Assembly: GCA_022450595.1 (NCBI GenBank)
Contig: JAKUPT010000014.1
Location: 1 to 56,410, forward strand
Length of the DNA stretch: 56,410 nucleotides
Source of the DNA: Bdellovibrionales bacterium
GTDB taxonomy: Bacteria; Bdellovibrionota; Bdellovibrionia; Bdellovibrionales; UBA1609
Reading direction: 5' to 3'
Part shown: positions 1-56,410 of the stretch, in pieces
Numbering within the stretch: position 1 is the first letter of the stretch
How the letters are laid out: each line of letters starts with the position of its first letter
The notes under the pieces: model-generated
What the model saw: the letters and a program-made list of their open reading frames with translations, nothing else
The model's database searches: none
What the model was told of the DNA's origin: nothing
Position numbers and translations under genes: made by a program

Positions 1-942
1 GCTGGCTGGGGAATTCCTATGGCTACAGATATTGCTTTTGCAGTTGGGATTTTAACACTATTTAGTCGCAAAGTGCCTTTTACACTAAAAATCTTCTTAT
101 TAGCTCTGGCCATTGTTGATGACTTAGGCGCTATCTTAGTGATTGCCTTCTTTTACACAGAACAAATTCACCAGGTAGCACTTGGAATGGCCGCTGTAGG
201 GATTGCTGTGATCACTATTATGAAGTACTCCGGTGTTCGACAAATTGCACTTTATAGTGTGGTTGGATTTTTAGTGTGGATCGCCATTTTAAAAAGTGGG
301 GTTCATGCTACCATTTCAGGGGTTATAATGGGTCTGCTGACTCCGGTTGCAGCTCTTTTTCCTAAAAAAGAGCTACCCCACAAATTTCGTAATTTAGCTA
401 ATGACATTGCTGAGAGCATTGAAAAAGAAAAAGACGAAAAAGAGCTCTCCCATACCACTGTTGAAAAAATCCACGATCTTCATACTGTAACAGTAGAAAG
501 CTCTTCTCCTTTGGATCGACTCATTCATATGTTACATCCTTTTGTTAGCTTTTTTATTATGCCTGTTTTTGCATTTGTAAATGCTGGGGTTCATATTGCA
601 GATATTTCTATTAGCAGTTTTTTATCAAACTCAATTTCACTGGGAATTATTTTAGGGCTTGTTATAGGAAAACCAATTGGGGTTACATTGTTTTCATTCA
701 TCGCTATAAAATTAAAGCTTGCAAAACTTCCTCAAGGCGTCACTTGGGGACATATGATTGCTGTGGGATTTTTAGCTGGTATTGGTTTTACAATGGCCTT
801 ATTTATAAGCAACCTTGCCTTAAAGGGGCCTGAGTACGAAATGTTCTCAAAATTAGGAATATTGACAGCCTCTGTAATTGCAGGTGTTATTGGCTCTATA
901 TTCCTCATAATATCAAAAGATCCTCCAAAAGAGGCAAAATAA
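1..942 (+). CDS. nhaA: Na+/H+ antiporter NhaA (5' end outside window)
   Basis: Inner-membrane electrogenic antiporter that exports Na+ in exchange for protons. The reading frame is open from base 1 (AGWGIPMATDIAFAVGIL), so the Met at 19 is internal and the N-terminal part lies outside the window. The paired aspartates of the NhaA ion site are visible in AIVDDLGA, and the conserved Lys in IGKPIGV. Several hydrophobic segments follow, with a charged loop rich in Lys/Glu in the middle (KEKDEKELSH). The C-terminus ends normally with a short basic tail. It is followed by a tRNA gene on the same strand with its own promoter, so no operon with downstream genes is suggested. Confidence 0.93.
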   Translation, partial: AGWGIPMATDIAFAVGILTLFSRKVPFTLKIFLLALAIVDDLGAILVIAFFYTEQIHQVALGMAAVGIAVITIMKYSGVRQIALYSVVGFLVWIAILKSGVHATISGVIMGLLTPVAALFPKKELPHKFRNLANDIAESIEKEKDEKELSHTTVEKIHDLHTVTVESSSPLDRLIHMLHPFVSFFIMPVFAFVNAGVHIADISISSFLSNSISLGIILGLVIGKPIGVTLFSFIAIKLKLAKLPQGVTWGHMIAVGFLAGIGFTMALFISNLALKGPEYEMFSKLGILTASVIAGVIGSIFLIISKDPPKEAK

Positions 943-959
943 AAAACTGAGATTTGTTT

Positions 960-988
960 TTGACAGTCTATAAAGGCCTATGTATTTT
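960..988 (+). promoter_or_regulatory. sigma70-type promoter of tRNA-Arg
   Basis: A perfect -35 TTGACA (960-965) is followed by a 17-base spacer and a -10 TATTTT (983-988). Predicted transcription start is near 995, nine bases before the tRNA 5' end. Position and match quality support it as the dedicated promoter of the tRNA. Confidence 0.8.
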
Positions 989-1003
989 ATGACCTTTGAA
1001 AGT

Positions 1004-1080
<77 letters not shown>

Positions 1081-1086
1081 TTTTCC

Positions 1087-1953
1087 TTAAGAAGATTTCA
1101 AATTGTACAGATGATGATCTTTCTCTAAATTATGCTTAGAGATTGAAAAAGTAATGGGATCAACCACTATGTATTCCGGCATACAGGGTGTTTGTTCATA
1201 TGAGAAGGGAAGCTCAAGCTTTTGAGACTGCATATAATCTAGCACCATTCGCATTGAAACTAAAGAGTGCCCCAGCAAACAGCTCGGCCCAAAAATTGGA
1301 ACATTGCCGGCTTCAACTTCAGATGTATAACCTGACAAACTATTGTCTTTAAAGTATTCAGGCTCAGGGCGAACAAAAGTTTGAATAAGACCATCGGCTA
1401 AAGATTTTGTAGCATCATAAATTGGCTGATAAAATTCATCCAAACTGTAATGATTATTAGTGAATCTGTACAAATGTATTCCAAGCCCAATTACATAAGC
1501 CGAGTACAAATCTAGATTTCTTTTTCTAGCCTCTCGGTGCAAGGTTTTGTGAGCCTCCACAGGGAATACATCAATTTCATCAATAACCACATCTACATTG
1601 CTCAAAAAAAGATTAACCGACTCTTCAGTGATCCCCTGATCAAATCCCTCAACATGAATGTCTGGATCAATTTTTTTTAAAGCCTCAACTGTAGCTTCAA
1701 GTTTTGTTTTGCCAATCGTTGTATGATCAGCAATGACTTGTCTATTTAAATTTGTGATTTCAACAGTATCAGGATCTGCAAGAGTAAATTGAGTTACCCC
1801 AAGACGAGCCAATGTCAGTGCTACGCCACTGCCCATACCTCCCAGGCCCGCAATTCCCACTCGCAAACTTTTAAGTTTTTGTTGAGCTTTTTCTCCGCCT
1901 AGCCAGAAGTGGTTACGACATGTTCTTTGGAAATAAATATCAGATTTTGACAT
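1087..1953 (-). CDS. ThiF/MoeB/HesA-family E1-like adenylyltransferase
   Basis: The 288-residue protein carries the Rossmann ATP-binding signature of E1-like enzymes, GIAGLGGMGSG (about 33-43), then the ADPDTVEITNLNRQ segment (about 59-72) and a Lys-containing loop IGKTK. Family members adenylate the C-terminal glycine of small ubiquitin-like sulfur carriers or, in TcdA/CsdL, tRNA t6A. No paired CxxC zinc motif is seen; the few cysteines are isolated (in RTCRN, GPSCLLG and TPCMPE). No ThiS/MoaD-like carrier or sulfurtransferase is adjacent, so the substrate is unknown. The start has a clear AAAGGAG six to seven bases upstream. The 3' end lies six bases from the convergent tRNA-Arg. Confidence 0.8.
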   Translation of the reverse strand: MSKSDIYFQRTCRNHFWLGGEKAQQKLKSLRVGIAGLGGMGSGVALTLARLGVTQFTLADPDTVEITNLNRQVIADHTTIGKTKLEATVEALKKIDPDIHVEGFDQGITEESVNLFLSNVDVVIDEIDVFPVEAHKTLHREARKRNLDLYSAYVIGLGIHLYRFTNNHYSLDEFYQPIYDATKSLADGLIQTFVRPEPEYFKDNSLSGYTSEVEAGNVPIFGPSCLLGHSLVSMRMVLDYMQSQKLELPFSYEQTPCMPEYIVVDPITFSISKHNLEKDHHLYNLKSS

Positions 1954-2017
1954 AGCAAAGCTCCTTTAACCTGATTATTATACACAAGTTTATAAACAAG
2001 ATTAATTAATATTTTAA

Positions 2018-2767
2018 TTATTTAGTTTTCAGTATTAAAGACTGGACTTCTTGACTCAATATTTCCGGCTCATAGTATAGCCCGTAATGCCCCTTAGCTT
2101 TTGATATAACCACTTTTAATGAGTCTAGCTCTTTTAGGTCTTGTTTGATTTTGTTGGTTTTCATTATTGGATCTGAATCAAATAAAAATAATGATTTTTG
2201 AGCTTTAATTTTATTTAATAGCTCCCATTCATCTTCTAATCCCTCTGAGGCAAGAGAACTGCCCAAATCCTTTCTCAATTTTTCATTATTGATATTTATT
2301 GAATTTCTAAAATCTTCTGTAGATTTATGAGGATAGGAAAGCTCATCACATATAACTTTATGGTCATCCTTACTCCATTTTTCATTAAACATAAGTCCCC
2401 CAGAGACCGCTGTTTCGTCGAAATACTCTGACAGCATTTGTATATTTCGAGCTGGAGAACACTGAAAAAGCACTAACTGATTTAATGATGGGAGTTTTGA
2501 GGCCAGCTCAATAGCTAAGTGCCCACCAAGACTATGACCAAATATTATGGGGTTGCTTTTAAAGTCTTTAGGAATATTTTTAAAAATATCGTCGACAATA
2601 CGAGATTTTGACCAAGTTAAAGCTTTATTAGCGACGCGTGAGGGATAACCTACATTATGGGCTTGAAAATCAAAATATTGGGCTAATATGTTTTGAAAAG
2701 GTTTCCAAAGGATCTCAGAACTAGAATTGCCATGTATAAATATGCACTTAAGGTTGTTAGAACTCAT
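2018..2767 (-). CDS. alpha/beta-hydrolase fold protein
   Basis: A 249-residue cytoplasmic protein (no signal peptide) with alpha/beta-hydrolase landmarks: the oxyanion-side motif FIHGNSSS near the N-terminus, the nucleophile elbow GHSLGG (about 77-82), a late acid in LFLFDSDP, and a catalytic-type His in KGHYGLYYEPE. The elements occur in the canonical Ser-Asp-His order, so it is probably an active esterase, lipase or amidase. The substrate cannot be told. It is 64 bases downstream of the ThiF start on the same strand, and divergent from the helix-turn-helix gene at 2912. Confidence 0.8.
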   Translation of the reverse strand: MSSNNLKCIFIHGNSSSEILWKPFQNILAQYFDFQAHNVGYPSRVANKALTWSKSRIVDDIFKNIPKDFKSNPIIFGHSLGGHLAIELASKLPSLNQLVLFQCSPARNIQMLSEYFDETAVSGGLMFNEKWSKDDHKVICDELSYPHKSTEDFRNSININNEKLRKDLGSSLASEGLEDEWELLNKIKAQKSLFLFDSDPIMKTNKIKQDLKELDSLKVVISKAKGHYGLYYEPEILSQEVQSLILKTK

Positions 2768-2873
2768 ACAGCCTCTTTCCGTTAACGTACAGTTCTCGAG
2801 GATATGGTTAATTTTATCATATGAAATAGCTCAAACACTAAAAATAGCCGTTATTTCTCATATTAGTACAAAC

Positions 2874-2902
2874 TTGACCCTGTGCAGAAAAATGAATATA
2901 AA
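2874..2902 (+). promoter_or_regulatory. strong sigma70-type promoter at the 5' end of the HTH gene
   Basis: TTGACC (2874-2879), a 17-base spacer and TATAAA (2897-2902) form a near-consensus promoter. The predicted start of transcription is about 2909-2911. A GTG at 2882 would extend the reading frame into this promoter, so the ATG at 2912 is the better start. Confidence 0.6.
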
Positions 2903-2911
2903 ATAAGGCTT

Positions 2912-3211
2912 ATGTTTACTGAAATAGAAGATATAAATTCATACCGCTCAAAAATAGCAGCAAATTTGGCCTCACATGCCAGAAAAAAGTTTAAGTTGTC
3001 TACCAAAGCCGTGTCTAAGCAGTTTGGCATGACTGAAGACGATTACATCAAGTTTGAGGCCGGAGAGCATATTCTTGATGAACAAGCTGTGTTTGATATT
3101 TTAGAGTATTACTTAATTTCAAGAGAGAAAATTAAAGAAAGCTTCGAATTGAGTCAGTTTTTATATTTTTACGATATTAGTGAAGTTTTAATGAAAGACA
3201 GTACAGTATGA
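2912..3211 (+). CDS. small XRE-type helix-turn-helix protein
   Basis: A 99-residue protein. Residues about 20-70 fit the Cro/CI (XRE) helix-turn-helix layout: HARKKFKLSTKAVSKQFGM is followed by TEDDYIKFEAGE and a helix that ends DILEYYLIS. It is likely DNA-binding, but no ligand domain is visible. The frame is open from a GTG at 2882, but that codon lacks a ribosome site and sits inside a strong promoter, so ATG 2912 is chosen; an AAGG lies only three bases before it. The stop overlaps the next start in an ATGA junction, suggesting coupled translation with the 291-residue protein. Base composition is AT-rich, like the rest of this cassette. Confidence 0.65.
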   Translation: MFTEIEDINSYRSKIAANLASHARKKFKLSTKAVSKQFGMTEDDYIKFEAGEHILDEQAVFDILEYYLISREKIKESFELSQFLYFYDISEVLMKDSTV

Positions 3212-4083
3212 ATATGTCTGACAAAAAAAGGCAAATTCTCAAGTTTATCTTTAAAGTTGGTATCGACTTAAAGACCTTAGTTTATATTCTAGAATATGAT
3301 GTTAATAAAATTAAAGCATGGTTTACAAATGTTCATGACAATTCTCTTAATGAGGCCTTGTTAAAACAACTCACAAATTTCTTTAAAATAACTGAAGATC
3401 AAATTTTGCTAGAAAAATATAACTGTAAAAATTTACGCTTTATTTACTTTGGTAAAAAATTTGATACAGAGCCTCCTGAAAAATATAAAGAATATTCTTA
3501 TAGTAAAACTAGAACTTCAGCCCATATTTTAAAATATTTATCACTCACAAGAGGGCAACACTTTTCCGACGACCTCATTCAGAGCTTTAATATATCTCCA
3601 ACCTTTTTTGATAGTTTAGACAATGAAATTAACCTTGTGTTTTTTATTGAACTTCTTGAAAAAGTAAAGCCTCTAATTTCTCAAAAAGAATATAATCAAT
3701 TAGGATGTTTGCTTTTTCTAGGAATTAAAAACTCAACACTTGGTAAAGAATTTGCCAGTAAAAATAATTATTACAGCTGCTACAATACACTTATTAAAAA
3801 TTTAAATTTATTTGATAATAATTTTATTTACAACACTCAGTTAACACCTGAAAAACTTATCTTTCAGGCTAGACTTAACAATGAAAATATAGAGCCTTTA
3901 AACATTGATAATCAAAGACTGTCTAATATCACCTTTTATAGAAAAACTCTTTTAGAATGGATCCCCTACTTAAGTGAACTGGCTCCACTTCAAAGTAAAA
4001 TTAATAAATGCATTACACAGGGTGACTCCTATACTGAGTATGAATTTGAGCTCCCCAAAGCCCATAGCCTTTTCTTACTTTAA
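3208..4083 (+). CDS. unknown protein with N-terminal HTH-like region, coupled to the XRE protein
   Basis: A 291-residue soluble protein. The first 60 residues (KRQILKFIF through FFKITEDQILLEKY) have the helix pattern of a Cro-like DNA-binding domain, but the match is weak. The remainder is a mostly helical region with many Asn, Lys and Phe residues and no motif I recognise; it could be a sensor or effector domain. It starts in a 4-base ATGA overlap with the upstream XRE gene, so the two are probably made in a fixed ratio. Its stop overlaps the stop of the convergent gene at 4080, leaving no room for a terminator between them. Confidence 0.6.
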   Translation: MNMSDKKRQILKFIFKVGIDLKTLVYILEYDVNKIKAWFTNVHDNSLNEALLKQLTNFFKITEDQILLEKYNCKNLRFIYFGKKFDTEPPEKYKEYSYSKTRTSAHILKYLSLTRGQHFSDDLIQSFNISPTFFDSLDNEINLVFFIELLEKVKPLISQKEYNQLGCLLFLGIKNSTLGKEFASKNNYYSCYNTLIKNLNLFDNNFIYNTQLTPEKLIFQARLNNENIEPLNIDNQRLSNITFYRKTLLEWIPYLSELAPLQSKINKCITQGDSYTEYEFELPKAHSLFLL

Positions 4084-4817
4084 GCAGCTCTTTTTGCATT
4101 ATTACTAAACATATCTAACAAGAATTGATGCAGATTTACTTTAGCTGCCTCAGATCTATACTCTAAACAGTGTTCAATAATTTCTTCATACTTTTCAAAA
4201 GATTTTTGAAGCCATGAAAGTGAGAAGCTTTTCATTAAAATCAACTTGTGATCACAATCAACTGCTGGATGAAAAAACATATGATTATTGGGAAATTCAC
4301 CAACTCTTTCAAGCCATCTTGAGGCCTTATACTTTTCATTAGTGCAGCCTACAAAATGATCATATCCCTGTCTTAATAAATAACTACATACTCCGACGTA
4401 GGCAATTTCTGAAAGATCTAAACCAGAGTTTTTTTTAGAATATTTTGGATCTACAAACCAAGCGTTACAATCAACCAAATCCCCTTTTTGTTTTATAAAT
4501 TTATTGGCTTCATTTTTAGCAAAATCATCTAGATATTCATAATAAATATCAAAAGGAAGATTCAAATTATACTGTTTAGCTCGACTACGATAAGTTGTTC
4601 TAATTGCCAAAACTAGATTGGGGCTTAAAAAATTCTCCACATCATAAATTAAAAAGTGTGTTCCACACATATCGTGCTTGTCCATACTTATATAGTGCTC
4701 TGAGGTTTTACTAAAATTAATTTGTTTTACTGTGATAAGGTCATTTAGCAGTTTTTTTACTTCCATTGAATCCAGCTGATGTATTGCATTATCAAGTATT
4801 ACTAATTTAAATTGCAT
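4080..4817 (-). CDS. GNAT-fold / autoinducer-synthase-like acyltransferase (tentative)
   Basis: A 245-residue protein without signal peptide. The order of elements resembles GNAT and LuxI/FeeM-type N-acyltransferases: strand FLIYD (55-59), strand plus Arg-rich turn LVLAIRTTYRSR (68-79), strand AWFVDPKYS (119-127), a long helix leading to GYDHFVGCTN (151-160), then ASRWLERVG (165-173). This assignment rests on pattern only; I do not see an exact family signature. If right, it would transfer an acyl group to an amine and could make a signal molecule, with the two HTH proteins as possible partners. GGAGG lies just before the ATG. It converges on the 291-residue gene with overlapping stops. Confidence 0.4.
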   Translation of the reverse strand: MQFKLVILDNAIHQLDSMEVKKLLNDLITVKQINFSKTSEHYISMDKHDMCGTHFLIYDVENFLSPNLVLAIRTTYRSRAKQYNLNLPFDIYYEYLDDFAKNEANKFIKQKGDLVDCNAWFVDPKYSKKNSGLDLSEIAYVGVCSYLLRQGYDHFVGCTNEKYKASRWLERVGEFPNNHMFFHPAVDCDHKLILMKSFSLSWLQKSFEKYEEIIEHCLEYRSEAAKVNLHQFLLDMFSNNAKRAA

Positions 4818-4836
4818 AAAACCTCCAACTAAATAA

Positions 4837-4950
4837 CTTATCGATAGAAAATTAAATTAATTTATAGATGTTTTATTTATTCTCAATTTTATACAAAAAA
4901 ACATATTAAATTTTTATTTATACCCTCTAAGACTAGGTAAAATCGATAAG
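4837..4950. repeat. widely spaced inverted repeat in a 314-base AT-rich gap
   Basis: The gap 4818-5131 holds no gene. In it, CTTATCGAT (4837-4845) and its reverse complement ATCGATAAG (4942-4950) form a 9-base inverted repeat spaced by 96 bases. Between them, on the minus strand, an extended -10-like TGTATAAA (4888-4895) could serve the gene ending at 4080. Two matching sites around a promoter would suit an operator bound by a looping regulator; this is inference. Confidence 0.35.
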
Positions 4951-5131
4951 AAGAGTTAAAGAACTAAAAGATGTTTAATTAAAAATTTATAGCTGTTAGC
5001 TTCTTTTGCAAGGGCTGACTTAAAATCATTAATTTTTTTAATAACTCAAATATATATTTTAAAGCTTTAAAAAAATAGGTTTGTACTTTAAGAGTTTCTA
5101 TTCTGAGAGCTGACTACAGGTCAAATACCTA

Positions 5132-6979
5132 TTAATTAAAACAACTATTAATAGCTTTAAGTGCCACATCTACTTTATTGAAAGGGGCACTCACCTGAAA
5201 CCCTGCCACATTGTCTTTTAATTTTTGCATTGTGGATACAGCAATTTCAATACCTTTTAATATTGAAGCCTCTTTATCATTGGCGACTTTTTCCATTTCA
5301 TCCAACACCCAGTCAGGGACTTCAACTCCTGGCACCTCGTGCTTTAAAAACTCGGCATTCCTTAAACTTACCAGTGGCCATATCCCTACAATAACTGGAC
5401 AACTTTTAGTAATCTGACTCATAAACTTTTCATAAGAGTCCGCGCAATAAATGGGCTGGGTTATTGCAAATTCCGCCCCAGCTTCTAACTTATAATTGTA
5501 ACGTTTAATTTCAAGATCTTGATTGATCGCTGTCGGATTTAACGCCACACCTGTTACAAAGCCTGTAGGGTCCCCAAATGGACTACCCCCTAAGTCTAAA
5601 CCATGGTTCATTTGATTCACTATATGGGTTAAGCCTATGGCATCAACATCATAAACAGCTGTGGCCCCAGGACAGTTTCCGAGTTTTGGAGGATCTCCTG
5701 TTACCAATAAAACATTTCGAACCCCATTAATATAACTGCCCAATAAATCAGACTGTATGCCTATGAGATTTCTATCTCTTGAGGTGAAGTGTGGAATTGG
5801 TTCAATGTTAAAATTTGATTTAATATAAGATGATAACTGAAGCGAGCTCATTCTAGCCACAGCACGAGCTCCGTCTGGAATATTCACAAATTCAATACCA
5901 TTATTTTGTAAGATTTTAATCTTTTCTATAAAGCTAGTGAAATCAACACCTTTTGGGGGCAGAACTTCGATGGAAAGAACCTTCTCTCCCCTTGATAGTT
6001 TTTCAGAAAGTAGACTTCTTTGTTCAAATGGGATCTTGATATTTTCTCTTTGCTGCAAGTCCTCTTTGTTGTTTATAAACTCAACCGCCACATCTTCCAA
6101 GTGAACTTCTTTTTGAAGGGCGTTTGATACAGCCTTAATATGTTCTTCATAAACTCCACTGTGACCGCCAACTATATGTGCCCCAGCCTGGAACAGCCTT
6201 TTTGCATACTTTCCCATATAATCAGGGTTACACATGTAAATGTACTGATCATTAATATACCGAGGTAAACCAGCGTTAGGTAAAATGCTTAATGGTTTGT
6301 TAGATATTTGCTTTAATTTTTTTACCGCAGTTAGCGCCCCACTGGGCCCAACCTCTCCAGAAATACCAATGCAATCGACATCATAAGTATCGCATAGTTT
6401 TGAAAATTCATTAAGTGTTGCCCCATAAGAGGTTTTCATGTTTTCTTGTATCGCTATGTGAGCCATAACAGGCAAACGGGAAAGCTCTTTACAAGCTTGA
6501 ATGGCCGCTTTAAGTTCTTTTAAATCATGAAAGGCCTCAAGTCGAAATCCATCCACACCGGCCTCTATAAAAAAACCGACATTTTTTTTATAAAACTCTT
6601 TGGCCTCTTCAAAACTTGTAGGACCTAATGGTTCAAGTACAAGTCCTAACGGCCCCATTACGCCAGCCACATAAGCTTCACTTTTACTAGTGTTACGGCA
6701 AATAGACGTTGCAGCAAAAATAATATCTTTTAACTTATCTTGTAGCCCATATTGAGTGAGCTTTGGAACTGTTGCAGAAAAAGTATTTGTTCCAAGAATA
6801 ATAGCCCCTGCACTTAAAAAGCCTTGATGTATTTGTTCTACAGCCTCATTTTCAACTAAACAAAGCTCTTCAAAACTTCTGTTAACATAAAAGCCTTTGT
6901 TATATAAAGAGGTGGCCATACTGCCATCACAAATCAATGGTGTTTTTAAATCCAATAGAGCTGATTTAAAATCTTTCAC
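5132..6979 (-). CDS. homocysteine S-methyltransferase-like domain fused to methylenetetrahydrofolate reductase
   Basis: A 615-residue fusion of the YitJ layout. Residues 1-290 form a homocysteine methyltransferase barrel (CDGSMATSLYNKG, GTNTFSAT, GVDGFRLEAF). Residues about 325-615 are a MetF-type flavoprotein that reduces methylene-THF to methyl-THF (LSIEVLPPKG, TSRDRN, VTGDPP, FAITQPIY). The methyl-THF arm looks intact. The methyltransferase arm lacks the zinc ligands: the usual Asn-Cys before xxGP is Ser207-Gly208, and the usual GGCCG is GGHSG (271-275). The domain may therefore be regulatory, structural or use another metal site. The start overlaps the manC stop by four bases (ATGA), so the two are probably co-translated. 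Confidence 0.85.
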   Translation of the reverse strand: MKDFKSALLDLKTPLICDGSMATSLYNKGFYVNRSFEELCLVENEAVEQIHQGFLSAGAIILGTNTFSATVPKLTQYGLQDKLKDIIFAATSICRNTSKSEAYVAGVMGPLGLVLEPLGPTSFEEAKEFYKKNVGFFIEAGVDGFRLEAFHDLKELKAAIQACKELSRLPVMAHIAIQENMKTSYGATLNEFSKLCDTYDVDCIGISGEVGPSGALTAVKKLKQISNKPLSILPNAGLPRYINDQYIYMCNPDYMGKYAKRLFQAGAHIVGGHSGVYEEHIKAVSNALQKEVHLEDVAVEFINNKEDLQQRENIKIPFEQRSLLSEKLSRGEKVLSIEVLPPKGVDFTSFIEKIKILQNNGIEFVNIPDGARAVARMSSLQLSSYIKSNFNIEPIPHFTSRDRNLIGIQSDLLGSYINGVRNVLLVTGDPPKLGNCPGATAVYDVDAIGLTHIVNQMNHGLDLGGSPFGDPTGFVTGVALNPTAINQDLEIKRYNYKLEAGAEFAITQPIYCADSYEKFMSQITKSCPVIVGIWPLVSLRNAEFLKHEVPGVEVPDWVLDEMEKVANDKEASILKGIEIAVSTMQKLKDNVAGFQVSAPFNKVDVALKAINSCFN

Positions 6980-8346
6980 GACTCATACCTTTCAATATCA
7001 TCTTCACCAAAATAATCTCCAGTTTGAACTTCAATAAGAATAAGTGGTATATCTGAAGTGCACTCTATTTGATGCTTAGTCTTTCTTAAAATTGTCACTA
7101 CATCATTTTTTTTTACCGACTGCACCTTGTCGTCTAAAGTCAGTTTTCCTTCGCCAGATACAATCACCCACAACTCATCTCTTTTTTGATGAGATTGATA
7201 GCTTATACTCTTATATGGCAAAACACTTACTTTTTTAACTTTGCATTCTGCAGACTCTGACAACACCTCATAATTGCCCCAAGGTCTTTTTTCGTAATAA
7301 GTATTACTAGCATGAACTGGTCTAGACTCAGAGATTAAGGTCTGTAACTCCTTTACGGATTGACTGCTTCCCTTCTGAGTAATGAGCAAACTGTCCGGTG
7401 TGTCCACAACAATAAGGTCATTCACGTTTGATAACCCAATAATTTTATCTTTAACAGAATAAACAAAGTTCGATGAGCTCATATAAGAATATAAATCTGC
7501 TTTAGATTGGTTTTTTAACTCTGGAGCCTCTTCAAACAGTCGAGCCACTTCATCCCAAGAGCCCACATCACTCCAACCAAAATCTCCAGGCACACAAGCA
7601 ATGTTGTTTGCTTTTTCCATGACTCCATAGTCAATGCTTATAGAGTTGATATTAGCATAGACTTGCTCAAGGTTATCTTGATTTAAACTCGAAATTTTTG
7701 ACCACAGCTCCGGCATATATAATTCAAAAGCTTGTATTAATGTGGATATTTTGAATACAAAAATTCCTGCATTCCAATAAAAGTGTTTTGATTTTATATA
7801 TTTTTTTGCTATTTCTAGATTTGGTTTTTCTCTAAAAGATTTCACCTGAAAGGCACTAATAGCTTCCTGGCTATCAAGTTTTTTATTCTCATCGACCTCT
7901 ATATATCCATAAGCCGTGCTCGCCTTATGAGGCTCAACACCTAAGGTAATAATTTTGTTCTTATGAGCTTGTCTTTCAGCAACCTCTAGAGCTTTTAAAA
8001 ATGCTTTTTCATTAAATATTAAATGATCTGAGGGAAAAACACCCACAACCTGGTCTTCTTGTTTTAACTTTAAAAACTTATGGCAAAGCAGGGCTAAAGC
8101 CGGGGCTGTATTTTTACCAAAAGGCTCAAGAATCAAATGCTCATCTGCAATTGGTATTGTTTTTTGAGTCAGATTTTGCATTGAAGCCGTTGTAATGACC
8201 CAAGGTGTGTCTAGGCTCTTAAGTCGCTCATAGGTTGTTTTTAAAAAGCTTTGATCAAAAAACTCACAGTATTGTTTAGGATAATGGGCTCTTGATACAG
8301 GCCATAGCCGAGTTCCACTGCCTCCGCATAAAATCACTGGTACCAT
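6976..8346 (-). CDS. manC: mannose-1-phosphate guanylyltransferase / mannose-6-phosphate isomerase (type II)
   Basis: Makes GDP-mannose for surface polysaccharide; the C-terminal cupin supplies mannose-6-phosphate isomerase activity in family members. The 456-residue length is normal. Residues 1-18 carry the nucleotidyltransferase signature VILCGGSGTRLWPVS followed by PKQY; FPSDH and EKPN follow, then FYWNAGIFVF. The C-terminal cupin has RPWGNYEVL and SYQSHQKRDELWVIVSGEG with the metal-binding His/Glu pattern. GGAGG lies ten bases before the ATG. It is divergent from a sugar aminotransferase gene, in keeping with a polysaccharide or LPS role, yet its downstream partner is a folate/methionine enzyme. 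Confidence 0.95.
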   Translation of the reverse strand: MVPVILCGGSGTRLWPVSRAHYPKQYCEFFDQSFLKTTYERLKSLDTPWVITTASMQNLTQKTIPIADEHLILEPFGKNTAPALALLCHKFLKLKQEDQVVGVFPSDHLIFNEKAFLKALEVAERQAHKNKIITLGVEPHKASTAYGYIEVDENKKLDSQEAISAFQVKSFREKPNLEIAKKYIKSKHFYWNAGIFVFKISTLIQAFELYMPELWSKISSLNQDNLEQVYANINSISIDYGVMEKANNIACVPGDFGWSDVGSWDEVARLFEEAPELKNQSKADLYSYMSSSNFVYSVKDKIIGLSNVNDLIVVDTPDSLLITQKGSSQSVKELQTLISESRPVHASNTYYEKRPWGNYEVLSESAECKVKKVSVLPYKSISYQSHQKRDELWVIVSGEGKLTLDDKVQSVKKNDVVTILRKTKHQIECTSDIPLILIEVQTGDYFGEDDIERYES

Positions 8347-8480
8347 GAAGCATTATCCTCCAGATGCTAAACATTCTTAAAAGACCATACTACAATAATA
8401 TAAAGGCATGAGAAAGCCAAAAACGGTTGATTTTAAAGGCTCAGAAAACGATAATACCTTCAAACAAAGGATGTGCTGAG

Positions 8481-9584
8481 ATGATTCCATTTATAGATTT
8501 AAAAGCTCAATATAATGATTTAAAAACTGATATAAACCAACAAATACAAAATGTATTAGAACACGGACAGTTTATTTTAGGGCCAGAAGTTAAAGAACTT
8601 GAATCACAAATGTCATCATATTTAGGTGTCAAACACAGTCTAACATGTGCCAGTGGAACTGACGCTCTTTTAATGGCCTTAATGGCTTTAGATATCAAAC
8701 CTGGTGATGAAGTCATCACTCCTAACTTTTCTTTTTTTGCCACAGCTGAAGTTGTAGCTTTTCTTGGAGCCACTCCTGTATTTGTTGATGTCGATAAAGA
8801 CACTTACAATATTAGTGTTGAGTCTATTGAAAAAGCCTTGTCTCCAAAAACAAAAGCTATTATTCCCGTTTCACTCTATGGCCAAATGCCGGATATGGAC
8901 GCCATCATGACCCTGGCTGATCATCACGATCTATACGTTATAGAAGATGCCGCACAGAGTTTTGGAGCTGGCTACCTTGGAAGAAAAAGCGGTTCTATTG
9001 CACATATTAGCTGTACAAGTTTTTTTCCAGCCAAGCCTCTTGGGTGTTATGGAGATGGCGGAGCTGTTTTTACTAATAGTGATGAGCTCAAAGAAAAGCT
9101 AGAAATTATTAGAAACCATGGCCAGACCCAAAGATATCATCACGAGATGATTGGTATTAATGGCCGCCTGGACACTATGCAATGTGCAATATTACTCACA
9201 AAACTTGCAAAATATGATTGGGAAGTTGAAGAGCGACAAAAGGTGGCTAATAAATACAATGAGGCCTTTGAAGAACTTAAATCTCATGAACTTATCACTC
9301 CCGTCGTAAAAGAAGGTAGAAAGTCTGTCTGGGCCCAATACACTTTAGCTTTTTCTAACCGCGACGCTATAATTAAACATTTAAATGACAAACAAATACC
9401 TACATCTGTTCACTATCCAAAACCATTATCTGAACAACCAGCACTGAGTGGTAAATATCGTTCTGAAAACACTCCTAATAGCTTTTGGGCTGCTGAAAGT
9501 GTTTTTAGTCTTCCAATGCATCCATATATGAAAGAGGATGACCAACAACAAGTCATAGAAGCTGTAAAAAGCTTTTTTAAATAG
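8481..9584 (+). CDS. DegT/DnrJ/EryC1/StrS-family PLP-dependent sugar aminotransferase
   Basis: A 367-residue aminotransferase acting on keto-sugar nucleotides, as in WbpE/WlbC-type enzymes that build amino sugars for LPS O-chains or glycans. Family marks are MIPFIDLKAQY at the N-terminus, CASGTDALLMAL (56-67), the PLP-contacting EDAAQSFGA (155-163), and the Schiff-base Lys185 in FFPAKPLGCYGDGGA. The open frame runs back to 8427, but the conserved N-terminus starts at ATG 8481, with AAAGGA ten bases upstream. The next gene follows ten bases after the stop, so an operon with the TIGR03546/TIGR03545 pair is likely. manC is divergent from it. Confidence 0.9.
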   Translation: MIPFIDLKAQYNDLKTDINQQIQNVLEHGQFILGPEVKELESQMSSYLGVKHSLTCASGTDALLMALMALDIKPGDEVITPNFSFFATAEVVAFLGATPVFVDVDKDTYNISVESIEKALSPKTKAIIPVSLYGQMPDMDAIMTLADHHDLYVIEDAAQSFGAGYLGRKSGSIAHISCTSFFPAKPLGCYGDGGAVFTNSDELKEKLEIIRNHGQTQRYHHEMIGINGRLDTMQCAILLTKLAKYDWEVEERQKVANKYNEAFEELKSHELITPVVKEGRKSVWAQYTLAFSNRDAIIKHLNDKQIPTSVHYPKPLSEQPALSGKYRSENTPNSFWAAESVFSLPMHPYMKEDDQQQVIEAVKSFFK

Positions 9585-9594
9585 GAGAGCTATT

Positions 9595-10119
9595 TTGGGG
9601 GTTTTACTTAAACAAATATTTGGACTGATTAAACTTTTAAACTCTGAAACTGGGCAAAACCAAATCGCTGCTGGTATTGCCGCAGGTTTTATTTTGGGCA
9701 TGACCCCTGCGTTTTCCCTGCAGACAGTTTTAGTCATTATTCTCGTTCTTTTGTTCCGGGTTCAATTAGGAGCTGTACTCATTTCCAGTTTCTTTTTTGC
9801 TTTTATGGCTTATATTTTAGACCCCCTTTTTCATTCTGTTGGACAAAACATATTGCAAACAAACAGTCTTCAGCCAATCTTTACAAGCATGTACAATATG
9901 CCAATTCTACCCTTTACTCGTTTTAACAACACTATTGTTATGGGATCAGCCGCCGTCACAATTGCCCTGTTTCCAGTCATTTTTATTATCAGCCGTATTT
10001 TAATTTTTAAATACCAAGACAAAGTTTTAAAACGTTTTAAAGACAGCAAGTTTTGGAAGTTTGTAAAAGCCACAAGTTTTTACAAGTGGTATCAAAAATA
10101 TGATGAACTTTACGGCTAA
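9595..10119 (+). CDS. TIGR03546-family membrane protein
   Basis: A 174-residue integral membrane protein. Hydrophobic segments occur near 27-50 (GIAAGFILGMTPAFSL), 52-85 and 118-140, and the C-terminus is short and basic (KYQDKVLKRFKDSKFWKF). The family is uncharacterised and usually forms a two-gene pair with TIGR03545, which is exactly the next gene here. Start is TTG at 9595, supported by AGGAGAG five bases upstream and overlapping the stop of the aminotransferase gene. Function is unknown; pairing with an AsmA-like partner suggests a role at the envelope. Confidence 0.75.
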   Translation: MGVLLKQIFGLIKLLNSETGQNQIAAGIAAGFILGMTPAFSLQTVLVIILVLLFRVQLGAVLISSFFFAFMAYILDPLFHSVGQNILQTNSLQPIFTSMYNMPILPFTRFNNTIVMGSAAVTIALFPVIFIISRILIFKYQDKVLKRFKDSKFWKFVKATSFYKWYQKYDELYG

Positions 10120-10133
10120 AGGAGCATTTAAGG

Positions 10134-12062
10134 ATGAGTGACTCTCCTAAAAAGATCAAAAGAAAGGGCCCATTTAGATCTGGGGCTATCATAAGCATAA
10201 TCGTTTTTCTTGCCTTAGTTGTAAGTTACTTTTATTTCTTTTTTGATAACCATTTAAAAAATCTGGCGGAATGGACTGGAACTCAAGTTTATGGGGCTGA
10301 GATTAATATCTCAAATTTAAAACTTGATTTTATCGATGCAAAGTTTCAGGTACAAGGCATACAAGTCACCAATAAGTCTAACCCTTCAGAAAACCTTATC
10401 GAAATCGACAACATTGAGTTTCAAGCTTTGTGGGATGCTTTACTCCGAGCCAAAGTTGTTGTTGAAACAACTCGAGTACAAGGAGTTGCCCTTTACACTA
10501 AACGTAAAAGACCTGGAAGAATCATTCCAAAAAGCGAACGAAATAAAGGCCCCGCAAAAGCTCTGAATGAGATCGAAGACAAGGCCCTTGAGCAGGCTAA
10601 GTCTCAATACAATGAAAACATTATTGGAGATGCAGCAAGCTTGGTTGCAGGAACTGACCCTTCTGATCAACTAGAGCTTATAAAATCTGAGCTTCAGTCA
10701 GAGAAAAAACTAAAAGAGCTACAAAACTTTGTAGACGAAAAAAAGCAAGCCTGGGAGCAAAGACTAAAAACCTTACCTAACAAAGAAGACATTGAAGCTC
10801 TTCAAACTAAAATTAAGTCTTTAAAGCTAGACACCGGCAACCTCAAAGAGTTTGCAGCCTCTGTTAAAGAAGCTGAGAAGGTTATAAAAGAAGCCGATGA
10901 AAAAATTAAAACCATCGATAAAGCTCAAAAAGATCTTAAGTCTGATCTAAAAACTGTAAATAACTCCACCAAAAGCATTGAAGACTATGTCGACTCTGAC
11001 ATTAAAGACTTACAAAAGCGCCTTAATATCCCAAGCATAGACATGGGTGACTTTTCAAAAACTCTTTTTCTTGGAATGATTGCTGAAAAGACAGCTTCTT
11101 ACAAAAAATATTATGAGCTAATTAAAGACTATCTTCCTCCGAAAAAAACAGCAGAAAACGCAGAACCTAAGTCAGAGCTTATTCCTAAAAAAAGAGGAGC
11201 CGGTAGAGACATCACATACCCCATCACCACTGGCTACCCTAACCTTTGGATCAAAGAGATCAAGCTTAGCTCAAAGGCCACAGACAAAGGTTTTTCTGGC
11301 GATGTGGATGGAACTATCACCAATGTAACGACTCAGCCTGTGGTGCTTAAAAAACCAGTGAATATTAATCTTAAAGCCGACTTTAAAAAACAAAACATAT
11401 TAGGCATAAGTCTAAAAGGAATTGTGGATCACACGACTGAAACCCCCAAACAAAACTTTCAACTTTTTGTTAAGTCATTTCCAGTCAACGGCCAAAAGTT
11501 GGTCTCTAGTAAAGATTTAAACCTAAGCATCAAAGATTCAGTGGCACAACTACAAGCCCAGCTTAAAAGCCAATCTGAACAGGTTTTAATGCAGTCAAAA
11601 ATACTTTTTAACAAAGTAGACTATATGGTTGAAAGCCCCTCAAATGAGCTAAAAACATTTACCGAGTCCGTGGTGAACGACATACCTCAAATCAATGTTT
11701 TAACCTCCATGGCAGGAACTTGGAGTAAAGCTCGCTGGAAAGTAGAGTCCAACCTAGGCAGAGCCTTTTCTAATAGTTTCAAAAAACAACTTCAAAATAA
11801 AATAGACCAGGTGAAAGCTGACCTAAAAAACCAAGTAGAAAGTAAAATTTCCGCAGAAAAAGAAAAGCTCAATAAACAAATCCAGAACTTCACCAAACAG
11901 TACGAATCTAAAATTGACGAAGTTAATAAAAAAGCCAACATGGCCAAAAAAGAGGCCGAGAAAAGTTTAGAAAGCAAAAAAGAGGCTAAGAAAAAAGAAG
12001 GCATTAAAAAGCTCGAAGAAGAAGGTAAGAAGCTTCTAAAAGATCTTAAAATAGGATTTTAA
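10134..12062 (+). CDS. TIGR03545-family envelope protein with AsmA-like N-terminus and coiled coils
   Basis: A 642-residue protein with a cytoplasmic basic start, one membrane anchor (about 17-38, IISIIVFLALVVSYFYFFF) and a large periplasmic part. The segment after the anchor (GAEINISNLKLDFIDAKFQVQGIQVTN is the region, residues about 54-80) resembles the beginning of AsmA-type proteins. Lys/Glu-rich coiled coil is predicted around 165-290 and again 560-640. The middle carries RGAGRDITYP followed by WIKEIKLSS, a pattern I associate with TIGR03545. AAGGAGC and AAGG precede the ATG, 14 bases after the membrane partner. A joint role in lipid or envelope transport is possible but not shown. Confidence 0.75.
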   Translation: MSDSPKKIKRKGPFRSGAIISIIVFLALVVSYFYFFFDNHLKNLAEWTGTQVYGAEINISNLKLDFIDAKFQVQGIQVTNKSNPSENLIEIDNIEFQALWDALLRAKVVVETTRVQGVALYTKRKRPGRIIPKSERNKGPAKALNEIEDKALEQAKSQYNENIIGDAASLVAGTDPSDQLELIKSELQSEKKLKELQNFVDEKKQAWEQRLKTLPNKEDIEALQTKIKSLKLDTGNLKEFAASVKEAEKVIKEADEKIKTIDKAQKDLKSDLKTVNNSTKSIEDYVDSDIKDLQKRLNIPSIDMGDFSKTLFLGMIAEKTASYKKYYELIKDYLPPKKTAENAEPKSELIPKKRGAGRDITYPITTGYPNLWIKEIKLSSKATDKGFSGDVDGTITNVTTQPVVLKKPVNINLKADFKKQNILGISLKGIVDHTTETPKQNFQLFVKSFPVNGQKLVSSKDLNLSIKDSVAQLQAQLKSQSEQVLMQSKILFNKVDYMVESPSNELKTFTESVVNDIPQINVLTSMAGTWSKARWKVESNLGRAFSNSFKKQLQNKIDQVKADLKNQVESKISAEKEKLNKQIQNFTKQYESKIDEVNKKANMAKKEAEKSLESKKEAKKKEGIKKLEEEGKKLLKDLKIGF

Positions 12063-12103
12063 AATTTATACTCAGAGAACCTGACTCTATTTGGTTTTTT
12101 TAG

Positions 12104-12285
12104 ATTAAGATGATTTTAATACAGTTTGATAGTAGTGCAATCTTATAAGTCTTAGGTGATTTAAACACAAATTGAAATTAGTTCAGTTTATTAGAGTTAG
12201 TTGATTTAAATGAAATTTGAAACTAATACAGCTTCTTAGATATAGATGATTAAAATGCAACTCATCTATTTCATCTTATCTTAAC
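12104..12285. repeat. degenerate tandem repeat, about 44-base unit, about four copies
   Basis: The 275-base gap between the two convergent genes (12063-12337) contains a repeated pattern. Units begin near 12104, 12152, 12196 and 12241, each starting TTAG or TTAA, followed by the core TGATTTAAA or TGATTTTAA, then an AAATTGAAA-like block and a CAG-containing end. The second and third units match at roughly three quarters of positions; the outer two are more worn. The rest of the gap is AT-rich with no gene. The role is unknown. Confidence 0.5.
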
Positions 12286-12337
12286 TGAAACTTTCTAAGT
12301 TAATAAATTTAATTATTAAATAAGATCAGAAAAATTT

Positions 12338-12907
12338 TTATTTAGTCTTGTCTTTATTTAGAAAACTTTGAAAGAACAAAAGAGCATCCGGTGTGTCCCA
12401 TTCTTCGGCGCCAGCGATTTTTCTAATCAGCTTTTGATCTTTGCCAATGATATAACTCTCTGGCAGGGCTTCTACTTTAAAGCTTTTGGAATAGGTCTTA
12501 TCCTCATCCCAGACCACTATAAATTGATCCTCAGGCACCTTAAAGGCCTTTAGAAAGCTGTCTATATCATCTCTTGTATAGTCCATAGAAAAGGCAATGA
12601 TCATCACGTCTTCAGGAAACTTTTCTAACAAGTTGATCATGGAAGGAAACTCTTTAATACAGGGGTCACACCATGAAGCCCAAAAGTTAATAATCACTAT
12701 TTTGTCTTTAAAGTCGTAGAGCTCATAAGTCTCACCATATATATCAGTAAATTTAAAATTCTCAGCTCCAGTGGTTTCAAGCTCTTCCAATAGATCTAAG
12801 TGCTGTGCCGTATTTGATTCATCAATATAGTTTTTTAAGTAATACCAACTAATTCCAAGCCCGATAGTTGTAAGAACAAATAAAATTAAAATAATATGCT
12901 TTTTCAT
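12338..12907 (-). CDS. TlpA/ResA-like membrane-anchored thioredoxin
   Basis: A 189-residue protein with an N-terminal membrane anchor (about 4-26) and a thioredoxin fold facing the periplasm. The redox motif is WASWCDPCIKEFP (CxxC), followed by the cis-Pro region VEALPESYIIG. TlpA/ResA proteins reduce disulfides, often in cytochrome c maturation or for secreted proteins. Which target applies here is not visible. The start is ATG 12907 with GGTGG seven bases upstream; a TTG three bases earlier is in frame but too close. It lies after the terminator of the ribosomal protein run, so it is probably transcribed separately or by read-through. Confidence 0.85.
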   Translation of the reverse strand: MKKHIILILFVLTTIGLGISWYYLKNYIDESNTAQHLDLLEELETTGAENFKFTDIYGETYELYDFKDKIVIINFWASWCDPCIKEFPSMINLLEKFPEDVMIIAFSMDYTRDDIDSFLKAFKVPEDQFIVVWDEDKTYSKSFKVEALPESYIIGKDQKLIRKIAGAEEWDTPDALLFFQSFLNKDKTK

Positions 12908-12920
12908 CAAAGGACCACCT

Positions 12921-12952
12921 AAAAAAAAACCCTCAGAAAAAGTAACTGAGGG
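12921..12952 (-). terminator. rho-independent terminator after rplQ
   Basis: On the minus strand the stem CCCTCAG/CTGAGGG (12930-12936 with 12946-12952, loop nine bases) is followed by a run of nine T (12921-12929 on the plus strand as A). It closes the S10-spc-alpha transcript. Confidence 0.9.
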
Positions 12953-12985
12953 TCTGAAATTATCTAATTTATATAAGAGCTTTAA

Positions 12986-13474
12986 TTATCTTGCAACTCT
13001 TCTCGCTTGTCTTTGAGACTTTCTAAGCTTTTTCTTAGCAAGCTCAACACGCTTTTCATTTTTTTGAGCCTTTTCAGCTTCAAGCTTTTCTACTTGTTCA
13101 GAAAAGTTCTCAGGCACTTGATAGTCAACAAACTCAATGTATGCCATTTCCGCTTGGTCACCAGGACGTGCACCTAATTTAATAATACGAGTGTAACCTC
13201 CTGGTCTTTCTTGAAAACGCTTACCTAAATCATCAACCAAAGTTTTCACTGTGTTTTTGTTAGGATAACGGCTTAACAAAACACGTCTTGCGTGAAGGTT
13301 TTGTTTTTTACCCATAGTTACAGCTTTTTCAACATGACGACGAAGCTCTTTAGCCTTTGGCAAAGTTGTTTTAATGCGGCCATGTTCTACCAGTGAATCA
13401 ACAAGGCCTCTTAATAAGGCTCTTTTTGGTCCATGTCTTCTTCCAAAATTATGTTTTACTACTCTATGTCTCAT
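12986..13474 (-). CDS. rplQ: 50S ribosomal protein L17
   Basis: Large-subunit protein near the exit tunnel and last gene of the alpha operon. The N-terminus MRHRVVKHNFGR followed by HGPKRALLRGL is diagnostic. At 162 residues it is longer than the roughly 127 of E. coli. The extra C-terminal part (about 125-162) is highly charged, Lys/Glu then Lys/Arg-rich (KKKLRKSQRQARRVAR), and is probably a helical tail. GGAG lies six bases before the ATG. A strong terminator follows. Confidence 0.98.
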   Translation of the reverse strand: MRHRVVKHNFGRRHGPKRALLRGLVDSLVEHGRIKTTLPKAKELRRHVEKAVTMGKKQNLHARRVLLSRYPNKNTVKTLVDDLGKRFQERPGGYTRIIKLGARPGDQAEMAYIEFVDYQVPENFSEQVEKLEAEKAQKNEKRVELAKKKLRKSQRQARRVAR

Positions 13475-13503
13475 AACTTACTCCACAATTATGCTTAAGC
13501 TTT

Positions 13504-14568
13504 TTAGTTTGGCGTCTCTGTGCTAGTAGCAGCAACTGATACTGGCTTATGAGTATTTGGATCCCAGTTAGCTGGTGGCCAACCATCGATTTTCATACCC
13601 AAAGATAATCCCATTTGTTGTAGAATGTCTTTAATTTCATTTAATGAGTTTCTACCAATGTTTTTAGTTTTTAACATCTCAGCTTCGCTCTTAGTTACTA
13701 ACTCACCGATAAAACGAATGTTTGCGTTTTTAAGGCAGTTAGCACTTCTCACTGAAAGCTCTAAATCATCAACAGATCTGAAAAGATTGTCGTTAAGTTT
13801 AGGCTGCTTTGTTTTTGTTTCTTCTTCTTGAGGCTCAAAATCTTCATCAAAAGTCATAAAGATTTGAAGTTGTTCTTTAATAATTTTAGAAGCTAATGCT
13901 ACAGCCTCTTCTGGCTTTAAAGAACCATCAGTCCAAGCTTCAAGAACTAAAGCGTCATAGTCTGTTCTTTGACCAACACGTGCACTGTTAACAGCATAGT
14001 TAACTTTTTGAATAGGTGAAAATAAAGAGTCAACAGCAATATAACCAACATCTAAGTCTTGATTGTGAGCATCCGCTTCAACAAATCCTCTTCCAAAAGC
14101 AACATTGATTTCGGCTTCAAACTTACCATCTTTACCAAGAGTTGCGATTTGCTGCTCAGGGTTTAAGACCTCAACTTGGTCCGTGGTAATAATATCTGCT
14201 GCTGTTACAGGGCCAGCTTCAGTTTTAGAAATTCTTAATTTAATTGGTTCAGATGTGTATTGTTTAAATCTGATTTGTTTTAAGTTTAAGATAATATCAG
14301 TCACATCTTCTAGGACATCTGGCATAGTACTGAACTCATGCAACACACCTTCAAACTTAACAGATGTAATTGCAGAACCCATCATTGAGCTAAGTAAAAC
14401 TCTTCTTAAAGAGTTCCCAAGAGTAACACCGTAACCACGCTCAAGGGGTTTAACAGTAAATTTACCATAAGTGTTTGTTAGTGAGTCTTTGTCCACTTCA
14501 AACCCTTTTGGTCTAATTAGATCTCTCCAAAACATGTAATAGTGTTGCTGTAAATTTAGCTCAGCCAA
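13504..14568 (-). CDS. rpoA: RNA polymerase alpha subunit
   Basis: The 354-residue alpha subunit forms the dimer that seeds polymerase assembly; its C-terminal domain binds UP elements and activators. The N-terminal domain shows GYGVTLGNSLRRVLLSS, and the C-terminal domain the NIRFIGELV and NEIKDILQQMGLSLGM helices. The open frame extends to 14601, but GAGGAG six bases before the TTG at 14566-14568 marks the likely start, leaving MAELNLQQHYYMFWRDLIRPKG-type N-terminus (an extension of about a dozen residues before the conserved FWRDLIRPK). It follows rpsK directly: rpsD (S4), usual between them, is absent. Confidence 0.97.
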   Translation of the reverse strand: MAELNLQQHYYMFWRDLIRPKGFEVDKDSLTNTYGKFTVKPLERGYGVTLGNSLRRVLLSSMMGSAITSVKFEGVLHEFSTMPDVLEDVTDIILNLKQIRFKQYTSEPIKLRISKTEAGPVTAADIITTDQVEVLNPEQQIATLGKDGKFEAEINVAFGRGFVEADAHNQDLDVGYIAVDSLFSPIQKVNYAVNSARVGQRTDYDALVLEAWTDGSLKPEEAVALASKIIKEQLQIFMTFDEDFEPQEEETKTKQPKLNDNLFRSVDDLELSVRSANCLKNANIRFIGELVTKSEAEMLKTKNIGRNSLNEIKDILQQMGLSLGMKIDGWPPANWDPNTHKPVSVAATSTETPN

Positions 14569-14604
14569 AGTGCGCTCCTCGTTTAAAAATTTAAAAATCA
14601 AAAA

Positions 14605-14991
14605 TTATATACGTCTTCTTTTAGGAGGACGGCATCCGTTGTGAGGAATTGGAGTGATGTCTCTTAGAGAAGACACTCTTAATCCCGCACTAGCAACCGC
14701 TCTCACAGCAGGCTCACGTCCTGCACCAGGGCCATTGATAAAAACATCAACAGACTTCATGCCATTTTCTAAAGCTTTTTTTGCAGCATCTTCAGCAGCA
14801 ACTTGAGCAGCAAAAGGAGTCCCTTTACGGCTTCCTTTAAAACCAAGAAACCCTGCTGATGACCAGCAAACAGCTCCACCACTTGGATCTGTTATAGTTA
14901 CTATGGTATTACCAAATCCTGCCGCCACATAGCAACGTCCATGAGGTACATTCTTTTTAACTTTTCTTTTCGTAGTTTTTTTCGCAGCCAT
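14605..14991 (-). CDS. rpsK: 30S ribosomal protein S11
   Basis: Small-subunit platform protein close to the mRNA exit. The 128-residue sequence has [12 protein letters not shown] and [13 protein letters not shown], and ends with the typical [23 protein letters not shown] precedes the ATG. It lies 25 bases after rpsM and 36 bases before rpoA, inside the alpha operon. Confidence 0.98.
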
Positions 14992-15016
14992 TCATCTTTC
15001 CTTTTATAATGAAGGA

Positions 15017-15385
15017 TTACTTCTTCTTATTTGCAACAGTTTTCTTTGGACCTTTACGTGTTCTAGCATTCTGACGAGTACTTTGACCACGCACAGGAAG
15101 ACCACGCTTATGTCTGATTCCACGGTAGCAACCTAAGTCCATGAGTCTTTTCATTGAAAGACCAAGATCTCTTCTTAGATCACCTTCTACTTTATAAGTT
15201 TCATCAATTAATGAACGCAGTTTTACAACTTGTTGTTCTGTCATCTGATGAGTGCGTAAGCTCTCTTCAAATCCAGCTTGCTTACAAAGATCTTTAGCGC
15301 GAGTTATTCCGATACCAAAGATGTAAGTCAGCGCAATTTCAATTCTTTTATTTTTTGGTAAATCTACACCTGCTATACGAGCCAT
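15017..15385 (-). CDS. rpsM: 30S ribosomal protein S13
   Basis: Head protein that contacts the P-site tRNA and the large subunit. [21 protein letters not shown]-like start, the H2TH region ([13 protein letters not shown]) and the basic tail [17 protein letters not shown] are all present in 122 residues. It begins three bases after the rpmJ stop, so the two are translated in tandem. Confidence 0.98.
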
Positions 15386-15388
15386 TAC

Positions 15389-15502
15389 TTACCCCTGTCT
15401 CTGTTTATGTTTAGGGTTATCACAAATTACACGAATAATGCCTTGTCTTTTAATCAGCTTGCAGTTTTTGCAAATTTTCTTTACTGATGGCCTTACTTTC
15501 AT
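15389..15502 (-). CDS. rpmJ: 50S ribosomal protein L36 (zinc-binding form)
   Basis: A 37-residue protein, [19 protein letters not shown] followed by an Ile/Arg stretch and [11 protein letters not shown]. The CxxC...C...H set shows the zinc-ribbon (C+) form of L36. It stabilises the 23S rRNA near the peptidyl transferase center. It sits between adk and rpsM, where infA often precedes it; infA is not present here. The 146 bases between it and adk are AT-rich with no gene and no clear terminator, and may hold a promoter. Confidence 0.97.
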
Positions 15503-15648
15503 TGCCTACCTCTTAAGTCCTAGTTTTTTAATTAAATATTTGATTTTATTTAACAAATATCAATAATAAACATATAATATACAAAGCGATCGCAAAAACT
15601 ACCATTTCATCCAAAAACTGTCCAGATAAAATGACAATATTATTACAA

Positions 15649-16290
15649 TTACTTCGTTACAGCCTCTTTGATTCGTTCAAAAACAGCTTCTGTGGCTCCT
15701 GTCCCGTCTATATCAAGCAATTTGTTTTGCGCTTGATAATAATCAATCAACGGAGCCGTATTTTTGCGATAAACCTCAAGTCTATCCTTGATGACTTCTT
15801 CCTTGTCATCAGCTCTTTGAATTACTTCTCCACCACAAACATCACAAACACCCTCTTTTTGAGTCGGCTTGGAGTCAGTATGGTAAACTGCACCACAGGC
15901 TTTACAAACTCTTCGTCCTGTAAGACGAGAAATTAGGGTCTCATCTGGCACACTTAGAGAAACCACCCAATCTAACTTTAAGTTTAGCTGATCAAGTAAC
16001 TTATCTAAGGCCTGAGCCTGAGGCTCAGTTCTTGGGAAACCATCTAAAATAAATGACTGCCCAGATAAGGATTTCAACTTTTCTTCAACCATTCCAATTA
16101 CAATTTCATCAGGGACAAGCTGCCCTTTATCCATATACTGCTTTGCTTTTTGCCCAAGCTCTGTATTGTTTTTCATCGCTGAACGAAAAAGATCTCCAGT
16201 GCTAATATGACGCATATCTAACTTTTCTACTAAAAAAGTAGACTGCGTACCTTTTCCTGCTCCTGGAGGGCCAAACAATAACAGATTCAT
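15649..16290 (-). CDS. adk: adenylate kinase
   Basis: Interconverts ATP+AMP and two ADP in the cytoplasm. The 213-residue protein has the P-loop GPPGAGKGTQ (7-16), the AMP site FILDGFPRT and the long-LID form with a zinc-type CKACGAVYH...CDVCGGEV set (four cysteines). It starts in a one-base TAATG overlap with the secY stop, which is the usual secY-adk coupling in the spc operon. Confidence 0.98.
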   Translation of the reverse strand: MNLLLFGPPGAGKGTQSTFLVEKLDMRHISTGDLFRSAMKNNTELGQKAKQYMDKGQLVPDEIVIGMVEEKLKSLSGQSFILDGFPRTEPQAQALDKLLDQLNLKLDWVVSLSVPDETLISRLTGRRVCKACGAVYHTDSKPTQKEGVCDVCGGEVIQRADDKEEVIKDRLEVYRKNTAPLIDYYQAQNKLLDIDGTGATEAVFERIKEAVTK

Positions 16291-17618
16291 TAATATCTAA
16301 CCCTTCTGCTTTTGGCTTTTGTGTTAGCCATCATTCCATCATATTTTGCAGTCAATAGATGTGATTGGATCTGTTGAGTCGTATCCAAAGCCACACCCAC
16401 AAGGATTAATAAACTGGTACCACCGAAATAAAATGGAACATTAATTTTATCTATCAAAAGTGTAGGTATAATACACACCACAGACAGGTAAACTGCACCA
16501 GATACCGTTAAACGATCTAAAACATATTTTAAAAAGTCAGCAGTGCTTCGCCCAGCACGAATTCCAGGTATAAAGCTTCCATATTTTTTTAAGTTATCCG
16601 CCACTTCATTGTGGTTGAAAACAATTTCGGTATAGAAAAAACAAAAGAACACAATCAATGCTGTAAATAAAACGTTATAAATAGAGCCTGTTGGTGTTAA
16701 TTGTTGCTGGATATTTTGAATCCATGGAGCATCAACAAATTGAGTGATCGTTGCTGGAAATGTTAATAAGCTTGATGCAAAAATTGGTGGAATCACATTG
16801 GCAAAGTTAATTTTTAATGGCAAGTGTGAGGCCTGTTGAGCCATAGCCGAATTCTTAGCCCCTCTTTGTGAGTGCTGAATAGGAATACGTCTTTGAGCCA
16901 CTTCCATATAAATGATACCTGCAATCACAGCAATCATACCGATGACTAACACTAAAGCTAATAATGGGCTTAAGTTACCTTCACCAGTACCTATCATATT
17001 CCATAAACTTACAGCTCCACTTGGGATACCCGCTGCAATACCGGCAAAGATAATCAAACTGGCTCCGTTACCAATACCTTTTTCAGTGATTTGCTCACCT
17101 AACCACATGATAAAACAAGATCCCGCAGTAAGAGTTATTGTAGTCATAATCTCAAAGGGAACAATTCCAAAATAAGGTGTACTAACAAGAGGCTGACCTC
17201 CAGGAGCACTAGAGTTCATAAACCAACTAGACATCGCATAACCTTGCACAATTGCAATCGCGACTGTGGCAAAACGCGTGTATTGGTTTAATTTTTTTCG
17301 ACCAGCCTCACCCTCTTTTTTTAATTGCTCAAGAGCAGGGACTGCGGACTGTAAAAGTTGAAAAATAATCGAAGCCGAAATGTAGGGCATGATTCCTAAA
17401 GCAAAAACAGAAAAACGCTCTAAAGCGCCTCCAGTAAATGTATTAAAAAGGCCAAACAAGCTTCCACTTGCCTGGTTAAAGAATTCCATCACAGCGTTAC
17501 CATCAACTCCAGGAGTGGGCACGGCCACACCAAGGCGATATATGGCTAAAACACCAAGGGTAAATAAAATTCTGTTTCTTAATTGTACTGGAAATACGAA
17601 GTTTTGCTTTGCTGCCAC
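16290..17618 (-). CDS. secY: preprotein translocase subunit SecY
   Basis: Channel subunit of the Sec translocon in the inner membrane. The 442 residues have about ten hydrophobic helices, the start region RNRILFTLGVLAIYRLGVAVPTPG (positions 12-35), and the plug/loop motifs GIMPYISASI and YTEIVFN. The cytoplasmic RRIPIQHSQR and KYGSFIPGIRAG loops for ribosome/SecA binding are intact. The start is GTG 17618, two bases after the rplO stop. Confidence 0.98.
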   Translation of the reverse strand: MAAKQNFVFPVQLRNRILFTLGVLAIYRLGVAVPTPGVDGNAVMEFFNQASGSLFGLFNTFTGGALERFSVFALGIMPYISASIIFQLLQSAVPALEQLKKEGEAGRKKLNQYTRFATVAIAIVQGYAMSSWFMNSSAPGGQPLVSTPYFGIVPFEIMTTITLTAGSCFIMWLGEQITEKGIGNGASLIIFAGIAAGIPSGAVSLWNMIGTGEGNLSPLLALVLVIGMIAVIAGIIYMEVAQRRIPIQHSQRGAKNSAMAQQASHLPLKINFANVIPPIFASSLLTFPATITQFVDAPWIQNIQQQLTPTGSIYNVLFTALIVFFCFFYTEIVFNHNEVADNLKKYGSFIPGIRAGRSTADFLKYVLDRLTVSGAVYLSVVCIIPTLLIDKINVPFYFGGTSLLILVGVALDTTQQIQSHLLTAKYDGMMANTKAKSRRVRY

Positions 17619-17620
17619 AA

Positions 17621-18055
17621 CTAGATGACCTCTACCTTTCCACCAGCTGCTTCAATGGCAGCTTTAGCTGTTTTACTAAATTTGTGTGCTTTAATATTAA
17701 GTGCTGACTTGATCTCACCTTGACCCAAGATTTTTACAGGTCCTTTATTAACAAGCCCTTTAGACTGTAATACTTCAGGAGTCACATCGCCAGAAAGACC
17801 TTCAAGGTCTTTTAAGTTCACTATTTCATAAACCTTTTTAAAGTTTGCATTTGAGAAGCCAAACTTAGGAAGACGACGAGCTAAAGGCATTTGACCACCT
17901 TCAAAACCTCTGATGATGCTTCCACCAGCACGAGCTTTCTGACCTTTATGACCTTTTCCAGCCGTTCCGCCAAGGCCAGACCCGTTGCCGCGTCCGATTC
18001 TTTTCTTTTTATGAGTAGCACCAGCTTTTGGGTGCAAAGTCGACAATAAGCTCAT
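17621..18055 (-). CDS. rplO: 50S ribosomal protein L15
   Basis: A 144-residue assembly protein of the large subunit. The glycine- and lysine-rich N-terminus ([19 protein letters not shown]) and [17 protein letters not shown] are typical. It is tightly packed between rpmD (one base) and secY (two bases) in the spc operon. Confidence 0.98.
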
Positions 18056-18056
18056 T

Positions 18057-18242
18057 TTATTTCTCCACAGTTACATCTAACATATGTTGTATTTTCATAA
18101 TTTGACCACGGACAGCTGGGTTGTCTGCCACAACAACTTCTTGGCCAATTTTTCTAAGGCCAAGACATCTCACTGCGTCTTTTTGCTTTTGAGTTCGCCC
18201 GATCAAACTTTTCTTTAACTTCACTTTAAATGTCTTAGCCAT
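18057..18242 (-). CDS. rpmD: 50S ribosomal protein L30
   Basis: A 61-residue protein: [19 protein letters not shown] with the following [10 protein letters not shown] and [14 protein letters not shown] segments matches bacterial L30 over its full length. It lies between rpsE and rplO as usual in the spc operon. Confidence 0.97.
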
Positions 18243-18253
18243 AACATAACCTC

Positions 18254-18700
18254 TTATTTTATATCTTTAGCAGATGTACTAGTGAGTTGAGACAGTCCAT
18301 TAATAGTGGCTCTAACCGCATTGTGGGGGTTGTTTGTACCAACACACTTTGTAAGAATATCTTTAATCCCAACAGACTCTAATACCGCACGAATTGGACC
18401 ACCAGCAATAACACCTGTACCAGGAGCAGCTGGAAGCATAATAACTTTAGCCGCACCGTAGATGCCAACCACTTCATGAGGAATAGTTCTTCCCTCTTTC
18501 AGTTGATATGGCTCACTTTCTTTTTTAGCTGTTCTAGAAGCTTTATTACCAGCTTTTCCAGTTCCAAAACCTACTTTACCGTTGCCATCTCCAGCAACTA
18601 CTAGGGCAGAGAAGGAAAATCGACGTCCACCTTTAACAACTTTTGCGACACGTCTGATTGATACAACTCTTTCTTGAAAATCTGAGTTTTGTTTTTCCAC
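18254..18700 (-). CDS. rpsE: 30S ribosomal protein S5
   Basis: A fidelity-related small-subunit protein at the mRNA entry site. The 148 residues contain the double-stranded-RNA binding-like domain ([19 protein letters not shown]) and the second domain ([28 protein letters not shown]). The start is GTG 18700 with GGAG eight bases upstream. It is slightly shorter than E. coli S5. Confidence 0.98.
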
Positions 18701-18722
18701 AGTATTTGCTCCTTCAATCCTT

Positions 18723-19097
18723 TTAGAAATTTAATCCGCCTTCTCTAGCACCCTCAGCTAAAGAACGAATACGACCATGATATATATATCCACTTCTATC
18801 AAACACAACTTTAGAAATATTCTTACCTTTAGCTGTTTCAGCTATCAGTTTACCAACTTCAAAAGCCGCATTTTTACTTGATTTAGACCCTTCAAGCTTT
18901 GCAGCAAGACTAGATGCTGAACAAAGAGTTGAACCTGTAGAGTCATCTACAATCTGAGCATAGATATGCTTTGTACTTCTATACACAGTAAGTCTAGGTC
19001 TTTCATCAGAACCAATAACTTTTTTTCTGATTCTAGCTTTATTTTTTAGTCTTGCTTTAACTCGGTTTGAAACCTTTTTCGAAAACTTGAGTTTCAC
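18723..19097 (-). CDS. rplR: 50S ribosomal protein L18
   Basis: 5S rRNA-binding protein. The 124 residues have [18 protein letters not shown] and end in [19 protein letters not shown], typical of L18. The start is GTG 19097 with AGAGAGG upstream. Confidence 0.98.
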
Positions 19098-19129
19098 AAC
19101 AAACCTCTCTTTTTAATTAAATCAAATAT

Positions 19130-19672
19130 TTATTTACCTGCCGACTTACCAGCTTTTCTTCTAATACGCTCATCAGAGTATTTAACACCCTTACCAAGAA
19201 ATGGTTCTGGCTCTCTAAATCCACGAATCTTTGCAGCCACTTGACCAACAAGGCCTCTGTCTGCACCAGTAACGATAACTTTGGTCTGTTTGTCGACCTT
19301 AATCTCAATTCCTTCTGGAATGTCATAAATTATAGGGTGACTGTAACCTAAGTTTAGTTCTAGCTTTTTACCTGAAACAGCAGCTCTGTAACCAACACCG
19401 TTTAACTCAAGCTCTTTTGTCCAGCCATTTGTTACACCGGTCACAGCGTTTTGTATCAATGCTCTATATAAACCATGGAATGAACGATTCTTTGGTTCGT
19501 CATTCTCACGAGTGAGCATCACTTTTCCATCTTCAATACTAGCCTTAATAGTAGGCTGCATTTTAACTGATAATGTTTGTTTTGCTCCCTTAACCACGAC
19601 TTCATTTTCAGGAGTTACATTCACCTGAACATTTTTATCGAAAAATACTGGAGCTCTTCCTATTCTTGACAT
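19130..19672 (-). CDS. rplF: 50S ribosomal protein L6
   Basis: Large-subunit protein near the GTPase-factor site. MSRIGRAPVFF at the N-terminus and the repeated domain ending RIRGFREPEPFLGKGVKY identify it; 180 residues is normal. It follows rpsH by seven bases in the spc operon. Confidence 0.98.
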   Translation of the reverse strand: MSRIGRAPVFFDKNVQVNVTPENEVVVKGAKQTLSVKMQPTIKASIEDGKVMLTRENDEPKNRSFHGLYRALIQNAVTGVTNGWTKELELNGVGYRAAVSGKKLELNLGYSHPIIYDIPEGIEIKVDKQTKVIVTGADRGLVGQVAAKIRGFREPEPFLGKGVKYSDERIRRKAGKSAGK

Positions 19673-19679
19673 AATTCAC

Positions 19680-20069
19680 CTACCAAATTTTGCATAGAAG
19701 TTCGCCACCAACTTTTAAGTCAGTCGCTTGTTCACCACTTACAACACCTTTATTTGTACTTAAGATCGCAAGTCCATAACCAGATCTAACCTTAGGCACT
19801 TCATCTGACTTTACGTAAACTCGTTTTCCTGGACGGCTAATTCTTCTCATTGTTTTCAATGGAGAAGTGCCATCATTTAAGTACCTTAAATAAACACGCA
19901 TAACACCTTGTTTTCCGTCGGGAACCACTCTGTAGCTTTTAATATACCCATACTCTTCAAGAATTTGAGCAATCCCTTTACGAATATTAGAGCTAGGAAC
20001 ATCTAGTTTATCGTGCTTTGAAGCACTTGCGTTTCTGATTCGTGTTAAAAAATCTGCGATTGTATCCAT
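19680..20069 (-). CDS. rpsH: 30S ribosomal protein S8
   Basis: 16S rRNA-binding assembly protein, and the translational regulator of the spc operon in E. coli. The N-terminus MDTIADFLTRIRNAS and the C-terminal GYGLAILSTNKGVV are typical; 129 residues. It begins only 22 bases after the rplE stop, so rpsN (S14), the usual gene between, is absent. Confidence 0.98.
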   Translation of the reverse strand: MDTIADFLTRIRNASASKHDKLDVPSSNIRKGIAQILEEYGYIKSYRVVPDGKQGVMRVYLRYLNDGTSPLKTMRRISRPGKRVYVKSDEVPKVRSGYGLAILSTNKGVVSGEQATDLKVGGELLCKIW

Positions 20070-20091
20070 TAATCTACTCTCCTAAAACCAA

Positions 20092-20631
20092 TTATTTTTT
20101 GAAAGGTATACCTAGAGCTTCTAGTAAAGCTTTACCTTCAGCATCTGTATTTGCAGAAGTACAAATTGTGATATTCATACCTCTTACTTTGTCCACTTTA
20201 TCGTATTCAATTTCGGGAAATACTAACTGTTCTTTTAAGCCCATGTTGTAATTTCCGCGACCATCAAAACCCTTTGAAGGTAAACCTCTAAAGTCTCTTA
20301 CACTTGGAATTGAAAAGTGCACTAATCTTTCAAGGAAAGCCCACATTCTGTCTTTTCTCAAAGTCACCATAGAGCCAAGTGGCATTCCTTCTCTAAGCTT
20401 AAAGTTTGCAATAGCCTTTTTGGCTTTAGTAACCACAGCTTTTTGCCCAGAAATAGCGGTAAGCTCATCAGTAATTGTGTTAAGAATTTTTGGATTCTTA
20501 ACGGCTTCGCCTGTAGATACACTTAGTACAATCTTTTGTATTTTAGGCACTTGCATTGTGTTTTTCAGCTTTAAGTCTTTAATTAGCTGAGACACGATCT
20601 CTTGTTTGTATTTTTCTTCTAATAACGTCAC
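20092..20631 (-). CDS. rplE: 50S ribosomal protein L5
   Basis: Binds 5S rRNA and contacts the P-site tRNA. The sequence has [14 protein letters not shown], the P-loop region [16 protein letters not shown] and [17 protein letters not shown]. An ATG at 20637 is only one base after AGGAG, so the GTG at 20631, seven bases after it, is the likelier start (179 residues). It begins right after rplN; rplX (L24), normally between rplN and rplE, is missing. Confidence 0.97.
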
Positions 20632-20651
20632 GGCCATACTCCTAATGTTCT

Positions 20652-21020
20652 TTAAAGCACTTCAGGGGCTAAAGAAATAATTTTAATATACTTTTTTGCT
20701 CTTAGCTCCCTAGCGACAGGGCCAAAAATACGAGTTCCAATTGGTTCTTTGTTGTTGTTAATAAGCACAGCAGAGTTTTCATCAAAACGAATCATACTTC
20801 CATCTTGTCTGCGAAGCTTGTGAATAGTTCTCACAACAACAGCTTTTGCCACATCACCCTTTTTCACTTTAGAGTTAGGCAAAGCATCTTTTACCGATAC
20901 AACAATGACATCACCAATTGAAGCGGTTCTACGTTTAGATCCACCTAATACTTTGATGCACATTACTTCTTTTGCACCTGAGTTATCTGCGACTTTTAGT
21001 CGTGTTTGCATTTGAATCAT
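20652..21020 (-). CDS. rplN: 50S ribosomal protein L14
   Basis: Universal 122-residue large-subunit protein that forms an intersubunit bridge. [18 protein letters not shown] at the start and [11 protein letters not shown] near the end are diagnostic. It is the first gene of the spc segment, 12 bases after rpsQ. Confidence 0.98.
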
Positions 21021-21032
21021 AACTCTACACCT

Positions 21033-21308
21033 TTACTGCTTACCAGCTGTTTCCATAACTTCAGCCAACTTCCATCTCTTGGTTTTACTCATTGGCCTAA
21101 TTGAAAAAATCTTAACTTTATCACCTGTTTTAGCTTCATTCTTTTCATCATGAGCTTTAAAATATGATGAACGACGGATATACTTACCGTACTTAGTATG
21201 TTTCACCATGCGGTAGATTAGGACAGTGATAGTTTTATCCATTTTGTCACTAACTACTTTTCCAATAACTTCGTCTTTACGACCTCTTGTTTTTTCAGTC
21301 TTTTCCAT
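21033..21308 (-). CDS. rpsQ: 30S ribosomal protein S17
   Basis: 16S rRNA-binding protein with an OB fold. [16 protein letters not shown] and [20 protein letters not shown] fit S17. Three in-frame starts are clustered (TTG 21314, ATG 21311, ATG 21308); AGAGG is six bases from ATG 21308, which is chosen (91 residues). Confidence 0.97.
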
Positions 21309-21320
21309 CATCAACCTCTA

Positions 21321-21512
21321 TTATCTACCGAGTTTTTGGTTTAAAGCCGTTTTAATACGAGCAATATCACGACGATGAGTTCTGATCTCCACAGGGTTGG
21401 CTAAATGCCCCATAGAGTGCTTCATTTTCATTTCGAATAATTCAAAGCGAGCCGCTCTGTATCGTTTATTTAATTCTTCTACTGTCAGGTCTTTAATATC
21501 TGTATATTTCAC
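21321..21512 (-). CDS. rpmC: 50S ribosomal protein L29
   Basis: A 63-residue helical-hairpin protein at the tunnel exit that helps dock SRP and trigger factor. The DLTVEELNKRY start and RIKTALNQK end fit L29. GTG start at 21512 with GGGAG six bases upstream. Confidence 0.97.
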   Translation of the reverse strand: MKYTDIKDLTVEELNKRYRAARFELFEMKMKHSMGHLANPVEIRTHRRDIARIKTALNQKLGR

Positions 21513-21515
21513 GAC

Positions 21516-21923
21516 CTACTCCCTTGCTAGAAACTTTGTCTTAAATGGCAATTTATAAGCAGCTAATCTAAAAGCCGCCTCTGCTTGCTCACGAGTTACA
21601 CCATTAATTTCAAAAATAATTCTTCCAGGCTGAATCATAGACACCCAGTACTCTGGACTCCCTTTACCTTTACCCATACGAGTTTCGGCAGGCTTTTTAG
21701 TGATTGAACGATCTGGAAAAACACGGATCCACAACTTTCCGCCTCTTTTTACAGATCTGCTGATTGCAATACGACCAGCTTCAATTTGACGAGCCGTCAA
21801 ACGACCACGGCCTTGAGCAACTAGTGCAAAGTCACCGTTGTCTAATTCATTTCCGCGTGTGGCATAACCTGAAAAACCAATTCTATGTTGTTTTCTCCAC
21901 TTTACTCTTTTAGGACTTAGCAC
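21516..21923 (-). CDS. rplP: 50S ribosomal protein L16
   Basis: Large-subunit protein near the A-site tRNA elbow. The conserved N-terminus is [14 protein letters not shown], and [17 protein letters not shown] is intact. The frame is open to 21938, but AGGAGG six bases before the GTG at 21923 places the start just before LSPKR (135 residues). It overlaps the end of rpsC by 14 bases. Confidence 0.97.
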
Positions 21924-22575
21924 GGCTGCCCTCCTCAACTTCTCTCTTAGTTAATACGTCACCACGATAGATCCATACTTTTAGACCAATAATTCCGTCA
22001 GTTGTTTTTGCCGACGCAGTTCCGTAATCAATATCAGCACGTAATGTGTGAAGCGGAACACTTTTTTCGTTGTACCATTCAGATCTGGCAATTTCTGCAC
22101 CATCTAAACGACCACCAATTTTAATTTTAATACCACGCACACCACCACGAATGGCTGCTGCTATGGCTTTCTTTAGAGCTCTTCTCCAAGAAACACGCTT
22201 TTCAATCTGCATGGCTATGCTTTCAGCTACTAGCTGAGCATCTAAGTCTGGCTTTCTAACTTCTTGAATGTTTATAAAAACATCGTTTTTTGTTAGCTTT
22301 TGAACATCTGCTTTTAAGCCATCAATACCAGCACCTTTTTTACCAATAACAACACCAGGTCTTGCAGTAGAGATAATCACCTTTACTTTGTTATAAGCTC
22401 TTTCTAATTCAATTTTAGAAACACCAGCATGCTTAAGCTTATTCTTGATATATTCACGAAGCATAAAGTCTTCATGTAAATTATCAATATATTGCTTTCC
22501 CTTGGCATACCAACGGGAATCCCATGTTCTTATAACACCAACTCTTAATCCAATCGGGTTTACTTTTTGTCCCAC
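21910..22575 (-). CDS. rpsC: 30S ribosomal protein S3
   Basis: Forms the mRNA entry pore and helps helicase activity. [14 protein letters not shown] at the start, the KH domain with [14 protein letters not shown], and [12 protein letters not shown] near the end. The 221-residue length is normal. GTG start at 22575. Confidence 0.98.
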
Positions 22576-22587
22576 GCTGATCCTTTC

Positions 22588-22920
22588 TTATCTTTCATCC
22601 AAAACAAGGTTAAGGTGACTTAACTTCTTCATTACAGGGAAGGCTCTTCCTTGGGCTCTTGGGCGAATTCTCTTCAAAGATGGCCCTTGATCCACTGTAA
22701 TTTTCTTAATGTATAAATTATCGATATCAATCACTTTCTTTTGTTCTGCGTTTGCAATGGCAGACTCTAAAAGTTTTTTAACAATTCCAGAAGTTTTCTT
22801 CTTAGAAAAAGTTAAAATCTTGATCGCTTCATTGACATCTTTTCCACGTACCAGATCAGCAACTAATCTTGCTTTCTGCGCTCCAACTCTTGTGTTTTTT
22901 AATGACGCTTTTACTTCCAT
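22588..22920 (-). CDS. rplV: 50S ribosomal protein L22
   Basis: Lines the exit tunnel with its beta hairpin. The 110 residues contain SLKNTRVGAQKARLVADLVRG (spread over 6-26), DQGPSLKRIRPRAQGRA for the tunnel loop, and the typical SHLNLVLDE end. No macrolide-type loop deletion is obvious. Confidence 0.98.
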   Translation of the reverse strand: MEVKASLKNTRVGAQKARLVADLVRGKDVNEAIKILTFSKKKTSGIVKKLLESAIANAEQKKVIDIDNLYIKKITVDQGPSLKRIRPRAQGRAFPVMKKLSHLNLVLDER

Positions 22921-22923
22921 ATC

Positions 22924-23208
22924 TTACCTCTTGGCACCTTTAGCTTTTTTCTCAGCATGACCTCTATAAGTACGAGTCAGCGCAAATTCACCTAATTTGT
23001 GTCCAATCATATTTTCATTAACCATCACAGGCACATGTTTGCGGCCATCATGAACAGCTATTGTTAAACCAATCATACTAGGTACGATAGTTGAGCGACG
23101 TGACCACGTTTTAATAACTTTTCTTTTTCCACCCTCATCGTTAGCAGCATCAACTGTGTTTAATAGATGATGATCTACAAAAGGACCTTTTTTTATCGAT
23201 CTAGCCAC
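22924..23208 (-). CDS. rpsS: 30S ribosomal protein S19
   Basis: Head protein that works with S13. [16 protein letters not shown] and [16 protein letters not shown] are diagnostic; 94 residues. GTG start with GGAG six bases upstream. Confidence 0.98.
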
Positions 23209-23217
23209 GAGTTACTC

Positions 23218-24051
23218 CTATTTCTTATTTCTCTTACTTCTTCTTCTAACGATCATGTTGTCGGTACGCTTGTTTTTACGAGTCTTATGACCTTTACAAG
23301 GCTTACCCCATGGTGTCGTCGGATGGTTACCTTTACCACGACCTTCACCACCACCCATTGGATGATCGATTGGGTTCATACACATACCTCGAACAGTTGG
23401 TCTTTTGCCTTTCCAACGATTTCTACCAGCTTTACCGATAGTGTAGTTCTCGTTGTCAGTGTTTCCAACTTGACCAACAGAGGCATGACACTCTGATAAG
23501 ATTCTTCTTACTTCACCAGAAGGCATTTTAACTTGAGCATACTGCTCACCTTTAGCAACTAATACAGCACTTGCGCCGGCACCACGAGCAAGCTGCCCAC
23601 CGTTTCCTGGCTTTAATTCAATATTGTGAATGATAGTACCAACAGGCATATCTTTTAATTTTTTACAGTTACCTGGCTTAATATCAGCCTGCTCACTAGT
23701 AACAACTTTATCACCAACGCTTAATCCAACAGGAGCTATGATGTAACGTTTTTCACCGTCAGCATAATTTAAAAGAGCAATACGACAAGTTCTATTTGGA
23801 TCATATTCAATAGAAACAACTTTTGCAGGAATTTCGAATTTGTTTCTTTTGAAATCTATCAAACGATAGCGTCGCTTGTGCCCACCACCATGATGTCTCA
23901 TTGTTATGCGACCACGGTTGTTTCTTGCACCAGTTTTACTTAAAGATACTGTTAATGATTTTTCTGGTGTTGCTTTTGTCACCTCTGAAAAATCAGGACC
24001 AGTCATAAAACGACGACCTGGACTTCTTGGTTTAAATAGTTTGATACCCAT
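23218..24051 (-). CDS. rplB: 50S ribosomal protein L2
   Basis: Essential for subunit association and peptidyl transfer. The 277 residues show the RNA-binding domains ([19 protein letters not shown]) and the peptidyl transferase loop region with the conserved His in [19 protein letters not shown] precedes the ATG. Confidence 0.98.
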
Positions 24052-24053
24052 AA

Positions 24054-24332
24054 TTATACTCCCTCAAAGATGGAAATTTTCTCGCCCGGAGCAAGCCTAA
24101 CCATGGCCTTCTTCCAGTACTTAGGCTTAACAAGACCAAATCTGTTTCTGCTCACTTTACCGCGACAAACAACAGTGTTCACACTTGAAACTTTCACTCT
24201 AAATGATTTTTCAACTGCAGCTTTAATATCAGTCTTTGTTGCTTTACGGTCTACCTCAAATGAGTAAACACCGTTTTCAGCATTCATTGTGGACTTTTCT
24301 GTGAGAATTGGTTTTTTAATTACATAAATCAT
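24054..24332 (-). CDS. rplW: 50S ribosomal protein L23
   Basis: Exit-tunnel docking site for trigger factor and [24 protein letters not shown]-type start (positions 5-25) and the [12 protein letters not shown] strand fit L23; 92 residues. Its start overlaps the rplD stop by one base. Confidence 0.98.
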
Positions 24333-24958
24333 TATTTAACCCCACATTTTTTTTCAATCACTTCAAGAGACTTAGGAGTTACAACTAAGCACTCATACTT
24401 TAGAAGGTCATAAACATTCACGGCTTGAGCTGGATAATAACGAACAGTTGGAATGTTTCTAGAAGCACGCTTAAAAAGGTCATTCTCTTGAGCATCTACT
24501 AAAACTGATTTAACTGCTCCCAAAGAGTTTAGCTTCTGAGCTAGATCTTTAGTTTTACCCTTTTCAGATTGCATATCTTCAACCACAAGTATTTTTCCCT
24601 CTTTCATCAAGTGAGATAAAGCTGACTTTAAACCAACCTGTCTTACTTTCTTAGGAACAGAAAACTCATAGTTTCTTGGTTGCGGACCAAAAGTAATACC
24701 ACCACCAGGCATTAACGGAGATCTGTTAGAACCCTGCCTCGCATTACCAGTACCTTTTTGACGAAATGGCTTCTTACCACCACCGCTCACTTCACTACGA
24801 GTTTTTGTAGCATGAGTACCTTGTCTTCTTGCAGCCAGCTGCCATCTAACAATCTGATGCATAATATCTTTTTTAACTGGAGCTTCAAAAACTTGGCTGT
24901 TCAAATCAACACTGCCAACTTTCTTTTTATCCCAATTGACTATATCTACTGTTGCCAT
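24332..24958 (-). CDS. rplD: 50S ribosomal protein L4
   Basis: Tunnel-lining protein and, in E. coli, autoregulator of the S10 operon. The extended loop RQGTHATKTRSEVSGGGKKP and RQKGTGNARQGSNRSPLMPGG (two adjoining segments) reaches the tunnel. 208 residues. Coupled to rplW by a one-base overlap. Confidence 0.98.
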   Translation of the reverse strand: MATVDIVNWDKKKVGSVDLNSQVFEAPVKKDIMHQIVRWQLAARRQGTHATKTRSEVSGGGKKPFRQKGTGNARQGSNRSPLMPGGGITFGPQPRNYEFSVPKKVRQVGLKSALSHLMKEGKILVVEDMQSEKGKTKDLAQKLNSLGAVKSVLVDAQENDLFKRASRNIPTVRYYPAQAVNVYDLLKYECLVVTPKSLEVIEKKCGVK

Positions 24959-24961
24959 AGC

Positions 24962-25642
24962 CTACACCTTCATTAATTTAACAATTGAGTTTCTGCCACC
25001 AGGAACAGGGCCTTTAACTAAAACCACGCTCTCTTCTGGTATAACATCAACGATTTTTACATTTTTAATTGAAAACTGTTTGTCACCAAAATGACCAGGA
25101 AGCTTTCTTCCAGGCATTACACGGCCAGGAAATTCACAGTTACCGATAGAACCAGGAGCTCTATGAAAACCAGAACCGTGAGTGGCTCTACCACCTGCAA
25201 AGTTGTATCTTTTCATAACACCAGCAAAACCACGTCCTTTAGACTTTCCAGTCATTTGAACGGTATCGCCTTTTTGCAAACTATTAATTGATACGTGTTT
25301 TCCAACCTCTAAATCTTCTGACAAAGATTGACGAATCTCTTTTACAAGTCTTGCTCCATTTTCGAATCCAGCTTTTGCTAAATGCTGCTTATTCGCGGCT
25401 TTTGCATTCTTAGCTTTTTTAGGATCACAAGCAATCTGAACAGACTCATATCCATCAGTTTCAGATTTTTTAACCTGTGAAACAATCCAAGGCTTATATC
25501 TAAGAACAGTTACAGGTATTGAGCGCCCCTCTTCATCATAAACAGAGGACATACCCACTTTAAATGCATAAAGCCCATTTAACATGACTTCGTTGCTGTT
25601 AACAGCTTCAGTTTGTTGTTGCTCTTGAGTCTCTTCGCTCAT
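24962..25642 (-). CDS. rplC: 50S ribosomal protein L3 with acidic/Gln-rich N-terminal extension
   Basis: One of the first assembly proteins of the large subunit. The core, from LYAFKVGMSSVYDEEG to the end, fits L3, with GKSKGRGFAGVMKRYNF and PGSIGNCEFPGRVMPGRK reaching toward the peptidyl transferase center. About 20 residues rich in Glu, Gln and Thr precede the usual MLNGLYA start. GGAG six bases before the first ATG indicates that the extension is translated. Confidence 0.97.
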   Translation of the reverse strand: MSEETQEQQQTEAVNSNEVMLNGLYAFKVGMSSVYDEEGRSIPVTVLRYKPWIVSQVKKSETDGYESVQIACDPKKAKNAKAANKQHLAKAGFENGARLVKEIRQSLSEDLEVGKHVSINSLQKGDTVQMTGKSKGRGFAGVMKRYNFAGGRATHGSGFHRAPGSIGNCEFPGRVMPGRKLPGHFGDKQFSIKNVKIVDVIPEESVVLVKGPVPGGRNSIVKLMKV

Positions 25643-25655
25643 CTTTTACTCCAAA

Positions 25656-25973
25656 TTATGATTGGCTTAATTTAATTTCAACATCAACACCAGCAGATAG
25701 ATCTAACTTCATAAGCTGATCTACAGTTTGCTGAGTGGGCTCTAAAATATCTAATAAACGTTTGTGAGTTCTGATTTCGAACTGCTCTCTTGATTTTTTA
25801 TCAACGTGAGGAGAACGTAGAACTGTGTATCTATTGATACGTGTTGGCAAAGGAATTGGGCCAGCAATTCTAGCACCGGTTCTGCGCGCTGTTTCAACAA
25901 TTTCACGAGTCGATTGATCAAGTAGTTTATGATCGAAAGCTCTTAGTCTGATTCGAATCTTCTGACTTTGCAT
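25656..25973 (-). CDS. rpsJ: 30S ribosomal protein S10
   Basis: Head protein and NusB partner in antitermination. [20 protein letters not shown] and [21 protein letters not shown] regions (positions 6-25 and 41-61) identify it; 105 residues. It is the first gene of the S10 operon, with a leader of about 160 bases after its promoter. Confidence 0.98.
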
Positions 25974-26138
25974 CGTAATTACCTTTTATATACCCTTAAG
26001 TAGTTAAAGTTTCTTATGTCTAATCAATACGTTAGATTAATATTTAATTGTCTATTTTTACCCAAAAAAGCCTCAGTATCGATGGAGAAATCGACTTAAA
26101 GCTTTGAGAGAAAACAAAACTTGCGTTACAAGACGGCG

Positions 26139-26168
26139 AGTATGCAATGACTTTCGAAGTATTGTCAA
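26139..26168 (-). promoter_or_regulatory. promoter of the S10 operon
   Basis: On the minus strand, a perfect TTGACA (26163-26168) is followed by an 18-base spacer and CATACT (26139-26144). It lies just after the fusA stop. The resulting leader of about 160 bases has a small inverted repeat (TCTAA/TTAGA, 26019-26036); whether L4 regulates it as in enterics cannot be told. Confidence 0.7.
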
Positions 26169-26185
26169 AAAAAAATTTTATTTTT

Positions 26186-28282
26186 TTATGCTCTACCCAT
26201 GCCTTGTAAAATTTCCTTTTCCACCTTCGGCGGAATTCGCTCATATTCCTTAAATTCCATGGAAAAACTAGCTCTTCCCTGCGAAATCGAACGTAGATCA
26301 GTCGCATAGCCAAAAAGACTCATCAAAGGAGCCTCGCCTTTGACCACCTGCAACGTACCTTTGGCATTCATACTGTCCACTCGGCCACGACGAGCATTCA
26401 AGTCCCCAATCACAGAGCCCATAAACTCCTCAGGAGTGGTGATTTCTAAGCTAAATATAGGTTCAAGCAAATGACTCTCATTGGCCTTCAGAGCCTCCCT
26501 TAGAGCCATTGAGGAGGCAATCTTAAAGGCTATCGGGAATAACGCCTCTTCTCGAACTTCAATATCAAGCAGCGTGGCTTTAATATCCACAATTTTATAT
26601 CCAGCCAGCATTCCATTCTCACAGGACTCAAAAAAGCCCTCTTTAATGTTTCTCAAGACTTCAGCTGGAATTTCTGATTTAACCTCATTTTCAAAAATTA
26701 AACCTTCACTCTTACCTACTGGCTCAATTTGCAGCTTGCATCTAGCAAATTGGAGCTTGCCCCCAACCTCTCTCTCAAATGTAGAGCTACCCACACTTTT
26801 GCTAGCAATACACTCTCTGTAGGACACCTGAGGCTTACCAACATTTGCTTGGACTTTAAATTCCCTAAGAAGTCGATCCACCAATATTTCTAAATGTAAC
26901 TCACCCATACCATGTATAAGCATTTGTCCCGTCTCAGGGTCTTCTTTGACATAGCAAGAAGGGTCTTCTTTTTGTAAACGCTCTAAAGCCTCGTTCATCT
27001 TTTTTTGTTCAGCTGTAGATTTAGCCTCAATAGCTAAGGCAATCACCGCCTCTGGCACCTGAATGGATTCTAGTGCTATAGGCGCTTTTGTTGAGCACAG
27101 AGTGTCCCCTGTGGTGGTGAACTTCAAACCCACAATGGCTCCGATGTCACCGGCTTTTAGCTCTGAAACTTCTTCGCGAGAGTTTGCATGCATCTTAACA
27201 ATTTTTTGGATGCGTTCTTTTTTGCCGGTTCTAGGATTTAACAAAGCAACACCTTGCTTTACTATTCCTGAATACACTCTAGTGTAAACAAGACTGCCTG
27301 CAAACGGGTCGGTGGCAAGCTTAAAAGCAAGTGCCACAGGCTCTGCATCGAACTCTGTTTTACAAGGTATTTTCTTAGACTCGTCCTCTGGGTCCATCCC
27401 CTCAATTTCAGGCACCTCTAAGGGGCTCGGCAAATACTTTACCACAGCATCTAATAAAGGCTGCACACCTTTGTTTTTGAATGCGGAACCACAAAGTACA
27501 GGCGTTGCCTTTAAACTAAGAGTGGCTTTTCGAAGAGCAGAATATATTTTTTCTTCTGAAATATCTTCGCCCTCAAGGTAAGCCTCCATAAGCTCGTCAT
27601 CAAATTCAGCCACAGCTTCTAAAAGCTCAGAACGAAAACTTGCCGTCTTTTCTCTCAAATCAGGAGGCACATCTTCAGTACGATAACTTTCACCCAAACC
27701 ATCAGAATCCCAAAACAGGGCTTTGTTAGCGACTATGTCTACTATTCCCGTAAAATTTTCCTCAGAACCAATGGGCAAGTGAATAGCTATAGGGTTGGCT
27801 TGCAAACGGTCTTTAATAGTTCCAATGCTCATCTCAAAATCAGCACCCACTCGGTCCATTTTATTGATAAAACAAATTCTAGGCACTTTGTATCTATTGG
27901 CTTGATTCCAAACTGTTTCTGATTGCGGCTCCACGCCATTAACACCATCAAATACAGCAATCGCTCCATCTAAAACTCTAAGAGATCTTTCAACTTCAAT
28001 GGTAAAATCAACATGCCCTGGAGTATCAATAATATTAATTCGGTGATCTTTCCAAGCACAAGTTGTGGCCGCTGAGGTGATAGTGATCCCACGCTCTTGC
28101 TCTTGCTCCATCCAATCCATAACAGCGTCACCGTCATGAACTTCACCGATTTTATGACTTTTACCTGTGTAGTATAAAATACGCTCTGTGGTTGTTGTTT
28201 TTCCAGCATCAATGTGAGCCATTATACCAATGTTTCTGGTATAGATAAGCTCATCGACGGTTTCTGGATTTAATGCGCTCAT
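26186..28282 (-). CDS. fusA: elongation factor G
   Basis: GTPase that drives translocation of tRNA and mRNA on the ribosome. The 698 residues carry G1 [12 protein letters not shown], switch regions [14 protein letters not shown]3 DTPGHVDF, G4 [10 protein letters not shown] and domain IV with the RGRVDSM loop. GGAG lies six bases before the ATG. Unlike the common str operon it is cut off from rpsG by a strong terminator, and tuf does not follow it; tuf is at 41.4 kb. So it probably has its own promoter in 28283-28362. Confidence 0.98.
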
Positions 28283-28362
28283 TTGAACTCCAATAACACT
28301 TTAGTTGCAAATCTTTGCCTAAGTACTCTTTAAACACCAGCTTATACATTACTTTTAGATAT

Positions 28363-28396
28363 AAAAAAAGCTGCAGTTATTAACTGCAGCTTTTTT
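28363..28396. terminator. bidirectional-looking terminator between rpsG and fusA
   Basis: A perfect stem AGCTGCAGTT/AACTGCAGCT with a three-base loop, flanked by seven A on one side and six T on the other. On the minus strand it ends in a T-run, so it should terminate rpsL-rpsG transcription before fusA. Confidence 0.9.
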
Positions 28397-28418
28397 AAGC
28401 TCAAAATATAATATCAAC

Positions 28419-28892
28419 TTACCAGTTGTAGTGAGAGAAGGCTTTGTTGGCATCAGCCATTTTATGAACATCGTCTCTCTTTTTAACTGAGTTACCACGG
28501 CTGTTGTAAGCATCTAACAATTCATTGGCTAAACGCTCATGCATAGTTTTTTCACCACGCTTTCTTGAATTGTCAGACAACCAACGCATAGCTAATGTTA
28601 AACGTCTGGCAGGACGCACATCAACTGGCACTTGGTATGTGGCACCACCAACACGACGAGATCTAACCTCTAGTGATGGCTTTACATTTTCAACAGCTTT
28701 TTTAAACACTGTTAATGGCTCTTCCGCTGGAACCTTTTCTTTCAGCTCATCTAAAGCTTTATAGAAAATGCCTTGAGCGACAGATTTTTTACCATCAATC
28801 ATGATTTTGTTAACAAACTTTGCAACTGTAATATCGTTGTATACTGGATCAGGAATAATTTCTCTTTTATAATTACTTCTTCTTCTAGACAT
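28419..28892 (-). CDS. rpsG: 30S ribosomal protein S7
   Basis: Head-nucleating 16S rRNA-binding protein near the E site. [16 protein letters not shown] at the start and [19 protein letters not shown] in the middle are diagnostic; 157 residues. It follows rpsL by 17 bases and ends before a terminator. Confidence 0.98.
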
Positions 28893-28909
28893 TATGAAAT
28901 CCCTCTTAA

Positions 28910-29284
28910 TTAAGCTTTAGGTCTCTTAGTTCCGTATTTTGAACGTCCTCTTTTACGATTGTTCACGCCTTGAGTATCAAGTACGCCACGAACAACGTGA
29001 TAACGAACACCTGGTAAATCTTTAACACGACCACCTCTTACTAGAACCACACTGTGCTCTTGAAGGTTGTGACCAATACCTGGAATGTAAGAGTTTACTT
29101 CAAAACCGTTAGACAAACGCACACGAGCCACTTTTCTTAGGGCTGAGTTTGGTTTTTTTGGAGTTGTTGTAAAAACACGAGTGCAAACGCCTCTTCTTTG
29201 AGGGCACCCTGCAAGCGCTGGAGATTTTGATTTTTCTTTAGCTTGAGTTCTTTGTCTACGAATCAGCTGGTTAATTGTTGGCAT
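28910..29284 (-). CDS. rpsL: 30S ribosomal protein S12
   Basis: Decoding-center protein. The 124 residues show [19 protein letters not shown] and [14 protein letters not shown]. The lysines where streptomycin-resistance changes arise (in TPKKPNS and GRVKDLPG) are the wild-type residues. Confidence 0.98.
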
Positions 29285-29354
29285 TTTTACCTCTTGTTAC
29301 GATTCATTATTTACTTAATTTTTAATTTGCAACTCGTTCACACCAGGTTAAGGA

Positions 29355-29383
29355 AACTAACCCCAAGCCTGTATCAACGTCAA
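29355..29383 (-). promoter_or_regulatory. possible promoter of rpsL-rpsG
   Basis: Minus strand TTGACG (29378-29383), 17-base spacer, TTAGTT (29355-29360), between the rpoC terminator and rpsL. The -35 is good, the -10 weak. Confidence 0.45.
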
Positions 29384-29392
29384 CTTTAAAAA

Positions 29393-29430
29393 TAAAAAAA
29401 CTGCTCAAAGCCCACAATGGCCTTGAGCAG
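29393..29430 (-). terminator. terminator of the rpoBC transcript
   Basis: On the minus strand a 12-base-pair stem (CTGCTCAAGGCC with GGCTTTGAGCAG, one G-T pair) is followed by seven T. It lies just downstream of the rpoC stop. Confidence 0.92.
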
Positions 29431-29447
29431 GCTGTTTTTTCTACAAA

Positions 29448-32400
29448 TTAGCGCTGAGTGGTCGTAAATTCAGCCCCACCAGAAAAGCCTGGCAAGTGAG
29501 CAAAGCTTTCCTCTTGCTGCTCTTCAACAACCACTTTCCATTTCTTATAAGCCGACAAGCCTGTTCCAGCTGGAATTAGACGACCCATAATAATGTTCTC
29601 TTTCAAGCCTCTTAAGAAGTCTGTTTTAGAGTTTAGAGCGGCCTCAGTAAGTACTTTTGTGGTCTCTTGGAAAGAGGCTGCTGAAATCCAGCTTTCAGTA
29701 CTTAATGAAACTTTTGTAATACCTAAAAGAAGTGGCTCGGCTGTGGCCGGTTGTCCGCCCTCTTTCATGATTTGCTCGTTTTGCTCTTCAAATAAAACCT
29801 TCTCAACTTGTTCACCAATTAAGAAACTTGTGTCACCAGTATCAGTCACTTCTACTTTTCTTAACATCTGACGAACAATCACTTCAATATGACGATCATT
29901 GATGCTCACACCTTGTAATCTGTAAACCTCTTGGATTTCATTCACAAGATAAGCTGAAAGTTCTTTGTCACCCAATACTTTTAAGATGTCATGTGGGTTG
30001 GTTGGACCGTCCATAAGGGCCTCACCAGCTCTTACAAATTCCCCTTCACGAACTGCCACGTGCTTACCTGCAGGGATTAAGTATTCTTTTTGATCCCCAA
30101 TTTCAGGAGTCACAATCACACGTTGCTTTCCTTTAACATCTTTACCAAAGGTTACGAAACCATCGATTTCAGTGATAATAGATGCCTCTTTTGGTTTACG
30201 TGCTTCAAAAAGCTCAGCCACACGAGGAAGACCACCCGTGATATCACGTGTTTTAGAAGTCTCTCTGTGAATCTTAGCAAGCACATCACCTGAGTGAATC
30301 TCAGCCCCATCTTGAATTAGAAGCTGGGCACCAACAGGCATAATATATCTTGCCGGAATATCTCGACCAGGAAGCATTAATTGCTCACCGTTGGCATCTT
30401 TTAAGTAGACCGTTGGCTTCTGATCAGAACCTTTACTTTCAGTAATTACTTTAGTTGCAAAACCAGTCACAGGGTCAACTTGCTCAGTCATTGAAACCCC
30501 TTCTTCGATAAACTCATAGTGAGCTGTACCGGAGACTTCAGCAACGATTGGGTTTGAGTAAGGATCCCATTCAGCAATAGTTTGACCAGGCTGAACTCTA
30601 TCACCTTCTTTAAAGTTAATGATCGCCCCGTAAATCATTGGGAAACGCTCTCTCTCGCGTCCCTTATCATCAACAACAATCACTTCACCGTTACGGTTCA
30701 TAACTGTCATTTTGTCTTTACGGTTTTCAACAGCATGGATACCTTCAAACTTCAAAGTACCTTCAAATCTAGTGGTGTGTACTGATTGTTCCACAGCACG
30801 AGATGCCGTACCACCTAAGTGGAAGGTTCTCATTGTAAGCTGTGTACCCGGCTCACCGATTGACTGTGCTGCAATAATACCAACAGCTTCACCTAAGTTT
30901 ACTGTAGCACCACGAGACAGATCGCGACCATAACACTTCACACAAATGCCACGCTTAGAGTGACAAGTCAGTGGAGATCTTACGCGCACAGAATCGATTC
31001 CTGCGGCATCAATTTTATCTAAATAATCTTCATGAATTTCTTCACCAGCACTAATGATCACGTCATTGTTGTATGGGTCCACAACATCTTCTAAAGCTGT
31101 ACGACCAACAATTCTTTCACCAAGTGGTTGGATGATTTCTCCACCTTCAACAAGTGGTTTGATCTCCATGCCATCATCAGTGCCGCAATCAAGCTCTGTT
31201 ACAATTATGTCTTGTGCCACGTCCACTAAACGACGAGTTAAGTAACCCGAGTTAGCCGTTTTTAGGGCTGTATCGGCAAGACCCTTACGAGCACCGTGTG
31301 TAGAAATAAAGTATTGAAGAACTGAAAGACCTTCACGGAAGTTTGCCGTAATTGGTGTTTCAATAATTTCACCTGACGGTTTCGCCATCAGACCACGCAT
31401 ACCCGCAAGCTGTCTGATCTGCGCCGCTGAACCACGAGCACCCGAGTTGGCCATGATAAAAATTGGGTTAAAGCTTAAGTCATTAACCTTTTCACCATTC
31501 ACATCAAAGCTTTGAGTTTCGATGATAGACAACATTTCTTTGGCCACCTTATCACCTGTCTGAGCCCAAATATCCACAACCTTGTTGTAGCGCTCACCAT
31601 CAGTGATTAGACCTTCATCATATTGCTGACGAATTTCTGCCACTTCATTTTCAGCATCATCAATCATAGCTCTTTTATTTTCAGGAATAGTCATGTCATC
31701 AATACAGATTGAAATACCCGCTTTAGTTGAGTACTCAAAACCTTTTTGCATAACTTTATCGGCAAGAATAACTGTTGCTTTGGCTCCTGCTTTTCTAAAA
31801 GACACATCGATCAGGTTCGCAAGTTGTTTTTTATCCATCACTTTGTTGATGTTTTCAAAACCAACATCTTTTGGAAGAATATCGCTTAAGATAGCTCTAC
31901 CAACAGTTGTATCTTCAAGTTTTCCATTAATACGCACTTTAACTTTTGCTTGCAGATCAACAAAGCCAGCTTCGTGGGCGTATTGCGCCTCTTGCGGGCT
32001 AAAGAAAGTCTTTCCAGCACCTTTGGCTCCCGGACGTAGGCGAGTCATCCAGTAACAACCTAAAACAATATCCTGCGTTGGGTTGATAATTGGCTTTCCG
32101 TTAGCCGGGCTTAAAATGTTATTTGTAGACATCATTAAAACACGAGTCTCAACTTGTGCTTCAATAGATAAAGGTACGTGAACCGCCATTTGGTCACCAT
32201 CAAAGTCAGCGTTAAAAGCTGTACATACTAATGGGTGTAACTGAATGGCTTTACCTTCGTGAAGAACCGGTTCAAAAGCCTGAATACCAAGTCTGTGAAG
32301 AGTTGGAGCACGGTTAAGCATAACAGGGTGCTCTTTAACCACTTCCGATAGGATATCCCAAACTTCAACAGTTTCTTGTTCAACCAAACGTTTTGCTTGC

Positions 32401-33584
32401 TTAATTGTTTGAGCAAAACCACGCTCTTCAAGTTTGTTAAAAATAAATGGTTTGAAAAGTTCTAAAGCCATTTTCTTTGGAAGACCACATTGGTGAAGTC
32501 TTAAGTATGGACCCACAACAATTACTGAACGACCAGAGTAGTCCACACGCTTACCAAGTAAGTTTTGACGAAAACGCCCTTGCTTACCTTTAAGCATATC
32601 ACTTAATGACTTTAATGGACGACGGTTAGGACCAGTAAAAGTCTTACCACGACGACCGTTATCAAGAAGTGCATCTACAGACTCTTGCAACATACGTTTT
32701 TCGTTACGAATAATAATGTATGGAGCGTTTAGTTCTTGCAGTCTTTTTAAACGGTTGTTTCTGTTAATCACACGACGATACAAATCGTTTAGATCTGAAG
32801 TGGCAAATCTTCCACCATCTAGTGGAACTAGAGGTCTAAGATCTGGTGGAATCACAGGAAGTGATTTTAACATCATCCACTCAGGCTTATTGATAGAAGA
32901 CTTTAAGGCTTCAACCACTTTCAAACGCTTAGTGAGTTTTTTAATATTAGCTTCTGATTTTGTCTCTTTAAGTTCAATACGAAGCTTACGAGATAAGTAG
33001 TCCACATCGATCTTTTTAAGAAGTTCAAGTGCGGACTCCCCGCCCATTCCAGCTTTGAAGTTTGGACCAAATTCATTAAGAGCTGCTTGATAAGCCTCTT
33101 CTGAAAGAACTTGCCCCTCTTCTAAAGTGGTTTCCATTGGGTCCGTGACTATGTAAGCTTCACAGTAAAGAATTCTTTCAACGTCTTTCAGGGAAAGATT
33201 CAATAAATTCCCAATCCTACTTGGAAGAGAGCGTAAAAACCAAATATGAGCACAAGGAGATGAAAGCTCAATGTGTCCCATTCTTTCACGACGTACTTTT
33301 GTTTGAGTGACTTCAACGCCACACTTTTCACAAACAACACCGCGATACTTCATTCTTTTATATTTTCCACAAAGACACTCATAATCTTTGATCGGACCGA
33401 AAATTTTAGCACAGAACAAACCATCTCTTTCAGGTTTAAAAGTTCTGTAGTTTATGGTCTCTGGCTTTTTAACTTCGCCAAAAGACCATTCTCTAATCAT
33501 CTCAGGTGAGGCCAAAGATATTCTTACAGCATCAAAGGATAACGGATCTTTAGGTTTATCAAAAAAGTTTAATAAGTCTTTCAA
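29448..33584 (-). CDS. rpoC: RNA polymerase beta' subunit
   Basis: The 1378-residue catalytic subunit. Visible are the first zinc site ([20 protein letters not shown], near 70-90), the active-site [12 protein letters not shown], the bridge-helix region [20 protein letters not shown] and the second zinc site (CGTDDG with [13 protein letters not shown]). Length and order match proteobacterial beta'. The start is a TTG (33582-33584) with GGAG six bases upstream. It follows rpoB by 17 bases. Confidence 0.98.
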
Positions 33585-33601
33585 GGTATACTCCTTTTAA
33601 A

Positions 33602-36600
33602 TTATTGCTGCATATCTTCAGACGAGTCATCAGATGGCTCATCCACTTTTTCTGTCAAAATATCTGATTCAATCAATTCAACGTTCATCGCCAAACTTTG
33701 CAGTTCTTTCACTAAAACGTTGAAAGATTCTGGAAGACCAGGTTCTAACACATTTTCACCTTTAACAATGCTTTCATACATACGAGTTCTACCAGCTACG
33801 TCATCTGACTTCACAGTTAAGAACTCTTGTAAGGCATAAGCAGCACCGTAGGCTTCAATGGCCCAAACTTCCATCTCCCCAAGTCTTTGACCACCAAACT
33901 GCGCCTTACCACCTAGTGGTTGCTGAGACACAAGTGAGTATGGCCCAATAGATCTTGCGTGAATCTTTTCTTCAATCAAGTGGTGAAGTTTCAGCATATA
34001 CATAATACCAACAGTCACCGACATTTGAAATGGCTCACCCGTTCTTCCGTCAAACAGGATCGTTTGACCGGTCTCTGGGTACTGAGCTCGTTTCAGTAAG
34101 TCTTTAACGTCAGACTCTTTAGCTCCATCAAAAACTGGAGTGGCAATATGAATACCATCTTTTGCTTGCTCTAAATACTTCTTCACCGAAGCATCATCAG
34201 CATCTTCAATTTTCTTAGTGAAGTCTTCATTATTATAAGCCTTCTTTAAAGCCTCGCGAGCTTCACTGGCATCAAAGTTTTCAAGATAGGTTTGAAGCTG
34301 TTTACCAATACCGTAAGCTGCCCAACCTAAGTGAATCTCTAAGATCTGCCCAATGTTCATACGAGAAGGTACACCCAGTGGGTTTAGAACCATATCTACA
34401 GGTGTTCCATCGGCAAGGTAAGGCATATCTTCAACAGGAAGTACTCTTGAAACCACACCCTTGTTACCGTGACGACCGGCAAACTTATCACCTACCTGAA
34501 GTTTACGTTTAATGGCCACATAAACTTTAACCATTTTTATAACACCAGGAGGTAATTCATCACCTTTTTTCAGACGATCAATTTTTTCGTTAAACACCAT
34601 TTTTACTGCATCAAGCTGGTTACGAGCACCATCAATAATACGAGTCACTTGGTATTCAACCTCGGACTCAAGAGGGACATAAGGAAGAAGCTCAAAAGGA
34701 ATTGATTCAAGATCTTCATTTGTAATCTTTTGGCCTTTTTCAAGAAGCTTCTTTTCACCATCTTCACTGAGTAAAATGCCAGAAGTTTCTTTGCCCACAA
34801 GAATGTCTTTAAGTTTATCTAGAGCATTGTTACGGATTACGTTTTGCTCAATAGATAAATCTTTTTCTAGTTTCTTTTTCTTTTCAGCGATAATGGCCGA
34901 CAAACGCTCATCATTTTCAGAGCCTTCACGGCTATAAACCTGAGCATCAATCACAGTTCCAGTAACACCAGAAGGAACTCTTAAAGAGGTATCTCTTACG
35001 TCTCCAGCTTTTTCACCAAAAATGGCTCTAAGAAGTTTCTCTTCTGGAGAAAGTTGAGTTTCACCCTTTGGAGTGACTTTACCGACGAGAATATTGCCTG
35101 GCTTAACTTCCGCACCTATTCTAATAACACCACTGTTATCAAGATCTTTAAGTGCTTCTTCACCAACATTGGCAATATCACGAGTGACTTCTTCTTTACC
35201 AAGCTTAGTATCACGAGCCACACACTCAAACTCTTCAACATGAACCGAAGTATAAACATCATCACGAATAAGACGTTCAGAAATAAGGATGGAATCCTCA
35301 AAGTTGTAGCCCATCCAAGGTGTGAAAGCGACAAGGATGTTCTGCCCAAGAGCCAATTCACCATACTCAGTAGAAGGACCATCAGCAATGATGTCGCCTT
35401 TTTTGATTGAATCACCAACTTTAACAATTGGCTTTTGGTTAAAGCATGTGTTTTGGTTGGTTCTTTGGAATTTTGTTAAGTTATAAATATCAACGTTGGC
35501 ACCAAGTTGACCGCCTTTAGCATAACGACGAACAACAATTCGACTAGCATCGACTTCTTCAACGATACCATCGTTTGTAGCCACCATGCTTGTTCCCGAG
35601 TCACGAGCAACTAGCCTTTCAACACCAGTTCCAACAAGTGGTGCTTTTGATTTTAACAAAGGCACGGCTTGACGTTGCATGTTCGATCCCATCAAGGCAC
35701 GGTTGGCATCATCGTGCTCAAGAAATGGAATTAATGAAGCGGCAATTGAAACCAACTGACTTGGAGAAACGTCCATCAAAGACACTTTGTCTTTTTCAAC
35801 GACTTCGTATTCACCGTTAAAACGACAAGTTGTCATTCCTTCTGTAAAGTCACGCTCACGTGATGCCTGTGCAATGTAGTGACCTTTTTCTTCAAGGGCT
35901 GATTTGTATTTCACCTCTTGAGTCACTTCACCTTCTGCAACATCTCTATATGGAGTCTCAATAAAACCGTACTGGTTAATTCTTGCATATGTGGCAAGTG
36001 AAGCAATCAAACCAATGTTTGGACCTTCAGGAGTTTCAATCGGACAGATACGACCATAATGGGTTGGATGTACGTCACGAACCTCAAACCCGGCTCTGTC
36101 ACGAGTTAAACCACCTGGGCCTAATGCTGACAGTCTTCTTTTGTGAGTGATTTCAGATAATGGGTTTGTTTGATCCATAAACTGTGAAAGCTGAGAAGAA
36201 CCAAAAAACTCTTTAACCACTGCATTCACTGGCTTTGCATTCACAAGATCATGAGGCATCATAGTCTCGATGTCTTGAAGACTCATACGCTCACGAATAG
36301 CTCTTTCCATTCTTACAAGACCAATACGGTATTGGTTTTCTAAAAGCTCACCAACAGAACGAACACGACGGTTACCTAAGTGGTCAATATCATCCACTTG
36401 GCCAATCCCGTTTTTAAGATCAATAAGCGTTTTAACAACACTTAATATGTCTTTGTTAGTTAAAGTTCTGTGATCCACAGGGCACTCATCAAATGGAATG
36501 TTAAATCTGTGGTTAATTTTTAAACGACCCACTTCACTTAAATCATAAGTTTCAGGATCAAAAAACAATCTGTGGAAGAAAGCTTCTGCAGCCTCTATTG

Positions 36601-37765
36601 TTGGCGGCTCACCTGGGCGTAGTCTTTTGTAAACCTCAAGTAAAGACTCTTCTTTAGTGTTTACTTTGTCCACTAAAAGAGTGTTTCTTAAGTAAGGACC
36701 TACAGCCAATCCGTCAAAAAAGATCAGATGTAACTCATTAATTCCAGCCGCTTTAGTAGCTTCTAGAATTTCAAGTGTTAAATCAGTATTTGCGTCAGCA
36801 ATAATCTCACCAGTTGATTCATCAATAATAGGACGAGCAATAACCTTTCCTACTAAGTCTTCTGATAAAATTTCTACTTCATCTATATTTGCAGAAGTTA
36901 CTTTTTTAACAACAGCTCTAGTGATACGACGACCAGCTTTAACAAAAGCCTCTCCTGTTTTAGGATCCACAATATCAGACAGGGCTCTCTGACCTTGTAG
37001 TCGTTCAATATCTAGTTTTCTCATGTATTTGCCAGCTTTGCTGTCATAATTAACAACATCAATGTCATAAAAATGCTCAAGCATTTGCTCTGTATTGTAA
37101 CCAAGAGCTTTTAATAAAATTGTTGCTGGGAATTTACGTCTACGATCAATTCTTACGTAAACTAAGTCTTTAGCATCAAATTCGAAATCAAGCCAAGAAC
37201 CACGGTAAGGAATCACACGAGCAGAATAGATAAACTTTCCACTAGTGCTGGCTTTACCACGATCATGGTCAAAAAACACACCTGGTGAACGGTGCAACTG
37301 ACTCACAACAACTCTTTCAGTTCCGTTTACAATAAAGGAACCGTTAGCAGTCATTAACGGAATCTCACCTAAATAGACCTCTTGCTCTTTAACATCTCTT
37401 ACAGAGCGAGCATCAGTCTCTTCATCAACATCAAAAACTATGAGTCTTAATGTGACTTTAATTGGTGCTGCGAAAGTCATTCCTCTTTGACGACACTCTT
37501 CCACATCGTATTTTGGTGGTTCAAGAGTGTAACTTACAAACTCAAGGCTTGAAGTATTGTTAAAGTCAGAAATAGGAAAAACGGATTGAAAAACACCGTT
37601 AAGACCTTCTTCTCCACGACGGTCCGGATCCATTTCTTTCTGGATAAAACTTTCATATGATGATTTTTGCAGCTCAATCAGATTTGGTATTTCAATAAGT
37701 TCTTTATTTTTTGCAAATGAGTGGCGCAGTCTAACGTTTGAAGCGGTAACTGGAGTATTGCCCAT
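33602..37765 (-). CDS. rpoB: RNA polymerase beta subunit
   Basis: The 1387-residue beta subunit. The rifampicin pocket reads [20 protein letters not shown] and [11 protein letters not shown], with wild-type residues at the common resistance positions. [20 protein letters not shown] and [13 protein letters not shown] are intact. The C-terminus has a short acidic tail ([16 protein letters not shown]). AAGGAGA precedes the ATG. It lies about 100 bases after rplL with a weak attenuator-like hairpin in the gap. Confidence 0.98.
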
Positions 37766-37804
37766 TATATCTCCTTAATTAATTTTAAAACACTCAACAA
37801 CGAC

Positions 37805-37824
37805 AAAAGGCAGAAGCCTATTTT
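37805..37824 (-). terminator. weak attenuator-like hairpin between rplL and rpoB
   Basis: Minus strand AAAATAGGC, loop TTCT, then GCCTTTT: about seven base pairs with one bulged T and a short T-run. An rplL-rpoB attenuator is known in enterics; here the match is only suggestive. Confidence 0.4.
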
Positions 37825-37865
37825 AGACCTCCACCTAATATTTTGCCGATTAAACAATAAGATGA

Positions 37866-38243
37866 TTACTTAATTTCAACAGTAGCGCCAGCCTTTTCAA
37901 GGGCTTCTTTGATCTTCTCAGCTTCGTCTTTAGCGATACCTTCTTTAAGAGCTTTTGGAGCTCCCTCAACTAGGTCTTTTGCTTCTTTCAAGCCAAGGCC
38001 AGTGATTCCACGTACTTCTTTAATTACGTTGATCTTTTTGTCACCAGCGCTTGCAAGAATAACGTCAAACTCAGTCTTCTCTTCAGCAGCTTCGCCACCA
38101 GCACCAGGACCTGCAGCAACAGCAACAGCAGCCGCTTGAGCACTAACGCCCCACTTGTCTTCAAGTTCTTTAATAAGCTCAGCAAGTTCAATTACTGGCA
38201 TGTTTGATAGAAAATCTACTACTTCGTCTTTTGATAAGGCCAT
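37866..38243 (-). CDS. rplL: 50S ribosomal protein L7/L12
   Basis: Stalk protein that recruits translation GTPases. The 125 residues have the N-terminal dimer domain, an Ala/Gly-rich hinge ([19 protein letters not shown]) and the C-terminal domain with [20 protein letters not shown]. It follows rplJ by 40 bases. Confidence 0.98.
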
Positions 38244-38283
38244 TTTATTCCTCCATAGTTCCTTAAAAAATTATAAAATTAAA

Positions 38284-38805
38284 TTACTTAGTATCTTTAT
38301 AAGCGTTCAACACACGAGCAAAGCCAGTTGGGACTTCATTAAGCGTGCGAACAAATTTACCCATTGGAGCCGCAAGTGTTCCAAGTAGTTGTGCACGTAG
38401 CTCATCCATAGATGGTAGAGTTGCAAGATATTTGATCTTGTCTTGATCTAGGACTTGACCGTCCATAGTTCCAGACTTGATCTGCAACTGCTCTACATCT
38501 TTACTAAAGCTATCTAATGCTTTGGCTGATGAGCTGGCATCTCCGTAGGCAAAAACAAAAGCATTCGTACCAGTCATATGCTCACTTAAACCATCCTTAA
38601 TATCAGGATGATCGTTAAGCGCAAGCTTAGCTAGCGTATTACGAACCACTTTCATTTCTGATTCGAGCGTGTGAAGGTTTTTTCGAAGCTGGGTGACTTG
38701 TTCGACATTCATGCCTTTATAGTCAACCAGAAACGCTGCCTTCGCGCGCCCAAACCTACCGGAAATGTCAGAAATCTCTTCAGCTTTTCTAGCTCTTGTC
38801 ATCAT
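38284..38805 (-). CDS. rplJ: 50S ribosomal protein L10
   Basis: Base of the L7/L12 stalk. FLVDYKGMNVEQVTQLRK and EMKVVRNTLAKLAL identify it; 173 residues. GGAGAG lies upstream of two adjacent ATG codons. It is preceded by an L10 leader RNA, so the rplJL unit is likely autoregulated. Confidence 0.97.
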   Translation of the reverse strand: MMTRARKAEEISDISGRFGRAKAAFLVDYKGMNVEQVTQLRKNLHTLESEMKVVRNTLAKLALNDHPDIKDGLSEHMTGTNAFVFAYGDASSSAKALDSFSKDVEQLQIKSGTMDGQVLDQDKIKYLATLPSMDELRAQLLGTLAAPMGKFVRTLNEVPTGFARVLNAYKDTK

Positions 38806-38821
38806 AGAGATCTCTCCTTTC

Positions 38822-38930
38822 CTTTGTTGTTGGGCTTCGCGAGTCAGACCGATTGAAGACCAAATTTGGTTTTCTTTCGTGTCTCGGTAGGATTTATGTT
38901 TGCACCTACTGTCTCTGACCCGGAAATACC
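38822..38930 (-). promoter_or_regulatory. ribosomal protein L10 leader
   Basis: The 144-base gap before rplJ holds a conserved-looking leader. On the minus strand GACAGTAGGTGC and ATCCTACCGAGAC pair as a hairpin (TAGG/CCTA) with the flanking bases expected for the L10-L12 binding kink-turn (core 38881-38920). An AAACCAAATTTGG region follows before the ribosome site. Binding of L10(L12)n would repress rplJL translation. Confidence 0.75.
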
Positions 38931-38949
38931 GTTAATTAATTTAAAAAAC

Positions 38950-39651
38950 TTAAGCTGTTACTGTCGCATCGTTAACATCAACTTTAAGGCCAACACCCAT
39001 TGTTGATGATAAGTTTACGTTTCTAAAGTAAATACCTTTGCTTGAAGCTGGTTTTGCTTTAGAAAGAGCACTCATTAGAGCTGAGAAGTTTTCTCTTAAC
39101 TTTTCAGCACCCATTGACTTTCTGCCGATAGAAGCATGAACAATACCTGCTTTTTCTACACGAAATGCAAGCTTACCTTTTTTCTCAGTAGATACGGTTT
39201 GTCCAACGTTCATCGTTACGGTGCCCACTTTTGGGTTTGGCATTAATCCTCTAGGTCCTAATACCTTTGCGACTTTAGCAACTGTCGCCATCATATCAGG
39301 TGTGGCAATCGCTTTATCAAAATCAAGCCATCCACCTTTAATTTTTTCAACTAAGTCATCAGCACCGACAAAGTCAGCTCCAGCTTCTTTTGCTTCTTGC
39401 TCTTTAGGTCCTTTTGCAAAAACAATCACTCTTACATCTTTACCAAGACCATTTGGAAGAGAAACAGCACCACGAACCTGTTGATCAGACTGCTTAGGAT
39501 CAACACCTAAACGAATTGATACATCTACAGACTCATCAAATTTTGCTTGAGCAGAATCAAGCACTAATTGAAAGGCCTCTTCCACTGAATATCTTTTATC
39601 TTTATCAACTTTGTCATAAGCTGATTTTAATTTTTTACCTTTTTTCGCCAT
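38950..39651 (-). CDS. rplA: 50S ribosomal protein L1
   Basis: L1-stalk protein that helps release E-site t[23 protein letters not shown] and [15 protein letters not shown] are diagnostic; 233 residues. Its ATG overlaps the rplK stop by one base, so the pair is coupled. Confidence 0.98.
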
Positions 39652-40082
39652 TACTTACCGCCTTGTACTTCTAAACCCATACTTTTAGCCGTTCCAACAA
39701 CTTGAGCCACTGCAGCTTCAACAGTCATGCAGTTTAAGTCAGGCATTTTAGTTTGAGCAATCTCAGTGATTTGCTCCATGCTGACCTTAGCCACCTTGTC
39801 TTTTTGCGGCATTTTAGATCCACTTTTAATGTTTACACTCTTTTTGAGTAGCACGGAAGCGGGCGGAGTCTTTGTAATAAAACTGAAGCTTCTGTCTTGA
39901 TACACAGTGATGATTACAGGAATAATAGTATCCCCCATCTGCTGAGTCTTAGCATTAAACTGCTTACAGAACTCCATTATATTGACTCCATGCTGTCCGA
40001 GCGCCGGTCCAACGGGCGGAGCTGGATTCGCTTTCCCTGCCGGTATTTGTAATTTAATTTGGCCTGTTACTTTTTTTGCCAC
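39651..40082 (-). CDS. rplK: 50S ribosomal protein L11
   Basis: Forms the GTPase-associated center with 23S rRNA and mediates the RelA response. [20 protein letters not shown] and [11 protein letters not shown] fit; 143 residues. Start is GTG 40082 with AGGAG upstream. About 90 AT-rich bases without a gene separate it from nusG. Confidence 0.98.
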
Positions 40083-40175
40083 GGTCCCACTCCTACAAAC
40101 ATGGTTAATGATTAATGAACTCTATTTAATTGTTCAAAGTCTTGTACCGATACTTTATATGAAAGAAAAATGCAA

Positions 40176-40718
40176 TTAACTTTTTTCAACTTGAATAAAA
40201 TCTAACTCAACCGGTGTTGGGCGCCCAAAAATGCTCACCATCACCTTTACTTTGCCTTTTTCTTCGTTGATTTCCTCTACAGTGCCGTTGAAGTTACTAA
40301 ATGGGCCATCGACCACCATAACCTCTTCACCCATTGTAAATTCTATCTTATGCTTAGGTTTTTCAGCTCCAGTTTCCATCTGCTGAGTCACTCTTTGTAC
40401 TTCGTGCTCTGGAACTTCCGGCGGTTTAGCGGAGGCATTTGTTCCACCACCCACAAAACCAGTCACTTTAGACGAACCACGCACTAGATGCCACGTGTCA
40501 TCATTCATCACCATATTTACAAAAATATAGCCCGGAAAGAATTTTTTATTACGAGTGGCTTTTTTTCCTTTTACCAACTGAACAACTGATTCTTGAGGAA
40601 TTAAAATTTCACCAAAGTACTCATCCATACTTTTAGACTTAATACGCTCTTCAATAGCTGTTTTTGCCAAGGCTTCACAGCTAGTTTGAACATTTACAAT
40701 GTACCATTTTTTTTCCAC
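40176..40718 (-). CDS. nusG: transcription termination/antitermination factor NusG
   Basis: Binds RNA polymerase and links it to Rho or the ribosome. The NGN domain begins KKWYIVNVQT and includes FFPGYIFVNM; the KOW domain has GEEVMVVDGPFSNFNGTVEEI. An ATG at 40724 is only one base after AAGGA, so GTG 40718, seven bases after it, is the likelier start (180 residues). It follows secE closely. Confidence 0.96.
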   Translation of the reverse strand: MEKKWYIVNVQTSCEALAKTAIEERIKSKSMDEYFGEILIPQESVVQLVKGKKATRNKKFFPGYIFVNMVMNDDTWHLVRGSSKVTGFVGGGTNASAKPPEVPEHEVQRVTQQMETGAEKPKHKIEFTMGEEVMVVDGPFSNFNGTVEEINEEKGKVKVMVSIFGRPTPVELDFIQVEKS

Positions 40719-40739
40719 GATCATGTCCTTTATAAATAA

Positions 40740-41126
40740 TTAAAGCTTTAAATTTATTAAGATATTTACAACTTCTTTTGAGACCATATCAAATAGTCCA
40801 AGTCCAACCCCAGCCACAAGAAGCATAATGCAGGTTACAAGAGTCATTGCCGTGGTTTCTTTGCGTGTTGGCCAAGTCACTTTACGAAGCTCAAGTAAAA
40901 CCTCATCAGCCCACTTAACTGTTTTTGGGTTTAATTGCAGTATTAAAAAAGAAATCAATCCACAGACAATAGGCACACCATGCTGAACAGCAGTGATTGA
41001 CCAATATTTACCAACAACACCTACGTTGGATGCAACAGTCTGAAATAGCACACTCACAACGTATGCCAGTATAAAAGAGAAAATAATAAAACTAAGAGTG
41101 ATATATTTTTTGTTATCTTGTTCCAC
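40740..41126 (-). CDS. secE: preprotein translocase subunit SecE (three-helix form)
   Basis: Clamps SecY in the Sec translocon. The 128-residue protein has two extra N-terminal helices (about 10-33 and 51-67) and the conserved C-terminal helix after LRKVTWPTRKETTAMT, as in E. coli SecE. The open frame runs to 41228 but through the tRNA-Trp gene; GTG 41126 with AAAGGG seven bases upstream is the real start. Confidence 0.95.
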   Translation of the reverse strand: MEQDNKKYITLSFIIFSFILAYVVSVLFQTVASNVGVVGKYWSITAVQHGVPIVCGLISFLILQLNPKTVKWADEVLLELRKVTWPTRKETTAMTLVTCIMLLVAGVGLGLFDMVSKEVVNILINLKL

Positions 41127-41167
41127 AGATCGACCCTTTATAAAATGTGAATCTGCCACTAAAAAAG

Positions 41168-41244
41168 TGGCAGGGCAGGAGGGATTCGAACCCACAACCC
41201 ACGGATTTGGAGTCCGTTGCTCTACCAATTAGAGCTACTGCCCT
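41168..41244 (-). tRNA. tRNA-Trp (anticodon CCA)
   Basis: Acceptor AGGGCAG pairs with CTGCCCT, anticodon stem ACGGA/TCCGT encloses CTCCAAA, T loop TTCGAAT, G discriminator and encoded CCA. It lies 41 bases before secE, a widespread tRNA-Trp-secE-nusG order. Confidence 0.97.
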
Positions 41245-41250
41245 ATACCA

Positions 41251-41339
41251 AATAGTCTTAAACATTAAAAGGCAAAATTGCCCTAAAAAACCAAATCGAT
41301 TCTACCAAGGCAAGACTATTAAAACCCCAATAGAATCGA
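41251..41339 (-). repeat. two interlocked inverted repeats upstream of tRNA-Trp
   Basis: Between the tuf terminator and tRNA-Trp two perfect 9-base inverted repeats interlock: AATAGTCTT (41251-41259) with AAGACTATT (41312-41320), and TCGATTCTA (41296-41304) with TAGAATCGA (41331-41339). They cannot both form a simple stem; a pseudoknot or alternative folds are possible in the transcript. A short GGCAA/TTGCC hairpin lies between. Confidence 0.5.
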
Positions 41340-41342
41340 ATC

Positions 41343-41370
41343 AAAAAAAAGCGGAAGCATTTGCTTCCGC
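41343..41370 (-). terminator. terminator of the tRNA-tuf operon
   Basis: Minus strand GCGGAAGC, four-base loop, GCTTCCGC (41351-41370), followed by eight T (41343-41350). It lies 17 bases after the tuf stop. Confidence 0.93.
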
Positions 41371-41386
41371 TTCCAAAAGACTAATA

Positions 41387-42577
41387 TTACTCAACAATGT
41401 CAGTAACAACACCGGCACCAACAGTACGTCCACCTTCACGAATCGCAAAACGCAACTCTTTTTCCATCGCAATTGGAGCGATAAGTTCGATAGACATTTC
41501 AACACGGTCACCAGGCATAACCATTTCAGTACCTTCTTTAAGAGTACATACACCAGTTACGTCAGTTGTTCTGAAATAGAACTGAGGACGGTATCCGTTA
41601 AAGAATGGAGTGTGACGTCCACCTTCTTCTTTAGTTAAGATATAGGCTTCACACTTAAACTTTTTATGAGGAGTGATCGAACCAGGTACAGCAAGTACTT
41701 GACCTCTTTCAACATCGTCTTTTTTAAGACCACGAAGAAGAGCACCACAGTTGTCCCCTGCTTGACCTTCATCAAGAAGCTTACGGAACATCTCAATACC
41801 AGTTACAGTTGTTTTAGTTGTTGGACGAATACCAACGATTTCAACTTCACCACCAACTTTAATAATACCACGCTCGATACGGCCAGTAACAACTGTACCA
41901 CGACCAGAAATTGAGAAAACGTCCTCAATTGGCATCAAGAAAGGCTTGTCCGTTGCACGTTGTGGCTCAGGAATGTAAGTGTCACAAGCTTCCATTAACT
42001 TCATAATTGACTCAGATCCAATCTCAGAAGTATCACCCTCAAGTGCCTTAAGAGCAGAACCTTTAACTATAGGAATGTCATCGCCAGGAAATTCATACTT
42101 AGAAAGTAGTTCACGAATTTCAAGCTCAACAAGCTCTAAAAGCTCTTCATCATCAACTTGGTCAACTTTGTTCATATACACAACAATCGCTGGTACACCA
42201 ACCTGACGAGCAAGTAGGATGTGCTCACGAGTTTGTGGCATAGGCCCATCTGAAGCTGACACAACTAAGATCGCGCCGTCCATTTGAGCCGCACCAGTGA
42301 TCATGTCTTTCACATAGTCAGCGTGACCAGGACAGTCAACGTGAGCATAGTGACGTTGATCAGTTTCATACTCAACGTGAGACGTTGAAATTGTAATACC
42401 ACGCTCTTTTTCTTCAGGAGCTTTATCGATCATGTCATATGCCATGTTCTGAGCTTTACCTTGAGTCGCAAGAACAGTAGTAATTGCTGCTGTTAAAGTG
42501 GTTTTTCCATGGTCAACGTGACCAATTGTACCAATATTTACGTGAGGCTTGCCGCGCTCAAATTTTTCTTTTGCCAT
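41387..42577 (-). CDS. tuf: elongation factor Tu
   Basis: Delivers aminoacyl-tRNA to the ribosome. The 396 residues contain [13 protein letters not shown], the switch I segment [23 protein letters not shown] and the NKVD box. It is the only tuf in the window and lies after four tRNA genes as tufB does in enterics. The ribosome site CAGGAGG overlaps a 12-base palindrome CCTGAATTCAGG (42590-42601) whose short hairpin could partly mask it. Confidence 0.98.
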
Positions 42578-42689
42578 TTATTAAGTCCTCCTGAATTCAG
42601 GTTTATTATCTTTCTACTAATTTAAAAAAACTTATCGTTTTTTAATCACCAATACAATTAATTCAAGCCCTACCGCACAAAAAGTGACT

Positions 42690-42765
42690 TGGAGCCCATG
42701 GCGAGACTCGAACTCGCGACCCCACCCTTACCAAGGGTGTGCTCTACCCCTGAGCCACACGGGCT
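42690..42765 (-). tRNA. tRNA-Thr (anticodon GGU)
   Basis: Acceptor AGCCCGT/ATGGGCT, anticodon stem CACCC/GGGTG around TTGGTAA, T loop TTCGAGT, CCA encoded. Last tRNA before tuf, in the position of E. coli thrT. Confidence 0.96.
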
Positions 42766-42783
42766 GAAGCTTCAGCAAAAAAA

Positions 42784-42860
42784 TGGAGCGGGAGACGGGG
42801 GTCGAACCCGCAACCCTCGGCTTGGAAGGCCGATACTCTAGCCAATTGAGCTACTCCCGC
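42784..42860 (-). tRNA. tRNA-Gly (anticodon UCC)
   Basis: Acceptor GCGGGAG/CTCCCGC, anticodon stem TCGGC/GCCGA around CTTCCAA, T arm with TTCGACC, CCA encoded. Position matches E. coli glyT. Confidence 0.96.
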
Positions 42861-42872
42861 AACAAATATAAG

Positions 42873-42958
42873 TGGTGGAGGGAGTAGGATTCGAACCTAC
42901 GTAGGCGTAAGCCAGCGGATTTACAGTCCGCCCCCTTTAGCCACTCGGGCATCCCTCC
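42873..42958 (-). tRNA. tRNA-Tyr (anticodon GUA)
   Basis: Acceptor GGAGGGA/TCCCTCC, anticodon stem GCGGA/TCCGC around CTGTAAA, and a long variable arm, the class II form of bacterial tRNA-Tyr. CCA encoded. Position matches tyrU. Confidence 0.96.
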
Positions 42959-42961
42959 ACG

Positions 42962-43037
42962 TGGAGCTGGATATGGGACTCGAACCCGCAACCTGCTGAT
43001 TACAAATCAGCTGCTCTACCAATTGAGCTAATCCAGC
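42962..43037 (-). tRNA. tRNA-Thr (anticodon UGU)
   Basis: Acceptor GCTGGAT/ATCCAGC, anticodon stem GCTGA/TCAGC around TTTGTAA, CCA encoded. First gene of the tRNA-tuf operon, like thrU. Confidence 0.96.
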
Positions 43038-43068
43038 CTAACAGCTACCATGCTGTATGTAAGCGCCT

Positions 43069-43098
43069 GTTCTACTTGATAAGGTTATACCGAGTCAA
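43069..43098 (-). promoter_or_regulatory. promoter of the Thr-Tyr-Gly-Thr-tuf operon
   Basis: Minus strand TTGACT (43093-43098), 18-base spacer, TAGAAC (43069-43074). A GC-rich stretch (AGGCGC) follows the -10, like the discriminator of stringently controlled stable-RNA promoters. Confidence 0.7.
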
Positions 43099-43161
43099 AG
43101 AATTTTCTTTAGAAAAAACAAGATTTTCAAACTTTTTTTTAGAGAAAACAAAAGCTTAAGA

Positions 43162-43953
43162 TTATTTGCTTAATCCATTAGCAAAATGCTGCTGACGGCT
43201 CGCCTCGCTGAGTATAATTGAGGTGGCCACTGAGGCATTGTAACTGGCACTGGACTCTATCTGAGGAATGTTAATAATATGATCGCAAGCTTTTAAAACA
43301 GGCTTACGAATGCCCTTATCTTCCGCTCCTATAACAATAACAACCTTTTCCGAGAACTCTGTTTGCCAAAGGCTTTCTGAGTTTTCAAAAGCCGCAGCAT
43401 ACACCCAAAAGCCTAAATCTTTAAATTTCGAGAGCTCGGCTGCAAGGTTTGAAACTTCTTCAACAGGAACATGCTCTGCAGCACCACTGGCCACTTTGTT
43501 TGCCGCAGGGCTTAGGCCCGCTGAGTTATAATGAGGTGTGTAAATAGCTTTCACCCCCATCAGCCAGCATGTTCTTAATATAGCCCCTAAGTTATGAGGA
43601 TCTTCAATGCCATCTAAAAAAACAACTATGCAGCTCTTTTCATTTTTTAAACTTTGAATATCTAAGTGAGGACGCTCGTTAACAACCAAGCAGACACCTT
43701 GATGAGAATGGGCGATTTGATCAAAAAAGTATTTATCTTGCACACTTAAACGCACTGAGTTTTCTTGCGCCCATTGTTTTATCTTTTGAAGATCCCCATG
43801 CTTTTCCCACCCCTCTTTAAGCCAGACAGAATGGACAGCCTTTGGACGAACTTTTATGACCTCAAGACAGGAGTGAATGCCTACAACATGTCGCCCACGA
43901 GGGAGCTTCACCTGATCTTGTTTTTTATTCTTGGATCTTTTTTTATTTCTCAT
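43162..43953 (-). CDS. rlmB: SpoU-family 23S rRNA (guanosine-2'-O-)-methyltransferase RlmB-like
   Basis: A 263-residue RNA ribose methyltransferase of the TrmH/SpoU class that, in RlmB, methylates G2251 of 23S rRNA. It has an N-terminal substrate-binding domain (GIHSCLEVIKVRPKAVHSVW region, 27-46) and the knotted catalytic domain: LDGIEDPHNLGAILRTC, VIGAEDKGIRK and IPQIESSASYNASVA. The N-terminus is very basic. The open frame extends to 44022, but ATG 43953 fits the family start; it overlaps pyrF by 11 bases. TrmH is a less likely alternative because of the N-terminal domain. Confidence 0.85.
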   Translation of the reverse strand: MRNKKRSKNKKQDQVKLPRGRHVVGIHSCLEVIKVRPKAVHSVWLKEGWEKHGDLQKIKQWAQENSVRLSVQDKYFFDQIAHSHQGVCLVVNERPHLDIQSLKNEKSCIVVFLDGIEDPHNLGAILRTCWLMGVKAIYTPHYNSAGLSPAANKVASGAAEHVPVEEVSNLAAELSKFKDLGFWVYAAAFENSESLWQTEFSEKVVIVIGAEDKGIRKPVLKACDHIINIPQIESSASYNASVATSIILSEASRQQHFANGLSK

Positions 43954-44638
43954 AAACACTCTCAAATATCTGACGAGCCGCAGCTTCTGCGTCATCAGCT
44001 TCATATATCGGACGCCCCACAACTAACATATCAGAGCCAGAATCAAGAGCCTGTCTTGGAGTGACCACTCTTTTTTGATCTGAATTGGAAGAATTAGACA
44101 GCCTAACTCCCGGGGTCACACAATACAGATCAGGATAAACAGTCTTTAGATTTTTAACTTCGACACCGGAGCAAACAATGCCTCGAAGCCCACTTTTAAA
44201 AACCTCACCAGCAAGAGCTTCTACACTTTTCTCAACACCACTGGTCTTCAACACAGCCGGTAGCGTGTCTTCACTGTAGCTTGTCAGTATCGTGACGGCC
44301 AAAACCTTAAAAGCTCGTTTTTTTGAAAGCTCATCTTCTAACTCTTTGATTTGCTTTAAAGCCTCAGGACCTGCAAGAGCATGAATGGTCACAAACTCGA
44401 CCCCTAACTCAAATGATGAGCGAATCGATGAAAGCATTGTATTTGGTATGTCGTAGAATTTTAAATCTAAAAATACTCTATGCTTGTTACTAATAGACTT
44501 TACCCACTCAGTTCCTGCTGAAAACAGAAGACGAGGGCCAACCTTATATCCTCCCACCCAATTAGAAGTTTGGTGAATCAGTTCTTCAGCTCGCTGCTGA
44601 CTGTCTACATCTAAAGCCAAAAAAATATTATTGCTCAT
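43943..44638 (-). CDS. pyrF: orotidine 5'-phosphate decarboxylase
   Basis: Last step of UMP synthesis. The catalytic Lys/Asp set is in FLDLKFYDIPNT, the N-terminal Asp in LALDVDS, and the phosphate site in YCVTPGVRLS and VVGRPI. 231 residues, group I form. It overlaps both proS (11 bases) and rlmB (11 bases), so all three are translated together. Confidence 0.96.
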   Translation of the reverse strand: MSNNIFLALDVDSQQRAEELIHQTSNWVGGYKVGPRLLFSAGTEWVKSISNKHRVFLDLKFYDIPNTMLSSIRSSFELGVEFVTIHALAGPEALKQIKELEDELSKKRAFKVLAVTILTSYSEDTLPAVLKTSGVEKSVEALAGEVFKSGLRGIVCSGVEVKNLKTVYPDLYCVTPGVRLSNSSNSDQKRVVTPRQALDSGSDMLVVGRPIYEADDAEAAARQIFESVYEK

Positions 44639-46358
44639 TTAACTCTCTTACTAAATTTTGAATAAATTCAGCCGCTTTAGAAATTTCCACTTCATGCTTA
44701 GCCTTTGATTTGCGCACCACTACTTCAAAAACGCCATTTTCAAGGCCTCGCTTACCTGCAGTCACTCTGACGGGAAAGCCCAATAGGTCGGCGTCTTTAA
44801 ACTTAACTCCTGGACGCGCTTTGCGCTCGTCAATAAAGACATCTATTTGAGAAGCCGCTAATGCCTGATTTAAAGCCTCAACTTTTTCATTGGCTGACTC
44901 ATCGGCTGGATCTAAGTGACAGATATGTACATGAAAAGGCGCTAGCGCCATAGGCCAGATCATTCCATCTTTATCATGATTTTGCTCAATGGCGGCTTGA
45001 ACAGTTCTGCCCACACCAATACCGTAACAGCCCATCTCAATAATTTGTGACTTTCCATTGGCATCTAAGTAATTAGCATTCATGGCTTTAGAGTACTTAT
45101 TTCCTAAGTAAAACACATGCCCCACTTCAATACCGCGATAAGACTTTAAAGTGCCCCCATTGGGCCCCTTATCTCCAGGCTTTGCCAGTCTAAAATCTGC
45201 CACTTGCTTCACTTTAAAATCCCGCCCGGCAACAACATTTTTTAAATGTATGTCGTCTTTATTGGCCCCAACGACTATCTCAGGCAAAGACTCAACGGCT
45301 TTATCCATATACACATCACACTTAAGATTCACCGGCCCACAGCTGCCTGGCATCGCTCCAGTTAAGGCTTTTACTTGGGCTTCATTAATAGGCTCTGGCG
45401 GTAAATCCAGTTTTAATAAATTTTTAATTTTAACCGGATTGACCTCATCATCACCTAACACCAACACAGCAATCGGTTGGTGCTTTTTAGGATCACTAGA
45501 AATATCAAAAAACATTGTTTTCACTAAGTGGTTTGCAGGGACATTGAGATAAGAGCTTAAGCTTTCAATGGTGCGAATGCCTTTAGTTTCTATCTCTGCC
45601 ATTTTTTCACCTGTGGCTTTTACACTCGGAGCAATAGAGGGCTGACTCATGCACACTTCAGAGTTGGCGGCATAATCACTCCCCTCTTCCACTAGCAAAT
45701 GGTCTTCTCCACTTTCAGCAAGCACATGAAATTCGTGTGACTTGTCCCCACCAATGCTTCCGGAGTCGGCTTGAACCACACGGTAGTCAAGGCCCAAACG
45801 GTTAAAGATATTTTGATAGGCTTGATACATTTTTTCATAAGAATCGTGAGCGGCCTCTTGAGAGAGATCAAAACTATAAGCATCTTTCATAATAAACTCA
45901 CGACCCCTCATCAGGCCAAAACGTGGTCTAATTTCATCGCGATACTTAGTTTGAACTTGATATATAATTTTAGGTAGATCTCTGTAACTTTTGATATCGT
46001 GTCTTATGTAATCAGTCACTGCCTCTTCATGGGTGGCTCCAAGACAAAATTCATGCTGGTTTCTGTTTTTAAACTTTAATAAACCATCTCCCATAGTTGT
46101 CCATCGACCAGTTTCTTGCCAAATCTCTTTCGGCTGAACAACAGGCATAAGAACTTCTACACAGCCCACCTTTTCAAGTTCTTGCCTTAATATTGCCTCA
46201 AATTTTCTTAAAGACCTTAAAGCCATCGCCCCATAGGTAAAAAGCCCGGGGGCTAGTTTTTTTATAAAGCCACTTCGAACAAGTAATTTATGACTCTCAA
46301 TTTCAGCATCCGCTGGAGACTCTTTTAATGTGTAAAGATGAGTCTGACTCCATTTCAT
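44628..46358 (-). CDS. proS: prolyl-tRNA synthetase (bacterial type with editing insertion)
   Basis: Charges tRNA-Pro. Class II motifs are seen in the N-terminal half (RDEIRPRFGLMRGREFIMKD) and after the insertion (GIGVGRTVQAAIEQN). Between them lies the editing INS domain (about 225-400). The C-terminal anticodon-binding domain has KFKDADLLGFPVRVTAGKRG. 576 residues. AGGAG seven bases before the ATG; it starts 14 bases after ntrX ends. Confidence 0.96.
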   Translation of the reverse strand: MKWSQTHLYTLKESPADAEIESHKLLVRSGFIKKLAPGLFTYGAMALRSLRKFEAILRQELEKVGCVEVLMPVVQPKEIWQETGRWTTMGDGLLKFKNRNQHEFCLGATHEEAVTDYIRHDIKSYRDLPKIIYQVQTKYRDEIRPRFGLMRGREFIMKDAYSFDLSQEAAHDSYEKMYQAYQNIFNRLGLDYRVVQADSGSIGGDKSHEFHVLAESGEDHLLVEEGSDYAANSEVCMSQPSIAPSVKATGEKMAEIETKGIRTIESLSSYLNVPANHLVKTMFFDISSDPKKHQPIAVLVLGDDEVNPVKIKNLLKLDLPPEPINEAQVKALTGAMPGSCGPVNLKCDVYMDKAVESLPEIVVGANKDDIHLKNVVAGRDFKVKQVADFRLAKPGDKGPNGGTLKSYRGIEVGHVFYLGNKYSKAMNANYLDANGKSQIIEMGCYGIGVGRTVQAAIEQNHDKDGMIWPMALAPFHVHICHLDPADESANEKVEALNQALAASQIDVFIDERKARPGVKFKDADLLGFPVRVTAGKRGLENGVFEVVVRKSKAKHEVEISKAAEFIQNLVRELNEQ

Positions 46359-46372
46359 TTATGAACTCCTAT

Positions 46373-47746
46373 TTATGTAAAATCTAAGCCGAAGGATTTT
46401 ATTTTACGGTGAAGATAACTTCTTTCTAACCCAATCTGCTCTGCTGTTTTAGTGATATTGCCATCATTTTCATCAATCACTTTACTTAAAAATTCTTTTT
46501 CAAAACGTGACCTCGCCTCTCTGAAAGTCATTGCATCAGACATATCCGTTGAGGCTTCAATCATGGAAAGACCTGCAAACTTAAGATCATGAACGTCGAC
46601 AAAATCACCCGGAGTTAAGATATAAATTCGCTCAATAAAATTTCTAAGCTCTCGCACATTGCCGGGCCATTTGTAATGAGTGAGTTTTATCGTGGCTTTG
46701 TCAGAGAAGATTTTCTTGCTGTAACCACCGCCGCGATAAAATTGCTCATAGAAATGATCCACAAGAATGTGAATATCTTGAGCTCGGTCTCTTAAAGCGG
46801 GCATTTGAAAAGGGATCACATTCAGTCTATAAAATAAATCTTCTCTAAAACGCCCAGATTTAATCTCAGTTTCTAAATCTTTATTAGTCGCAGCAACCAC
46901 TCTTACATCGACTTTTATGTTTTCGTGGCCACCCACTCGATGAAAACTTTGCTCTTGAAGGATTCTTAAAATTTTTGCCTGAGCCTCTAAGCTCATATCT
47001 CCAATTTCATCTAAAAATAAGGTTCCTCCGTGAGCTAAATCAAATTTACCACGCTTCATTTTGTCAGCACCAGTGAAAGCTCCCTTTTCATAACCAAAAA
47101 GCTCACTTTCAATTAACTCATTCGGGATGGCGGCACAATTAACCTCAACAAAGGGTTGTCCAGCACGGGAGCTTAAATAATGAATATTTTGTGCCACAAG
47201 CTCTTTGCCCGTTCCATTTTCACCGGTGATCAAAACCCATGAGTTTGTCGGAGCCACACGAGCCACCATTTGCTTAAGCTTTACCATAGGTTCACTTTCA
47301 CCAATTATGGCAAAGTTTTTACGAAGCCTATTAAGCAGGGCATTTTTTTCCACCCGCTCAGACTGATAGCTTAAAATGTTGGAAATAATAATTGAGACCT
47401 TATCAATAGAAAGAGGTTTTTCCACAAAATCCCAAGCCCCCAATTTAGTGGCCTGAACTGCGGTTTCAATAGTTCCGTGCCCTGACATAATAATGAACTC
47501 GGTGTGTGGATAAAGTTTGCGGGCCTCTCTTAAAACGTCAATGCCGTCTTTTTGGCCGGGCATCCAAATGTCTAAGAGCACAATATGTGGATGGAAGTCT
47601 TTCATCTTTTCGAGACCACTTTGACCATCTTCAGCAACTTCAAGAGTGTAGCCGTCATCTTTTAACGAGGCCGATAGAACTTCTCGGATGGCACTTTCAT
47701 CATCTACCACTAAAATACGAGTGGAATTATTATTTATATTAGACAT
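46373..47746 (-). CDS. ntrX: sigma54-dependent response regulator, NtrX-like
   Basis: A 457-residue regulator. The receiver domain (1-125) has acidic residues in LVVDDE and phosphoacceptor Asp59 in VLLDIWMPG. The AAA+ domain (about 145-385) has GENGTGKE, the sigma54 contact loop GAFTGA and FLDEIGDM. A Fis-type DNA-binding helix pair ends the protein. It overlaps ntrY by eight bases, and the two form a two-component system. A sigma54 partner and target promoters are not in view. Confidence 0.92.
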   Translation of the reverse strand: MSNINNNSTRILVVDDESAIREVLSASLKDDGYTLEVAEDGQSGLEKMKDFHPHIVLLDIWMPGQKDGIDVLREARKLYPHTEFIIMSGHGTIETAVQATKLGAWDFVEKPLSIDKVSIIISNILSYQSERVEKNALLNRLRKNFAIIGESEPMVKLKQMVARVAPTNSWVLITGENGTGKELVAQNIHYLSSRAGQPFVEVNCAAIPNELIESELFGYEKGAFTGADKMKRGKFDLAHGGTLFLDEIGDMSLEAQAKILRILQEQSFHRVGGHENIKVDVRVVAATNKDLETEIKSGRFREDLFYRLNVIPFQMPALRDRAQDIHILVDHFYEQFYRGGGYSKKIFSDKATIKLTHYKWPGNVRELRNFIERIYILTPGDFVDVHDLKFAGLSMIEASTDMSDAMTFREARSRFEKEFLSKVIDENDGNITKTAEQIGLERSYLHRKIKSFGLDFT

Positions 47747-50000
47747 TCACATCCTCCCCATTTTGATTTTTTGAGGTTTGCTTCATTTTATTAGCATATA
47801 TTAAAGGTATTTCAATTTTAATTACAGTTCCCTTGGGACTGACCGGCAAGGCACGAATAAAGCCCTGATGGTCCTCTACTGTTCTTTTAACTATCGCCAG
47901 CCCAAGCCCTGTGCCTTCCGCCTTAGTGGTCATATAGGGCTCAAACACACGATCAAGCAACTCTTTAGGAATCCCTTCACCGTTGTCAAAAACTTTGATC
48001 TCTGCCGACTGTAGAGATTTATTATAATGGGTAGACACTTTTATTTCAGGACTTTTTTCTGTATCAACGGCGCGCATAGCATTATCCAATAAATTAGTAA
48101 TCACACGCTTAAACTGATCTGCATCAAATAAAAACTCAGGCAAGTCTGAATCTAGCTCTACGGAGATGGGAACCTTTGCGTCAGTGTTTTTAAAAAGTCG
48201 TGCGGCCTGTTCAATGATGCTGTTTAGCTGATTTGTTGTAGGTTGCGTCTGTGGCATTCTTGCAAACTGGCTAAATTCATTAACTAAAGACTTTAAGTCA
48301 TCCACTTGCTCAATAATCATAGTTGTGCAGTCTTTAAAAGCAGGATCTTGTATGCTGGCACCAAACTTTTTTTGTAACCGTTCAGCCGACAACTTGATGG
48401 GTGTGAGTGGGTTTTTAATTTCATGTGCAATACGTTTGGCCACTTCAGTCCATGCTGCCGCTCTTTGAGCTCGCATGATATGAGTCAAATCATCAAACAC
48501 AAAAACCTTACCAATAGGTTGGCCTTTTTCGTCCCACAAGAATGTCCACCTAATCTGCAGTGGTATATTTTTATTAACTAACCTTAGCTGCACTTCTTTT
48601 TCAATGTTCATGGCATGAAACTGTTTAAAGTGCTGAAAAAGTTGAGCCACAGCGGAAGACTCGCCCTCTTCAAGGACTTGAGTAAAAGTTTTCCCAATGT
48701 ATTCATTAGCTTGCAGGTTTAATAACTCAGCCGCATGTTTGTTGATCACTGTGATTTTATTATCTGGATCTAATGAGATCACCCCTGTACTCACATGAGT
48801 AAGAAGCACGTTAGTGTAGCGGGACTGCTCATCTAAATTACTCAATGCTTTTCTTAAAGTGGCGTTAGCTTCACGCACTTCTTTTTCTGTGGCTTCAATG
48901 GTTCCTGTCATAGCGTTAAAACTATCGACAAGATGATTGATCTCTTGGCTTCCGGAGTTAGCCTTAACTTTTTTATAAAACCCCTGAGCAACCTGCTTTG
49001 TGGCATCCACTAATGCTTCTAGAGGGATGGAAAGTTGTCTTGCTAGATAAAAACCAAACCATGTGGCCCCTAATAAGATCACAATGGTCATCATGATCAA
49101 TATCACAATATAAATAGACTTGATCGGATACTCCAAAGGGTTTTGATTTCTAAAGTCTTCATAGGTGGTTTGAATATCACCTATTTGAGAAATAAGTGAA
49201 AGCGGTACAAAAGTTGATATAACAACAGCACCTTTTTGTCCGTTTTGAACCGGCACAATGACTCTAACCAGATTTCCATCTTGATAGTGGTGTATCATAC
49301 TAGCTTCAATGTTTTTCTTAATGCCTTTTTGCAAAAATTCTAACGAAACACGAGGCACCTTTAAATGAGATCTATTGCCATCAACAACAATGTGCCTTTT
49401 GTTAAATAAAGAAGGGTAGTACTCAACAGCATCTAGGGCGTATTTTTTTTGCAAAATTTTAATGCGAGAATCAATAGTTTTAGACTGATTAAGTGTTGCG
49501 ACCTCATCAGCTACCTGATGTGCAAAATGATAGTTCTTTTTCTTAGAGTTCATGTAATAAGCATTTGTCACTTCAAGTGAGCTTTTTAAAACTCCAGAAA
49601 TTTTTTGGCTAAACCATTTGTCGAAACTGTTATTGATATAAAACATTGAAACTAAAAACATCAATAACGTAGGTATAAAACTAAACAGCACAAAGGCAGC
49701 AATCAACTTACTCTTTAAAGTGCTTCCAAAAACACCTGTTTGTCTTTCCACAAAAGACTTTACGATATTTCTAAAAATCAGAAACATCATAAAAAGTAAA
49801 ATGATGATATTAAAGTTAACTAGACCAAAAAAGAAAATGGAATGCACAAATGGGAGTGAGTCAGAATACTCAAAGAGATTAAACTCAACCCATGTGAGAA
49901 TTAAAAAAATAAGGCCCAGAAAGAAAATAAGATACTTCTCTTTTTTCCGTCTTTGAGCCTCTTTTATTATTTTGTCATTATCAGCGGATGACTTGTTCAC
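47739..50000 (-). CDS. ntrY: NtrY-like membrane sensor histidine kinase
   Basis: A 753-residue kinase. Three N-terminal membrane helices (about 21-42, 54-80, 96-124), a periplasmic part, a fourth helix (about 297-325), then HAMP (ARQLSIPLEALVDA), a PAS domain, the HisKA box AHEIKNPLTPIKLSAERLQ and an ATPase domain with DNAMRAV, DNGEGIP and GTGLGLAIVKR. The start is GTG 50000 without a clear ribosome site, six bases after the small gene upstream ends, suggesting reinitiation. The signal sensed is unknown. Confidence 0.93.
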   Translation of the reverse strand: MNKSSADNDKIIKEAQRRKKEKYLIFFLGLIFLILTWVEFNLFEYSDSLPFVHSIFFFGLVNFNIIILLFMMFLIFRNIVKSFVERQTGVFGSTLKSKLIAAFVLFSFIPTLLMFLVSMFYINNSFDKWFSQKISGVLKSSLEVTNAYYMNSKKKNYHFAHQVADEVATLNQSKTIDSRIKILQKKYALDAVEYYPSLFNKRHIVVDGNRSHLKVPRVSLEFLQKGIKKNIEASMIHHYQDGNLVRVIVPVQNGQKGAVVISTFVPLSLISQIGDIQTTYEDFRNQNPLEYPIKSIYIVILIMMTIVILLGATWFGFYLARQLSIPLEALVDATKQVAQGFYKKVKANSGSQEINHLVDSFNAMTGTIEATEKEVREANATLRKALSNLDEQSRYTNVLLTHVSTGVISLDPDNKITVINKHAAELLNLQANEYIGKTFTQVLEEGESSAVAQLFQHFKQFHAMNIEKEVQLRLVNKNIPLQIRWTFLWDEKGQPIGKVFVFDDLTHIMRAQRAAAWTEVAKRIAHEIKNPLTPIKLSAERLQKKFGASIQDPAFKDCTTMIIEQVDDLKSLVNEFSQFARMPQTQPTTNQLNSIIEQAARLFKNTDAKVPISVELDSDLPEFLFDADQFKRVITNLLDNAMRAVDTEKSPEIKVSTHYNKSLQSAEIKVFDNGEGIPKELLDRVFEPYMTTKAEGTGLGLAIVKRTVEDHQGFIRALPVSPKGTVIKIEIPLIYANKMKQTSKNQNGEDVNV

Positions 50001-50006
50001 AAATAA

Positions 50007-50255
50007 TTACTGGATCTGTTGATAAATCTCTTTACCGACGTAAAAAGCAGGTCCACCCTTTTTAATTAATTCTAGACAGATATTTTTAGCGTCATCAAGC
50101 TTTAATGGGTCAGCATTAATCTGATTAAATCCCACTTGAATCATGGCTGAGTTTAATAATAGCTTTGCATTGTAGCCACTCACCTTTTTAGAAAGGGCCG
50201 TGTAAAAATGCTGAGTGGTGATTTCTGACATTATCGCTTCTTGGTTTTCGCTCAT
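50007..50255 (-). CDS. small protein of unknown function between ribH and ntrY
   Basis: An 82-residue soluble protein, mostly helical, with KLDDAKNICLELIKKGGPAF near the C-terminus. No known motif. GGAG seven bases before the ATG supports translation, and it is tightly packed in the operon (14 bases after ribH, six before ntrY). In many bacteria nusB follows ribH; this protein is too short and does not resemble NusB. Confidence 0.7.
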   Translation of the reverse strand: MSENQEAIMSEITTQHFYTALSKKVSGYNAKLLLNSAMIQVGFNQINADPLKLDDAKNICLELIKKGGPAFYVGKEIYQQIQ

Positions 50256-50269
50256 AGCTTTCTCCTTAT

Positions 50270-50746
50270 TTATAGCTTTTGTTTATTTAAAATTCCGTGC
50301 AAATCAATCATTTCAAGTAAAGTGTCGATGGCCTCTTTACCCTTGTGGCCTTTTTTGCCCCCACAACGATCATAGGCTTGTTCTGCGTTCTCAGTGGTGA
50401 TTACTCCAAAAATTACGGGCTTTTTATAGTCCAATTGAAGGCGAGTGCATCCTCTTTCTACAGAGTTGCAAACATAATCAAAGTGAGAGGTGTCACCGCG
50501 AATAACAGCTCCAATAGCAGCCACGCCTTGGCATCCCTGTTCTAGTAAAAGCTGAACAGCCATTGGAACTTCAACAGCACCAGGTACGCGAACCAACATC
50601 ATATGGTCTTCAGTTAAACCCAGTTCTTTGGCTCTTTCTATAGCTCCGGCTTCTAGTTTTTCTGTCACCGGAGTGTTAAACCTAGAAACCACGATTCCAA
50701 TTTTATTCACATGTTTAGCACTGACTTCACCCTGAATGAAATTCAT
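50270..50746 (-). CDS. ribH: 6,7-dimethyl-8-ribityllumazine synthase
   Basis: Condenses the ribityl-aminouracil with dihydroxybutanone phosphate in riboflavin synthesis; usually forms icosahedral shells. VVSRFNTPVTE, GAVIRGDTSHFDYVC (catalytic His) and FGVITTENAEQA are diagnostic. 158 residues. It overlaps the end of ribBX by 20 bases. Confidence 0.97.
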   Translation of the reverse strand: MNFIQGEVSAKHVNKIGIVVSRFNTPVTEKLEAGAIERAKELGLTEDHMMLVRVPGAVEVPMAVQLLLEQGCQGVAAIGAVIRGDTSHFDYVCNSVERGCTRLQLDYKKPVIFGVITTENAEQAYDRCGGKKGHKGKEAIDTLLEMIDLHGILNKQKL

Positions 50747-51911
50747 TATCTAGCTCCTTAGCTGAGGGGTGGTCCTGGTCAAATAATGGTTCGGCTTCTA
50801 TAATTTCTAATCCATAGCCTTTTAGCCCCACCCGCTTTGATGGATTATTGGTTAATAAGTTAATTTTTCGAACACCTAAGGCTCTTAGAATTTGAGCCCC
50901 AACGCCGTAGTCTTTTTTGTCTGATTTGAGTTTTTGATAATAGGACTCTGGCACTGAGGCCTTTTGGTCCTCTAACCCCAAGACTTTGACTCTTTGAGAC
51001 AGTCTTTGGTTCATGTCGTCCATTCTAAGGTACACGACAATGCCACTGCCAAAGTCACTGATCTTTTCCATGGCGCGTTTTAACTGCGATCCAGATGGAA
51101 ATCTAGAGCTTTGAAATACATCACCTAATACACTTTCAGCATGCACTCTAACCATGGTGGGAGTTTCGCTATTGATCTCGCCTTTTACAAGAGCTAAGTG
51201 CTCTCTGTTATCAAGGGTGTTTCTAAAAACTTTGATTTTAAAGCCATCTGCAATTTCAGATTTAAGTTCAGCACTAGCGACCTCTTCGACAAAACTCTCT
51301 GTATCTATGCGGTACTGAATTAAATCCTCAATGGTTCCAATTTTTAAATCATGCTCTTTAGCAAACTCGCTCAGGTTAGGCATTCGGGCCATAGTTCCAT
51401 CATGATTCATAATTTCGCAAATGACTGCCGCAGGGTTAAGTCCCGCCAAAGCACACAAGTCCACACTACCCTCGGTGTGACCGGCTCTTTTTAAAACACC
51501 ACCAACTTTAGAGCGAATAGGAAACACGTGACCAGGCACGGTGATATCAGCTGAGGTGGATTTAGGGCTTGCCGCCACCCTAACAGTATGAGCTCTGTCG
51601 GCAGCCGATATTCCAGTGGACACTCCATTGGAAGCTTCAATACTTACGGTGAAGGCGGTTTTATTGGGAGAGGTGTTGATATCTTCTTTAACCATTAAAG
51701 GAATGCCTAAGTTATCAATTTGTTTGGGAGTTAAAGCCAAGCAAATAAGGCCTCTGGCTTCTTTAGCCATAAAGTTAATCACCTCTGGTGTGATGTGATC
51801 TGCCCCTATAACTAAATCCCCTTCATTCTCTCGATCTTCGTCGTCAACAAGAATCACCATCTTGCCATTTTTAATATCTTCAATCAGCTCTTGTGGGGTA
51901 TTTAAATTCAT
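50727..51911 (-). CDS. ribB: 3,4-dihydroxy-2-butanone-4-phosphate synthase with degenerate GTP cyclohydrolase II domain (RibBX-like)
   Basis: The N-terminal domain (1-205) makes the four-carbon unit of riboflavin and is intact: DDEDRENEGDLV acid loop, RAGHTEGSVDL and ICEIMNHDGTMAR. The C-terminal domain (206-394) aligns with GTP cyclohydrolase II but has lost its zinc cysteines: the usual HSEC is HAES (Ser260), and the usual RCDCG is RFPSG (Phe271, Ser273). It is unlikely to open GTP, so a separate RibA should exist elsewhere. Such proteins are known as RibBX in other proteobacteria. It follows ribE by nine bases. Confidence 0.92.
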   Translation of the reverse strand: MNLNTPQELIEDIKNGKMVILVDDEDRENEGDLVIGADHITPEVINFMAKEARGLICLALTPKQIDNLGIPLMVKEDINTSPNKTAFTVSIEASNGVSTGISAADRAHTVRVAASPKSTSADITVPGHVFPIRSKVGGVLKRAGHTEGSVDLCALAGLNPAAVICEIMNHDGTMARMPNLSEFAKEHDLKIGTIEDLIQYRIDTESFVEEVASAELKSEIADGFKIKVFRNTLDNREHLALVKGEINSETPTMVRVHAESVLGDVFQSSRFPSGSQLKRAMEKISDFGSGIVVYLRMDDMNQRLSQRVKVLGLEDQKASVPESYYQKLKSDKKDYGVGAQILRALGVRKINLLTNNPSKRVGLKGYGLEIIEAEPLFDQDHPSAKELDNEFHSG

Positions 51912-51920
51912 AGCTTTCCT

Positions 51921-52517
51921 TTATATTTTATCTTTAATCAAGTGGGCGACGGACCTGTTTAAAAAGTCCACTTCAACATTAATGGGATCAGCTTTTTTTA
52001 ATTGTTTTAAATTAGTTCTTTGAAGGGTTTCTGGTATTAAACAAACCTGAAGTTTGTTCGCTTCAACTTCATTGATAGTGAGGCTTACACCATTTAAAAT
52101 CACGCTCGACTTTTTCCACATAAACTTCATATAATCCTCAGGAATTTCCACCCATATAAACCAGCTTTCACCCTCTTCAATAATGTCCGCAATATGTCCC
52201 ACAGTGTCCACATGACCTGTCATAATAGATCCATGTAAACGATCACCAAAACGAAGGGACCTTTCAAGATTGACCTCTTGGCCCTTTAGGTTTTCAGCCT
52301 TCCATCCTGTTACTTGCAAAGTCTCTGCCGCTAAGGCGAATTGCACAGAGTTGTCGTCATAAGCTTCAACAGTTAAGCAGATGCCATTCACAGCAATGCT
52401 ATCACCCTCTTTAATGTCATTGAAATCATTAGGCTTTTTAATTTTAATTTGAATAACACCGGGTCGCTTTTGAGCTTCAAGAATTTGGCCTGTGGCCTCA
52501 ACAATGCCTGAAAACAT
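51921..52517 (-). CDS. ribE: riboflavin synthase alpha chain
   Basis: Dismutates two lumazines into riboflavin. The two tandem lumazine-binding halves are visible: MFSGIVEATG with GICLTV, and MTGHVDTVGHI with GVSLTI. 198 residues. A GTG nine bases upstream is in frame but too close to AAAGGA; ATG 52517 fits the conserved start. First gene of the rib-ntrYX-proS-pyrF-rlmB run. No FMN riboswitch is seen upstream. Confidence 0.95.
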   Translation of the reverse strand: MFSGIVEATGQILEAQKRPGVIQIKIKKPNDFNDIKEGDSIAVNGICLTVEAYDDNSVQFALAAETLQVTGWKAENLKGQEVNLERSLRFGDRLHGSIMTGHVDTVGHIADIIEEGESWFIWVEIPEDYMKFMWKKSSVILNGVSLTINEVEANKLQVCLIPETLQRTNLKQLKKADPINVEVDFLNRSVAHLIKDKI

Positions 52518-52607
52518 TGCAAACACATCCTTTGACTGTTGTATTTACCTGTCATTATTATGCTTTGACGGTAAAAATTTCATAAATTGTGAGATAATTC
52601 ACCGGCA

Positions 52608-52636
52608 TTGTTACAGGCTAAAACGCGTTTGGTCAA
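52608..52636 (-). promoter_or_regulatory. promoter of the rib operon
   Basis: Minus strand TTGACC (52631-52636), 17-base spacer ending in TG, and TAACAA (52608-52613). Leader of about 85 bases to ribE. It starts just after the upstream lipoprotein gene ends. Confidence 0.55.
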
Positions 52637-52654
52637 GCGCGCATCTAGGTGTGT

Positions 52655-53815
52655 TTAATCTAAACTACAGTATTCCAATTGTATCACTGAACCAGCAGAA
52701 CCCGCTGATGAAAGCTTTACAGCTTGAAGGCTTGAGTTGAACTCAAAATTATAAATAGGCTTTCCATCCACAAAGACTCTTACACTCTGCTGATCCACTT
52801 GATCTGTTGCACTTAAATCAAACTGTGTTTTTAAATAACCCAATTGCTTTTGAGTGAGTTCTCCGATTTTAGCAAGCGCTCTGGGAATATGATCTTTATC
52901 ATTGGTGGCCCTTCCCATGTCTACTTTCACACCACCCATTTGGTCTACTAAATCAATCACTCCATAACCAATTTCATTCTCTCCTCTGTTTGGAACAAGA
53001 TCTGGGTCTAAGTATGAAATGGAGTGCACATAGACCTGTGCATTGGATTTAATATCAGCAAAACCATTTTTAATCGCCATAGGAGTGACTATGGCGCGTC
53101 CTGATGAGTCTACACAGTATTTTTGATAAGCATCATCTTCTCGCTGTTCTGGATCATAAACAGGAGTGGCGCGCTCTGGTCTTGGGTAGCTCCCCAGTGA
53201 ACAGATGTCGTTTTCGTCTGTGATCATAATCACCACAAGGTTTGTGTCTTGCCTATAAAAACCTTGTGATTGAATTGAAAGATAATTGTTAAACAGAGAT
53301 GAGTATAAACTGTAGAGTAAGACCTCTCCCCCATCAGTGTCATTGTCTGCTGGTAAGGAGCTGGCTAAGTTTTCTAAAATATAATTGCTCACTTGTTGCC
53401 GGGTTTTATTCTGGGCCCTAAAAACAATGTCAGAAGATCTTTTCGCAAAGAGCTTTCCACCATAAGAAGAGCGATCCCCATGAGCTAACATCACGGACAT
53501 ATTAATGTTCGCAGACTCTGGAAGTTGTTGAAGAAGCAGACTCATCCCTTCAGCCACTTGTCTTCGCTCATCCGCTAAAGACCCTGAGGTGTCTGTGACC
53601 ATCAGTATATCAAGGGCTTGATTTTCAGTCACAGTACTTGGTTGAGTGTAAGTTTGCTCAAAGCATTTGCCACCAGGCAAACTGTTTGTACAAACCTCAC
53701 CTTCTGCACACAATGAGCTTGTGGTTTTAAACTCCACATCAGAACAGTTTTGAAAACCAAAACTCAAAATTACAACACCAAATCCCAATAAAATGGGCTT
53801 ATTTGCTTTTTTCAT
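52655..53815 (-). CDS. lipoprotein with von Willebrand factor A domain
   Basis: A 386-residue exported protein. A basic start and hydrophobic stretch end at FGFQNC (Cys24), an atypical lipobox lacking the usual small residue before Cys. The VWA domain begins about residue 68; its metal site DTSGS (75-79) is complete, and NDTDGGEVLL and ITDENDIC follow. Two cysteine-rich segments (SSLCAEGEVC, GGKC) precede it. It would be an adhesive or binding lipoprotein of the cell envelope; the ligand is unknown. The ribosome site is weak. Confidence 0.8.
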   Translation of the reverse strand: MKKANKPILLGFGVVILSFGFQNCSDVEFKTTSSLCAEGEVCTNSLPGGKCFEQTYTQPSTVTENQALDILMVTDTSGSLADERRQVAEGMSLLLQQLPESANINMSVMLAHGDRSSYGGKLFAKRSSDIVFRAQNKTRQQVSNYILENLASSLPADNDTDGGEVLLYSLYSSLFNNYLSIQSQGFYRQDTNLVVIMITDENDICSLGSYPRPERATPVYDPEQREDDAYQKYCVDSSGRAIVTPMAIKNGFADIKSNAQVYVHSISYLDPDLVPNRGENEIGYGVIDLVDQMGGVKVDMGRATNDKDHIPRALAKIGELTQKQLGYLKTQFDLSATDQVDQQSVRVFVDGKPIYNFEFNSSLQAVKLSSAGSAGSVIQLEYCSLD

Positions 53816-53936
53816 ACTCTATATAAGTAGCAATTTAGGGACCAGCTTAGAACAAATACATTAGGTATGCAGCATTAGAGAGCTAACATGTGTAAAGATA
53901 ATTAACAAAAGTAATGCCTCATTATGAGTCAATAGG

Positions 53937-53958
53937 ATACGTACGGGTACGTGCGTAC
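53937..53958. repeat. GTACG-rich short repeat in the 217-base gap
   Basis: In the gene-free gap 53816-54032 a TACGTACGGGTACGTGCGTA stretch contains three overlapping GTAC/GTACG units, with GTACG and CGTAC arms. Just after it ACACTTAAC occurs twice in tandem. It may be an operator or a simple repeat. The rest of the gap is AT-rich. Confidence 0.3.
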
Positions 53959-54032
53959 AAAAACACTTAACACTTAACAACTTAAATAGGGTTAAAAAAA
54001 GGGTAAGGAGCTAAATAACGAAGGCCTTATAA

Positions 54033-54710
54033 TCAATTGCCAATTAGCTTGGGCCAAACAACACTTTCTTGAGTCCTTTGAATTAATTTAGATTTTTTAT
54101 CTTGCACATCATTTCCATGACAGCCATTAAGACACTTTGTAGCTTGATGATGATTGTAGGCATCATCAAGTTGCACAGAACACGACTTTAAAACACTTTT
54201 TAAAGCATTTAGTTCTCGAATGTGAACTTCAGAGTATTCCTTATTATCATTTGTTATATAATCAACCATCCCCATTGATTTTTGAATTAATGGCTCTAGT
54301 ATATCTTCAGGATAAAGGGGTTCACCAACAAAGCTTATCCCCACTTCTGCAGCAATAGTTTTAACTAGGCCAAACTTTGGCATCAGTAAAAGTGTAAGAG
54401 ATAAGACTGTGACATCGTGAAGGCTATTCAGATGACCAAAATTCATACATCTATTAAAAAAGAAGTTCCAGTCTTCTTTTGTTCCTCGAAAGTCGTGATT
54501 ATTTAACTGGGGATAAATACTACAAGAAATTTGATCTTGAAATTTGCTGCAAATTTCAATTTTTGATTCAAATCTATTACCTCGAATTATAGTGTCTGCA
54601 GGCTTAGCTGTTACTTTTAAGATTTTATCCGTTGTTGACAAAGTGTTCGCTAAGACGACACCTGTAAAAGGCAGTGATATAAATATAACAGTTAAAATTT
54701 TACGTATCAT
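54033..54710 (-). CDS. secreted protein of unknown function with CxxxCH motif
   Basis: A 225-residue protein with a signal peptide (MIRKILTVIFISLPFTGVVLA, residues 1-21). The mature part is soluble with several cysteines. Near the C-terminus the segment KCLNGCHGND has the spacing CxxxCH; heme c sites usually have CxxCH and only rarely CxxxCH, so heme attachment is a guess. ATG 54710 with GGAA five bases upstream is chosen over an upstream ATG at 54767 which would put 19 residues before the signal peptide. Third gene of a probable three-gene operon of exported proteins. Confidence 0.55.
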   Translation of the reverse strand: MIRKILTVIFISLPFTGVVLANTLSTTDKILKVTAKPADTIIRGNRFESKIEICSKFQDQISCSIYPQLNNHDFRGTKEDWNFFFNRCMNFGHLNSLHDVTVLSLTLLLMPKFGLVKTIAAEVGISFVGEPLYPEDILEPLIQKSMGMVDYITNDNKEYSEVHIRELNALKSVLKSCSVQLDDAYNHHQATKCLNGCHGNDVQDKKSKLIQRTQESVVWPKLIGN

Positions 54711-54756
54711 AAATTTCCAATATATCTTGAAGATAGCTCCCATCTTTTTTTGATAA

Positions 54757-55293
54757 TTACTTTTCACTAGAATAATCTATGAATCTTTTTATTTCGGGCA
54801 TAACACTATCTAAAACTTTTTCAGGGTTTTCTCCATCCGCTATTCTCTCCATAATGATTATTGCTTGGTCGGCCCCAACAATATTTACTAAATTTCTAAA
54901 GTCTTCATTATTTTCAATAGCATATATCGGATCATCTAGAATAGATGAAGCCTCGGCACTTTTAGCCGCTACCGCACATACAGCAGCAAAAATACCTGTG
55001 TAAACACGGTGTGAGTAAGCCTGCAATTTTCGCAATCTTAAATTATTGGTCAACTTGTTTAAAAGCATAAATACTCTATATGCTCTTCCTTTTGGCATCT
55101 TTTGATTTTTAAGTTTTTCTAAAAAAGAATTTCTTCTTGAGTTTAGTTCATTTAATGGTTTTGTCTCAAAATAGGAAATAGCAGCCAAAGAAACGGCAGA
55201 GCCACAGCTAGCAACGGTCAGAAGGTTTTCAGCTTGCCCATTTAAAGAAAAAGACATAATTACTGTGATCAAGAAAATTCTAAAATTACTCAT
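54757..55293 (-). CDS. secreted protein, paralogue B of a tandem pair
   Basis: A 178-residue protein with a signal peptide (cleavage likely after NGQA, near 22). It is a clear paralogue of the upstream gene: both carry KMPKGRAYRVFMLLNKL or its like, and a C-terminal block ILDDP-x2-A-x-E-x-NEDF, VGAD, MERIADGE, VLDS-x-MPEI. An internal hydrophobic segment (about 92-112) may be a membrane helix. Family unknown; likely envelope or periplasmic. 29 bases separate the two. Confidence 0.65.
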   Translation of the reverse strand: MSNFRIFLITVIMSFSLNGQAENLLTVASCGSAVSLAAISYFETKPLNELNSRRNSFLEKLKNQKMPKGRAYRVFMLLNKLTNNLRLRKLQAYSHRVYTGIFAAVCAVAAKSAEASSILDDPIYAIENNEDFRNLVNIVGADQAIIIMERIADGENPEKVLDSVMPEIKRFIDYSSEK

Positions 55294-55322
55294 ATTAATC
55301 GCCTTAATTTTATTCGCTTTCT

Positions 55323-55844
55323 TTATCTAATTTGGTTCATTACTTTTTCGATTTCAGGCATAAGGCTATCTAAGACCCGCTCTGACTCTTCACCATCAGC
55401 AATTCTTTCCATACTTATTATGGCTTTATCTGCACCGACAACACTCGCTAAAGCTTGAAAGTCCTCATTCGTTTCAAGCGCATTTAATGGATCATCTAAG
55501 ATAGTAGCAGCTTCAGCTCTTGACGCAGAGATAGCACAGATAGAACCATTAAAGGCTGCTATTCCTCCATACATCAAGGTAATATTTGAAGCACTATTTA
55601 CACCCTTAGATAACTTATCAATAAGTTTCACTACCCTGTAGGCTCGGACTTTAGGTAAATTCACTTTCTTAAGCTTTTCGATAAACATTTTTTTTCTAAA
55701 ATTTAAATCGCTTTTTCTTTTTGAAGAATATGCTGCTAAGCCTGCAGTTCCAACAGCCATCCCACAACTTAAAGGATTCGCGGCTTGAACATTAAATGAA
55801 AAGAGCATAGTTAAGATTAAAAACATAATTTTAATTTGGGTCAT
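55323..55844 (-). CDS. secreted protein, paralogue A of a tandem pair
   Basis: A 173-residue protein with a signal peptide (cleavage likely after NVQA). It shares KVNLPKVRAYRVVKLIDKL and the C-terminal ILDDP...NEDF...VVGAD...MERIADGE...VLDS.MPEI block with the downstream paralogue; the middle differs more. ATG 55844 is seven bases after GAGGA, better than the ATG at 55850. First gene of the operon. A palindrome GACAA-TTT-TTGTC (55903-55915) lies upstream and could be a regulatory site. Confidence 0.65.
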   Translation of the reverse strand: MTQIKIMFLILTMLFSFNVQAANPLSCGMAVGTAGLAAYSSKRKSDLNFRKKMFIEKLKKVNLPKVRAYRVVKLIDKLSKGVNSASNITLMYGGIAAFNGSICAISASRAEAATILDDPLNALETNEDFQALASVVGADKAIISMERIADGEESERVLDSLMPEIEKVMNQIR

Positions 55845-55944
55845 ATACATTTCCTCACTCTAATGTAATTTTCAAATTGGCATCAAAAAAACAAACGTTT
55901 ATGACAATTTTTGTCTAAAGTATTGCTTGTTATTTTAAATAAGC

Positions 55945-55975
55945 CATATATACATTAAATAATTCAATATATATG
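55945..55975. repeat. AT-rich inverted repeat
   Basis: CATATATA (55945-55952) and TATATATG (55968-55975) form an 8-base inverted repeat with a 15-base loop in the gap 55851-56124. No gene lies in this gap. Confidence 0.35.
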
Positions 55976-56022
55976 CCATCTTAGGTATAACCGAATTGCC
56001 TCATAATAAATGATACCGAAAG

Positions 56023-56061
56023 ACGGGGTTGCGTCGCATTGCGACCACTGAAAGGCCCCGT
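56023..56061 (+). mobile_element. GC-rich stem-loop, possible left end of an insertion sequence
   Basis: ACGGGG (56023-56028) and CCCCGT (56056-56061) enclose a second stem GTCGC-ATT-GCGAC (56033-56045). The GC-rich block contrasts with the AT-rich flank and lies about 65 bases before a transposase start. It may be an IS end or a structured leader; the other end is outside the window. Confidence 0.4.
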
Positions 56062-56124
56062 TGAGTCATGGCCAGAGCCCACTTAAGATTGTTTTGTCGA
56101 GAAACAATTACAAGGGGGAAAACC

Positions 56125-56410
56125 ATGCCCATCGGGGTAAAGAAAATACTATTAGAGAAGATACGTTTACGCTACCTAAAATCTTCTAAACATCAGAAAA
56201 CATTAATATTAGACGAGTTTTGTGCCACAACAGATTTAACTCGTAAACATGCCATTCGCCTTTTAAATAACGAGATTAAAGCTCCAATGGCTCATCCTGG
56301 GCCCAAATATCTATACGGTCCAGAGGTCAGAGCCCATGTGGTAAAAATATGGGAGGCTATGGGGCAGATATGTTCAAAGAACATGAAAGCAGCTCTTCCA
56401 TTGTGGCTTG
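56125..56410 (+). CDS. integrase/DDE-type transposase, N-terminal part (cut by window end)
   Basis: The frame starts at ATG 56125, six bases after AGGGGGA, and stays open for 95 codons to the window edge. The sequence resembles the N-terminus of a family of integrase-core transposases: RYLKSSKHQKTLILDEFCA (16-34), then TRKHAIRLLNN, YGPEV and VKIWEAMGQICSKNMKAALP. In these proteins this is a DNA-binding region before the DDE catalytic core, which would lie beyond the window. Whether it is intact cannot be told. Confidence 0.65.
   Translation, partial: MPIGVKKILLEKIRLRYLKSSKHQKTLILDEFCATTDLTRKHAIRLLNNEIKAPMAHPGPKYLYGPEVRAHVVKIWEAMGQICSKNMKAALPLWL

Follow-up and report, generated by a model that had tools for sequence, protein, structure and literature searches.

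Genomic context and domain organisation of the fusion gene

The window, i.e., the whole stretch of 56,410 nucleotides that was analysed, encodes on its minus strand a protein that combines a homocysteine S-methyltransferase-like (HMT) domain with an MTHFR domain. The gene, its domains, and its neighbour are located as follows.

5132..6979, minus strand: HMT-MTHFR fusion gene, 615 residues, with a GTG start at 6979 and a stop at 5132-5134
6116..6937, minus strand: homocysteine S-methyltransferase-like (HMT) domain, residues 15-288, based on Pfam PF02574, the AF2 barrel, and the structural match with BHMT
5207..6004, minus strand: MTHFR domain, residues 326-591, with Glu338, Asp429, and Gln508, based on Pfam PF02219, PDB alignments, and a structural match
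6976..8346, minus strand: manC-like mannose-1-phosphate guanylyltransferase / mannose-6-phosphate isomerase gene, a neighbour outside the proposed function

With regard to the N-terminal half, residues 15-288 match the full S-methyl_trans profile of Pfam (PF02574, profile positions 1-283) with an E-value of 1.9e-51 and a score of 176.1 bits for a cut-off of 22 (178.8 bits in the genome search). The MTHFR profile of Pfam covers residues 326-591 with an E-value of 4.8e-40. The whole protein is assigned to the bifunctional homocysteine S-methyltransferase / MTHFR family NF006396 (PRK08645) of NCBIfam, with 605.3 bits against a cut-off of 453. The AlphaFold2 model, which was based on an alignment of 17 rows, has a mean pLDDT of 80.4 and a pTM of 0.62, with the loops 239-247 and 428-445 below a pLDDT of 50. 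Its N-terminal half is similar to BHMT (Z 36.0, 2.2 Å over 275 residues) and to MmuM (Z 32.9), and its C-terminal half to the MTHFR of T. thermophilus (Z 29.9, 2.3 Å over 271 residues). These full-length profile and fold matches, together with the MTHFR catalytic residues described below, bear out the original prediction, made from the letters of the sequence, that the barrel and the MTHFR half look intact.

The manC-like gene lies upstream, and its TGA shares four bases (GTGA) with the GTG of the fusion, so the two genes are probably co-translated in this genome. Coding on the plus strand of 5132-6979 was ruled out by the many stops on that strand, and a degenerate pseudogene by the intact frames and the clade-wide conservation. 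An Rfam scan of positions 1-12500 of the window at the gathering score returned tRNA only and no riboswitch; likewise, no riboswitch was found at this score upstream of the fusion or of metH at 11 loci. Elsewhere in the window, a protein of 245 residues adjoining the fusion (4080-4817, minus strand) is without Pfam or NCBIfam match, and a protein of 642 residues (10134-12062, plus strand) is without Pfam match. Positions 13504-42577 (minus strand) hold an ordinary-looking large ribosomal and transcription block, including rpoA, secY, adk, L3, fusA, rpoC, rpoB, L1, and tuf.

Loss of the zinc cysteines in a clade of fusions

Two short segments of the HMT domain differ from the zinc site of the family.

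6356..6361, minus strand: Ser207-Gly208 in place of Asn-Cys; the first zinc cysteine is lost
6155..6169, minus strand: GGHSG (271-275) in place of GGCCG; His273 is present in 15 of 16 members

The original prediction had described both replacements correctly; the gene itself is on the minus strand. In the window protein, they appear in the contexts CIGI-S207-G208-EVGPSG and VGG-H273-S274-G, and the NC and CC positions of Thermotoga maritima MetH (1q7m) align to SG and HS, respectively.

A total of 38 full-length fusions of the Bdellovibrionota were aligned and used for a tree, comprising 16 cysteine-less and 22 canonical sequences; the fusion of G344, which has canonical motifs, lies outside the canonical set. 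The two groups are found on opposite sides of a single branch, with a support of 100/99. All 22 canonical fusions exhibit Asn-Cys and Cys-Cys (NC, GGCCG). In the cysteine-less fusions, position 208 is always a glycine, position 273 is a histidine in all but one member (a glycine in G032), and position 274 is a serine in 11, a cysteine in three, and an alanine in two. Asn207 is absent from all 16, six of which exhibit a cysteine at this position. The glutamate of the ETF motif (position 148) is present in 4/16 cysteine-less fusions versus 22/22 canonical ones, and its threonine (Thr149) is lost in every cysteine-less member. The disappearance of all three zinc cysteines, proposed for the window protein, thus extends to the whole clade. 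The most divergent member, the fusion of G032 (L097), shows GGGAG instead of GGHSG and a threonine instead of Cys250.

Fusions with approximately 53-62% identity are present in further genera of the family of the window genome as well as in two additional families of the phylum; the named records of these proteins are from Bdellovibrionales, Bdellovibrionaceae, Pseudobdellovibrionaceae, and similar MAGs. A contig scan with the alignment as query, which relied on two peptide patterns only, gave 16 loci, one of them titled 'Deltaproteobacteria' and the others with titles such as Bdellovibrionales, Bdellovibrionaceae, and Bdellovibrionota; the same scan with the window protein alone as query gave no matches. 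Independent assemblies from many genera carry the replacements seen in the window protein, which excludes both chance and sequencing error as their cause. The loss of zinc-thiolate activation of homocysteine is well supported at the level of sequence.

Other cysteines might have shifted into the metal site, which the original prediction had named as an argument against itself. Candidates for such a shift are partly present in the clade: Cys250, in the beta7-alpha7 loop, in 14/16 members, Cys207 in 6/16, and Cys274 in 3/16. The window protein has only Cys250. Active homologues with the GGHSG motif had been named as a second such argument, and none with demonstrated activity was found in the open-licence literature; a limited search of open-licence papers likewise returned no paper on a cysteine-less homologue.

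New conserved residues on the old catalytic face

The cysteine-less clade also exhibits new residues that are typical of it.

6524..6529, minus strand: His151-Asp152, invariant in the cysteine-less clade and absent from canonical fusions
6443..6445, minus strand: Glu179, Glu/Asp in 16/16 members of the clade and Ser in most canonical fusions
6353..6355, minus strand: Glu209, Glu/Asp in 16/16 members of the clade
6248..6250, minus strand: Asp244, invariant in the clade and Gly in 22/22 canonical fusions
6230..6232, minus strand: Cys250, a clade-typical new cysteine, 14/16

Asn251 and His187 are further new conserved residues, the latter being an alanine in the window protein. His187 is thus replaced here, and His273 is replaced by a glycine in G032, so some positions of the new set are dispensable in individual members. 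Nevertheless, the conservation of His273 alongside the other new residues supports a rebuilt pocket.

In barrels of this kind, the beta-alpha loops make up the catalytic face. In the N-terminal barrel, these loops have a mean entropy of 0.62 with 44% invariant positions in the cysteine-less clade, versus 0.72 and 48% in the canonical fusions, the latter being represented by a subset of 12 or 13 rows of comparable diversity. In contrast, the mean entropy of the strands is 1.42 in the cysteine-less clade versus 0.91 in the canonical fusions. The catalytic face holds 14 of the 19 clade-specific positions of the N-domain, with a hypergeometric P of 0.0013, which is approximate because the element borders were taken from the AF2 model; 18 of these positions came from the screen, and position 209, which is always Glu or Asp, was added by hand, which slightly favours this result. 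The ratio of N-domain to MTHFR-half divergence is 1.33 in the cysteine-less clade and 1.07 in the canonical fusions.

The faster divergence of the N-domain implies some relaxation. However, the loops of the face are as conserved as in canonical fusions, which suggests that the barrel still uses its old catalytic face, and the clade-specific residues concentrate there; both observations argue against simple decay. The barrel has probably been taken over for a new job, and a pocket rebuilt once, in the ancestor of the cysteine-less clade, appears to be the best explanation.

MTHFR half and metabolic setting

In the MTHFR half, Glu338, Asp429, and Gln508 are invariant and correspond to Glu28, Asp120, and Gln183, the catalytic residues of E. 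coli MTHFR (PMC9900621). The fusion is the sole MTHFR in the window genome. Within the family of this genome, every MTHFR match is the only one in its genome; it is the fusion in 15 genomes (cut at a contig end in one of them, G006) and a stand-alone MetF of approximately 320 residues, where complete, in eight; the two never occur together.

The original prediction had called for a search for another methionine synthase. The window genome encodes one intact MetH of 1228 residues, with INC and GGCCG, on contig C74, and the profile search of this genome gave no MetE match. MetH is present, whole or in part, in all 15 fusion genomes of the family, G042 being counted from a metH start at a contig end. 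In 13 of the 15, metH is close to the fusion on the same contig, often immediately downstream of it and in the same orientation; the window genome and G011 have the two genes on separate contigs. As the zinc triad is lost clade-wide and an intact MetH is present, the loss of the original catalysis, one of the alternatives initially proposed, fits these data. The presence of MetH alone does not explain the loss of the cysteines, since canonical, cysteine-bearing fusions of the same phylum also adjoin metH.

Several variants of this setting were observed. At the loci L067, L068, L070, L072, and L083, from some of the genomes of the phylum, a shorter MetH-like protein (approximately 825-848 residues, canonical cysteines) near the fusion replaces the MetH of 1230 residues. 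The metH of G051 (L095:2866-6638) is split into two overlapping frames of 498 and 781 residues, by a frameshift or an assembly error. G004, a member of the family that shows no MTHFR match, encodes a stand-alone homocysteine methyltransferase of 313 residues with canonical cysteines (C72:9850-10668, L014).

Probable function of the N-terminal barrel

Based on these observations, we propose that the protein comprises a working MTHFR that feeds MetH and an HMT-derived barrel with a new, selected, and probably ligand-binding regulatory pocket, which would operate without zinc activation of homocysteine. We give this reading, which rests on sequence comparisons, roughly an even chance of being correct. 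The C-terminal half would produce 5-methyl-THF for the separately encoded MetH. The N-terminal half would descend from a YitJ-type zinc-dependent homocysteine (or AdoMet:homocysteine) methyltransferase and would no longer activate homocysteine via a zinc-thiolate, and so would have lost homocysteine methylation. The rebuilt pocket would consist of His151, Asp152, Glu/Asp179, Glu/Asp209, and Asp244, usually with Cys250 and His273. Most likely, this barrel would bind a metabolite, possibly one of the methionine cycle, without methyl transfer, and would tune the fused MTHFR.

MTHFR catalyses the committed step to methyl-THF. As the barrel has this enzyme as its partner, and as the ancestral barrel handled methionine-cycle metabolites (the SamT of B. 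subtilis reportedly uses AdoMet; PMC6302742), a ligand-binding regulatory role would be the likeliest one. A regulatory or ligand-sensing barrel thus seems more likely than a catalytic one.

The main rival is a new catalytic function, which may involve a metal at Glu209 and His273. Glu/Asp209, His273, His151, Asp152, and perhaps Cys250 could form another metal site or an acid-base site acting on another substrate or methyl acceptor. The new invariant histidine and acidic residues are found at the ends of strands 4, 5, 6, and 8, which is the location of the old active site, and the loops are conserved to the same extent as in catalytic homologues. Nevertheless, one member is devoid of His273, and the gene neighbours suggest no other substrate; the adjacent metH in most relatives rather points to methionine metabolism. 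We consider a new catalytic site rather unlikely.

A pure scaffold, i.e., a barrel without small-molecule function that is kept for the folding or oligomerisation of the MTHFR half or for contact with MetH, appears less likely than both a regulatory role and a new enzyme activity, and we regard it as improbable. The old activity is dispensable given MetH, the core strands of the barrel have drifted, and the N-terminal half diverges faster than the C-terminal half, all of which would fit a scaffold. However, a scaffold needs no conserved set on the catalytic face, whose loops remain 44% invariant and where the clade-specific residues concentrate, unless a protein-protein contact on this face mimics such conservation. 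The least likely reading, which we consider very improbable, is that homocysteine is still methylated at a non-cysteine or shifted-cysteine metal site, with the retained DG, TNTF, and NAG motifs binding homocysteine: Asp18-Gly19, Thr64-Asn65, and Asn235-Ala-Gly are kept in nearly all members and Cys250 is typical of the clade (14/16), but no member keeps the cysteines at 208 and 273, Asn207, or the ETF threonine, 12/16 lack the ETF glutamate, and the genome has MetH.

The cysteine-less proteins are automatically named bifunctional homocysteine methyltransferases, with scores above a curated cut-off, yet they lack the defining residues of this activity, and metabolic models of this uncultured, Bdellovibrio-like lineage that follow the annotation would include a wrong homocysteine methyltransferase step. 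More tentatively, a single conversion of the HMT barrel may have produced either a dedicated metabolite sensor or a new enzyme of the metal-dependent or acid-base type, in permanent fusion with the only MTHFR that the lineage has; we view this conversion as possible and somewhat doubtful. If true, it would represent another way, besides the eukaryotic regulatory domain, of coupling MTHFR to the methionine cycle. A rebuilt pocket that senses a metabolite would make the protein a bacterial counterpart of the regulated eukaryotic MTHFR, and a catalytic pocket would constitute new chemistry on an old barrel.

Comparison with known systems

The nearest known kind is the YitJ-type fusion, exemplified by the SamT of B. 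subtilis, which is reported to combine an (R,S)-AdoMet homocysteine methyltransferase with MTHFR (PMC6302742). The window protein has the architecture of this type, with the same domain order and length, and lacks its zinc-cysteine feature: the three zinc cysteines and the ETF threonine are replaced, as is the ETF glutamate in most relatives, and new conserved pocket residues are present. The best PDB sequence match of the N-terminal half is the homocysteine domain of T. maritima MetH (3bof/1q7m, E 1.6e-42), with which it shares the barrel; in contrast to this MetH, the window protein has neither the zinc cysteines nor the folate-binding, cobalamin, or activation modules. BHMT and MmuM share the fold of the N-terminal half, whereas the window protein is devoid of the zinc cysteines and fused to MTHFR. 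Eukaryotic MTHFRs (8qa6, 8uy2) combine the MTHFR barrel with a second, AdoMet-binding regulatory domain, which is analogous to the role proposed here, although the second domain of the window protein is N-terminal and derived from an HMT.

Follow-up and report, generated by a model that had tools for sequence, protein, structure and literature searches.

The ribosomal protein gene rplX has left the spc operon and lies behind rpmB in an order of Bdellovibrionota

The gene for ribosomal protein L24 (uL24), rplX, left the spc operon in the ancestor of the order studied here and is now the second gene of an rpmB-rplX pair beside a divergent rpsR. The relocation is nearly certain. As its cause we propose, at a probability of roughly 0.6, that a cysteine-free (C-) paralogue of L24 became the sole L24, that the zinc-ribbon (C+) copy of the spc operon was lost, and that the C- copy was later shortened. 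These terms follow PMC10450194, the accessible part of which counts uL24 among the zinc-coordinating proteins of Thermus thermophilus and distinguishes C+ (CXXC-CXXC) from C- forms of it.

The window, by which we mean the whole analysed stretch of 56,410 nucleotides, carries ORFs for the spc genes on the minus strand in the order S17 (rpsQ, 21033..21314), L14 (rplN, 20652..21020), L5 (rplE, 20092..20637), and S8 (rpsH, 19680..20069). The preliminary description had stated that rplX is missing between rplN and rplE, with only 14 bases between them. This was borne out by the ORF coordinates 20652 and 20637: the junction (20638..20651, minus strand) is 14 bp long and too small for L24, and no L24 was found among the ORFs of at least 50 aa listed there. 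When the window was compared with the canonical operon S17-L14-L24-L5-S14-S8, the order of S17, L14, L5, and S8 was kept, whereas L24 and S14 were missing. The L5-S8 junction (20070..20091, minus strand) is likewise devoid of rpsN (S14) in each of the 34 genomes that could be read in f1, the family of the window, whereas S14 was found between L5 and S8 in 17 of 22 genomes of the order's other families, as a 61-aa or a longer form. The S14 of the window genome, a protein of 101 aa without CxxC, is encoded on another contig.

Some further features of the window were observed. S11 and rpoA are only 3 bp apart (14602-14604), with no S4 (rpsD) between them; according to the accessible part of PMC3087516, B. 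bacteriovorus HD100 has two S4 genes, one C+ and one C-. From adk to rpsM, rpmJ stands alone, and no infA or map ORF was found in 15503-15648. Besides tRNAs, no Rfam element was found above threshold in the window or on the contig carrying L24.

Subsequently, the junction was read across 58 genomes of the order, which we infer to be Bdellovibrionales. The L14 probe matched in 57 of them, and 56 were readable as far as L5, where matches were obtained at the same place as in the window; G027 stands outside this count because its contig ends there. L24 was found between L14 and L5 in none of the 56 readable genomes, the gap being shorter than 150 bp in 55 and 166 bp in G009. Since the junction is common to all 56, a deletion private to the window genome can be dismissed, as can an error of sequencing or assembly. 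The two doubts raised in the preliminary description, a deletion introduced by assembly or sequencing and an rplX present here in close relatives, therefore do not apply.

The preliminary description had left it open whether rplX had moved or been lost and had proposed a search of the genome with an L24 model. That search was run on the 3.06-Mb genome and gave a single match (G000:C19:3054-3290; 52.4 bits, the curated cut-off being 53.7), which narrows the alternatives to a move: the one L24 gene lies on another contig, directly after rpmB. Indeed, loss of L24 from this genome is ruled out, one copy having been recovered by two profiles. The relocated ORF (L021:3033-3293, minus strand) encodes 86 aa and starts 2 bp past rpmB (L28; 3296-3595, minus strand). 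The divergent rpsR (S18) is 222 bp distant from the pair, and two genes follow on the 3' side of the pair, one for a carbon-nitrogen hydrolase and one for an RlmL-like methyltransferase.

The same arrangement was observed throughout the order. A profile derived from the order recovered L24 in 53 of the 58 genomes, and at all 53 loci read, one of which is that of the window genome, rpmB immediately precedes rplX on the same strand, at a distance of at most 60 bp in 52 and of 67 bp in one. The rpsR gene is divergent at 51 of the 53 loci; in G008 and G013 no S18 was present in the stretch read. In each of the 15 order genomes tested, L28 and S18 gave a single match apiece. In G009, G017, G033, G037, and G051, no L24 was found with either the public model or the order-derived profile. 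A second, weak L24 match in G026 (25.9 bits) was not recognised as L24 by the probes and was left out of the counts. Outside the order, G189 and G248 gave no L24 match with TIGR01079, the one model used on them; G189, a single contig and 99% complete, may have truly lost L24 or may encode a very divergent one.

The 86-aa protein (G000:C19) is a shortened, non-standard uL24. It matched TIGR01079 with an E value of 3.7e-14 and 53.0 bits, just below the cut-off of 53.7, and the KOW domain PF00467 with 30.3 bits, above the cut-off of 22.3. PF17136, which covers the C-terminal part, did not match at E 0.001; the full-length C- L24 of genome G117 matches it with an E value of 4.6e-30. An AlphaFold2 model built with 20 of the order's sequences (mean pLDDT 79.2, pTM 0.59) kept the barrel, with residues 11-70 averaging pLDDT 82-91 and the Lys/Ala-rich tail about 50. 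When the model was searched with Foldseek, the best 50 rows were all ribosome entries, and the top entry, 9t4r_t (TM 0.69), is a uL24 chain according to phmmer. The matches to KOW and TIGR01079, the missing PF17136, and the ribosomal Foldseek rows together identify the protein as a shortened uL24, which is presumably part of the ribosome. The score just below the L24 cut-off and the absent PF17136 half could also be taken to mean that the gene on this contig is merely a KOW protein in a genome that has lost L24, or that the spc junction arose by an assembly deletion. We regard this as very improbable, since the same junction occurs in 56 of 56 genomes, the order-wide profile recovers the gene in 53 of 58, and the best structural matches are ribosome entries with a uL24 chain first.

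L14-L24-L5 is among the most stable gene orders in bacteria, in line with a scan of named genomes that we performed with the order's L24 and from which the best 80 of 544 confirmed loci were retained. Nine of these 80 loci, all Bdellovibrio-like records, showed S18 divergent from L28-L24. Seven, among them B. bacteriovorus strain kdesi, are titled Bdellovibrio, Bdellovibrionaceae, or Bdellovibrionales, and the other two bear the titles 'Oligoflexia bacterium' and 'Bdellovibrionota bacterium'; three of the nine are probably not independent of the order genomes already counted (L336 = G023, L337 = G034, L339 = G001). At the other 71 of the best 80 loci, which bear titles of other groups, L24 lies beside L14 and/or L5. 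In 68 of these 71, L14 was found upstream and L5 downstream within 450 bp, as expected if L24 is normally encoded at this place. The remaining three are two short contigs with one of L14 and L5, and one Akkermansiaceae MAG with L5 and an undetected L14. At three loci of Verrucomicrobia type (L349, L352, L372), an 86-aa L24 adjoins L5 in the spc slot, which is shortening without relocation.

The scan also bears on the idea that the rpmB-rplX unit was acquired horizontally, from a source beyond the phylum, and took the place of the native genes. The order's L24 does form a long branch in the phylum tree described below, and zinc-type ribosomal protein genes are known to move between lineages, as stated in the accessible part of PMC3087516. 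However, no donor was found, L24 lying beside rpmB at none of the 71 loci outside the group (among the best 80 of 544), and we consider such an acquisition improbable.

We then compared the forms of L24 with their locations outside the order. A total of 84 L24 copies were classified in 82 of 146 matching genomes, family f17 being thinly covered (14 genomes) and the weak L24 matches in G062 and G089 being left out. All 18 relocated copies were C-, their C-terminal part being free of cysteine; 17 adjoin genes for L28, S18, L31, L33, or S14, and one stands alone. Among the 66 spc copies, both CxxC pairs were present in 34, some cysteine in 18, and none in 14. The split was complete in family f16, where 10 of 10 relocated copies were C- and 18 of 18 spc copies C+ (Fisher p = 7.6e-8, a value uncorrected for relatedness and with G117 and G177 counted on both sides). 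Sixteen genomes have a relocated copy only; the L14-L5 interval was readable in 14 of these and held L24 in none, G139 and G167 being unreadable from L14 to L5 and G165 having a gap of 325 bp without an L24 match. The varied arrangements suggest that L24 was relocated more than once in the phylum. In two other genomes, G071 and G074, L28 adjoins S18 while L24 stays in the spc operon; an insertion of L24 into an existing cluster is thus possible. L14 was seen with in-frame stops or in pieces at L190 (G109), L179 (G195), and L189 (G207), owing to a frameshift, an assembly error, or another cause.

Two genomes, G117 and G177, carry both forms: a C+ L24 in the spc operon and a cysteine-free C- L24 in a separate cluster, part of an island of zinc-starvation type, the two being 50% identical in G117 and 37% in G177. 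Both genomes are drafts (130 and 170 contigs, respectively), and the G177 island, which makes up a single contig of 10.4 kb, may owe its place in that genome to misbinning. The clusters read L31-L24-L28 in G117 and L31-L33-L24-L28-S14 in G177. Further C+/C- pairs were found for L28 and L31 in both genomes, for S18 also in G117, and for S14 also in G177. A divergent Fur-family gene (PF01475) adjoins both clusters, and each island encodes a GTPase whose score (618 and 628 bits) exceeds the cut-off of 600 for the zinc metallochaperone ZigA. The G117 island also holds a TonB receptor and further cobW-family genes, and a second, weak L32-like gene was seen there (G117:C2:42689-42829, L247). The Fur-family regulator of the islands may be a Zur; the NCBIfam Zur model, whose cut-off is 167, did not recognise its genes as such (28-29 bits).

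An operator-like box, YGCAANNNNNTTGCR, was also observed in the two islands. Four exact copies were counted in 19 kb of G117, against 0.08 expected from first-order simulations, and two in 10.4 kb of G177, against 0.06 expected from simulations of the same kind. In each island one copy occupies the interval from L31 to the Fur-family gene; the others precede L33, a cobW-family gene, an ORF of unknown function, and ZigA. The box had been written from the L31/Fur, L33, and S18 regions, so that three of the six exact copies are independent (L414:1353, L414:8538, L416:8153); two of the independent copies precede a cobW-family gene and ZigA. When one mismatch was allowed, the excess was weaker, with six matches against 2.42 expected in G117 and five against 1.52 in G177, as many or more having arisen in 5 and 2 of 200 shuffles, respectively; two of the five in G177 fall inside a coding ORF. 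In 12 other stretches of these genomes, including both spc loci, no exact copy and four one-mismatch matches were found. With at most one mismatch, the box was found neither in the 51 S18|L28 regions of the order nor ahead of the L24 clusters in G136, G162, and G123.

The order's L24 resembles that of its relatives' clusters: it is C- and lies with L28 and S18, both of which are without CxxC in the window genome. L32 and L33 were also located in this genome. L31 was read in 12 of 13 order genomes, G039 having been missed by the filter; it is C- in the window genome, as in 8 of the 12, and of zinc type in the other 4. L36 (rpmJ, window 15389-15502) keeps its cysteines and is C+. A fully zinc-free ribosome is ruled out by this L36 together with the zinc-type L31 and 61-aa S14 of some order genomes. 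The zinc-type L31 and the 61-aa S14 kept in parts of the order also indicate that no whole cassette was swapped. In a tree of 86 L24 proteins (106 columns), the order stands on its own long branch outside the relocated copies, which form several groups. The free tree was 15.7 log units better than a tree in which the order and the cassette L24 share an origin; such a common origin is neither shown nor rejected (AU p = 0.236, for a group named after the tree had been seen).

Several of these results go against a takeover by a C- copy and fit a simpler history, in which there was no stage with a zinc-responsive paralogue and the spc rplX itself, or a copy of it, was transferred to a place where rpmB and rpsR already stood, the losses of the cysteines and of the C-terminal part being unrelated decay. 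The tree does not place the order with the cassette copies, the box is found in none of the 51 order regions, cysteines were also lost in place (14 of 66 spc copies), and L28-S18 clusters exist while L24 is still in the spc operon (G071, G074). However, this history leaves unexplained why relocated copies of several families (17 of 18) came to lie among genes for zinc-type ribosomal proteins, and why within one family the relocated copies are always C- and the spc copies C+ (in f16, 10 of 10 relocated and 18 of 18 spc copies); furthermore, a two-copy stage is visible in two genomes. We therefore consider it possible but less probable.

The paralogue route is probable. It is supported by the absence of L24 from the spc operon, the copy after rpmB, the order-wide arrangement, the division of C+ and C- forms by location in sister lineages, and the two genomes with two copies. 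Along this route, the gene would not have jumped as such. Rather, a C- L24 paralogue encoded with zinc-free L28 and S18 (in relatives also with L31, L33, and S14) would have become the only L24, and the zinc-ribbon (C+) L24 of the spc operon would have been lost. The order presumably passed through the same two-copy stage as G117 and G177. The simplest history would place the replacement of the spc gene by the C- paralogue before the diversification of the order; the C- L24 would then have lost its C-terminal part, so as to end in the Lys/Ala-rich tail. The order's rpmB-rplX is presumably always expressed, because no operator box of the zinc type was seen there. A more general reading is that uL24 is zinc-switchable: in relatives, a zinc-free uL24 controlled by zinc starvation would replace the zinc-ribbon uL24, and in the order the switch would have become permanent, thereby removing the gene from the spc operon and making the former zinc-ribbon half dispensable. 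We give this reading even odds.

Pairs of C+ and C- ribosomal proteins, with alternatives under the control of Zur, are described for S14, S18, L28, L31, L32, L33, and L36, and also for S4, in the accessible parts of PMC3087516 and PMC9976891. As in the case of L24, the C- paralogue lies in these systems with other C- genes, away from the ancestral operon, and some genomes keep both copies while others have the C- copy alone. The order differs from them in that its L24 is shortened, no C+ partner was found, and no operator-like box is present. L24 does not occur in the main text of PMC3087516, which treats eight zinc ribosomal proteins, nor in PMC3353972. The uL24 isoforms of PMC10450194 resemble the present case in that C+ and C- forms are recognised; in its accessible part, however, the isoforms are tied to growth temperature, and neither a C- uL24 paralogue in a zinc-type cluster nor an exit from the spc operon is described. 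In a literature search of partial coverage, we found no description of rplX relocation in Bdellovibrionales, of a zinc-controlled L24, or of a C- L24 in a zinc-type cluster.

Because L14-L24-L5 is so stable, its order-wide break is a useful marker, and one with a testable cause. If the proposed cause is true, uL24 would be added to the ribosomal proteins for which bacteria swap in zinc-free versions, and the 50S subunit of these organisms would work with a uL24 that is shortened and no longer produced together with the spc proteins.
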